Below are positions 1-55,485 of a stretch of DNA of 55,485 bases, one piece after another; the stretch's first letter is position 1, and the number at the start of each line of letters is the position of its first letter. The stretch comes from Chloromonas sp. AAM2 (lineage: Eukaryota; Chlorophyta; Chlorophyceae; Chlamydomonadales; Chlamydomonadaceae). Below the pieces are notes generated by a model. It did no database searches, had not been told where the DNA came from, and worked only from the letters and a program-made list of their open reading frames with translations. The stretch is taken from positions 1,380 through 56,864 of the forward strand of contig QAXH01005270.1 of assembly GCA_004335635.1 (NCBI GenBank). Reading direction: 5' to 3'. The translations under genes were made by a program, and so were the position numbers.

Positions 1-1067
1 TGCCAATGGGGCGGTAGTGGCGTGGGGCTCTGACATTTATGACCAGACCACTGTGCCTGCCTCAGCACAGGCGGATGTGAATGCCATCGCTGCAGGGGGT
101 CGTCATTCCCTGGCCCTTCTCCGCAATGGGACGGTGGTGGCATGGGGCAGCAACGACAATGGCCAGAGCACTGTGCCTAGCGCAGCGCTCAAGGACGTGC
201 AAGCAATTGCTGCCGGCAATGTACACTCCATGGCCCTGCTTGCCAATGGGACAGTGGTGATTTGGGGCGGCAATGTCTACGGACAGGCCACACCTGCCTT
301 TGCAGCCTCAACCGGTGTCTATGCCATGTCTGCTGGAGGTGGCCACTCCATGGTCATCATGAATCCCGAGGCGCTGCCGCCATATATCGCCAGGTCCCCC
401 AGGCCGCCAGCGATCCGATATCCAGCTCCATCACGTGGATCAACGGATGACGACGAAGGCAAGTGTCAACCAGCTTGCCGGATCAGCATGTTGAACGTGC
501 AGCAACCTGTCGTTTTGAGCGACGAGCGGCTGGTGCTTGATACAACATGCTGTGGCTTTGCTTCAACTTCATTGACAACTGAAACGAAAGGAACGGGGTA
601 GGTCAGCGGCACAACTGCTCAGTTGGAGGCTCCACCAGCTTGTCGGTGCCTGTGGCAACAACGCACACCTCGTTGCTCTGCACGCAGGAGGATCACATAA
701 AGGCACTCTTATAGGCCAGATTGTGGGTGGCGTGGTAGGCGGGCTTGCTTTTGTATTGTTTGTTTTGCTAGGGTACATGCGTGCCCATCGCAAGCGAGCA
801 CAGCACTTGAGCACCGGGCTGGATGGCGGCGCCCCAGCTGGCCCAGCCCACACCAGCTTACCAAGCAGCCCGAGGCCTTTTGACACAACCTGGCAGCCTC
901 CAATTGCAAACAAACCAATTGCTGGCAGCACCAGCAGTTCTGTGGTAAACTCTTCACCCGCCTCGTTGCCTCTGCCGGCACCTATGTTTTGTAACAGCGC
1001 AGCTGCGTTTGGATCTCTGGGCGTGCAGCCACCAGCAGCAGCTCCAAACACCACTCCCGCTATGCAG
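1..1067 (+). CDS. RCC1-type repeat protein with one transmembrane segment (5' end outside window)
   Basis: The open frame from the left edge encodes at least three copies of a 40-residue (120 bp) repeat with the core NGTVVAWGSNDNGQSTVP and AIAAGNVHSMALL, at about 4, 124 and 244. This is the RCC1 / chromosome-condensation-regulator blade repeat, which builds a beta-propeller. A later exon, about 688-1067, follows a CAG acceptor and is in frame with a hydrophobic stretch (IGQIVGGVVGGLAFVLFVLL) followed by the basic stop-transfer YMRAHRKR, then a Ser/Pro/Ala-rich tail, ending at a GTGAGC donor. The inferred arrangement is an extracellular or lumenal propeller, one membrane span and a cytoplasmic tail. 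The exon boundary between about 360 and 688 is not resolved, and neither the true start nor the stop is visible. No kinase or other catalytic domain was recognised downstream. Function is unknown; a cell-surface binding role is a guess. Confidence 0.6.
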
Positions 1068-3090
1068 GTGAGCTGCGGCACTGCTCAGAAGGTGATATCT
1101 ATACAGGGTGCAACAATACGCTCAAACTGCAATGAAATGTTGTCAATTATATTCGTGTAAGGGCTGGGTACTGATTAGAGCCATGACGCTGCAGGAGCAC
1201 ATGCCGCCCTGCTGCTCCACCAGTCAACCTGTGACGCTCTGTGCCTAGCTTGAATGCTTCATCGTGTGCACGTTGTGCCCTCGCACAGCAGTAATAGCAC
1301 CCCTGTCTACAGTTCTGTGTAAGAACCATAAAGCACCTGCACAGAGGATTGCTGCTGGTGGGATAAATGGCCTCGCTGCACGAACCTGCCTTCTATGAAG
1401 GAACCGTAAGGCGTACCCAGCTGCACAGAGTTCTCTGTCGCTGCTTGTGCATCTTTCAACCGACATGCCCAAACAATCCAAAGTCTGCTCCCACTGCTTT
1501 GTGCACGTGCATGTACGGAAGCTGTGCTGCACTTGATTGCAGGCATCACATGGACAGGGAGCGGGGCACTGGGTCAATTTTAGTGATGGTGGAGCAGCTG
1601 CCGATGCCCACACGCAATGCCTTGCTGCTGCGCCACCGCCCTTCGCACCTATCGACTATCGCCAAGATCCATACTGGCCTCAGTAGTGCTCAAGATGCTG
1701 ATGCATTCTGCCACGCTCGCAGTTCTCGAGAGCGCCGTCCACCTTACTCGCAATGTAAGCACCGTCCTGGACGCACTCATGCAAGCATGTGCGACGCATG
1801 CATGGAAATGTGTGAGTTGTTTTCATGCAGGGGAAGGTATCGAACGCATCAAAACTGAGTGTTGTCTGCACCCGTTGCGTGAATCTGTTCTGGGCCATTG
1901 CGTGAATCTAATCTAAGCATGAATCTGATCTGGGCTAGGCCCCAACGGCAATGAGCTGTTGCAGTTTGTTGCTTGAAACCAGTTGACTCGCTTCAATATT
2001 GTGTTGGAAGCCGGGGGGTGGTGGGGGTATGGAAGACCATTTCCAGGACGACCTTCAGTCTTCCAAGTGCATGACTGGAGGGTTTGGGCAGAGCTTGGCC
2101 CACCTCCCAAAGCCCCGGACTTTGGCCTTGCGGGCAAGCATCTGGTGACGGGCAGCGCGTCACGCCGTAGTGAGCATCACCACTAAACGTGCAAGGAGCA
2201 CGATCGCCTGCTCACCTGGTGTCGTGCCATGGTTGGGGGTTGAACGGGCGCCGCACGGCTGTGAATTGTCAATAGCAGCGCGTCGTGCTGTCCGTGTCAT
2301 CAGACCAGTGGGACGAGGGGCACCATTCCTGTGCCTGTATCTCTGAAGGTCAACACAGCACAGCGAGCCGAGCGACCAGTTTTCAACGTTTCGCCGGAGC
2401 GTTCGTTGTGTTGACGAACCTAGCACATGCCACCAAAGCAGTGAGGACGCTCGACAGTAGGCAAGGCTTGGAAGTGACTGTGATGAGGAGCAGCATGTGA
2501 AGTGAGATCTACTGACGGGAGGAGCCCGTGTGCACAAGCTTGAAATGTTGTGCTAGTGCATCCTGATTGGTTTCTCGCGCATCATAATCTTCCTTGGTCT
2601 TGTAAGTTGCAGTCTGAGAAATGTTTTAGGCACAGCATCCCAGCCTGCTCTCACGGTAAATACATGGAACATGTAAACGGTCACGTACAGTAGCGCTTGA
2701 AGTCCGTCCTATACGATACCTCAAAGATGTTATCATTATACACGGAACCAGAACGACAGAATGTCAAGAAGCATGGTGTAAGAACTCATTTCTCAGTTAT
2801 CGACTTTGTCTTGGCCTGCTATTATGCAGCGATTCGATGAAGTTCAGCAATGTACCACTCCTTGCCCTTGCCCGTTCTGCCGTGCGCTCATCAAACCCGT
2901 CCATACTCAACACAGGAATTGCGGGTAATCGTTTGGCGCTACTGAAGCTGAAGAATCCTGTTTTAGAAGATTACTTGGCTGAGTGTTTTGTTCACGTACA
3001 GCATGGTATTTGGTACAGAGAATGACCCATTGCAATCGCATTGCAGACTTGTTTCATGCACAACTGAGCTTGCGTTTTGTCTGAGAGTGC
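1068..3090. other. No supportable gene
   Basis: I read all frames here. The open frames are short, overlap each other on both strands and show no recognised motif or splice structure. It may be the 3' part or UTR of the preceding gene plus intergenic DNA. Confidence 0.4.
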
Positions 3091-3091
3091 T

Positions 3092-3215
3092 TACAGTGAC
3101 AGGCTCTTTGCCGAGCGGCTGTATATCCGAACGGCCTAGTGACCTTGCTGTAAGGGGAATTGCACCCCATGGTGGTCGAACGGCCGTACTTTGCATCTGC
3201 AGTGCTGGAGTGCAT
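3092..3215. mobile_element. Family B repeat (TA-flanked, begins CAGTGACAG), partial
   Basis: The sequence from TTACAGTGACAGGC onward (CTGTATATCCGAACGGCC, then GGGGAATTGCACCCCATGG) is a diverged inverted match to 8885-8990. It shares the TACAGTGAC end with the element at 32493-32833. A further start of the same kind lies at about 3347 (TGTACAGTGACGGGCCCGGA). The terminal CAGTG next to TA resembles Tc1/mariner-type ends. No transposase is present, and the right end was not located. Confidence 0.55.
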
Positions 3216-3667
3216 CAAAGGTGCTCTTCGCCAGGCCGTGTCATCGTTTGCAACACACTGTCCACATTGCAATGTACTCCCCGTCACCCAGTTGTGTCTG
3301 GCCTGCTGCTTGCGTCAAGCAACGCTCGCTTGTAAGCTGTAACTGTACAGTGACGGGCCCGGATAAGGGTCAGCCCTATTATGGGTTGCTTGGCTTTTTC
3401 TCAGCCTACAAGCAAATGTTTTGGCTCTGTATATCGCTGTTGACTTCTTTCAATTTGCCGTTTTCGACTTAGATCCTTCACGTTGTAGGTTCCCTGGTAG
3501 TCGTACACACGCGTAGCAGCCTCGACCGTTGAACAAGAACTGGTTGAACTTGTAACCTCAATAAGCTTTCAGTGTTTCGTGCGTATACGGAATTGCTGCA
3601 AATCGACTGTATGCACACCACGATCCTGCACTGTAGGTTAACTCGGCATGTCGCCAGAGCCACACAG

Positions 3668-3930
3668 AAAGATGTTTGCCAGTTCTGGCACAGTTCCAGG
3701 ACTAGCAGTTTTTCAGATGTGATTTTCGCATATTCTCTAAATTTGCTAAATCTGGTAACCATTGACATGATTTTGAGCTATCTCCTGCAAATTGTATCAA
3801 TGTGTAAACAACTACGAGACATGACAACTTTTTTTTTGTTTGCGCCCTCAAAATCTCCCACTTTGGAACAAACCAAGCGGAAGCGTGAGACACACAAAAA
3901 TTGTCCCAGGACTGGCAATCTTCTTTTCTT
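3668..3930. mobile_element. Family A MITE-like element with terminal inverted repeats
   Basis: The left end (AAAGATGTTTGCCAGTTCTGG) at 3668 is mirrored by an inverted copy at 3895-3930 (TTGTCCCAGGACTGGCAATC). About 80 bases inside the right end match, in inverse orientation, the copy at 14148-14215. It carries no coding capacity and is about 263 bp. The same ends recur at 14.1, 14.6, 32.4, 32.9, 38.5, 38.6, 41.8 and 43.3 kb, so this is a non-autonomous inverted-repeat family. Confidence 0.7.
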
Positions 3931-4416
3931 GCACTGCCAGAAGGGTAGGAGCTGAACTCGACCACAGCTGGACAACGCGCTCAGAGAAGAAAATGAGAAT
4001 CATATGAGCGTCCGCAGTGCAGCTGATGAACACAGCCCCCCAATCTTGCGCTATTACAAGGGCCAAGCAGCAGCAGAAATGACACGCGGCCCATCTACTG
4101 CTTTGTCCAGCGAACAAGAGCTTCTGCTGCTCAACTACATCTGAAACATGCACCGCATTTAGTCGACTTGTCCAAGGGAGCATGTGCCTGCCAAGCTGGA
4201 CAAGTATAAGCAGTTTGGAAAAGCAGTTTGGAAAACCAATTTGCTCTGTCGCAGTCCAGTGGGTGCTCTGGGCGCCTTTTCCTGAGGGTACTTTAAACCC
4301 CACGAACCCTTTCAAAGGCTCGGTATATGTCGCAAACCAGGGAGGGTGCGGCCATTGTAGCCAGAAAAGGGCTACCAGGTTGCCGCTACCTGTCCGTTAC
4401 GTATAAGCAGAAGGAC

Positions 4417-5465
4417 TCATGACGTGCGCTGCAGTGGCACTGGTCGTGGCTTGTCTCTGGCCTGGCATCGACCGACGTGGTGGATGTTGGCAGACCCAAC
4501 TGCATCGTGGTGCATCACAACCTTGCAGTGGCTGCACTTCTCCAGCCTCTGGTTGCACGTGCGTAATTTCAGCAATTGCTGCGGCGGGTTGCTGGGCTGA
4601 GGTACAGCCGGTGCTGCACCCTTTCTCGTGCTAGCCGGGAGCCTTGGCACACCTGCTAGGAGCGCATAAGCGTCAATGCAGCGCGCACAGTATGTGCTTG
4701 TTTTATGCTCATCTGTTTCGATCGTCAGGACTCGGCAGTCCATGCGCCGCTTCAGCTGTTGCACTGGTGGCCCTCCCATCTGTCGGCTGATCGGGCCGCC
4801 CACCGTGCCATGCCAGTTGCCCCAGTAACAAACTGTATCTTGCCGCTGGCCGCCACAGTCTCGTGTGACGTGGTTGACGATTGCATCCAGCTCACGGTCA
4901 CGCTGAATGTTAACCCGCAGCCGCCTATGGCGATACCCACGTTTGCTGCTGGCTGGACACGTTTGTTGTGCCGGCCCGGCAGCTGAATGTGGTTTGTTCA
5001 GGGCGTCTCCAGTCCGCCATTCACGTGGGGGTTCGTGGTACTGATCCAGGATGCCGTTCCGTCCCAATGCCCATGCGACGTAACGGACGTATGCCATCAT
5101 ACGCCTGATAGACCACACCTGTGTGGCTCGCTGTGGTAGCGTAACAAGGGGGTGATGGACTCCCATTCCTTCGTGTTGACTTCCGTGCTGCGTTTGTGTG
5201 GCAGGTCCCACGGATCTGGTGCCTCAGTGTCAGGGCACAGTGTCACAGTGGTGTTCTTCTTCTGCCGTTCCGACCACGCTGCCTTTGCTCTGATGCCTGC
5301 TCGCTGCTTGTAGCCGCGTGTGGATATCTTGAGTTGCTCCCCGGACCACCCCCTTGTGGCAGTCACCACGAAGGTGGTGCCGGGATCAACCCGTGGGCAT
5401 GTGGGGCTTGTTGCAGACATGTGGTGCTCCTTGTACCTCCAAAGGCCTTGCACGCCGCATAACAC
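4417..5465 (-). pseudogene. Fanzor (eukaryotic TnpB-like RNA-guided nuclease), frameshifted RuvC region
   Basis: Two overlapping minus-strand frames together give an ordered RuvC nuclease of the Fanzor/TnpB superfamily. The upstream frame (5465-5097) has the RuvC-I motif CPRVDPGTTF with the Asp codon at 5385-5387, then an ISTRGYKQRAGI stretch typical after that motif. The downstream frame (5211-4417, 264 codons) has YVRYVAWALGRNGILDQYHE, a basic block YRHRRLRVNIQRDRELDAIV, VCYWGNWHG, then TIETDEHKTSTYCARC (the TnpB/Fanzor DE-x-x-TS-x-x-CxxC signature), CSHC and HHDAVGSANI, the RuvC-III Asp at 4504-4506. The two catalytic Asp are about 294 codons apart, as expected for the family. The frame change falls between 5211 and about 5110, consistent with a one-base indel or less likely a tiny intron. 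No intact N-terminal half was found; in the same frame as neither ORF, a weak piece (EVVFTTRPMISRVMRR) lies at about 5478-5430. I infer a decayed or split mobile-element gene. Fanzors of this kind are reported from algal genomes, usually carried by transposons. Confidence 0.8.
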
Positions 5466-5599
5466 GGGAAATCATTGGTCTTGTGGTGAATACCACTTCA
5501 TGCAAGCAAGTGATAGGGTTAGGCCAGTACTCCGCGCCGAGACCACCGTTTTACGCCGCGTAAGAAGCACTAGAAGCGCCCATACATCCTAGAGGCCTG

Positions 5600-7537
5600 T
5601 TGGAACTTGATTTGCTGCATTTGGTGCGGTATGCGCAGCGCAGTGGGCTGGGAAGCGTGATAGGGGTAGGTTGAGACCTCCTCCCGGTCGGAAAGGCCAC
5701 ATATCCGCGCCAAGATCAGGCGCCCTCCGCCCAGAGGCCCATAAGACACATATGGACTCAACGCAAAAGTCCCGGCCCGCTGACTCGTCAACTTTATCTA
5801 GCAATGTAACCGACGTGGAGGTGGGGCTGGGTCGCAGTTTTATATAGCAGCCTCCGGAAGGTCTCATGTCAAAGAACCCTGCTTCAATCTGTAGAAAGAG
5901 CAGCAACACCCCTGCCGATAGACACTTGCTGCTAGATTTCGACAGGCAGTTGCTGCGGAGTACGCGCACAATGAGTACACGACCATGGAGCAACCGTAGA
6001 GGCGGGCAATCGGGTGACGTCAAATTATGATGTCAGCAGCCGCGACGACCCAGAGATCGACCCAGTCTTACTTGCTTTTAGCGGTGTGTGCGGCGGTTAT
6101 GTTTGTATTTAGTCTCGGTGGGTGTCGTGTGTGTTTTGTTGCATGATGGGGGGTCAGCAAGGTGTGGCCTGTGGTTTTGATCAGCTTTGGGTCAGCTTGG
6201 GGGTCAGCTTGGGGGCGGACATAGAAAAGCTTGTGCGCGTGCGCATGAATGTTTCTGGCCAAAGCTGCATGTTTACTTGCTGCGACGTGTTTGGCCGCTG
6301 CATGCGACTGGCCGCCATCCTGCTGCGGCACGCGCGCCAGCCAGGCCTGATGAACACCTCGGACCATGCTTCAGCGTCTACGCTGCGTGTCAAAGCCAGA
6401 CTGCTGCACGCCGCGAAGGCATACACGTCGGACTGCGTCTGAGCGGCAGGCACGCACGATCGTGCCGTGGGCGCAAAGCTCGCGCAAGCTCATGGTGCGA
6501 GAATGCTAGTATTTCGTAATGGTTGCAATGCAGTAAAGGAGAAGCACCATATCGCGCCGAAGCACGATACAGAATTGTCAATCCTTGGAAGGGCTGTGTT
6601 TCGGCGTCCGGGACGCCCGAGAAAGACGCCCGTCTCATGTGCGTTCAACAAGTAGCTAGGCGATCGATAGCCCTGGTCTTGCCCATGCGGATGCGGCGTG
6701 CCTCGCCATGTGTGAATGCGCGTGCATAGCGCATCGGCAAAGAAACACACCTGCAACGAAAAGCAACTAGTATCAGCTTTGGCAGAAACGGGATTTCTGG
6801 CTCTAGGTGCTAACGGGCGTCGCCTCTGACACCCCTTACTTCGTAGGGTGTAGGGTCTTCCGTAAACAGCCGCCATTGGAAGTGGACGAACGTCCTCTTT
6901 CCTGCGTTTGAGAAGTGAACGCATGTCCTCTTTCTGCGTTTTTGTTTGGATGTCCAACCTGACCATTACACCATTACATGAAAATCCACAGTCCAAAGGT
7001 GAAACGCTGCCTCAGACTGTTTTCCACTGTGCAAGGGAGACGTGTGGGGCCGGAAAATGCTGGTGGCCTACTATTGAGGTAGCTGTACATGTACAGAACT
7101 GTGGCGACTCAGTCTAGAGCCCTGCCACCAAACGGATTATGATTTCATAGGATGATTGACGCTGAACACAGTGGATCAGCCGTGCCTACCGCGCTTAACA
7201 AAGATTCCTCGAACTTCTGAGGACTAATGTCAATATCTAAGCAGTCAAACCGTATTGTCATTTCATCATCATTACATAGCTTCTCATGGTTCAACCCACG
7301 GTACCGTCCTGTGACCCATACCCAACCTGTGTTGCCTTGGTCTGGTGAGGTCTTCGACCTTGCCACGTGCTGTGTTACATTGAAGTGCACACAGAGACAT
7401 GCATGGTTTGTTGTGAACCCATGTTCTGATGGCGTGGCTCTGAGATTCAGACGAATAAGCAAAGTGCCGTCTTTTGTAGGCATTGTATGGTCACAGAGCG
7501 AATCTGTTTTGGCCTAGCTGGCATTCGGTACCTCTTG
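5600..7537. other. Upstream flank of the Fanzor copy; no supportable gene
   Basis: If a Fanzor N-terminal half exists it should lie on the minus strand here. The frames at 5589-6023 and 6490-6996 show no motif I can assign. The rest is short overlapping frames without splice logic. Confidence 0.35.
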
Positions 7538-7592
7538 CTTTACAAGGAGGGAGTGCACACCATGAAGCACGTCCAACGCAAATATCAACTAT
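7538..7592 (+). repeat. Family C repeat (core GGAGGGAGTGCACAC)
   Basis: The core GGAGGGAGTGCACACCA, followed by GAAGCACGTCCAACG, is repeated at 40982-41018 in the same orientation and at about 51970-52025 in inverse orientation. Partial copies are at 52073-52091 and 52210-52241. This is a dispersed repeat, probably the end of a mobile element, with no coding sequence. Confidence 0.7.
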
Positions 7593-8144
7593 TTGGCTTC
7601 CATACATTCTTATTCACCTCTCATTCTTATTAACTGCTTGGCTTCGATTCATTCTTATTCAAAGCGGCACTTGCCGATGTCCGATAAACTTCAGCGATCC
7701 TGGTGATGACGTGTTGCTAGAACCACCTGTATGCTGCACATATGTATGTCGGTACACAGCGCTTGTAAAATAAGTTTGGTTGGTTTGCGCAGGGCCTACA
7801 ACACAAACGCACAACACACAACGACGCACATTCACACGCGATTGGCTTGTGGGGGAACCAACGAGCTGCAATACATTTCGCATGTTACCCTTCTTACCTA
7901 CCTGCCTTGAGGCCAATCAAGCAAGGCAATGCCCTGTGGACGCACCGCGAGAGTGCAGACACCACAGGACATGCACAACATCCCACAAGACACAATCACA
8001 CGCACAGAGGCATTGCCCTGTGCACACACCCAGCATGCGCATCGTGCAGGCAGGTGCAGACATCACAGGAGACACAACACGCACACACTACACTACAAGA
8101 CCAACACAAGCATGTTTGCAATCATTCAGCTGTGGACCAACCCT

Positions 8145-8225
8145 TTTGTGAAGAATGTTTCATTCCCCGAACCTCTAATCATTCGCTTTACCTGACGGTA
8201 CTCATAAAAGCTCCAGCTATCCTGG

Positions 8226-8265
<40 letters not shown>

Positions 8266-8359
8266 AGTCTTTCGCCCCTATACCCAAGTCCGAAAAGCGA
8301 TTTGCACGTCAGCACATCTACGAGCCTCCACCAGAGTTTCCTCTGGCTCACCCTGCTCA
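8145..8359 (-). rRNA. Fragment of nuclear large-subunit (25S/28S) rRNA
   Basis: Read on the minus strand, the segment contains the highly conserved domain II of LSU rRNA. It runs from GCCTGAGCAGGGTGAGCCAG through GAGGAAACTCTGGTGGAGGC, GACGTGCAAATCG, ACTTGGGTATAGGGGCGAAA, AATCGAACCATCTAGTAGC, TGGTTCCCTCCGAAGTTTCC and AGGATAGCTGGAGC to AGCGAATGATTAGAGG. The TCCCTCCGAAGTTTCC stretch is the eukaryotic nuclear form rather than a plastid or bacterial one. Similarity stops near 8360 on the 5' side and about 8145 on the 3' side. It is therefore a roughly 215 bp detached piece, not a functional rRNA gene. Small differences from the conserved consensus, such as CCCCCAGG for CCCTCAGG, fit a pseudogene fragment. 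Confidence 0.9.
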
Positions 8360-8843
8360 GGCTTGGTCAGTGGTTTGAGAATGGGCTTCAAAAGATCATC
8401 TCACCACCCTGCCTTGGCTTGGCTGCAACGCCTGCGTTCGGCACACGCTTGGGCCACACTATAGCTTTTGGAATTAATCCCCAGCAAAGGCATACAAGCA
8501 TCGTGTTGTAGACGACCTCCATCAGCATGCACCACTCCTTCGTCACATGGTTCTCAGACAAGGTGCAACACGTCATAAATAGGGATCGTAAAGAAACAGG
8601 CAATAGGAACACTATGGACTGGGCAGCTGTACGGTAGCCGTGACAACCACAGTCAAAAACATAGAGATGCAGGGGTTGAGCCTGCAAACGATGAAATGAC
8701 CTGCAAAAGAGCACCTCATGGCACCCTTGCAAGGAGGGCCTTAGTTGCAAGACTAATTGTGCCTTTTTACCTCTTTTTATCTGGCCAACGAGATCATCAG
8801 CATTGTCCATTAAAAACAAAAAGCAAACCTTGTACCTTCAGTA

Positions 8844-8989
8844 CAGTGGGCAGCTGTACTACCGAACGATTTGGTCATGATTGCTACGGACACAATATTA
8901 CAGACCCACCAATGGAGTGCAATTCCCCATACAGCTATGGTCACCAGGCCGTCCAGATATACAGCCGTTCGGCAAAATGCCTGTCACTG
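8844..8989. mobile_element. Family B MITE-like element, 146 bp, TA flanks
   Basis: The left end TACAGTGGGCAG at 8842 and the inverted right end CTGTCACTGTA ending at 8991 bound a 146 bp segment flanked on both sides by TA. The inner sequence is the inverse of the repeat at 3092-3215 (GGAATTGCACTCC, CTGTATATC, GAACGGCTG). Imperfect inverted ends with TA on both sides are what a Tc1/mariner-type transposase leaves. No open frame of interest. Confidence 0.6.
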
Positions 8990-9523
8990 TACAACGTCGA
9001 CCAGCATGCACAAGTGTGGCATTTGGTGCTTATTGGTGTGTGCGATTTGGATGTGGATTCGCCACCGCGGCAAAACTGTTTGACCTTTCCCTGCTGTAAG
9101 CAAGTGGAACACGCCATGATGGCAAGACCCAACCTCCTCGCTGCCAAACACCTGACTGTCAGTCTCTATCGGTTCGGTACGTCTCATTCAGCAACACCTG
9201 GATTATGTAATACAGTAGAACTTGGGTTCCGGCAACCCATGGCAGTTTTCAAGGGTGGCATGTATCTCTGGACCTACCTTGAGTCTCCCGCCCAAAGTGG
9301 GGCTAGAAGTACGAAAACCCTCGAAAATACCGCGGGATAGACATGTGACCCATGTGCTTAACCGCTCTGTCGCTTTCATCGCGTCGTGTTGTGCTGTCCG
9401 TCAAGCTGCCATAGCTCACGGGCAAGGGCGCACGTGCTTCTTAGCAGCCAACAGCGCTAGGGCCGCACTCTTGCCAAGCTGATCGCTGTTTAGCTTTCGC
9501 TTATTTACAGGGCCCTACCAAGT

Positions 9524-12500
9524 ATGTCAGGTCTACGCCATGCTGGCTGGAAGTTTCCTTACAGGCATCCACCTGCGAGTGGTACCATCGAAAAGGTCCT
9601 GGCGGGCGTGGGTTCCATCTTTCGTGGTGTAGGCGCGGCTTTGGATGATTTTGGGACAATGATGCAAGGGCCTGGTGCATTGAAGGAGACAGGCGAGTGA
9701 TCCATGTTCGCAGCCAGGACCACTGGCCCAGTGGGCCTGGTTGATGGTCGCTCTGGGCCAAAGCTGATGCATTTCTGCTATGATTCTATGCGCGCATTAT
9801 GGCCAGGCTGATGCCTGACGAGGCCCGTGCTAGCCCGCGAACACTTGATCCTGTGCTTCTTGCAGACATCAGCAGGCACGCCAACCAACCTGGCATCAGT
9901 GGTAGATGCTGATTGCATGACATAACGCCGTCATCGACTCTTGTCGCGATTGCAGTCCAGCCAAACCTGGCCTGGGCCCCAACACAGCCGGACCCACAGC
10001 GGGCACCCACGCATGGGCAGACAGTCAACGTGCCACCCGTGACACGCATCCCACCCCTCAAGTCCATTGTCATGCCTGTCAAGGGTGACAATGTCTTTAT
10101 TGCACCCAATGCAAACGTCCTCGGGGACGTCAGGATTGGTGCGAATTCATCCATTTGGTATGGAGCTGTGCTCAGAGGTGAGCAAAAGAAGGGCAGTGAG
10201 GGATTTCATGTCACGTGGTGGGTTCACAGATTTACTGTGTTGCATGTCAGCATGCGGCCCGTGCAACACAGGCGTTGCGGCCAGTGTGCTTGTCCATGCA
10301 CCCCGGTATCCAACTCCGCGATTGGACTGGCACGTGCTGATTGCTTGGGTTCAGGTGATGTGAATGGCATCCAAGTGGGCAGCAACACCAACATCCAGGA
10401 CAATGCCGTTGTGCATGTTTCCAAATACACGTTGGATGGCAAGCCCAAGCCCACCATTATTGGTGATAACGTGACCATTGGTGAGGCAAGCTGCCATGCA
10501 GCATGAGACAGCATGTGGACAGACATGGAGGAGCTCATGCGATCTGCATGTGGCACCCGTTGGCGCAGCGCAGACAGCCAGCAGCCGAGTGCAGCACATG
10601 GCTCTGAGCGCGTTCTGTGCAGCTGTATTGCGTGCAGCAGATAGCAGGTAGCAGGCAGACTAGTCAATGGTGAACTTGGAATTGTGGTATTGTAGGAACA
10701 AGAATTGTGCCTCAGTGTTCATGCCTGCTGACAACAGTGCTTACAATGATGGTGCAGTGGTGCTAACATAACTGACAGAGTGCAGCAAGTGCCAGTGTGC
10801 AGCAATTCATGGCAGCATTAACATGATGCAGCATGTCTTCCGCTGCCAGGAATCAAATGCCTGGCACGTGATATGAACCTATGCACCATGATACGTGCTG
10901 AGATCAATGCAAGCTCACGTCTGCAGTTATCCGGGCAACCACGCTTTCTGTTACCGTGGTTCTGCCCTGTACGAGTATTGTTGCACCAACCCTTCATTTT
11001 GCGCCTGTGGTGTTGGCTCACGTAGCAAATCAACCTGCTCACACTCTTTGCACAGGCCATGGTGCTACAGTGCATGCCTGCACAATTGGCAACAACTCTT
11101 TGGTGGGCATGGGCGCCACTGTGCTGGATGGTGTGGTGGTGAGTGGGGTCACGTTGAAAGTGGCACCTGTTGTAGGACTGAGCTGAGCATGAACGTTGGG
11201 GGGAACGGATGCACTCAACGTTGGAGAGTTGTCAGAGTCAGAGGTATCATGAGTCACGGACGAACCGATAGCTGGATCAGTACACTTGCATGGCCCAGGC
11301 GCCAATAGCAGCCCAGAGACAGCAAGACTTGCCATGTAAAGTATCTTTGCGTGGTGATCATGAAACCCGGCTGTGCAACCAATCTCTACCCACCATGTTT
11401 GGTGATTGCCGTGTGTGTGTGCAGCTTGAGACAGGGTCCATCATTGCTGCGGGGGCGGTGGTACCACCCAGGACAAAGGTGCCATCCGGGGAGGTGAGGA
11501 CCAGTGTTTCAGATTTCAAAATCTGAATTTTACTCTCCCATCAGTTTGGCAGGCTTGCCCAGACGTTCATAGTACTCGCACATGTGCATGAGGCCGGGGG
11601 CTCCGTCCCCGGACCCCCAGGTGTGTTTTATGTTGATAGGTCTGGTGACATCAGTGATAATTGAGAAATCCAAACGCCGATCGGTCTTAAGCACATTGAT
11701 GGTCATGTTCAGCTTCAAGGCTCAGTGCTCAGTCTCCGCGAGATGATTTGCACATGTTCAACTTTGAAAGTCAAGGCATGCCATCGCTCACGCACATGGC
11801 ACTTGGCATCCCTGACAGCTGCCTTGATCTGCTCATCATCCCAGTGGAACGCCTTGCCAAAGAGCCTAGCACACACTGTGAGCTGCTTCTCCTGCGGCTG
11901 ATTACGCACAGGGCTCTTGATATGCTTCATAGCTGAGAACATGCGCTCTTCCTCGAACCGACCACCATGACCAATGCCAACTGATTCCAGCTGCCCTGAT
12001 TCTGCCCTAGTTCTGCTGGTCAGTCAGGCATAGCTGCCCGATGCCGGCACTGCCCGCTAGCGCCTTCCAGAATGGCCACACACCAGACAGGGCATAGGCC
12101 ATCTTGAGGTGCTTGCACCAGCCACTTGGGGCGGTCAGGATTCTCAGTCAACCATGCTTTTTGAAGTTTTGAAGTGTCAGTGACGGGGGCTTCTTGGGTT
12201 TTCCCATCCCCTCATTCGCAACTGTCAATCGCTAGTGCTTGCATGCGCTTGCAAGCGCTCGGCGTGCATGCAGAGCCCGGAGCGTCTATAACCGGCCAAA
12301 CGTTCGTCATTTCCGGAAAGGCCACTTTACTCTCGCAAATCCGGCCGTGAAACCCAACGTTTACTCTCGCATTTTTGCGAATTCTAGAACACTGGTGAAG
12401 ACAGCGCCATGTGACTGGCCGGGCAGACACCAACCACTTGTCGACTGCGTCCTTTGTCTGCAAGGTGTGTGATGGGTCCGTGCTGTTGTCATCTACCTAT

Positions 12501-13303
12501 TTGGTACTGATGATGGGCGCTGCGTTTTCCGCAGCAGCTCAACAGTCTTGAAGTGTCCAACACAGTTCGCTCAGCACAACCCAATTCATGGTTCCGTTAG
12601 TGTGCTGCAGGTTTGGGCAGGCAACCCCGCCATAAAGCTGCGCGTGATTGAGGAGGAAGAAAAAGAGTTCATCACGGCCAGTGCACACAACTACTCACAG
12701 CTTGCAGCGACACATCAGTGTGAGTGGCACACAAGGCAGTGCAACAGGAGGCGACTGGGGCGGGCCGTTGCAGAGACACGTGCTTCTTGCGCAGCTCAGC
12801 AGAGCGTTGGGCACAGCAGCACAAAGCTCTTGGCAGCAGCAATGTCATGCCGTTCGAGAAAGTTGAAGAGTAATGAGCTGGTGACATGGATAGCCCCATG
12901 GCATACCATTGGGCGGAGAGTGTGCCATGTCCATGTGGTCGCAGGGTGTCAGCATCAGCCTTTGCCATGCGCACTGTACAAATATGCACATGGATTCGCA
13001 CGCATGCAGTATCTGATATTGGTATTCCTGTCTGCTCCCGTCCATGTATCAATTCATGTGTCTTATCAACTGCACGGTTACGTGTCCAGCCTTTGTGTTC
13101 CAATGTGTGTGGCTGTCGCCTTGCCTGCAACGCCCATGCCCTCCTGCTGCGCCGCAGTTGAGAACAGCAAGAGCTTTGAGGAGCTGATGACCGAGGGCAC
13201 CATTGACGTGGAGCGCTGCGTGGCCTCAGACCCAACCAACAGTGTGCACCAGATGTGGGTTTTTGACGCACAGACAATGATGGCGGTGCGGCCTAAGAAA
13301 TAG
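9524..13303 (+). CDS. Gamma-type carbonic anhydrase (mitochondrial complex I type), 8 exons
   Basis: Exons: 9524-9692, 9866-9901, 9956-10177, 10355-10480, 11056-11138, 11425-11493, 12611-12719 and 13158-13303. Phases join cleanly to 319 codons. The N-terminal part has the gamma-CA helix GSIFRGVGAALDDFGTMMQG followed by the split ISRH. The left-handed beta-helix begins at NVFIAPNANVLGDVRIG, with the signature SIWYGAVLRGD. The three zinc-ligand His are at about residues 163, 186 and 191 (VVH, GHG, VHAC). Their spacing of 23 and 5 equals that of plant gamma-CAs. The family hydrates CO2 and/or builds the matrix domain of mitochondrial complex I in plants and algae. Intron 1 uses a GC donor (GCGAGT). 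Exon 3 starts with a Pro-rich stretch of about 30 residues not usual in the family. The C-terminal tail after the hexapeptide repeats is long. The start at 9524 is the first ATG in frame ahead of the conserved helix. Confidence 0.88.
11715..12206 (-). pseudogene. hAT-type transposase remnant inside gamma-CA intron 6
   Basis: Minus-strand frames in the 1.1 kb intron 11494-12610 encode pieces of a transposase. About 12206-12020 gives MGKPKKPPSLTLQNFKK and, after a frame change, KWLVQAPQDGLCPVWC, like the zinc-binding N-terminus of TTF/hAT proteins. About 11990-11715 gives GGRFEEERMFSAMKHIKSP then RNQPQEKQLTVCARLFG, which matches the hAT C-terminal dimerisation motif (ER-x-FS-x-M-x-x-IK, then R-N and L). 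The middle of the protein, with the catalytic core, is missing, and stops and frame changes interrupt it. It is therefore an internally deleted, inactive copy. Terminal repeats and an 8 bp target duplication were not found. Confidence 0.6.
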
Positions 13304-14690
13304 CGAACTCTGCTCACGCACTGCTGTACTCAATTGTGGCATGAATGTCAACCTGTCAGGAAGCTTTTCTCAATCCAACTGGGTTTTACGATTGGCCTCA
13401 TCATCTTTTCCTGCCATTATAACCTTGGTCTCGGCCTTAGACATGGTCTCTGGTTTTCACATACGGCAGCACTGCACTGGTCACCAGGTTGACAGTGCAA
13501 GGCGTTTGAGACAACTTGCTGTGGGTGCTCGTGTATTCTAACCTGCTGTAGGCAGCCATACTTGTAGATCATCAAGCCTGACTGATACCTCTTTAAGGGC
13601 TAGCTGCATGTCGGCACAGTTCAAAGGCGCTGCTTGCTGAGATGTGCTTGTTGGCCGACAAAGGAGGGAGAACCAGCTGTTCTTGCTGGTGAGGTGCAAG
13701 TGCACTGCTGCTGCAGCTTCGTTCCAGCTTGTTTTCATGCAGTCTGTAGGATAGAACGGGCGCACTGCAGCCAGCCATTGTTTTCCGAGTGATGGCCTGT
13801 AAGCTGGTAAGCAGCATTTCATCCGCCCTGTCGCTGTGGCATACCTCCAACAAGCCTCACGTGCAACTGAGAGCTGACAGCTGAGGGCTTCAGCTGAGAG
13901 CTGCGTGACATCAAGTACACCCAGCTGCTCAATTCTGGCTGTGCACTCAATCCCACATGCCGTCGTTCAGAAGACTGGTAACAACATGGGTCTGCCAGCT
14001 GAGGCAACAAAATCAGCAGACGCACATTTACTCTCTCTGCCCACGTCCACAGTCCTATTCCCCGAGGTCGGCACCTTGTCCCTGTCGCCACACTGGTCCC
14101 AGAACTGGCAAACATCTTGTTGGTGACAATTCAACACAGGGCTACAAAAAGAAGTTTGCCAGTCCTGGCACAATTCTTGTGTGTCTCACGGTTCCACTGG
14201 GTTTCAATTGTTCCGAAGTCTGAGTTTGAGACAGAGTTCGAGAGTCCAGGCAATGTCGTTACGACAGCCAACAGTAGCGTGCAGCACTCAATAATGTCAA
14301 ATTAGGCTGGCCTACACATGACACTCCTTGCAGGATGGAGAATGAATAACACAGGGTGAGAAGGATGAATAACGTCACATGCACGTCCGACCGTAGATTG
14401 CCTACTATCCTGACGTGACTGTGGCAGTTTTGCACCAATGCCACCATGTCAATTTGTCATTCGAAGTCTACGTTTCCGAGCCACGTAAGACTGCATCCAG
14501 AACGTGTGTAACGTCCATTGTAAAGGGTTAGGGTTAGGGGACGCTGCCAGCCTTCAGATTTTTGTTTTTTTTGTTCTATGAACGCATCAGGTACAATCCC
14601 AACACTCGTTTACCAACGCAACACGTGCATCAAAAATTGTCCCGGAACTGGCAAACTAGGCCTTGCTTTTACATCTGCTTGAAAGCAGGG
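13304..14690. mobile_element. Intergenic stretch with family A repeat ends
   Basis: No gene is supported. Two family A ends lie head to head at 14095-14122 (CCCAGAACTGGCAAACATCT, inverted) and 14148-14215 (AGAAGTTTGCCAGTCCTGG). The latter shares about 80 bases with the right end of the element at 3668-3930. Another inverted end is at 14631-14658 (AATTGTCCCGGAACTGGCAA). Two adjacent copies of the telomere-like unit TTAGGG lie at about 14526-14538, too few to mean much. Confidence 0.55.
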
Positions 14691-14692
14691 CA

Positions 14693-16234
14693 TCACGGCG
14701 CGGCATCGCCTGACATGAACGTGCGTGGGTTGGGAACTTGGCCGTTGAACGATGCTCCAGAGAAGTCAAAGCCAGGGTGCTGCGGAGGGGGCAAGGCACA
14801 GGTGACAAGCAAGCCTTTCGATCAGGGGGAGCGGTTGGCGAGCCCTGCCCCAACCTGCAGGTTGAGGGCTGTCTCGGCATGACATCCTGTCAACCAGTGG
14901 ACAGGCCTGTGTTGTGGGTTCAAGACACAGTGATGTTACCACATAGACTGCGCTGCTGGCATGTATGCTTGCCCGGTGCCTCCCGGCCTTCACAACATTT
15001 ACGTAGTCTTGCAGCATTGACAACGTTCATGTACGTAGTGGTGCCAGGCACTACCTGCTATTATCAGCTTACCAGCATGCTATTATCAGCATGCAACAGG
15101 CATGCTTTGCTGCTGTGCGTCTTCTGCTGCATGCGTTGTTTCCACAAACCTCACCTCCGTCTGAAACCGCTCCAGCATAAGCCTCTTTGTCTCCTCCTGC
15201 TGTTCGACCTGATCCAGCTCATGACCTTTGAACACACTTGCCCAGGGCTCGCCCTTCTCCCGCTTCTGAAGGTTGATGGTCAGAGTCCCATCTTCTGCAG
15301 GGCAACATGCACTGCTGGGTGTTGATACGACGTGCAACTACTTGAGACAACAGCCTAGGGCTCATCTTGAGAGACAGCTATGTCGGATCGTGCACCATAG
15401 CGGTGGAAGAGGGTCTCAGGTGTGATTGGACAGGAAAAGGGCTTAACAATGCCAACGGACAAGCGGCACATTGGAGATGAGCACCGTAACACACAGTTAA
15501 GCATTTGGACAGGCCAAGGCTATCACACAGACAGCGGACAACTGGCACACCGTAACACACAGTTTGAACGCAACAGCAGAGGACGCATGAGGTAGCCTGC
15601 GCCTCAGCAGCCATGCGCCAGGTTCCTCCCAGGGCCTACCCAGGGTCCAGAAGGATTCCTTGTGCTTGACAGGCCCAGACAACTCCCCCTGCATGCATTA
15701 GCAATTTTGTTCTTGTGCATGGTTTGCTGTCAAGCACACGCAGATGCTCCTGGTGCACTCATGTGCATGTGCTCGAGGAAAGTGTAAATTCCCCTGATGC
15801 AGTGACATGGGAGTGAAAGGGGTTCAAGGGACTGAACACAAACTGGAACAAGCAGATAGAGAGGCTAGGGCTGTAGCTTGCCCAGGTTCATGAGCAGGAA
15901 ACCTAGAAATGCCTGCCTGCCACTGAATTTGCTGCCTGGCCTACTTGATGTGCCTTGTTGCAATCTTGGCCTGGCCTGGCCTGTGCATTGATGCAACTTG
16001 ATGCAAACCGACACAAGCCTGGGTCTTGTGTCTCACCTGTATGTATGGAGGGTTTGGCAGCAGGCCCAGCTTCATACTGGTGGGCTCGATATCGCAGTAT
16101 AACTGCTTGCCGCGCGTGCCCGGAGGGACTTGCACGTACACGTTCACATCCGTCAAGGTTTGATCCCACTCGTACACGACCCGCCCATCGTGCACGAATT
16201 GATGCCGCTTATCCGGCGCTAACTGATCGGCCAT
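14693..16234 (-). CDS. NUDCD2: NudC domain-containing protein 2 (CS-domain co-chaperone), 4 exons
   Basis: Minus-strand exons are 16234-16037, 15688-15640, 15294-15155 and 14779-14693. They join in phase to 157 residues, the same length as human NUDCD2. Exon 1 begins MADQLAPDKRHQFVHDG and carries the p23/CS beta-sandwich start VYEWDQTLTDVNVYVQVPPG. Exon 2 (GELSGPVKHKESFWTL) leads into EDGTLTINLQKREKGEPWAS. Exon 3 ends with KRLMLERFQTE. Exon 4 has the diagnostic HPGFDFSGASFNGQVPN before the stop. NUDCD2 proteins are small Hsp90-linked co-chaperones that stabilise beta-propeller clients and the dynein regulator LIS1. That is family knowledge, not visible here. An in-frame ATG 12 codons upstream is possible, but the start at 16234 fits the family. 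TGTAA occurs about 23 bases after the stop, the usual green-algal poly(A) signal. Confidence 0.92.
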
Positions 16235-16828
16235 GGCATGGGGTTTAGTGGTGCTGATTTGAAGAGGCAAGGCGGTACGGTAGGTGGATCAAGGCGTATC
16301 GTTCACACCACCTCATCGTTAGCTCCTTTGGCTCCCATGGCCTTGAAGATACGAGCGCTGGTTTGTTCGTCACATGAGTTACACACATATTTTTCAAATA
16401 TATACTTTTTTTTACACTAACCCTAGACCCAGTAAGAGGCAAAAAAAATCTGTGATTTATGGCAAGACGAGTAATGGCATACTGGCTAACTTGAGTCCCG
16501 TGACGCAAGATTGTCGGGGTCTTTTCCTTTACCATCCACACAAACGTCAGACGTCTCGAGCCCCATGCAAAACCAGCAAATGCAGCAGTGACAGCTGCTG
16601 CCTCGTGATGGACAGCCGCAGAATTCAATTAAATGCTGTTTGAAACGTGCAAAAGTATCAATAAAATGAGCCCATACTAATCTGCTGTGAGTATTGCACA
16701 GGCTCGTGGCCGTAGCAGCCACTTGTAATAGCCACATGACTCTATGAAATCAGTATAAATGGCCCAGGGCCTGCACACATGCTGCGGATGAATCAATTGT
16801 AAGGTTCAGGTGGGGAAAAAAAATCAAA

Positions 16829-19800
16829 TCACTGCTTGTACCAGGGTCCGGGCTTCCGACCCGCATGGATCACAAAGTCCATGGCACGAAACGTCTTCAG
16901 AGTCCCACTTGCAATTGCAGGGTCCTCATCGGATACCATCAGGCCGGACAGCTTCACTTTTTGACCAACCTGTATCACACTTTCACTCTCATTCTTTCCG
17001 TGTGTGGTACCTGCCGTCCGCACTTCAATCACACATTGTTCATGCTGTGTTGTCAACAGTTCAAACAGCTGCGTCAGAGACACCCTGTCCCTCCTCTTGA
17101 ATTCAAAGTGCTGCGCCTGGCATGTGCACCCAGACAGGCAGCTGACGGTGGCGGACCCCATGCCTTCATAAGAAGTTAGGAACGCTAGGGCGACCAGGGA
17201 GAGGCGCCGGCTGGTTGTGTCTGGAGGCCCGCTCGTCGATTCCTGCACAACAGGACAGGGTGACCCACAAGGCTCTGCTACAATACTTCTGGTGCTACAG
17301 AATTGAATCCATCAAAAGATTGGAGCAGGGAGATGGCTGACAACAGAAGAAAGGGAGAGGTCAACAGTGAGGGGCTGGGCACCAGATGGACCCGATGCAC
17401 AATGTACCACTGGCTGGGAGCATTTGAGAAAGTGCTGATGACCACTTGAGCAAGAAGGCAAGGGTTCTGGAAGCATGCCATGGTGCAGGCAGCATAAATC
17501 CAGGAACTGCTTCAGGCCTTGCCGTGCACTGGTTTGACTACAGCTGTCTCTGCTGAGGCCCTCTGGTTATTCGCACAGGCACGCAGCGCCTGTGTTTGCA
17601 CACGCCTGCTTGACCCTCAGCTTCCTCCGGGCCGACCTGTGTATCTGCCCTGGTTTGCGTGGGTTGATCACCGCCTGTCTGGTGCAGTGTGCCGTCTGCT
17701 GGGCTGCGGGTGTCCACAGCGAGGCGAACTACGGCACCGGGGATGGTGCTGACCAGACCGTACTTCTGCAGCAGCCCCGGCGGCCGGTCGTTCAGCCACT
17801 GAAACGTGGGCATAGGATCGTCCGGCGGGTGGGGCACCACAGCAGCACGTAAGGCATCTTCTGCACGATGCATATCAGCAACTGCCTTTAATAACCTGAA
17901 AGAGCTCTTATGCGCGTATGGCGATTGCGGCACGATATGTGTCAAGAGATGTTCCAGGATATGTGCACGTGAACACCGCACAGCACGTGAACAGCGCACA
18001 GCACGCGAACACCGCACAGCACGTGAACACCGCACAGCGCCATGACACACAAGGCTTTAATGAAGAGGTGCCCTTACCAATCATGCAGCGGCTGGCACTG
18101 CTCTCTTGGTTCCCGGCAATCATGGGGGGAGGCAGGGGCGCCAGCCGCCGGCGCTCCTCTGCTGCATCGGGTGGGCGCCGACGAATGCTCTGCGTCATTG
18201 TGGCCGATCAAGTAAGGACCAATGGTGGCTGTTCGGAGTAGGCAATTCAGCATCAGATTGCGCAGGCGTCCTGGTGCTTGGCAGAGCTGGGAGCAATCCG
18301 ACTCAAAAGCGATGCGATGCCTCATGCCGTTTCATGTTGCAGATGCCTGTGCACCGCGAGGCGCGTGTCGTGACCTACCTTCTCCCCAAATAGTAGCAGG
18401 TGTATGACTAGCTCCGCCATAACTTTGTGGCCCGTCCATCCATCTGCAACCACAGACGGCGAATTGTGCCACGCGCGCACGGCAGATGCCTTCAATGATG
18501 CCGAACTGTCAACGCCAACAAGAGATAGCAAGAGTGACTCAGCAGTCCGTGCATTTACTGTCAGCTTGAACCAACCAATTACAAACTGCACAGATCGGGA
18601 GTGCGCAGGCCCGCGCCGCGGACACCGGTGCTGAAGGCTTTCACTTACTCGGGTGCACTTCATCAAAGTAGAAGACGTCACGTTTGAGTTGGTCATCGAT
18701 TTCAGGCGGCTCCTTCTTCCCGCGTACTGACCGGGTGCGACTCACCCGGAAGCCTGGCACGCCTGGAAATGCGCACGCATCAGGCTAGTGAGTCATGCGC
18801 CATCCTGGCAGACAACGCCGAGAGTATGAGGCAACCAAGGCGGAAGAGGTCCAGACACCGAAGAGGCCCAGACTGCGGATGGTTGGATGTGTGGATGCCA
18901 CCGGCCGCCCGTGCTGCTGAAATCTGTGGGGGCGCATGATCTGGCAAATTTGCAAGTCAAACAAACCTGTTTGCTGCTCCGAATTCTAGCCGGCAGTGCT
19001 TGGCTAACACTATGACTGCCAGAGCCCGCCTGGCCCACCTGCTGACATGAGGCGCCAGCAGCAGGACTTGACGCTCAGCACTGGCAGCTGCAAAACGGCC
19101 CAGGCAACCAAGAACATACAATGAGATGGCCTGTTACGAGAGCTCGAGCAACTTGAGTCTGGATGTTCACTCCACGCATAAACACAAAGGCAATGCTCTG
19201 AGGCTGCCCCAAAGTTTGTTCATCGTGTGCTGGCATCTGTGCACACGGGCCCGTAACCTGCCCTGGACCATTCCGAGGCTGTTTCAAACTCTGTTCATGG
19301 GGCTGCCATATTCGTGTGCTCGCATTGGGTAATTCACCTTGAGTTGCCTTCTGACCTGGCTGTGGTACCTTGGCTCGGTGTGACTTGCCTGATAGTAAGC
19401 TGCCATTTCCTGAAACTCCCGGTCCGCCCCGGTCCAGTATGTGCCATCAGGGGCTGCACTGCGCTGAAACCACCGATACCTGCAGCCAAAACAATGCTGA
19501 CGTGAGCAGTTGTTGACAACAGTTGTTCTCAAGGATTGCTGTGCTGCGGCCACAGACCAGGAACGTAAACGCACGCTTGCCTGCACTTGCTCGATAATGC
19601 AAGCAGGAAGGACTGTTCATACCATGAGCTCAGTGCTGATTTCCGCTGCCACTGAAAACTCACGCGTTCAGCAAGATCACGGCGGGCCGATTGGGGTAGG
19701 CCAGCAGCTGTCGCAGCAGGCGTTCAAATCCACGCCGTACACGATTGTTGTACAGCTGCTCAGTCTGTGGCACTTCGTCGTTCAGAGCGTAATCAATCAC

Positions 19801-20739
19801 CACGACGTCAACGTCCTGCAAGTGTTGGCCCCCAGTCACAGTGCTGTGCATGCATATGCAGATGCAGATGCAGTCCGCTCGTCTCGTACTGCCAAGCATG
19901 AGTACGAGATGATTTACCGGAGCGCACGCAACATCTGCGGGGTGCACGTAGCCACCCACTGCATTCGTGGCAGGCCTCATCGTTGGTCTGAAGTGGACCG
20001 CATCTTGGTACCCTGGGCTGATGTGACAGTCCTGTAGCCCGGGCGCCCTACGAGCCCCACGCTGCACCGTGCAGCCTGACCTGAGGTACATGCAAGTTGA
20101 GGCACAGGCTCATGTAGCTTGACACAGTGCCTGGCACAGCGCTGTTCACCACCGCCACGCGGCCCGTCCCGTTGTAGTGCTGGCGCGCCCACAGCGACAG
20201 CCACTCAAGCCAGCTGCATGCAACAAGAGAAGCGCAAGTAACTTGTGCACCCGTCACACAGCCATGTCAGGTCAGGCCTTCAGCCAAAGACTGAGGCAAG
20301 CCGTAGAATTGACACTAGGCCCTGCCATCCCATGCTTCCACCATTCATGCCGTTAGGGTTCTTTAGGGTTTGCATCACCCGCCTATCCTTGCCACCATAC
20401 CTGTACACTGCACCTGCTGGACACCCACCACCAACCAATGCCAGCATTGCCAGCGCCATCGGGTGCTGCCATCACTATGATCGTTACCATACGCAACGAC
20501 CATCACTTGTCATGCCTTGGTCAAGCAGTCCTGCCATCACTGTCATTGTAACAATTCGAAACCTTGAGCCCCACTCCTCTCCCCTGCTGCCTGTCTGGGC
20601 TCACCTGAGCGCCTCGTGCTTGCCCTGTCCGGCGGTCACACTGCCGCCCACCCCTGCTATCTTGAGCGTGCCCTGGGACCTCAGCCTGTGCACAGCACAC
20701 AGATGCACAAGCAGCAGTGGGGCTGATGCAGATGATGGC

Positions 20740-20812
<73 letters not shown>

Positions 20813-20858
20813 GNNNNNNNNNNNNNNNNNNNNNNNNNNNNNNNNNNNNNNNNNNNNN

Positions 20859-20940
<82 letters not shown>

Positions 20941-21986
20941 GCGGCGGGTGCTACTGGTGATGCTGATGCTTGAACCTACAGACAAGCAAACATGCCAGCA
21001 AACAAGTTCACTGGATAACAAGCACACTCACTGGCCTCGCCGGCAGCACGGCCGCATCACTAATGCATGGGGTCCGGCAACCGCAACCCAGCCCTTGGTA
21101 GCCGCAATCCCTCTGTGGTCTGACTTGATCAGCTTTGATGCAGGCTGTTGCCCTGCCTGGTCCGAACGCCTTGGTTGCCCTTATCACTTGCCTGCCTAAG
21201 GCTGAACGCAGCCGTGAGAGCTCGCCTTTCATGAGCAGACCCAAGCTCAGTTCACGGGGTGGCGTGAGGAAGCCATCAAACCTGCGGAATGCATGCCAGT
21301 GCGCACTCAGGTAATGAATGTTGTGCATCGCTTGTTGACGTAAAGACTCATGTTCATGCAGCATCAGCCTGCGCTCAAGTGGGGCTCGACTTGTCACTAG
21401 TGCCCAGAAAGAATGCTGGAAGATGCACACAATTGATAATGCAGACCGGGTCCATGTCTGCTGCAGGCATGCTGCAGCGACATGCATGCATGCTGAATAG
21501 TGGTCAATCATGCACTGTCCATCTGTACCTACGTGATGTTCATAACTCGTGGTGGATTCAACACCTCCTGCTGGAGTAGGCCACGTGCTGCCCCTTCGGT
21601 ACTTGTTGGGGCGTGTGGAAGGTGAGTGCTTGCCAGATCTGGTGTACCTGGGGTCAGCAGAGGTGCATGCATGGCATTGAAGGACCAACAGTGGGAGCAA
21701 CATGCTGATGCTTTGACAGTGGACACGCATGTTATGGGAATGATTGCTGTGCATGTCAGCATTTGTAATGCAGTCCTCTGCTGCCGACTGGACAGGCTGT
21801 TGCCAGACCAGATGCATTCGGTCGGCAGCTCTGAAGTTGAGCATGCCATTCATGTGCGGTCCAAGGTTGCACCAATGGCAAACTTCCCCTGAATTTCTCC
21901 TCCTGACCTTGGATCCTTCCTGCAGCAGCCAGTCCATCATGGTTGTTCATCAAGCCAAATAGCAGGCAGGCCAGAAGGATACGCAT
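16829..21986 (-). CDS. SGNH-hydrolase-type esterase with signal peptide, about 11 exons
   Basis: The probable start at 21986 gives a signal-peptide-like MRILLACLLFGLMNNHDGLA. Recognisable exons follow on the minus strand. At about 21410-21195 is LGLLMKGELSRLRSALG. At 20685-20605 is LKIAGVGGSVTAGQGKHEAL, the GDS-like block with the nucleophile Ser. At about 20225-20100 is RVAVVNSAVPGTVSSYMSLC. At 19815-19664 are VDVVVIDYALNDEVPQTEQ and FERLLRQLLAYPNRPAVI. At about 19482-19387 is EFQEMAAYYQ with a GC donor. At about 18760-18650 is FYFDEVHP, and at about 18443-18376 GWTGHKVMAELVIHLL, together the Asp-x-x-His block. At about 18200-18080 and 17861-17700 come PLPPPMIAGNQESS and WLNDRPPGLLQKYGLVST. 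At 17242-16829 are FLTSYEGMGSATVSCLSGC and the stop. This layout matches a family of secreted or endomembrane SGNH proteins of green algae whose substrates are unknown; glycan O-acetyl esters are one possibility. The exon 1-2 junction and some borders are uncertain. Confidence 0.8.
17966..18042. repeat. 18-bp minisatellite, four units
   Basis: Four tandem units of CACGTGAACACCGCACAG, with one or two substitutions each, sit in an intron of the SGNH hydrolase gene. They produce the repetitive frames seen on both strands, which are not coding. Confidence 0.85.
20735..20934. repeat. (GACA)n microsatellite with assembly gap (45 N at 20814-20858)
   Basis: A pure GACA tetranucleotide array is interrupted by a run of 45 N, so the true array length is unknown. 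It lies in an intron of the SGNH hydrolase gene between the exon starting at 20685 and the one at about 21195. Open frames through it (TDRQTDRQ or VCLSVCLS) are repeat artefacts. Confidence 0.95.
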
Positions 21987-21999
21987 CCTCAGGAATACA

Positions 22000-24434
22000 C
22001 ACGTCCCGCAGTTTCAGGTTTTGTACCAGCATCAAATAGCCAGTGTCGCACGGTCGCCTGCGCACGCAGGCGCCACCTTATGACAAGGTTAGTTTCTCAA
22101 AAGCGTTTCAGACAGTCTGGTTCACACGTCCAAGGTAAGAGTGCGTATGTAATGACTTACCGCACCTTCGCGTACCCCACAAGGAATCAGGATGCTCTAG
22201 CAAGCAACCCAGCTTTGAATGTATCCACTAGTGGAAGCAAACTGGTCCAAGCCCCGACACGTCCGTGGATCTTGCGAGGTCAGTTGAATGTGGTTATGTC
22301 GTGGGTTCGGAGGGAAAGCGACGGGGGTCCGGAAGGCACTTTTGCTTTTCCCTCGAGAAGGTCCGAAGAGGGAGGTGCGGAAATTACCTATCTGCACCTC
22401 CGAAGTTTTCTCATCACGGCGCTCCATGGGGTCGCGAGCCACGGCGGCCGTAACACGGCAAGAGCGGAGGCTCCGTCTCGTATGATGATGGCACAAAGGT
22501 CGACACCTGGAGTGCACACTTATAACTGCTTTGTCATGTTTTTGATGTCTCAGCAGCTGCACAACGCCCGATTCATGGCCATCATGCAAAGATGAACACA
22601 GCCGATGGACCGGCGCAACAATACTAAGTTCAAGAATTGTTTCTTTACCTTGAAAGCTCATGTTTGCTGCATCTGATCACCGCTTGACTTTTGTTGTGTA
22701 AGCTGGCATGATGGTGGTGGATGGACATAGAGTGAACATGAACATGGATGGACATTGAACATTGAACAACGTTGGTTTAAATTGTATGCCATCAGTTGTG
22801 AGCACTTGTGGCGCCGGCACATGCAATGTTGAGTGGGGCTTCAAGGCGCCTATCCACAAAACCGCAGCGAAAGTCCTGTGTTGAAATAAACCAGAGTATG
22901 TGGCTATGGAGAGTGCAACTAGAGGATGCTCACATGGTTGACAGACCCGACCCTTAGGTGTGTCGCAGTCCCCTTCACGTGTAGGTTGGACGGGTTGGAA
23001 TCCCTCCCCTCTTGTGATTGCCCTTACAGCATAGCATCATATCGGAAGGGACTGTCACTGTAGCCTTCAGCTTGTCTCATGTCGATTACATGGAAACGAT
23101 ACGGAGCAGTAAATATGTGTCAAGATGGTTTTCGCCGATGAGAATCAAATGATCTGCTATCAGCGTGTTGCTACGTGCGCCCAACAAGCAAACTAACAAA
23201 CTCGGCTCACGCCTTGGTTTGTAAATGCAATTGGTCGCGAAAAAGCCATGAGCTACCAGTGACATTGTTTATGCGAGAGCACACGCCACTCAACAGTCAC
23301 AGTCAATCACAGAAGGGGAGGAGACCAACCCGCCCCCCTAGCATGAAGGGGATTATGATACCCTAAGATCGTAGCAGACACACTACGGGTTGCTATCCTG
23401 TCCGCAAACCCCGGTCAAACAAGTCCATCACTTGTACACTCGCACTTGCTAAACTCAAAAACTCAACGCATGACAACCTCTGTGTACAGATGTCAATCAT
23501 GAAGCGTCATGCCTTGAGAAAGAAAGCCTGCCTGCCGGTAGTAGTGTACCTTGTGTGAATGAATACGAGGGCACAACAGCAAGCCTCAGATCACCCAACA
23601 CCTAACTCTGTGATACACGTGTATGCACTAGCCGCACAACGCCAGCCATCACATACACAATTGCTTGGGCTAATACATGCCTTGAGCCGTACAGTGGTTG
23701 TTGATACAAGCGATAGCTGCAACCTGGGGCCTACGAAAATACTGTTGATCTCTTGCAACATTCCCACCCGGCATGCAAGTTCGGTATGCCAGTTTGCAAG
23801 CAGGCATGACAAACACACATCTTGTATTTGCGGCCAGCCAGCATCAAGTCGACTCGTGTTCTGGAATGCATTCCTTACACCCAGCCATACAACTCCTGCC
23901 TATAGAGTTGAGTGCACAAAGATTGCCAGGTGGCATGACCACCAAGAACAGAGCTGCTGGCAGTGCTGCGACATTGCGCTAGCCACCATTGGCTTCAAGT
24001 CCCATGCAAGGCACATAACGAGCACACCAGCACCAAGACAGTGGCCCGTTTACTTCTGACTGCCCCTTTGCTTCTGACTGACAGCCCCCTAAGAGCCAAC
24101 TGTTCGCAGTACAAACAAAACGCACAGCAAGCCTGTGCTGCGCTCGGCTAAGCCCATGGTGCTGTTTGACCTATGATGGAAGGCGTGATCACTACAGCAC
24201 CACCGGAGGACCCACATGCACAACCTAGGCATCCGGTAGACCGCATAACTGCAGGACGATGAGCTACCAGCCAAATCTAATGTGCGCATGCATGGACTGC
24301 CGACATGCCTGCCTTAGTGGTGCTTGCCCTTCCAAGTGCAAGAAAGCGGGCTTACCCTGCCATGCACTGATTTAGGCATGGCGAAGGTGCCCCCCCGTGT
24401 GTGCCTTCTCCATGTGTTTGGGCACAGCTTTCTC
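22000..24434. repeat. Intergenic region with family D inverted repeats (22943-23022 and 23305-23375)
   Basis: No gene is supported in the 2.4 kb between the SGNH start and the Pumilio stop. The segment at 22943-23022, read inversely, contains AGAGGGGAGGGATTCCAACC, CGTCCAACC and GTGAAGGGGA. It recurs nearly identically at 37578-37643 and more loosely in direct orientation at 23305-23375. The pair at 22.9 and 23.3 kb faces inward like ends of a roughly 450 bp element. A small hairpin (GGAGGTGC / GCACCTCC) lies at about 22372-22402. Confidence 0.55.
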
Positions 24435-27400
24435 CTACTTCGCTCCAATGCGTTGCAAGATGCGCTTGCCATGCGGTGTGCCCCTCAAGGAAGCTACATG
24501 CGGTCGGATGGCTTCCACCATGTCGTTATGCGCACCACCATGTGCAACTGACAGGGCAGACTGCACCACGTAGTTGCCATAAGCGTCTTGTAGGAGTGTA
24601 GGCAGCAGAGGGCTGGCAATAAGTTCGCGGACGATAATCTCACGCTCAGGGTCCTGCATATGCGTACAACTATGCAAACAAAGTAAGGGAGGGTTGCATG
24701 CATAGAAGGGCGGTCAGCAACGATGCTGTGCTGTACAGGATTACACAGTCCGCTACCTAGCAAGACTGCCAAAAATGGGGTGACATTGGCTATGACGATC
24801 CCTTGATAATCGTGCAATAAAGCGAAATTCAAAGGGATGTGGGCACCACCGGATGCAAGCCCTCTCAACACTAACAATGCGACCATTCCTGGACTTCACC
24901 TTCATGCACGGGCATTGCTAATGCTGTGCTTCTGTTTCCGAGATGATGAGGTGACAACTTTTCAAGACTTACCACGCCACCCAGCTTGAGGCATTTCTCC
25001 ACGACGTTGCTGCTGAACTTCTGCATGCTTAGTTCCGCAAAGTGCCCTGCCAGCATGTGCAGTATTGCACGCGATGCCTCCACCTGCCCTAGCTCAAGTA
25101 CGTACTGCACTACGTAGTTGCCAAACGCATCCTGCAGGTGCCATATGAGATGGAACAGTGAGTCACTACCACAAGGGCTGCACGACTTGCTCAAAACACT
25201 GCCTTGCGCACAGCCAGGCACTACACAGCGAGCTTACAGCTGTATCTGCCACCAGAACCAGCCCCAGGTACAAAGCAGGTCAAGGCTACTACGTGTGCAG
25301 CTAAGTCTGCAACCAACCAGCGCTTTTTGCAACCTCTGTGAAACAAGCATGCAATTACCGACCACTCCCAGCTTAATCATAATAACTCCTTACCTGACTA
25401 AGCATGTAGGCATTCTGTGCAATGCGTGCTACAAGCTCTTCCTTCTGCGTTGGTGTGGCGAAGTCTATGCAGCGCTGCAACACACAGCAGCCATGGCGGT
25501 GCGTGGCAATGCCCACGCAATGCGCCGCTGCTGCGTCATAGATAAACTGGGAGTCCTCGGGCCCCAGGCGCTGGAGGCACCGCTGGACCACGTGATTGCC
25601 GTTGAGATCCTTGATGAGGGACACCACGCCCGCTGCAAATGCACATGCACACAACTGCAGGTTCAGCCGTAGCACAACTCTTAACCGGTGCCTGCAATTC
25701 AACCAGCGCATGTACTACCACACTGTACTGTACTGCAAACCCGGCAGCATGAAGCCAGTCACAGCAAGTGAAGTGAGGGAAACAGTAGAACATAGCAGCG
25801 ATGTGCCATGTGCTTGAGTGCATGCCTCTTCAGCTCGCCTCTTGTGCCCTGGATAACCATCAAGCCCCACATACCTCCTCGCAGCGCCTCGATGACTATC
25901 TGCCGCTGCTCCCGTGAGCTGAGCGTTTCAATGAGCTTCTGCACTGCACGTGTGCCATGTGTGTTGAGCGCCACTGTCGCAAGCTCCTGTCGGTCAGCCA
26001 CACGCCGCAGGACCTGCGGAGGAAGAGGAAGGAGCAGACGAGCTGTATTCATGACAATGTGACCAGCTGCAACCGGGGCTCTCTGTGCATCAGGACACTG
26101 AGCCTGTGTTGATCCCTTGCACATGCTAAATGATACTGACTGCTGGAGCCCTTTTCCCGTCACTGTGCCACCGATGAGCTCTTGACAAAACAGACAGTGC
26201 CGTACTTGGCGCCTACCCACCCAGCTTACCCTCCTGCCCTGCACCAGCGCCGGTTTGATCTAACCATATTTTCAATCTAACCACGACTTATGCTTTCAAC
26301 AAAACACAGTGGCCCTCTCAGCACCTTTCCACCCAGCCCATCCTGCTCGGCCCTTCAGCTCATTCATTACTTCACCGGCCTCTGACTAGAAGCTCACCTC
26401 CAGCCGCTGCTGCTCCGAGCACCTGTCCAGCAGCTTCTGCACCAGGTAGTTTCCAAACGGATCAACCATGAGCTCCACAATGCAGTCCAGCACCTCCGGA
26501 AACACAACAGCCACAGCCGCTGCACCCCCTTCATCAAACTTGCGCTGCAGAAACCGGCAGCCGTTTTGGTCCTGGGCCACTGACAGTAGCTGCCCAACAA
26601 CTTCCTCAAGTGCTTGGTACTTGAACTGGGAAGGGTCGTTGCTGCCCCCGCTGTCTGTGTTGTTGTTGTTGTTGTGATCCCGGTGGTCGCGGCTGTGTGA
26701 ATGCTGGTGGCCGCTGCCTCTCCGGTCATTGTTGCCGCCACGACTGTCTCGATCATGCATGTTATCCCTGCAAGAGGACATACAACAAGGGCCGGCATCA
26801 TGCACACAGCAATCACGACCATGAGCCTATGTATGAACCATGACGTGGATGCATGGACAAGATTGTCAGATGCAAGCTTAGTATGGCAAGATGCAAAATT
26901 GTGCTATCTATGGCAGCCAGTACAATCATGAGTCAGGCAACACAGCTCTTGCCTGTGACTTCTTACGTGTGTCGACATGTGTGACGCGTGGATACAGCTG
27001 GGATCCGCAGCTTCTGTCCATTTGGATCTGTCCTTTTTCCGAAGGAAAAAGAAAGGGGAAACTGCGTTTCCTTTTTCTTTCAGAAAAAAGAAGACGTAGT
27101 CCTCCACTTCCTTTTTCCGAAGGAAAAAGGAAGGGGAAACTACGTGGAGGGAAAGTCTTCCTCTCCACCACTTTGTTTCCCCTTCCTTTTTCCTTTGCAT
27201 GTGCGGCTACCAGCACCTTTTCAGTCACCACAGGATGCATGGATATCTGCTTCTTGCAAGGTAGTGTCCATTTGCATGTGCAGCTACTAGACGCCTGTTC
27301 AGTTGTAGCGTGCCGCACCATACCTGTCTTGCCCTTGTCCCATGTGGTCTCGGTGGTCCCGGTGGTGGTCTGGCCGACCCCGGCCCCTGTCCTGCCCCTG

Positions 27401-30240
27401 CTGCCTGCCGCCCCCGCTGCTATTGTTGCCGCCACCGCTGCCACCCCCTCGCCTGTCCTGCTGCTGCCTGTCCTGCATGCGCTTGCCGCCCCCAGACTCC
27501 CGTTCATGCATCATTCCGTTTTCTCGTGATGTGGAAGGGGCTGCTGGCAAGTGAGCATGCTGGCGGTGGTTGCCTGCAAATAAGCATGACAGGGGCACGG
27601 AGGCTGAGAAAGGACAACATGACACGTTGCTACACTGCAAATGCATGCCATGGGCAAGTTCAAATGCATGCCATGGGGTGGCCCTTTGTCATGCTGCTGC
27701 ATACTCAGGTGAATGCGCCGATGTGATTACTGTATGCTCGTGTACAGACATGACTGCCAACAAGCATATGAGTTGCTTTGATGTGCTCACCACTGGTGGC
27801 TGCAGCTGCTGCGGCTGCTGTGGCTGCGGAGATGTTGCCTGGGTATAACCCGCCTGGAAGGTGTGCGAGGTGCGCCGCTGCAGCCAGGTGCGCTCCGTTC
27901 ACTGCATAAACAACATGCATCACAACCAAGAGTCAGCAAGCATTCCACCGTCACCACTGCATGTACGCAAGACCTCTATTTTACCCTTCAACCAGCACTG
28001 TTGTCACTCTGACAGCCTGAACAGGCTGGGCACCGCTTGTCTCACTAGGCCAAACGTACCACTCTGGTCTGGTTACGCCTAGTACTATGTGATCAAGCGG
28101 GCTTGCATGCATGGCTGCAATGCAAACCCAGGCGCAGCCTCCTATGTGTTGCAAGGTAGTCTTACTACCTCTGCCTGCCTGCCTGCTGCTGCCATGTGAG
28201 CCTCGTATGTCTGGCTGAAGCAGTGCATCTCTCACCTCCAAGTGGCAGACCTGCGCCGCCACCCTGTGCCTGCATGAGCAGCGACTGTTGCGTTTGCAAC
28301 AGTGCTGCCTGATAGGCCGCCTGGTAGGCTGCCTGGTACTCCAGGGAGCTCAGGCCACCCATGGCCAGGTTGAGAGGCTGGCCACCCGGTGTCAAACCGC
28401 CCATGCCGCCATTCATCCCTTGCATGCCATTCATGCCGGGCAGGACGTTCATGCCCAAGGAGCCATTCATGCCTTGCAGCAAAGCCAGGCCTGCAGGTGC
28501 ACCATTTCCCCCATGAGTGGAACAGGGAAAATGCCAAGCATGTGACTGCTGCTGAAGACACGTTTGCATGAGTGAAACCACCATAAGCTGTGCCTGAGTG
28601 ACAACCACGTCTGCACTGACTAGAACCCGATCACAAAGCCATTCTGCAACTAGTTGCCGTGATGTGCATAAACAGCGTGGCATGAACCAAGCGCTGCACC
28701 ACCATTAGCAACCACCATCAGCAATCCCAGCTGAGCTGCCAGGTTTGCTCCATCACTCACTATCAAGAGCTGAGTTTTGAAGCTGCTGGTTCAGTAGCGC
28801 TGGAGCTACAGCTGCCGCCGCTGCTGCTGCTGCCACTGCAGATCACAACAGCGTTGAGCAAAGCACATGAGGATTGGTGTTCCATGCACGCTTTGCTGGT
28901 AAACTTGCGGGGGTCTGAATGCTGTACAAAACAGGCTACCAACAGTGACTGTCTCTGCAGGCTGTCATGCTTACCGTCATATGGCAAGGGTGTGCCTGGC
29001 TTGGACGTGGCTGGCGACCTGCCTCGTGAAGAGGGGTTGAGGTGCGATGGCATGGGTGATGCTCCGCGTACACCTGTGCCCAGGCAGGCACGATCATGCA
29101 GATGTTTGTGCTGTGTGCTGTGCAAGATGTAGTTGACAGTTGTCCTCACGCATTGACGGCAGGGCTGCACCAGTATGCATGCCACTCACTGAGCTGCTGA
29201 AATGCCTGAAGCATGGTGTCAGGAAGCCCAGCAACCTGCGCCGGACCTTGCTCATCGATGACTTCCAGCCCTGCGGCACAGAGCAGTAGCAGTGCGGCAT
29301 TGGTACTTGTTTAGCTGCATGGCAATGTGCGGATGGGCAGGTTGCTGTCACTCGTTGCCCTTACCTGGCACCCTGCCAAGCATTGGTTGGCCTCCTGGCA
29401 CGCCAGCTGCATTCATTAGCTGCTGCTGTGCATGGCTGCCCAGTCTGTGTGCATGCTGCTGCAGGAATTCCTGATATAGGGTGCGGCCCTCCAGTGGCAA
29501 CGGCGGCGGCATCTTGCGCTGCCCCGAGTACTCCATGTAGAACCTGGCATAGTCATCATCATAGCGAATGTCCGTAATGGTGTGCTCCATTGGCGTCGCT
29601 CGTGGGCCGACACCTATAGGGTCCGCAGCTCCCTGCGCGGCAGCAAGCAGTAGCAGCGAGAGGTGGTGCTACCTCCTAGGTCCAGAATGTGACTCAGCTG
29701 CAAACTCCGGGCGTCAGCTCACAGAATACAAGCTGAGCCTTTACACTGTTGCACGCCAGATACAGCAACGAAAGGAGACTGGCACACTGTTATTTGAGAT
29801 CCCTCCTTGAGTCGCACCCCGTGAGGTAGGCCCCATCCTTCTTGCAGGTGTGGAGGCGCAGATGTCGCACGAGGGATGTCTTCTAGCAGCTTAGAGAACT
29901 CACGATCATAATCCCGCCTGCGCCAGACACATCCATCACAACAAAAAGACCAAATCAAGACGAAGGGCAAGCAAGTCAAGCAGCTTAACTGCATCAAAAA
30001 CATCATAAATTGCACAATCATCTGTACGCAGCACAGCCACTTGGCGGCGAGAAGGGGCGGCGCTTGGCCCACCAAACACTTTACGCAAATCTATAGCTGG
30101 CGGCAGCCTTACCAATTCGGGCTTGTGCCGAGATTGTCTCGCACTTGCCCAGTGAACATGGCCCCAGAATCCTGCTCCAAAGCGTCGATGAATGGCGCCA
30201 GCAGGCCTTGGATTGCTCAAACGATGATCAACACGCACAC
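24435..30240 (-). CDS. Pumilio/PUF RNA-binding protein
   Basis: The C-terminal half holds a Pumilio homology domain. Exon 26767-26398 has NGCRFLQRKF and FGNYLVQKLLDRC. Exon 26013-25875 has NTHGTRAVQKLIETL. Exon 25632-25394 has NGNHVVQRCLQRLG and HRHGCCVLQRCIDFA. Exon 25131-24973 has FGNYVVQYVLELG and KFSSNVVEKCLKLGG. The last exon, 24653-24435, has YGNYVVQSALSVA and HGKRILQRIG before the stop. The phases I checked agree. These are the tri-residue-bearing helices that each read one RNA base, usually in a 3' UTR, to repress or destabilise mRNA. The N-terminal half (27.3-30.1 kb) is low-complexity: Gly/Met repeats (GMNGMQGMNGGMGG), Arg/Asp/Gly-rich stretches, Ala runs and poly-Asn. It also has FSKLLEDIPRATSAPPH near 29.87 kb, which resembles the SAPP motif of plant and algal Pumilios. 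The N-terminal start exon, about 30.1-30.24 kb, is uncertain. Confidence 0.88.
27031..27193. repeat. Purine/pyrimidine hairpin cluster in a Pumilio intron
   Basis: GGAAAAAGGAAGGGGAAAC at 27122-27140 has a perfect 19 bp inverted copy at 27175-27193. A near-perfect palindrome, CTTCCTTTTTCC-GAA-GGAAAAAGGAAG, occupies 27108-27134. A further related unit is at 27031-27061. The segment lies between Pumilio exons ending at 27324 and starting at 26767. It is non-coding. Confidence 0.85.
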
Positions 30241-30244
30241 GCCG

Positions 30245-32421
30245 AATTCTAATCGCAGTGTGGTTGTATGTGACGCCACTGCCCAGGCGCTCACATCCTC
30301 ATAACGATTCGCACTTTCGTTGAAAAACAGCAGTTTCTAACCGGGATGTATGCGCCTCTGCTGCATGCAATGCATATAGTTCTTTGGCTCCGCTTGCGGC
30401 CATGTCAGAACATCTGGCAGAGCCGGAAGGCACCCATGCAAAAATCGCCCACGCAGACAAGGCAAACTTCTTTTTTTCGCCCATGCAAGACTGCTAATGG
30501 GCGTCTGCTGAATGCCATGCATTTAGTCCTTTGCTGCGATGTCAGAACATCTTAAAGTATCTTAAACCCACCCCTCATCCTTACTGAATGTCATCCTTTG
30601 TGTCCAGGTGGGACCGTGATGTGAATGAGCGAGGTGGCAGCTGGCAGGCAGAACAGGCAGACCTGGTGTGCTCGCAAGATGACACCCCAGCATTCAAGCT
30701 GTTCAATGACACCCCCACATTCAACTGTGTTTATTGAAAACAAGCTTGGCGGGGCGAGGGAAGGCTGCAGTTCCGAGTGGTATTGAGCCCACTTTACATT
30801 GGCTTTGATGATCGCCTGTAGAACGTCAGCCCATGTAAAACGCCCATGCAAAAAAGTGTCCGTTGTGGGGAGCAAGTGTCAACCTGGGGTCGCAATTTGG
30901 ACAAGGCCAAATGGACAAGGCCAGGGCAGCCAAATTGGCCCCCACAGGCCAGTGAAACTTGCTACACAGTCATGCCACCAGTACTGGACACTGTATCTGT
31001 CTTGTCTGCCACAGTGACTCGTCAATCCACGTCATGGACTGCAGTTCAATTCAAGATATTGACGGCAGACAGGAGAAGCAACACATCCAGTGACGCTGCA
31101 GTGACGCTGCTGCCGCTGCAGTCCATCTGCAACCTGTGGAGTGCGCTGAAAAATACCAACATAACTGGGCTGGCACACAGAAAAACTGCTTTTCGTAGAT
31201 AATCATTGTGGAGTTCCAAACTACCACTGGTTTCAGTGATGGACACAAGGGTAGGCTGGTTGCCATGGAGGCATGGGCTCTTTCCTTTGCACTGGCTGCC
31301 GCTTGCTCAAATGTACTTCTAGCTCAGCTGTCCAGTAAGTTGGTGTTGTTGTTGTCGCCATCACATGCACATTTGGACCATAGGGCCTGACGAGCCTAAA
31401 TACAAATGTTAGGCAGTTCTGTGGTGGTCAAGAAATCATGGTTGAGGATTGTCCCAAAGGTTGCATGGTGACCGCACCTTGATGAAGGGCGTTGAAGGGC
31501 TTGCTCAAAGTTAAGTCTAAAGGTACATGATACAGTTAGTCTTGCCGCAAGACTGGGGCGTGGCCCATATGCCTCCATAGCTTCAGAGAGAATGACATGC
31601 CCAACATGCCAGGGATGGCATGGCCGATGGCCAGCCTACTCACACACAGCTCCCACCGGCTGAAGGACAGCCTCATGCCTTGCATTTTAGCATATGTGGC
31701 AACAGCCAGGGTTGATAGGTGTGTGTGTGGCACGCGCGTCCAGCATAAGCATGTTTGACAGGCCCACGTGCGTATGCATATCAACAACGTTGCAACAAAG
31801 CGGTCTGAGAGGTCGCTCTTTCAAGAACAGGTCGATGCACCTGTTTACAGGAGACCAGGAGATCCCGAACATTGGCGGTGCACTGGCGGGGCTTTTGTCA
31901 TGGTTTTTGATTGAGGCCATTCACCCACAGAGTCTAGGACTTGACCCCGTGGTGACCCCATGTCCCCATTCATTACTGCTGTACAGTGACTGAACAGGGA
32001 TTGTTCATCACTGCCTGGTGTGGAACTCACAGCTCATGATAAATCAGAGGACGCCATGCCTTACAAGCAGTCGGTCTCGCAAGTGTGCCGAATTAAAGCA
32101 CTTGCCATCGCTTCCTGCCCCTACTGCCCCTAAGATGTTTGACAGTATGTCAGTGCAAAGGCATGACAACCTACATGCAGCCTGGCAGCAGCATCACTTG
32201 TTCAGTCGCCACTCAAAATCCAGAAGGTCTTGAAATCTCTTCACCAGGCCATAGGGAACCAAATCCGTCCAAAGTGTGAATCCCTTCGCACTGCAGCATG
32301 ACTGTTGTCAACACCACAATGCATGATCTGGCTAGTCAGGTCAACCAAACTGCCTCTGCAGAACTTGGCGCAGGGTCTCCATGTGTTCAGGCAACCAAAT
32401 GGGGACTTAGGTCGCATATTG
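30245..32421. other. Gene-poor stretch with decayed coding-like fragments
   Basis: No intact gene. A segment at 30362-30412 is repeated at 30512-30552 (ATGCATTTAG/CTTTG...ATGTCAGAACATCT). The minus strand at about 30838-30768 encodes ADVLQAIIKANVKWAQYHSE, a peptide that recurs at 40.5 kb (separate entry). Minus frames at 31540-32290 give protein-like pieces such as GFTLWTDLVPYGLVKRF and SNMLMLDARATHTPINPGC, broken by stops. They may be remnants of an unidentified mobile element. Confidence 0.4.
30768..30838 (-). repeat. Family E repeat with conserved peptide
   Basis: This roughly 70 bp segment matches 40494-40562 inverted (TTTACATTGGCTTTGATGATCG against TTTACATTGGCTTTGACGATCG). Both copies translate in the same register as DxLQAI(I/V)KANV(K/N)W-x-x-YHSE. 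The 40.5 kb copy has a stop within it. I do not recognise the protein family. Confidence 0.6.
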
Positions 32422-32947
32422 AAAAAGGTGTTTGCCAGTTCTGGGACAATTCCTTTGTGTTTCCCAGTCCGTGTTTGAGTGCAAGTGCTATACAGTGACA
32501 GTCCCTATTTCCGAACGGCCCAAGATCCGATCAGTGTTCAATGCTGCGTTTGTAAGGGGACTCTCACCCCATGACGGCTCTCTTAACCGCCAGCATTGTC
32601 CTCTATTGCAGCGTCCATTGCCGCACCCTGGGCAATGGCCTCCAGCAATTCTACATACTGCAGGTATAAGTACTAGAGACCTTTTGAAAGCATAGAAGAG
32701 GCCACCGCACGAGCAACCTGACTTGGGACAAAGACCAGCATCATGGGGCAATCGGTTTTGCCAAAGCGCCACAAACACCACTTAACGTGTGAATAGCGTA
32801 ATGGGATTTGGTCGGATAAAGGGACAGTCACTGTACTGACAACTGCACGCACCGTGAACCACATTCAGGACAGGCGGCGCCACATTGCGACTGGTTTTAG
32901 TACAGAACACAAGAATTGTCCCAGAACTGGCAAACATCTTTGTTTTT
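32422..32947. mobile_element. Family A element (about 525 bp) containing a nested family B element (32493-32833)
   Basis: The outer ends are a pair of inverted repeats about 40 bp long: TTTGCCAGTTCTGGGACAAT at 32431 and its inverse at 32914-32935, each extended into matching flanks. Inside, CAGTGACAGTCCCTATTTCC starts at 32493 next to TA, and its inverse GGACAGTCACTG ends at 32833 next to TA. That makes a 341 bp family B element inserted in, or captured by, family A. Neither encodes a transposase. Confidence 0.75.
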
Positions 32948-33100
32948 GAAATGGCTGCTGTGTTGTTTCTGCATCCGCATTAACAAGCAGCTGCGCCCTC
33001 TTGTCTGCCAGGTATCATTGTCTGGCGACTGCCTCCAGCAAAACCCATAACTTGCAGGTACCCGTGGACAGAGCTGCATGCACAGCCCTTGCATTATGAA

Positions 33101-33232
33101 TCATTGTTATCAACGTTAGGTCGTGAAAGCACACAACCCGGAACACAAACTCAACACCTGCTCGTTTAGTCATGCTGCGCGTCACAGTGCACACAGAAAT
33201 CGTTGTTAACAACGTTAGGTCGTGTAAGAACA
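33101..33232. repeat. Direct repeat containing AACGTTAGGTCGTG
   Basis: ATTGTTATCAACGTTAGGTCG at 33106 recurs as GTTGTTAACAACGTTAGGTCG at 33203, about 97 bp apart in the same orientation. Non-coding, downstream of SF3B5. Confidence 0.5.
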
Positions 33233-33448
33233 CTCCAGAGCTGCCCAATGAGCGCAGCACCTCTTTGGCCCATTTCCTCTGGTGCATAATGCATGCTGAG
33301 TGCGCCACCCCAGGAAGACTGAGCGGAGTGCACGTGCATCTGGCTAAGCCGACAGTATGTCCAGCAGAAGCTGGTTGCAACCATCTCGTCTGCCCTCCAC
33401 TCATCGGCTGAGTTTGTGCGACTAGAACTAGTACCATCCAGTGCTGGT

Positions 33449-34051
33449 CTATTCGCTGGCAGGTTCGGAAGCATCCGCCATCTCAGCGTCCTCGTCCTTG
33501 GTGGCTGGTGGAATGCCACATGGAAGCAGCATCTTCTGCAAGAAGTTGTATCTGCAGCATGACCCAGACAAGCGCATGCCATGTGAGCCTTGCTCCAATG
33601 CACAAACCTGTCTTTGATCTGCTGGCGTTCGCAAGTGCTGCCTGGCATGCTGGTGGTTGTGAAGCTCAACAACAAGGTCCGTCACCCATCATCTGGACAT
33701 GCCACTGTGCAGCACGCATGCGCTTGGCTACTACGTGTCCACGTACTCTGGTGCAGACCATCACCAGGTTCTATTTGCGTAGCCAAGAAGGCTAAGTCAA
33801 TGATTTGCCAAGCTCGGACGTGCTGGCAAGTAACAAGCATGCACTCACTTTGTCCTGCCCACAGACTCGTTCTCCACCAGCGCAAAGTACGAGAGCAAGT
33901 TGTGGTGTCCAATGTAGGACGAGTAGCTATCCCTGTGCATGTTGAGGGCCCATTCGAACTTGGTCAAGTCAGCATGCCCGGTGCCTACATACTTAGCTTG
34001 AAGGTGCTCTATCTGGCTGTTGATATTGATACGGTCTGACTGGGTTGCCAT
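33449..34051 (-). CDS. SF3B5: Splicing factor 3B subunit 5 (SF3b10), 2 exons
   Basis: Minus-strand exons 34051-33849 and 33551-33449 join in phase to 101 residues. Exon 1 contains INSQIEHLQAKYVGTGHAD, then FEWALNMHRDSYSSYIGH and LLSYFALVENES. Exon 2 continues YNFLQKMLLPCGIPP. These align along the whole length of human SF3B5 (86 residues). That small protein sits in the SF3b complex of U2 snRNP and supports branch-point recognition; I take this role from the family. The algal protein has a longer acidic tail (KDEDAEMADASEPASE). It diverges from the dapB gene, with about 170-230 bp between the two start codons. Confidence 0.95.
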
Positions 34052-34278
34052 CTTGACTTAGACGGCCAGAAGAAAGGAGAAACAATGCGACAGCCCAAAC
34101 TCGCAGGCCAGCAGTCCGGGAAACCCGCGAAAACTCCGCACATGCTGCATGTGCTTGGCTGGCGGGATCCAGCCAAGGATCCAGCCAGGGCAGCGGGACA
34201 GGTATCCCAAGGACTTAATTGCCACACAGCTTGCTTGCTTCTCTTTGGCTGGCGGGCGCAGCCGTCCCACTGATCATC
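34052..34278. promoter_or_regulatory. Putative shared bidirectional promoter of SF3B5 and dapB
   Basis: The two genes start head to head with 167 bp (start at 34219) or 227 bp (start at 34279) between ATGs, so one short region must serve both. GGATCCAGCCA occurs twice in close tandem near 34166-34187. No TATA box was identified. This is inference from gene order only. Confidence 0.5.
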
Positions 34279-35758
34279 ATGCAAGCACGCGCGCAGAACC
34301 ATCTCGCAGCCAGTTCTTCCCAGCAGATCAAGCATCTGTATCCCTCGGCAGCTGCACCTGCACGCGTGTGCCGGCGCACACGTCTGAGCGTGCGCGCCAT
34401 GGCATCAGCGCCGCCCCAAATCATGGTGAACAGCATTGCGGGCAAGATGGGTCAGGCAGTGGCAGAGGCTACTCTACGTGCCGGCCTGGAGCTTGTACCA
34501 TACACGTTGTGCCATCAAGAGCTGGCAGACGAGGTCAAGCACTTATCTGTTGGGGGACAGCAGATAGCAACAGTGGGCCCTAATGCCAGGGATGCTCTTG
34601 GACACCAGCTCAAGGCTCAGTACCCCAACCTTGTGGTCGTGGACTACACCGTGCCTGACGTTATCCATCAAATGGCAGACTACTACGTCCAGCACCGGAT
34701 ACCATTTGTCATGGGAACCACCGGCGGTGACAGGGCACGGCTACTTCAGCAGGTTCAGGATGCCAAGCTGCCTGCTGTCATCGCCCCGAACATGGGCAAG
34801 CAGATCGTGGCCTTCCAAGCCATGTTCGAAAACGCAGCTGCGGCGTTCCCAGGGGCCTTTTCAGGCTACAAGCTCCGTGTGGTGGAGTCACATCAGTCCA
34901 CTAAAAAGGACACCTCAGGAACAGCCAAGGCCGTGGTGGCATCACTGAACGGCTTGGGCCTCAACTTTGACGCGTCTCAGATTGAGCTGGTCAGAGAACC
35001 CAGTGAGCAAGTGAGTGTGGCGTGGAATGTACACACTTGCATTTGGTGGGAACTACAAACATGAATTTGAGAAACTCTGCTTCTAGCTGTGTGCCCTGGA
35101 TGTGCTCGAGGTGGTACGGGTTGGCAATAATTATTTAGTACTTCAGGCACTGCACAGAGTCACTTTCTCGCCAGCCAGACTGAAGTGGCCCACAGTTTGC
35201 AATGACTACACTGGCGAAGTTTCAATGCAGACAGCTGCATCACCCACGCACACGGACACGATAATGTATGTGTATTGAAATGCGCGCCTGCGTCACCACC
35301 ATCATGGATACTTGCTACAAACAAGTGCTCAAGCCAAATCTGCCAAACCAAGATCTTGGGCGCCAAATTCGTTTGAAAATGGGTCACGACACAAGACAGT
35401 AACCGATCACATGCTGGTATTTACCATCTGAGAATCTGCCATGCAGCAGACGACAGCCTGTAATTCATTACTCAAGATTTCCCTGGTACTCAAGGGGTTC
35501 ATGCTGCGTGCTTGGCTGCAGATGTCCCGCATGCACGTGCCCGAGTCAGCCCTGAACGGACACGCGTACCACACATACCAGCTGGTTTCATCGGATGGCA
35601 GTGTCATGTTTGAGTTTCAGCACAACGTGGTGGGGCGCACCACCTACGCAGAGGGAACAGTTGATGCATGCCTTTTCCTGTCCAAGCAGATACAAGCCAA
35701 CAGCCAGCAGACATTGTTCAACATGGTAGATGTCCTGAAGGCTGGGTCGATGAGATAG
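34219..35758 (+). CDS. dapB: 4-hydroxy-tetrahydrodipicolinate reductase, plastid type, 2 exons
   Basis: Exons are 34219-35010 and 35522-35758, joined in phase 0. This gives 342 residues from 34219 or 322 from the ATG at 34279, which would give a more typical plastid transit peptide. The NAD(P)-binding loop is NSIAGKMG (about 71-78 in the longer form). The substrate/catalytic block is ESHQSTKKDTSGTA (about 223-236). Exon 2 carries LNGHAYHTYQLVSSDGSV, FEFQHNVVGRTTYAEGTVDA and the ending MVDVLKAGSMR. These are plant-type DapB features, distinct from the bacterial form. The enzyme reduces hydroxy-tetrahydrodipicolinate in lysine synthesis, in the plastid. A fragment of its transit-peptide region recurs at 42428-42482. 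Confidence 0.93.
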
Positions 35759-36332
35759 GCCGACACGAGGTGAACTCATAATAGCTGTGACAATTTGAAC
35801 GTTACCCCTTGATTGCATCATCTGACAGACTCTGATCATATCGAGTTCACTGAATTCGACACGACTTTCACTCTGTTTTGGTGCTTTGAATGCTGTCAAT
35901 CGCGTTCCAACTCGGTTTCAGAATGTGTGTGGGTACTGAGTCAGTTGTCGCACCTCCTGAGCCAAGCACTTGTGTACCCTTGGCTAATTGTTAGCCCAGT
36001 CACGTGCAATTTGCTCCTGTACTGCAGCTGAGTGTGGTTAGGACGCACTACATCCCCCATCGAGATCACACCTAAGCGTCAATAGCAGTGTCAGCAACAT
36101 CGGCAGTGTCATTCAAGGATGAATAAGCCACATCACTACCGTACTTTGCCCTTTCATGTTTGACCTGGGTCCAAACACAAGAATGAATGAGGGGTGATTG
36201 GGAAAAATGTATGGATGACAACAGCGTCACACTTCACTCAGTGACCAGACAATGTGTCCTGGGGTTTCCTGAGTTGGAGGGCGCGACAACGTGGTTACTG
36301 TATCTAGCACATTGCTGAGTGGCTTTTTCAAA
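35759..36332. other. Intergenic, nothing recognised
   Basis: This lies between dapB and the first VTE3 gene. It is AT-richer than the flanking exons, with no supported gene or repeat. Confidence 0.4.
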
Positions 36333-39300
36333 ATGCAGGCCGTTCGTCACAAGCACTCAATCGGTGCGAATCCAATCCTGACAAAAACAACGACACCTGC
36401 CATCCGTCCCCTTCCGTCATGTTTGCGATGCAGCGGTGTACAGCGTCGTGTGGGCAGGGCAAATGGCATCATCCTCGCAGCATCTGCCCAGCAATCTGCC
36501 CCTGCCTCCACTCGCGCACCGAGGCTCATCCAGCATAAGTCTGAGGTGGGGAAGCTGCCGCATCAACGCCCACTATCATGTTGTGCGTCAACTGTGCCAA
36601 ATGCATCGCGGTTTTGTCGCCCACCTTGTCGAGGTTAAGGGGTTTGGATCGCGATCTCTAACGCTTGACCTTTGCCTCATCTACAGGCATTCTGGTTCTA
36701 CAGATTTCTTTCCATTGTGTATGACCATATAGTCAACCCAGGTGCGCATCATGAGCTTCATGGTAAAGTGGGGCAGGAGTCTTAGCTGCGTGAGTGGGGG
36801 CGAGAAAATGGTGGCATGCACATGTCCGCAAGCGCTGCAGCCAGCTTTAATCTTGCCCGTGGAAATCCCGGCAAGCAAACCATTCGAGGTGCCCACGCTC
36901 ACTGGCTTGGTTGGCTGCACCAACACATGCATGCGTGTGACTCTGCCATGCTCAGGCCACTGGACTGAGGACATGCGTGAGGATGCCTTGAAGCCTGCAC
37001 AACTCGACCGACCAGACCTTAAGGCAAGACAGTGCTATGGCATGCTGTTGTCACCGATTTGGGTAAACTTTTCTCTGTATTGCTGCACGCATGAAGGAAG
37101 CAGGTCACACAGCCTGCACAGTCCACCCCTTGCTTTCTAGCCATCAGCAAGTCACAGATACGATTGCAGTGCGCATATCAGCCTTGCAGATCACACAAAC
37201 CGTCCCACCGCGAGGGCACCGGCAAACAGATCCAGTAATCCAGGCAATGGGAGATGGAGGATTCAGAACAGCAGGCAACTGGGCACGTGAACAGGTCCTC
37301 AGCATGTCTGAGGAGGCCAGAGCCAGTGCAGCGCATCTTGGCAAGTGTCATCTGAGGTGTCGCCTGAGTTGCATGTCTTGTGGCGTGCAGGTTGTGGATG
37401 TAGGTGGTGGCACCGGCTTTTGCACCCTGGGCATCGTCAAGACGGTCGACCCGACAAACATCACGCTTATTGATCAGTGAGTGTTGCCTGTGGATGTGGA
37501 CACGCATGATCAGCACAGACATCTTGTTTTGCACCATTATCTGTTGTTTACAAAGAATCCGTTAGGCCATCTTCCTCACAAGAGGGGAGGGATTCCAACC
37601 CGTCCAACCTACATGTGAAGGGGATTGCGACACACCAGGATAGTAATGGTGGTGGCCAACCTCTTGAGGTGCTATCCTCCCATTAGTCTGTGGTCGCGCT
37701 GGTATGGTCTCCCAGAGTCTGAGGCCACTTATCATAATTTTTGAGGCAATGCAACCACATGGGCATTTTCAACCACCACCATGTGACTGCATACACTTTC
37801 CAAGCCAAGCAGGTGTACTTGCTGTGCACTTGCACTTGCACAGATCGCCACACCAGCTGGCCAAGGCACGGCAGAAGCCAGCGCTGAAGAACATCAGCAT
37901 CATGGAGGCAAGTGCACCTGCCGTGGGGCGCAGGATAGGGCGGTGAGCACTCTTGCTGGTGATGAGTTGCTTGTCACTTACCAGTTTGTAGCATGGCTAC
38001 ATCTGCTGGGAACATTGTGAGATGCACTGATCCGAATCTGTAGCCTGACCTAATCAAACATGAACATCTTCCCTAATTCACTAAAGGCGCCCATCACTAT
38101 TCACACGCACAACATGCTGAAGGACTGGATTCAGAGATCTACAATTGCAATGCCATTGCCACCACCACGCCTGCCACACTGCGTTTCGCGCCTTCAAATA
38201 CTGTCCTTGATTGCACGCTCACTAGGCAAACCACACATAGCCGCACATGCATGGTCTAGTTGCATGTGTTCACCATGTCAGCGGCACCTGTCTCCTGTGC
38301 TGCTCTCAGGGCGATGCCGAGGACCTTCCCTTCCCCACTGACAGCTTTGACCGCTACGTGTCCGCGGGCTCCATTGAGTACTGGCCTGAGCCCCAGCGCG
38401 GCATCAAGGAGGCGTACAGGGTCGTCAAGGAGGGGGGCATAGCGTGTGTCATTGGGCCCGTGCACCCCACCTTTTGGCTATCCAGGTGTGTTGCAGGAAT
38501 GCGTTGGTTGGTTCGGCCGTTGGTCGTAAAAGAAGTTTGCCAGTTCTTGGACAATTGTTATGTGTAATTTTCAGTTGTGATGCGTTTGTTTGAGTGCACA
38601 CAGTGGAACTGGAATCTCGATCTCGCTGGAATTGTCTCAGAACTGGCAAACTGTGTTTTTGGGTGGCAGTGTGGAGCTTTCATTTCACGGATGATTGGCG
38701 CTGTTCGTGGCAGTGCGTGCAAACAGCTATGAACAGCCACCATCGTACAGCGTTTTAAGACGCTGCTGCATTTGATGACCAAACAGTCCAGATCAATTGC
38801 CAACACTTGCTTCCCGTCGTCCTGCTCCCATCCTGTGTCACACTCATGCTTGTGTGGCATGATGATGCTGGTCTGGCTTGACAGGTTCTTCGCTGACGTG
38901 TGGATGTTGTTCCCTCGCGAGGACGAGTACATTGACTGGATGACCAAGGCTGGGTTCGTTGACGTCAAGATGACGCGGATAGGCCCCTCCTGGTACAGGG
39001 GCGTGCGCAGGCATGGACTCATTATGGGCTGCAGCGTCACTGGGGTCAAGCCCAAGGTACGTGGGAGAGAGCATGTGCAGCTGGTGTAATCTTGTTGTGC
39101 TGCAGTCCTTCAGGCACGGTTGTAGTCATTTGGACTTGTTCTGGCCATGGCAAGGCTTGGCACTGAGCTGCACTGCGATTGGCTGGCGACTCGCTGGGCA
39201 CCGACTTTGCCATGGGCAAGCTGAGCAGGGGCACGCTGAGCACTGCGTGGATGATAACAAAATGTGGTGTAGTCCTTTTGGCTGGTGACTCGCTGGGCAA

Positions 39301-39946
39301 GCTGAGCACTGCGTGGGTGATAACAATCTGTAGTGCAGTCCTTTTGGCTGGACATTGTTCTCGCCATTGGCAAGAGGGATGAGGTCAAGTTCTGCACAAG
39401 GAGCTTATCAGTCGCCCTAGGGAGAGTTGATGTTCTATACCGTGCGTGCTGTGCACTGGTTCGGATTGCAGGCTGGCGAGTCTCCCTTAACCATGGGTCC
39501 CAAGCTGGAGGAGAGGGGCAAACTGAACCGCAACCCTATTACTTTCCTGATCAACCTGATCCTGGGGACAGCAGCAGGCGCCTACTACTTCCTGGTGCCG
39601 GTGAGCGCTTTATCTGCACGCACTGCAGTCAAGAAGCTGAAGCAATTGCACTTGTAGCTTGAGCGCTATCAGTGTTGGTGGCCCTAGGTTGCACTGGGCC
39701 TCTCTGGGAGGACTGCAGTGCTGGGCTGAAGTGTTTTGATCATTACACAAGCCTGACCAGCAGTGTCATCACCACCAGACGTGATGCAAGAGCTTATATC
39801 TTGTATCAGGGTGGGCGGTGATAGTCGCACGAAACATGAACCTGGCCTTGCCTTCAGATCACAAGCTGTGTCACTTTGTGTGATGTGATGTGCAGATCTA
39901 CATGTACATCAAGAACCTGATTGTTCCCAAGGGCCAGCCGCTCTGA
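36333..39946 (+). CDS. VTE3: MPBQ/MSBQ methyltransferase copy 1 (plastoquinone/tocopherol synthesis), 9 exons
   Basis: Exons: 36333-36545, 36687-36741, 36956-37023, 37391-37476, 37844-37907, 38310-38485, 38885-39056, 39472-39600 and 39896-39946. Phases join to 337 residues, about the length of Arabidopsis VTE3. Exon 1 is a Ser/Ala/Arg-rich plastid transit peptide ending RLIQHKSE. Then come FWFYRFLSIVYDHIVNP, HWTEDMREDALKPAQLDRPD, the SAM-binding VVDVGGGTGFCTLGI (from residue 113), GDAEDLPFPTDSFDRYVSAG, FFADVWMLFPREDEYIDW and a C-terminal membrane anchor (FLINLILGTAAGAYYFLVP). VTE3 methylates 2-methyl-6-phytyl- and 2-methyl-6-solanesyl-benzoquinol at the plastid inner envelope. Introns 3 and 5 use GC donors (GCAAGA, GCAAGT). 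A family A MITE lies in intron 6 and a minisatellite in intron 7. Confidence 0.94.
37578..37643 (+). repeat. Family D repeat in VTE3 copy 1 intron 4
   Basis: CAAGAGGGGAGGGATTCCAA and the following bases, through GTGAAGGGGATTGCGACACA, are nearly identical to the inverse of 22943-23022. This is a dispersed non-coding repeat. Confidence 0.75.
38528..38660. mobile_element. Family A MITE, 133 bp, in VTE3 copy 1 intron 6
   Basis: AAAAGAAGTTTGCCAGTTCT at 38528 and its inverse (AGAACTGGCAAACTGTGTTTT, ending about 38660) bound a 133 bp non-coding segment. VTE3 copy 2 has no such insert in the same intron, but has a related family A end at 43262-43315 in its intron 5. Confidence 0.75.
39176..39356 (+). 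repeat. Minisatellite of about 65 bp in VTE3 copy 1 intron 7
   Basis: About three imperfect units carry GGCTGGCGACTCGCTGGGCA, GCAAGCTGAGCACTGCGTGG, ATGATAACAA and GTAGTCCTTTTGGCTGG. They are non-coding; the tandem open frames are a by-product. Confidence 0.75.
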
Positions 39947-40223
39947 GTTGCCAAAAGTGTCGTAAATGTGCCAGGCAATGCTGATTGTCAAGGGAAGTGC
40001 AAGCTGGGAGTGTTTGCGGGTGGTGTGCTACGTGGAAGCTCGCACCCTTTCCATGCTCGACTGTGACAGCAAGCAAGAGTTATCGGCAATCAGACCGCTG
40101 TGACCCGCATATTTGGCCATCGCTGTTGGGGTTAAGTGCCTTTGGCTATCAAAATTTTGTCAAACGTCCGAAGCCTATGCCAGGCTAGCAAGTACGCCCA
40201 CTGAGCAAGGGAGATTCAGTGAT

Positions 40224-40300
40224 TGACAGCAGACATGTGGATGCTGTTCCCTCGTGAAGATGAGTACTGTGAATGTATGACCAAGGCGGCTGCGCAGGGT
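40224..40300 (+). pseudogene. Fragment of a third VTE3 copy (exon 7)
   Basis: GCAGACATGTGGATGCTGTT, then CCCTCGTGAAGATGAGTAC and ATGACCAAGGC, reproduces the start of VTE3 exon 7 (ADMWMLFPREDEY, MTKA) on the same strand. It is closest to copy 2. The frame then runs into TGA and no other exons are nearby. It lies between the two intact copies, so it is probably a relic of an unequal exchange or an earlier duplicate. Confidence 0.8.
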
Positions 40301-40493
40301 TGACCTGAAATTGGCTTCCTGAAGCTTTCTATCATTACAGAATGAATTGCGGCTGATTCCCTGCCTAATTTTTGTAACCACTTGAAGGGATTTGACTGAG
40401 TTGCGTTTGGCGTTCCGTTCAAGTCATTAGAAGTTCAAGTCATCTGGAGGTTGAAGTTGGGTTGATTGACAATGACAACGACTTGCTTAGGTA

Positions 40494-40562
40494 TCACACG
40501 GACTGACGCACTACAAGCGATCGTCAAAGCCAATGTAAACTGGGGTTGATACCACTCGGAAC
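40494..40562 (+). repeat. Family E repeat, second copy
   Basis: This is the inverse of 30768-30838. It translates to TDALQAIVKANVNWG, stop, YHSERYLQKACH. See the 30.8 kb entry. Confidence 0.6.
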
Positions 40563-40977
40563 GATATCTCCAGAAGGCTTGCCATGCCCATATTGCCCAC
40601 ATTGCATGACACAGCCAAAAAAAGGGTTCTTGCTGTGAGTCACGCTGTGGGTCACACTGCGTGTGCGTGTGTGTGTACAAAGAGTCTGTGTGTTAGTCTA
40701 CAACCAACTGACTAGCGTGTGTTGGTACACGGTACGATGCCACTTCTGGGACAGGCTGTTGACCATGTCTCATGTTGTGCGATGTTGAGCGATGTTGAGC
40801 GTTTATCATTGCTCGCTGTCTGCGGCGCTGACGCACATGTTGCGCTATCGATGCAGCCAGGGACTGAATGATGGTCTGGTCCTAATTAGCACCCTTCCAT
40901 TGTGGCCAGTCAATACGTTTCCCATGGAACAACACGATGCACCACTGCCAATCACTGGCTTTAGGGTAGATGGATAA

Positions 40978-41020
40978 GAAGGAGGGAGTGCACACCAAGA
41001 AGCACGTCCAACGGCCTCAG
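40978..41020 (+). repeat. Family C repeat, second copy
   Basis: AAGGAGGGAGTGCACACCAA followed by GAAGCACGTCCAACG matches 7538-7592 with very few differences. Confidence 0.75.
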
Positions 41021-41517
41021 CGATCGAGTATCAGGGCCATTGACTGAGACAAAAAAAGAAGTCTGACATCCATGCATCACGACAGCTGCACTGCTACTCT
41101 CACAGAGATCAATGATTGTTGCTGTTGTGCTTCTGGATTGTAAACGTATCAGGAAGTCAGGGCTTCTTGAAGTGAATGAACCCGCAGAATTGAACAAGCG
41201 CATAATCCATTTGACGCTCAACACTAGAGCGGCAAGAACCGCCGCGGCTGCGCCGCAACAAGTGCGAGCGACCTGATTGAGTTATCGTCAGTCACCTGTC
41301 ACATCATCCATGTTGCCTGCTTTGCCTGCTGTCATTTACAAGTGCCGACAGCCACACAAGATATCCAGCCCAAACGACGGCAGACAGCTCGAGTCGGCTC
41401 TGTACGAGAACGCTTAATTTGTGCGTTCCAGTTCGTGGGCGCGCACATTGTCCCGCACCTCCCTTGGGCCTGCCGCTCCCTGTCGCGTTGTACTGTTTGG
41501 CAGGTTGCTTGCACGAG

Positions 41518-42240
41518 ATGGCTCCAGACTTGCCTGCGCGGCGCTTGGGGCTCATCCAGCACAAGTCCGAGGTAACTTTGAGGGAACTGGCCCCGTGCTG
41601 TGTTCTGTTGATTCTTGAACATGCACACCTGGTTGCGATCGGTAGGCATCTGAACTTGAAGGGCGGGTCCAACTGCGCTGCTATTGCCAGCTGTCAGGTC
41701 CCTGCATCTCAGACGGTTGTGATTTACCAGCGCCTCAATCGTTGGGAAATGCTGGTCGCAATTTGGGCAGAAGTGCAGCTTGTGTCCACTGGCAAACATC
41801 TTTTTTTTTTCGCTGCACGTTGTCACGTCATCTGGGGCGTGCATCGCGACTGCACGCCATCGTGATCCTAACGCTCGACACATGCTGCCTCTTGTCGATA
41901 GGCTTTCTGGTTCTACAGGTTCTTGTCTATTGTGTACGATGACATCAGAGACAATCCAGGTGCGCTCTGCAGAACGCGGTCACTTCAGGCACCTTAAGCC
42001 TCGAGCATGACTTGTGACAAGTTGAGCTTTGTGTTGCTGCTGTTCGTTTGTGTTATGGCATTTATGTAAGTCTGCTGTGGAGCACAAGCCAGTTCTCTCC
42101 ACAACGAGTATACATACTCACGGTTGTAAGTTTGCATGTGTGGGTGCTTGTGTGTGTGTGTGTGTGTGTGTGTGTATCCCGTGTGTGTGTGTGTGTGCGT
42201 GCGCGTGCGCGTGCGCGTGCGCGTGTGTGCGCGTGCGCGT

Positions 42241-42275
<35 letters not shown>

Positions 42276-44812
42276 CGTGCCAGAAACGGGTTACAGTGCA
42301 GCACTCAGGCAACGTCTGTGATCTTTGAACATCATTTCGTATCTGCCAGGCCACTGGTCTGAGGACATGCGCGAGGAAGCTCTAGAGCCGGCCCAGCTGG
42401 ATCGACCAGACCTTAAGGTAAGACTCGGGCGCGCAGAACCCTCTCGTAGCCAGTTCTTCCCAGCAGGTCAAGCATCTGTATATCTGTACATCAAAGCCAG
42501 TCAAGTAAGACGAGTTGATGCGGGAGCACTGCCGCTCAGCCTTATGCCTTGTATCATGCTCAATCACCGTTATGTTTCATTTGTTGTTGGTGGGGATCAT
42601 CAGCGGCACAAATCGGACGTTTTCCCCGTCCCCTGCTGCCGCCTGAGCTGCGTGCCTTCAGGTTGTGGATGTTGGTGGTGGCACCGGCTTTTGCACCCTG
42701 GGCATCATCAAGACTGTCGACCCAACAAACGTCACGCTGGTCGACCAGTGAGTCCAGCCTGTGCATGCAGTCGAAAAGGCATGCACTGCAGCCAGTGTTA
42801 AGAGTGTTGCTGGTTTGGGCGTGCTTTCTTAGACACTCAGTCTGTGTTGTGCGGCTGAGTCTGCACAGGTCGCCACACCAGCTGGCGCACGCAAAGCAGA
42901 AGCCTAGGCTCAAGGGCGTGACCATCCTGGAGGCAAGTGCATCCCAGTGCGCTTGCCTGAGGCAGCCGCAGGCGTCTGCCGAGCGTATGACAAGCATGGC
43001 AGCAGCCATGATCATCACCCATGCCATCAGCTGTGTCGCATCAAGGCACATGGCTGCATTTGCCTAGGAGTGAGCATATGACAGTGGCCGCTTGCTCCAT
43101 TAGGCAGCCATTACACCGAAGCTGTCGAGAAGCCACAAGAGCACACACAAGCAGGACTCCAGAAAAATGCCGACATTCGCACACAAAGCCGGCTTGACGC
43201 AAAACACACGATGGGGACTGTCTCGCACGTGACCGTGTCCGTGTATCCCAGGGCTCATCACACACTAGCCACTTTGACCGACACACGAACTGGCCCAGAA
43301 CTGGCAACCATTATTTTGCCAGTTCTTTGCTTTTAGACTTTGTGTTCCTAACAGCAACCTAGCATGATGTGCTTGGCGTTATCATTGAAACAGGGCGATG
43401 CCGAGGACCTTCCCTTCCCCACTGACAGCTTTGACCGCTACGTGTCCGCGGGCTCCATTGAGTACTGGCCTGAGCCCCAGCGCGGCATCAAGGAGGCGTA
43501 CAGGGTCGTCAAGGAGGGGGGCATAGCGTGTGTCATTGGGCCCGTGCACCCCACGCACTGGCTGTCCAGGTGGGGACTCATAGCAGAGTATGAGTAACAC
43601 GCATGGTTGCAGCTGGCGGGATGGCATGGCAGAAGAGACACCTAAATGCTTTGTTGGAACTGAGGTGCGATTGACGCTTCACTAGCCGTCTGCCTCGTCC
43701 AAAGTCCAGGAAAACATCAAGTGGAGTGCACGTTTGCAGTACAAGCTCTAAAAGCGGCGGTCGGCCCTTGCACGTCCTGCAGGTTTTTTGCAGACATGTG
43801 GATGCTGTTCCCCCGTGAGGACGAGTACTTTGAGTGGATGACCAAGGCTGGTAAATTGCCCATGAGGTTGGATCTCAGTTTGACCTCTCAGAAATGGATG
43901 CACAGATAATTCAGCCGCCCATTATGCTATCACCTGCATGGAACCCGTACGGGCGAGAGACTTTGTTGCCGTGCCCATCCTGCTGTGCAGGTTTCGTGGA
44001 CATCAAGCTGAAGCGTGTGGGCCCCTCCTGGTACAGGGGCGTGCGCAGGCATGGACTTATTATCGGCTGCAGTGTAACTGGGGTAAAGCCGAAGGTGCGT
44101 GGACGAGCACATGTCCACGGTGAAACGCTGCAAGTGGCACTGTTCTGACCTGCAGTCGGTTGACGCGAGCTGAGCGAATTAAATATAAGTTACCACACAG
44201 TGTGTCACACGTCAAGTGTCCTGACTGCTGCCCGCACCTGTGTAGCTCCGCATCCATGGTTAGTCAACACGCAGAGCGACACTGCATGCAACGTCTGCAG
44301 GCTGGAGAATCACCTTTGGCCATGGGCCCCAAGCTGGAGGATAGGGGCACACTGAACCGCAACCCTATCACTTTCCTGATTAACCTGCTCCTGGGGACAG
44401 CAGCAGGCGCCTACTACGTCCTGATACCTGTTGAGTGATACTTCTGCGTGCACTTCTTTGAACAAAACCAAGCACTGCTACACGTAGCATGAGAACTGTT
44501 GCTTTACGCACCTGTACCTGGGAACTGAAACCAAACCTAAGCCGAGTCTTGTTACTTGGTCAAAGGCTGCACACCAGTGCAACAATCGCTGGGCCACACC
44601 GCATAATCCACTTCGGCCACGCAACCAGGATCTCCCCATCAATTCAGTGCTAGTGGTAGTACGTGGAATAGACTGCCTTATGCATGTGCAGTGGTAAAGC
44701 GTGTTGCGCTGTGCATGATCGACTCTTCATTTGCGTATATCTGCCATCTCGTGCTGTGCAGAAGTACATGTACCTCAAGCATCTGTTCGTTCCCCATGGC
44801 CAGCCGCTGTGA
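41518..44812 (+). CDS. MPBQ/MSBQ methyltransferase copy 2, 10 exons, transit peptide not found
   Basis: Exons: 41518-41572 (first exon, start uncertain), 41902-41959, 42350-42417, 42662-42747, 42869-42932, 43394-43569, 43783-43850, 43991-44094, 44301-44429 and 44762-44812. The protein parallels copy 1: RLGLIQHKSE, FWFYRFLSIVYDDIRDNP, HWSEDMREEALEPAQLDRPD, VVDVGGGTGFCTLGIIKTVD, GDAEDLPFPTDSFDRYVSAG, FFADMWMLFPREDEYFEW, and the membrane anchor FLINLLLGTAAGAYYVLIP. Exon 2 is one codon longer than in copy 1. Exon 7 is split by an extra intron (43851-43990) after MTKAG. Intron 5 keeps a GC donor, while intron 3 has GT where copy 1 has GC. An in-frame stop lies just upstream, and the first ATG gives only about 18 residues before the conserved part. 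A transit peptide must therefore come from an unseen upstream exon or be lost. TGTAA occurs about 47 bases after the stop. Confidence 0.85.
42139..42277. repeat. (TG)n/(CGTG)n microsatellite in VTE3 copy 2 intron 2
   Basis: Alternating TG with GCGC interruptions. The cysteine/valine-rich and threonine/histidine-rich frames through it are artefacts. Confidence 0.95.
42428..42482 (+). repeat. Transposed fragment of the dapB transit-peptide exon in VTE3 copy 2 intron 3
   Basis: About 53 bases (GCGCGCAGAACC, then AGCCAGTTCTTCCCAGCAG and TCAAGCATCTGTAT) match 34289-34342 with about three mismatches in the same orientation. At 34.3 kb this segment codes for the N-terminal region of DapB; here it begins ten bases after an exon end. 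VTE3 copy 1 lacks it. Confidence 0.85.
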
Positions 44813-45818
44813 CCTGGTGCAAGCAGCGGATACACGCCGATTGACTGGTAGCGTCAATGTAATGAACTGCGCTGACCAATGTCAACCACCTGAAAATGTC
44901 TACCATGAGGTGGTGGACACTGGTCGGTAGACCGGTCTGAGCCTTGTGTTTAGAGGCACACGGGTCAACACGGTTCAGTAGCATGGTGCAGCCTTCTCTC
45001 ACATGCATGGATTTCTGACATTCGCGCTCCGTGCATGTGCCATCCCCTGGTGTAATTCCTGTACAACAGTGTCTTGCTTCAGTCATTCGTGAACAGGTGT
45101 CCCTTTGTCTGCACGTAGCACAAAACTCAGAACAGTCCTGAGAGTGGTCAAGCGTCCAGGCACAATTCTGAAGTAACTCTATTTCCGATCACCGGTAGGC
45201 GTTCCCCTTGCAGCTAAGGTCACTAGACCTGTCACTGTGGTTGCTACCGCCCGTATGCTGAATCTTCCGTGCCGGGTTCCTGCTGCACACCGCTCAGTAG
45301 CAGTCCATGCTCAAATGCTAAGGGTGCCTCTGTCCAACAGGCTCGCCGAAGTCAAGTGCAGCAGCACAGATGCTGGGCCCCCCTGCAACCCGCACTGCCG
45401 TGTGGGCATGCCTGCACCTGGCGCATGGATTAATATTATCCGCAAAGCCAGAATAAAAGGACAGTAGCACGTCAGCCTATTGTGGTAGTGGTTTGTTGCG
45501 CACTCAGGAGGGAGGGTAGGAGGCGTGCATGTCTTTCTCCTGGTCCATGGGTCCACAAGCCTCGGGAGGGTGGGCAGCTCTGACAATGCTCCTCTTGGCC
45601 TCCATGGGTTCGTCTTTGAAACACTCACGAGCAAGTCGAATGCGCGTGTCAAGTGCTCGTAGAACCGGTGCATGTGCCGAGCGTTTCCAGGCCATGCAAG
45701 CGCGCAACAGCCTCCTCGGTCGACACGCAATAATCTCAAGCTCGCAATGACGCTGTGTGGCAATCGTTAACAATGCCTTTTGCCTGCATTGGTAAGGAAA
45801 CAATTGGAAACTGTTGAT
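44813..45818. other. Intergenic, nothing recognised
   Basis: This lies between VTE3 copy 2 and casein kinase 1. Open frames on both strands (45237-45467 plus, 45311-45902 minus) have no recognised motif and overlap each other. Confidence 0.4.
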
Positions 45819-48800
45819 ATGGCCACTCCTGCGACCACATCGTCGCAGCCGCCTACGGATGTGATCGTGGCTGGGAAATTCAGGCAAGAACCTTGCCATC
45901 AAGCTGTTTAATTGTCTGTAGTAAAGAGGTCAGCTACAAACGCGCTGTATGCCGGTGTTTGTGCAGGCTTGGACGTAAACTAGGTGGCGGCAGCTTCGGA
46001 GAAATTTTCTTGGTGAGCCTGCCAAGGAAAGCAGCCGGAAACCCTGAGGCTGACGGTAGTACGACGGCTTTATCAGCACTTAATGGCGCTCGCTTGACGT
46101 TTTGCATGCTCTTGCACACGCAGGGCACAAACATTCAGACTGGGGAGGAGACCGGTGTCAAATTGGTAGGTGCCGTTCAGCAGGTCAGCGATGCCATGCG
46201 CGCCCTTTGCAACTCACCAGACAGATGTTCATGACAAGCAACCAGCCCCTTCACATTGTCCTGGTTGCAGGAGTCGGTCAAGGCGCGCCACCCTCAGCTG
46301 CTGTATGAGAGCAAGCTTTACAAAATATTGCAAGGGGGAGGTGAGAACAGGCCACACTGTGCAAGCATGCCTAGAATACAATCCCATGGCAGGTTCCTGT
46401 GGGACTGGCATGCGTGCCACGCATGCATGGCCCACATGCGTAGGTCATGCACCATTGCTTGTGCTTGCCCTTGAGCCACCTGTGGCTCACACCGTGCGCA
46501 TCACATGCACCATGCCTCTGCATGCAGCTGGCATACCCAACTTGAGATGGTATGGCGTGGAGGGCGAATACAATGTCATGGTTATCGATCTGCTGGGGCC
46601 CAGCTTAGAGGACCTCTTCAACTTCTGTAATCGGAAGTTTTCCATCAAGACAGTGCTCATGCTTGCTGACCAGATGGTGAGCGCACGTGTCACATGCGAT
46701 ACCCAGTTAGACAGGATGGCCGCTATTCAGCCAATACAGCCCAGCCAGGCAGCCTCAGCCGGAGCCACGGTGGTGTTGTTGTTGTTGTTAACATGGCCTT
46801 CAGTTCAGGGAGGACTGCTCAGCGGGGGCAGGGAGGAAAGGGGAACAGGCAACCTACTGGTCACCCTTATAACAAAGGTGGAGCCACAGCGCGCTGGGCA
46901 CAGCTCAAATGATGCCATCCAGCAGGACAGGCATATCAAGCACCACTGCCAGCAGCAGCAGGCCGTTCTGTCCAGCTATCAGTTTTCCTTCCTGTGCAGA
47001 CAGGCCTGACAGCAAGTGCAGTCATTCAATGAGGGCATGCATGCTCGTGTGCATGCATGCTCGTGTGCAGATTTCTCGGGTGGACTATTTGCACAATCGC
47101 AGCTTCATCCACAGAGACATAAAACCAGACAACTTCCTTATGGGTAAGACAACTTCCTTATGGGTAAGCCAAAGGATGGTCACTTGGCAAGGGTACACTA
47201 AGGCGGCATTGGCATGCGGGTGTCAGTTACCTTTCTAGCACTCAGGAGGCCATATGATGGGCGCACGATGGCCTGCATGTGATGCATGCTCGTTCGCCGA
47301 CAGAATTATCCAAGAGTTCATGTTACTGTTGGAATGCATGCAGTGGGTCTGCAGGCTGGGCGTCTGCAGGCATGAGTGCTCATTGCAGTGGGTCTGCATG
47401 CACCCATCACGGATTCAGTGTTGTTGATTTATCACATTTTCATTTTCTGGTAGTGGTACCAGGTCTTTCTCACTCGCACGCTCTTATCCTCTCTCTTGCT
47501 GCAGGACTTGGCAAGCGTGCTTACCAGGTCAACGTTATTGATTTTGGGCTTGCCAAGAAGTACCGCGATCCCAAGACCCATGTGCACATATCCTACTGTG
47601 AGAACAAGAACCTCACCGGCACAGCGCGGTATGCCTCTGTGAACACACACATGGGCATCGAACAGAGCAGGAGGGACGATTTGGAATCGCTGGGCTACGT
47701 GTTCATGTATTTCTTGCGAGGCAGCCTGCCCTGGCAGGGACTGCAAGCAGCAACCAAGAAGCAGAAGTACGAGAAAATCAGCGAGAAGAAAGTCAAGACA
47801 CCCTTTGAGGTGCGGCAGCGAGTCGTGGTGTGGTCCTGCCCTGCGTACAGTGCACACCAACAGTTGTATGTTGAATCAGGACAGAACAGGGACAGGTCAG
47901 GATGCATGGAGACAATGCTACGACAGGTTGTCTCTGCTGGTACTGCTCAACCAGGTTAGCCCATGAGGTGCATCCGCCCTTCAGGCGTTGCATCATACCA
48001 TGAAGGTGTGATCAGCACATGGTAGGCTTGTCGTATGCTTGTGGTTGCCGCTGCAGGCTCTATGCAAGGGCTTCCCCCCCGAGTTTGTCATGTACTTCAA
48101 CTACGTGCGCTCGCTGCGGTTCGAGGACAAGCCGGACTATGCCTACCTGCGGAGGCTGTTCAGGGACCTGTTCGCCAAAGAAGGTACAGACATATACTGT
48201 GTTGCACATGGCTTTTATGAGGTTGAGATACGTTGAGAAAGATCAGAGCGTCCCAGCACAGCAACTGAGGCAAGTGGTATGCTATCTCTTGTTGCCTGCT
48301 TGGTAGCATCAGCATGCAGGCATGTAAGGAATACTACTAGCAACGCAACCCGGGAAAGACTGGAGTGGTTGATGCCATCTTCTGCATGGGGACACATGTT
48401 CCGTGCCTACATTCCTTCAGCTTCGAATCCTCACTGGGTTGCTGGGCACTGCTTGTCTTGTGATGCGTGTGGTTCATGCCTGACCTGTCACAGGGTATAG
48501 CTGGGACTTTGTGTTTGACTGGACAATCCTTAAGTTCCAGCGAGCCGCTAACGGCGGGTCCGAGCGGCCCACCACTGCGGACGTGTCGCTCATGCGACAA
48601 CTGCCCAGCGAACAGAACATGGCAGAAGCGACGCCGTCATTCAGAAGGTACGGATTTGCGAGTTCACAGGTCATGGGACAGGCAGCAGGTGGCCGAGCCG
48701 AGGATACAGGGGCATGGGAGAGCGTGGCAGGCAAAGGCATGATGCCTGTTGTTGGGCAGGCAAAGGCTCAATCTGCCTCAGGTTGCTGTGGAAGAGCCGA

Positions 48801-49904
48801 ATGCTGTGCTCTCAACAGGCCCAGCCTTCTTTTGCCTCAGGTTTCTGTGCTATCAGCCCGTTAGGTGTGTCCTACTGTCCCGCTGTGCCGTCGCAGAGAT
48901 GAAAGCAAGGCGCGTGCAGCAGGAATGACAGGGTTGGCAGCAACACCCAGCATACTGGCGCAGCAACACGCCGCACGGAGAACTCAGCCCACCCCCAGTA
49001 CCAACACAGCACTCGCCACAGCCACAGCCACCCCCACGCCCCAGCCAGCCGCCGCCTCCGCCTCCCAGCAACAGACGCCTTCCCAGCCGCAAGGGCAAAC
49101 CACACCGCATCAGCAGACAGCCCAGCAGACGCCCACGCAAGCGTCACAGCCCACACCACCACACCATGCATCCACATCAGAAGTCCAGCCAGCGCATGTG
49201 CCTGTGCCAGCCTCACATGCTGCGCCTTTGCATGGTGAGTCAAGATGGAATTGATGAGCTGATTGAGAACAGTAACAAACTGTGACCGGATACATGGCAT
49301 AGTTAACTGCCAAAGGCCAGTTGCAGACAGTGGACGCTGTTGACTCTTTTTCGTGCTGCTGGATATTTTTGGCACTTATTGCCTGCATGCCGAGCTGGCA
49401 AGGTTTGCCAACGTCGCACCGGCAATCAACCATACCGCAGGCCCATAGCGGTGGACAACAAGTGTGCAGACTGATTCGCTTCACTGTGTGTGTGTGTGTG
49501 TGGCCCACAGGTGACACCTCTGCCCGTGTGCCGGCCCAGCCCCAGTCGCCCGCAGCGGGTGCGCGGGGCACTGAGACAGTGGCTTCCACAGCGGCAGGGC
49601 TGGAGCGGCCCTCATCCTCGTCCTCACGCGTGCGCAAGACATTGGTGAGGGACACACTGCCCCCAGGGCTATGGGCAACATGGGACTGCATGTATCACTT
49701 GCATTCGTCACAACGTCATGGTCGGATGACCCAGTTTCACGGTCATGGAAGGTTCAACAGCAGCTACTGGCCTGCCTGGTGTGGTGCTTGCGCTGTGAAC
49801 TGGTGCTGATTCCTCGCCCTGGCATTGGTCTCATCGCCATTTCCCACTGATTGGTGCATTTGGTACGCCTTGTTTGCCTGCAGCAATCCCTTTTTACCAG
49901 ATAA
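45819..49904 (+). CDS. Casein kinase 1 (CK1) family protein kinase, 11-12 exons
   Basis: Exons: 45819-45883, 45967-46012, 46124-46165, 46271-46340, 46528-46676, 47071-47143, 47505-47809, 48057-48183, 48494-48647, 48897-49234, 49511-49644 and tentatively 49884-49904 (QSLFTR, stop). Phases join to about 507 residues. Motifs in order: glycine loop [13 protein letters not shown]-binding Lys in TGVKLESVK (residue 50), CK1 signature [30 protein letters not shown], catalytic loop HRDIKPDNF (Asp 140), [10 protein letters not shown] (Asp 161), the CK1 activation segment [15 protein letters not shown] in place of APE, and [20 protein letters not shown]. The tail is Gln/Thr/Pro-rich and Ser-rich ([18 protein letters not shown]). 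The kinase domain is the cytosolic/nuclear Ser/Thr type acting on primed acidic sites. Intron 1 has a GC donor. The donor of exon 6 is tandemly duplicated. The last exon is the weakest call. Confidence 0.93.
47129..47168 (+). repeat. 20-bp tandem duplication over a CK1 splice donor
   Basis: ACAACTTCCTTATGGGTAAG is present twice back to back, so the end of exon 6 (DNFLM) and its GTAAG donor are duplicated. Use of the second donor would add 20 nt and shift the frame. Confidence 0.95.
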
Positions 49905-51017
49905 GCCACTGCTGCTGCGGCATTGGCCGTGGACGGCTTGCACCCTGCTGGACTGCACACGCTGCGGCGCTCGCTCAGCAACTTGCTGCGGTTGCTGTCA
50001 TATGTAGACAGCTCTTGGAACATTTCACTGCAGCTTCGCTGTCTTCGTGCTGCACCAGCACAATAAGCAGGCATTTGAATGCGATCTTTGGATGTTTGAC
50101 CCCAGCACACGGAGTCTTGAGCAGGCCTCCATAGCATCTTCAAAGAATCACACGCCCAAAAGAAGATGTTGCTTGGAACAAAGTGTGTTGATCCGTGCAG
50201 CGCAGCGGCGACAAGCTGTGGCTTTGGCTGCCTGGTCCCGGCCACGGCCTTGCCCTTCCAGCCCTCCCCGGCCCCACTGCAGCAGTGCTGTGGGCTGCCC
50301 TGTGACTGCTGTGTGCGTTCTAATGTTTGTTGGTTTCGCTGCTGGTCCGGGGCCTGTGCCTGCCTTGCTGCTCGCTTGGCATTGGGTCGGGTGTGCTGTT
50401 ATGACCAGCCAGATGCTGGCCTAGGCTTGATAGGCCTGTGTTAGTGGGCTTGATGACATCCCATTAACCTACTTTTCCATTTCACATCCAGCACGTGATT
50501 GCTTGCGGATGTTCAACAGACGAACCATTGAATCTATCCACGTGTTTCCTGATCGTAAAGATTGGCTGCATTTCGGACTGCCTACTGTTGGCTGTGCTGT
50601 AGCATAAGAGCAGTGTTTCGCTTGCACCAGCTGTGTATTTCTTTTCAGGCGTTGGCACATGCAGGTATTGTGGCCAGCTGATCTGGACGAACTTCTCCCA
50701 ACAGGCTCACACAGGAACCCTTGTTCGTTTCCTTTTGAACCTCCTTGCCGAACCCGCCCTTCTTGACATGAGAAAGGGCTTGTAAACAGTTCTTTGAAAC
50801 GACAGTCGCCTCGTTACTGCAATGTGCGCCAGCTTCCTTCTGCACAGTGTCCTGTGGCAGAGGATCGCTGTTTGTTGTTTGTCGCACTGCAGCCAGCGAC
50901 CCCATCCCTGATATGCTGATCACACACGCGTGTGACCGTTCTGGGAGGACCTCCATTCAACAACTGTCGCGACACGGCCTTCATGTTCCATGCACGCTGA
51001 ACATCAGCGTACTTCGT
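49905..51017. other. Intergenic or 3' UTR; nothing recognised
   Basis: Cysteine-rich open frames on the plus strand (for example about 50166-50444) have no motif. No RNA gene or repeat was identified. Confidence 0.35.
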
Positions 51018-51422
51018 ATCAACGTCGTGGAGAAGACCAGCAGTGCGACTGCCGGAGCATCAGTGGAGCAGCTGGAGGAGGCAAACCAGGCAGGCCTCGT
51101 CATGATCGCCTTGCTCAACCGGCAGCTGGCAGAGAAGAACCAACAGCTGAAGGAGGCGCGCCTCGTCGTCGAATTGCTTCTCAAGAAGCTGGAGCGGGCC
51201 ACAGCACGCAGAAGCACTGGCGGCGCCAGCACCGCCTCTGCCCCCGTCGCCCCTCCTACACCACCCACATCGAAGGACGGCTTCTCTCTCACCCTGCAGC
51301 CGGACTCAAACCAGCACTCCGCCTGGTCCTCGTTCTGGGTCACAGGCCGAGACCTCAAGGCTGTTCTGGACAGGGTGCACCGCGAAGGTAAGCACGTGGA
51401 GACGTGCGCCTCGGCAATATGA
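51018..51422 (+). CDS. Unidentified coiled-coil protein (C-terminal exon or single exon)
   Basis: The frame has strong coiled-coil character: SVEQLEEANQAGLVMIALLN, RQLAEKNQQLKEARLVVELL and LKKLERATARR. A Ser/Ala/Thr/Pro linker and WSSFWVTGRDLKAVLDRVHR follow. Reading through a possible GTAAGC donor at 51388 gives a short tail and a stop at 51420-51422. The opposite strand looks less protein-like. The 5' boundary is not resolved (an acceptor near 51006 is possible). I do not recognise the family. It could be a separate gene or a distal exon of the casein kinase 1 gene, though nothing in the sequence ties them together. Confidence 0.45.
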   Translation: MNVVEKTSSATAGASVEQLEEANQAGLVMIALLNRQLAEKNQQLKEARLVVELLLKKLERATARRSTGGASTASAPVAPPTPPTSKDGFSLTLQPDSNQHSAWSSFWVTGRDLKAVLDRVHREGKHVETCASAI

Positions 51423-51959
51423 TGGCACGGCTCTATCCCAACCGGCGGTGGCAGTTGTGCTTTGTGGACGTTGACTGGGCGGGTTCGGCAGATCAATCAG
51501 ATCTCTCGGAGACTGAGAAGGACCAAAATCCGCCGTCTCCAGTGATCACGCGTCTCTCCCTTGCGAGGCAGGCACCTGCAGCACCAAGACTTAGTTGCAC
51601 CCATAGTGGCTCGCAGAAGCGCCCGCAATACGCACACATCTGTCGATTCCAGTAGCGTGAGTACTGAGAGTACTGTTGCCAACGTGGAAGATTAACAGCA
51701 TGGTTTCCTTGCTTGTACATGGAGTTCCAACTGCATTTTGCAGCATATTGTAGCCTGTCTCTCCTTGAGCTTCCTTGTGTATGTCCGTGCCCTCACAAGG
51801 CAGTGGTTGTGCTGTACGCACGCTCTGGAGTCCCTCCCCTCTTGCGATGGGTTGGGCTGCGCGTTTCACGCCTTAGGAAGAAGTCAGACAGTCACTTCTT
51901 ACATGCGTTGAACATTGTAGGAATGTGTACTGTGTGTGGCCCACTGGAGAACATTTTGC

Positions 51960-52242
51960 AATTCGCGCAAACAATTGATATTTGCGTTGGACGTGCTTCC
52001 TGGTGTGCACTCCCTTCTTGTAAGCACGTTAACACTCTACTGTGCTGGTTCCCTCGAACTTTTGGTTGCTTACAAGGAGGGAGTGCACACTAGAACGCAA
52101 TCAAGTATTTGCGCAAATGGTACATTTCTCCCAGTAAAGGGGAATCTAGCCGTGTCAGCAAGGGGTGGTGAGGCCCTCGTGGCTGTCACCCCACAGGACA
52201 CCTTCCGAAAGCGCCCCATGGTGTGCACTCCCTCCTTGTAAC
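51960..52242. repeat. Cluster of family C repeats in inverted arrangement
   Basis: An inverted copy at about 51970-52025 (TTGCGTTGGACGTGCTTCC, then GTGTGCACTCCCTTCTTGTA) faces a direct copy at 52068-52091 (CTTACAAGGAGGGAGTGCAC). They can form a 21-22 bp stem with a loop of about 44 nt. A third, inverted copy ends at 52241. TCCCTCCCCTCTTG at about 51831 also resembles part of family D. No coding sequence. Confidence 0.75.
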
Positions 52243-53051
52243 ACATGATGCTAACGGGGCGCGTTACACACCGCGTTGGAGCCTCAGGATCGGAACATGC
52301 TCATGAGAGGAGCGCATGGCACCCATGCACATATGATCAGACCTTGGGCTGGCCAGGGAGGCATAGGAGTGTTAGGCATGATCAAACGATCTTGACAGCG
52401 TCAGCTCATGTCTGAGGGTCCACGCCTCGCACTAGGGTCTTGGACTTGAGCGCTGGAGGTTTCACTGCGGCCACACAATGGAATTCTGGGGCTAACAAAA
52501 TCCTGGCTTGTTGGCATCCATGATCACCACATTGCAGCCACACAATGCACACGGTTCCTTCACGCGGCTCACATCAATTGCCCACTATCACAGGTGGCAT
52601 CGCATGGCTGCCACCGCCAGAACACTGGCAAGGCAGGTCACTAGCGCTGGACGCATCTCAGGACTCTATCATTGGATGGCATGGCATGTGTGCATTCAGA
52701 ACCCTGTAAGCAGCTGCACAGTACACATCAAGTGCGAGTGCAGGCAGGGCGGCAAGGGGCTGGGGTCCACAGCAATGGCTTGAGCAGGGTGTGACGACGT
52801 TTAATTCCTTCCCACATGCTTGTACTGATAATCTCATGCAAGCCATTGTTTGTGTACCTGCGCTGCTGTGTACCGCATAATTGTTCTCCTATTTAGATTT
52901 GAGCTCTATCCCAGACATGCAAAGTGTGTACTGCACCACGTCATGTCCTTCATCCCCTCCCAGCATCTCCTGCCTTTGCTCCGCCGGTGGTTCACCACAC
53001 GCCTGCCGCCTGCCCCCAGTACCGCATCCTCGCTACGTGGTCCGCCCATGT
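52243..53051. other. Intergenic, nothing recognised
   Basis: This lies between the family C cluster and the end of the armadillo-like gene. No supported gene. Confidence 0.4.
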
Positions 53052-55485
53052 TTACTCACTGAGTCCCATTGACAGGCCCGGCCCCGTCGCCCCACGGGCG
53101 AGCAGGTCCTTCTGTGCCGCTGCCACCGCCCCCGCCAGGTGGGCAGGGATCTTTTGGAGGCCCTGCTCCACCACCCCGGAGGATGGGAACGGTCGCTCGT
53201 AATGCTGCGGGAGTGAAACATGGGCATGAGAAGTGCCGAGGCACAAAGCTATTCAGACAGTTGTACAACAGACACGACTGTTGAGTGGTCAAGGTGCTTG
53301 GTGAGCTGTTCGGTCGTCCTGATGTCGCCCAAATGTGCCGCATCTTTATTTCTTTGAACTGGCATCTGTATCAGACACGCTTAACCATGCCACGTCGTCC
53401 AAGCATTCGCGTCTTTGAGCTGCCTGTATCCAACACTGTTGAGTCGGGCATGCCTGGTGATACAAGCACTCCCTTGAACTGACAAAGACAGCGTTCAAGA
53501 GCTGCGGCCACAATCGCCGTTCGGGTCCATCCACAACAGAACCAGAAACTCTGCTGGGTACCTAGCTAGGTTGTGGATTGAAGCCCCTGCTCACCCTGCT
53601 GGGCACATTGGCTCCGTGTATGTAGGTGGGGACCTTGTACAGCTGCAGGTGCGGCATCAACTGGGCGCTCATGCTCAGGTTGATCAGCATCTGGCGGGCG
53701 TTCCATCTGCAACGGACAACACGGGATGAGCGCAGGGATGCCCCGGTTCACACAGCAACCAGAGCCGGTCTGCAGCAGCCGCAGTGTGTTCCATTGATGC
53801 TCGGCACTATGCAAGGGCTCCGGCTGGCCTAGGGGTTATAAACCAAAACCGTGCTACTGGAAGGTGTGCCAGCATACTTGTGGGTGCAATAACGCCGTGT
53901 AATATAATATAATATATATAATATATTGTAAATATAATATGATAATGCCACGTCTTTCAACGGTCTGCGTTGGTCAGCAACCAGCCGCCGCCACTCAATT
54001 AAGTACTGTAAGATCATTGCGGACCAGTTCAATGTCAGTTGGGGTAAACATGAGCTTTACGGCGTACCTTGCTGGATGTATCTTGGACTCCAAAAGGGGC
54101 AGCAGGTAGCGCACCGCCTTGGCAGCCACCACCGCCTGACGCTGCTCACCGTCCAAGCTGCACCAATGCAATCAACAAGTCAAACAAAACAAAGTATACC
54201 AACGATGATGCAACAAAGAACTTGTGATTGAGCGTGCATGGTGCATTTGTTGGCTGAGTTTGCGTCGGTGTTCACGCCTGCGTGTGCAGGTGTGCCACTG
54301 GCTCTGATGATGCAGTCATGATGCGATGAGAAGAAAACAAGTGCACACTCAAACAACGAAGAGTACTTCTTAGCTGAATGAGCAAGGTGTGTTTGTTGTT
54401 GGAATTGTGTGGGTGACCGTGTGGGTGTACATGCACATGTGGGCTCCAATGGGTTCTGGTGATGCACGGATGATGCACATGATGCACATGATGCCCACCT
54501 GACCATCCGCAGCACTGCGCTGGCCCATGTCTGCACCTCCCCCATGCCTGGCTCAAGCTTCCCTTTCTTCTTCTTGCCACCCTTCTTCTTCTGCACAAGG
54601 ACAAGTATAAACAAGCGCATGGCATGGTGTGCAAGGGTTGGCTGGCACGTGAAGGAGGCTTTCGCACTCGGACGTGACCGCCCTGAAATTACTTCTCGAC
54701 CAAGTGCCAGGCCTTGAAGACTTTCCAGCCCTGGACTCCCTTGCCTTGCATTGGCCTGCCCTTCCTGGGATGCTCCGCTTCCACCACTTGCCCGCTTGTC
54801 TCACCCACACGCCAAGCAAACCAGCCTTCAACAGATGGCAGCACGGGCAGATCTGCTGCTCTCCACCCACCTTTGGGTTCCCCTTTCCTCCCTTGTCGCC
54901 GTCTGTGTGCCCCCCCTCGCCCGCTGCAGCCGCGGCCTCTAGGTCGGGCAGCGGCCCCTCGGGCCCCACACATAACAACACAAGCGGGGGGACGGCGCCT
55001 CCCTGAAGCACACACACAGGCGAACAGACACAACAACTAAGCATGAGCACAACAACCACGTAACAATGGCATGTCTATTGTGCTTGTTGTTGATGCGACT
55101 GTCACATACACTGTACGCGGCTGTCTGGTACCTAGGAAACTAATTCTAACGCTCACAGGCATGCGCTGGTGGACCTGCACGTTGGACACAAGGCGCAACA
55201 TGGGGCGTTGCACTAAGCATGGCAGGTCAGTGCACCATGCATGCCCCATGGATCCGTCTCCAACTCCCCCCCGCCTGAGCCCCACCTCGGCCACTATCTT
55301 TGCCCGCTGTGCAATCTCCGCCTTGGTTGCTTCATCCAGGAGGGAGTCATCCGACACACTCGGGTCCTGCGGGGCAGCGGACACACCTAACCATCAACCT
55401 GGCCTGACCTGCCTGAGGCGTGGCCAGTAAACACTAAACTTGGACTCACAGCAGACACTACCCACGTTCGCGCTGGTGCACCCTC
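53052..55485 (-). CDS. Armadillo/HEAT-like helical repeat protein (5' end outside window)
   Basis: Minus-strand exons 55366-55286, 55002-54871, 54590-54499, 54157-54068, 53706-53595 and 53204-53052. Phases across the last four agree and end at a stop. They encode DPSVSDDSLLDEATKAEIAQ, AVPPLVLLCVGPEGPLPDLE, a charged KKKGGKKKKGKLEPG, VQTWASAVLRMVR, LDGEQRQAVVAAKAVRYLLP, WNARQMLINLSMSAQLMPHL and GVVEQGLQKIPAHLAGAVAA with a C-terminal SMGLSE. Leu/Ala-rich helical pairs with conserved small and Asn residues suggest armadillo-type repeats, but no diagnostic subfamily motif was found. The C-terminal exon is read on this strand in preference to a proline-rich plus-strand frame, because its phase and acceptor fit. 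Function unknown; a scaffold role is a guess. Confidence 0.65.
53899..53945. repeat. AT-rich low-complexity tract in an intron of the armadillo-like gene
   Basis: A run of TAATA/ATATA units (for example TAATATAATATAATATATAT) in otherwise GC-moderate sequence. Confidence 0.9.

Follow-up and report, generated by a model that had tools for sequence, protein, structure and literature searches.

Does the stretch 4417..5465 of this Chloromonas sp. AAM2 contig hold a copy of a gene for a Fanzor, the RNA-guided nuclease of eukaryotic transposons, and, if so, what carried it there? To address these questions we analysed the window, that is, the whole stretch of 55,485 nt from which the coordinates below are taken, and searched the 74.4 Mb assembly (2324 contigs). 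The reading that we favor, at a probability of roughly 0.8, is that the locus is a dead, 5'-truncated Helitron2-type rolling-circle element that carried a Fanzor gene and was spread by a Rep/helicase acting in trans.

The coding remnant and its decay

All the Fanzor catalytic and zinc-finger motifs were found on the minus strand, in order and at the coordinates first noted. The coding remnant (4417..5432, minus strand) begins shortly ahead of RuvC-I, runs to the stop codon in two frames and is without its N-terminal half. DPG with the RuvC-I Asp lies at 5379..5387 (Asp codon 5387-5385). The sequence DEHKTSTYC (4713-4687) includes a Glu codon (4708..4710, read 4710-4708) placed six residues ahead of the first zinc-finger Cys, which is the alternative RuvC-II Glu of Fanzors. 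The two zinc-finger pairs are CARC (4678..4689) and CSHC (4525..4536), and HHDAVG (4512-4495) contains the RuvC-III Asp (codon 4504..4506), HD replacing the published RD. All these motifs are read from the minus strand, the DPG segment within an ORF at 5465-5097 and the remaining motifs within an ORF at 5211-4417 in the other frame. The ORF list and an alignment with the related copy on contig C1714 bear out the initial annotation in this respect: the motifs lie on a single strand with one frame change, and ≈ 294 codons separate the RuvC-I and RuvC-III Asp codons.

Over 5415-4195 the window copy and the C1714 element are 86% identical in DNA sequence (BLAST). The frame is shifted by an 8-nt length difference between them at ~5151..5158 (minus strand; from the alignment gap table, the position being obtained by arithmetic). 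The seven other gaps in the coding part are all multiples of three, and two of them lie at the ragged 5' edge. The Fanzor N-terminal WED/REC half is absent from the window copy, its place being taken by an unrelated repeat, R1; a possible N-terminal remnant was seen by eye in C1714, in another frame. The C1714 relative is also broken, with two TGA codons and a Lys at the position of the catalytic Glu. The dN/dS ratio of the pair, 0.73 over 337 codons, was considered as a sign of constraint and set aside as too weak for proof. A structure model was uninformative (mean pLDDT 32.2).

Might the two frames instead be spliced exons of a living host gene? The CRe Fanzor1 genes of Chlamydomonas are described with 5 to 10 exons (PMC3627910), and 932/996 aligned coding positions are identical in the window copy and C1714. 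Yet the frame change coincides with the 8-nt difference, which is far below usual intron length, the N-terminal half has been replaced by an unrelated repeat, and the sister copy carries two TGA codons and has lost the catalytic Glu, at a dN/dS of 0.73. We find a host gene barely conceivable. The window copy is a dead copy in ordinary decay. Of the earlier proposal of a decayed or frameshifted copy, the decay stands; the frameshift is one part of the damage, since the N-terminal half is gone too.

Relationship to Fanzors

The check first suggested, a direct HMM comparison of the ORF with Fanzor/TnpB-type profiles, did not bear out the assignment by itself: PF07282 (Pfam) gave E 0.0074 and 16.9 bits, below its cut-off of 26.3, and NF040570 (NCBIfam) gave E 0.07 and 12.4 bits, below its cut-off of 100. 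Searching the PDB with the window ORF returned no match, and a five-sequence family profile found no Fanzor there. Within the genome, 15 matches to the window ORF (including itself) were obtained at E ≤ 0.001. One of these is a protein copy 87% identical to the C-terminal ORF and 13 are weaker matches, which confirms that the run of motifs exceeds chance.

The link to known Fanzors is provided by a paralogue in the same genome, L039 (C1181), which matches the solved Fanzor1 structures of Guillardia (E 5.5e-22), Parasitella (9.9e-11) and Spizellomyces (1.2e-9). An hhalign comparison placed the window family in register with L039 over the zinc-finger region and the final Asp with E 0.0031, at a probability of only 10%. 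A DPG together with the shifted Glu is given as a mark of Fanzors in the sections of PMC10711439 available to us. The window copy has both, with DPG at RuvC-I and the Glu preceding the zinc finger by six residues; C1714 has Lys at that Glu position. The published Fanzor pattern, D-X(125,275)-[TS][TS]-XX-C4 zinc finger-X(5,50)-RD (PMC3627910, as far as accessible), fits in all its spacings (233 and 6 residues in C1714), and RD reads HD in both copies. At the level of sequence, the L039 paralogue and the DPG/shifted-Glu signature support the assignment of the window copy as a decayed Fanzor. The link is indirect, because the ORF alone scores below cut-off and has no PDB match.

Those scores, the family profile that retrieved no Fanzor from the PDB and the 10% hhalign probability are what one would see if the ORF encoded a zinc-ribbon protein of other origin, or were a fortuitous frame in which TnpB-like motifs happen to occur. 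Against this, the catalytic and zinc positions are ordered, the Glu has the Fanzor-specific spacing, the paralogues are conserved, and the hhalign match of E 0.0031 is in register with a protein that itself matches Guillardia Fanzor1 at 5.5e-22. We regard a non-Fanzor origin as extremely improbable and retain a decayed Fanzor.

The window also holds host sequence. A plant-type dapB exon matched TIGR02130 with E 3.1e-73 and 246 bits, below the curated cut-off of 294.55, and its top PDB matches were plant-type and chloroplastic reductases. An isolated 121-nt fragment of eukaryotic LSU rRNA lies at 8248-8368 on the minus strand (RF02543, 112.5 bits, covering 822-950 of the model), with no rRNA gene near it in the window. 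The natural reading of the exon and the rRNA fragment is a green-lineage nuclear genome. A tandem repeat of ≈ 2 repeats of a 33-nt unit is found at 6879-6941, and Rfam models run over 3500-7500 gave chance-level matches only. The claim of a decayed Fanzor in an algal chromosome thus holds as regards the signature (complete except for HD), the related copies and the eukaryotic neighbors, the direct profiles being its weak side. The expectation of related intact copies elsewhere was borne out in part: relatives exist in the genome, but none found in the window family is intact, and the nearest is broken.

Several other Fanzor sequences were noted. L040 (C499), of another Fanzor lineage, has an open frame of 600 residues with DTG replacing DPG and a weak zinc-domain match. 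The Fanzor coding stretch that corresponds to 5063-5223 of the window occurs twice on C1746 (L033), close together and in opposite orientations. A search of viral contigs for relatives (query L036) found none.

Boundaries of the element

The interval first given for the copy, 4417..5465, required correction at both ends. Its outermost part, from 5465 to ~5433, is repeat R1, so that the copy starts at ~5432 (by eye), and beyond 4417 the element continues to a sharp end at 4200. The whole remaining Fanzor-carrying element is thus 4200..5432 on the minus strand; its 5' junction is approximate, having been placed by eye against the R1 copies, and its 3' end is common to other copies. R1, on the 5' side (5433..5826, minus strand), is unrelated to the element and has copies at L030 and L032 (BLAST, with the junction by eye). 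On the other side lies R2 (3930..4199, minus strand), the repeat that hosts the inserted 3' end; positions 4187-3930 were assigned by BLAST and 4199-4188 by eye.

The 3' flank of the window copy, CCAGCTTGGCAG, is the start of R2. In L024 and L027, R2 is uninterrupted and reads GGCTGCTT followed by CCAGCTCGG (by eye). At the point of insertion these loci read GGCTGCTT followed by CCAGCTCGGCAG, a junction that resembles an empty site, with GCTT replacing GTTT. The left part of R2 was looked for upstream of the window copy and not found, and no target duplication was seen at this copy, whose 5' end is lost. Since the left part of R2 was not found upstream, where R1 lies instead, and no duplication was seen, the 5' side has undergone rearrangement or capture, and the gene has lost its N-terminal half.

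A family with Helitron2-type ends

The 3' region of one copy gave at least 43 DNA matches in the genome, most of them with the same last base and with variable 5' cuts. The terminus, ending in CTGCTTGTACTTGT, corresponds to window position 4200. The terminal 19-mer was found at 57 genome places with ≤ 2 mismatches, compared with 2 for the reversed control. At the 5' end, which is preserved in other copies, the element begins with TCGCAGCCCCGCTGCG and forms a hairpin. The 5' end pattern GTTTTCGCAGCCCNGCTGCG was found at 14 places with ≤ 2 mismatches (control, 0); this pattern includes GTTT and is hence no independent proof of GTTT. GTTT precedes the same 5' end in L047, L048, L067 and L072, four copies that had been retrieved by way of the 3' end. 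Many of the junction statements made here and below rest on reading by eye.

The two ends are related to each other. The family sequence GGGCTGCGA, located 36 nt before the 3' end and upstream of the 3' hairpin, is the reverse complement of the first nine letters of the 5' end, TCGCAGCCC. The window copy has GGACTGCGA at this asymmetric terminal inverted repeat (4249..4257, minus strand; by eye). The subterminal hairpin region that follows (4208..4243, minus strand) contains a 13-nt tandem duplication which is absent from the other 21 aligned copies. These are features of Helitron2 elements: in other copies of the family, a 5' terminal hairpin that starts with T holds the 5' inverted repeat; the 3' inverted repeat comes before the 3' hairpin, its 36 nt to the end being slightly beyond the ~ 20-30 of Bao and Jurka; and insertion is after a T-rich tetranucleotide, with duplications chiefly in 5'-truncated copies. 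Short elements with both ends, L088 (after CTTT), L089 and L092 (after GTTT), had no duplication by eye, and none was seen in any copy observed with an intact 5' end. The initial annotation had not recognized this Helitron2-type vehicle.

Helitron_like_N was detected at two places in the genome, and a piece of a PIF1 helicase adjoins one of them. The family ends, which begin with TCGCAGCCC and finish with CTTGTACTTGT, were not found near the Rep/helicase genes in the sequence read there, some of which consists of N. The 5' end, GTTT followed by TCGCAGCCCCGCTGCG, leads into differing interiors in L080-L085 and L087, so this Helitron end seems to be shared by several families of elements in addition to the Fanzor-carrying one.

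An ordinary terminal-inverted-repeat transposon was also considered and rejected, because the 3' end was matched more than once on five contigs and none of these showed such an arrangement. C1714, C2057 and C1815 each hold one copy split in two, the two copies on C1704 point the same way, and the two on C1765 are arranged opposite to inverted repeats.

Dispersed copies anchored at their 3' ends could also result from target-primed reverse transcription, that is, from a LINE or SINE with a structured 3' tail in which the Fanzor gene was a passenger. Such elements, too, are marked by 5' truncation, a constant 3' end and target duplications that vary in length, and the genome contains reverse transcriptases (41 RVT_1 matches). 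This had been our first reading of the solo 3' ends, and it was ruled out for them by the 5' ends and the short, duplication-free elements. The conserved 5' hairpin end, which comes with no duplication in the copies that have it, likewise argues against reverse transcription, as does its match to the inverted repeat close to the other terminus. Further, the 3' end occurs in 1 of 36 RVT_1 contigs (C192), and there the reverse transcriptase is ≈ 3 kb away, beyond the terminus, so the two do not form one element. A LINE/SINE mechanism is therefore very unlikely, and a Helitron2-type element is preferred in what follows.

The target site

Target duplications were scored in 57 copies whose terminus could be read (37 of a first set and 20 added later). 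L025, L059 and L073 were left out because their 3' terminus is altered, and C1144, C1889, C2275, L088 and L092 are outside the set. In 15 of the 57 copies, GTTT together with at least five letters matching the 3' flank was present upstream. When the flanks were swapped among copies while the upstream part of each was kept fixed, 200 shuffles gave a mean of 1.01 and a maximum of 4. The runner-up among all 256 tetranucleotides scored 2 copies in the same test, and a first version of the test with 37 copies had given 7 against a mean of 0.42. At least seven letters matched in nine copies (L069, L049, L101, L068, L053, L094, L097, L070 and L102), and the duplications, found in part of the 5'-truncated copies, reach up to 11 matched letters. 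In the flank, base 1 was C or T in 54/57 copies and base 4 was G in 50/57. From the excess of GTTT upstream and these base preferences we obtain GTTT^YNNG as the target. GTTT with a repeat is absent from 42 of the 57 copies, which age may explain.

The 3' region as a candidate guide-RNA scaffold

It had been suggested that a guide RNA might be encoded at about 4000-4450. A conserved element end is indeed present within this interval: the region from the stop codon to the terminus (4200..4416, minus strand), which is common to the dispersed copies, is the Helitron 3' end and a candidate omega-RNA scaffold. A family consensus of this region, written by hand, folded better than 200 of 200 shuffles (z = -3.26), with its final letters paired to an ACAAGG farther upstream. 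In a 22-copy alignment, only one of the 19 predicted pairs had a double change. Identity between the window copy and C1714 in this region is 162/202, below that of the coding part. Both observations count against the RNA step. An open frame at 4182-4406 on the other strand was considered as a protein gene and rejected because of frame-breaking indels among the copies.

An omega-RNA transcribed from the 3' end is a candidate with which the layout is compatible: GTTT beside the full, uninterrupted target occurs at empty sites only, and the guide would come from the right flank. In the window copy that guide would be the flank directly past the 3' terminus (4184..4199, minus strand), which starts with CCAG and fits YNNG.

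Comparison with known systems and other repeats

CRe-1, CRe-2 and CRe-3 of Chlamydomonas reinhardtii are described as Fanzor1-carrying, non-autonomous Helitron2 elements (Bao and Jurka 2013, PMC3627910). According to the accessible parts of that description, they resemble the window family in several respects: the host is a green alga, the Fanzor gene sits in a Helitron2-type element, copies with intact 3' ends are often truncated at the 5' end and deleted internally, variable-length duplications follow a T-rich tetranucleotide (none if the 5' end is intact), and there are a 5' hairpin and asymmetric inverted repeats. The CRe target is TTTT-like by its description, whereas that of the window family is GTTT^YNNG. 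The window family copies are older and far fewer of them have duplications (15/57 versus 10-70%), and no intact gene was found among them, unlike in CRe.

Spu-1 of Spizellomyces, as presented in the available text of Saito et al. (2023, PMC10432273), is a Fanzor1 element with ORF-less ghost loci. Both Spu-1 and the window family have many ORF-less relatives in which the 3' end is kept beside variable flanks. The Spu-1 omega-RNA extends 14-15 nt into the flank, and its TAM is CATA, with CA conserved ahead of the element. Spu-1 ends in terminal inverted repeats and makes TA duplications, whereas the window family has Helitron ends; the omega-RNA of Spu-1 was shown by small-RNA sequencing, whereas that of the window family is a candidate proposed from sequence. 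A Fanzor-encoding repeat of Auxenochlorella, also a green alga, is the most abundant repeat there and is called uncharacterized in the part of PMC12633428 at hand; we liken it to the window family by description only.

Two other repeat families were observed. Family B, an abundant 3'-anchored repeat, occurs in the window at 22957-23022 (plus strand) and 37576-37678 (minus strand); on C1482, C244 and C1416 it also follows Fanzor-like ORFs. The best 40 of its 1011 genome candidates were scored; in ten copies compared, a sharp end in TTGTGA was common to all and no flank motif was seen. Family C occurs at 32491-32625 (minus strand) and 32810-32839 (plus strand) and follows Fanzor-like C-termini at L042-L044; here the best 40 of 103 genome candidates were scored. 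Membership of family C in the Helitrons was rejected because of mariner-like inverted repeats, its ends in L126 and L133 being TACAGTGACTGTCCC and GGGACTGTCACTGTA (by eye). L081 and L080 hold family B and C ends beside a Helitron 5' end, the ground on which both families had been considered as Helitron members.

A model for spread and its implications

In the model, a Helitron Rep/helicase acting in trans would nick at GTTT^Y and start copying the element at the 3' terminus. Copying that stopped early would leave 5'-truncated copies, the one-ended transposition put forward by Bao and Jurka. An intact Fanzor may in addition have bound an RNA from the 3' end, with the 3' flank as guide; the complex might then have recognized GTTT with the uninterrupted target and cut empty alleles, favoring spread of the element. 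This RNA-guided step, taken alone, is possible, though we would put the odds somewhat against it. In the accessible portions of Saito et al., Fanzor cutting is suggested to aid the spread of single-strand transposons such as Helitrons, and a parallel is drawn between Helitron-borne Fanzors and peel-and-paste elements (PMC10432273). We met no experimental test of a Helitron-borne Fanzor in the portions of the literature on Fanzors and Helitrons at our disposal.

A further-reaching version, which we consider unlikely, is that GTTT is both the Helitron target and the Fanzor motif and that each 3' end with the fold preserved, including those of the dozens of copies lacking an ORF, is or once was a guide-RNA gene in its own right, with its own flank as guide, the family moving by RNA-guided homing. 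If this were true, one intact Fanzor could have used many guides in trans, cutting empty alleles of many insertions and so driving the whole family.

The family bears on why eukaryotic transposons retain an RNA-guided nuclease. A Fanzor-carrying Helitron is of a known kind; in this family the landing site is clear, which makes the possible guide RNA testable. For the family one would expect GTTT as the TAM, the right flanks as guides and the empty alleles as the place of the targets. The interest thus lies in the family rather than in the window copy, and it is the target motif that makes the homing idea testable.
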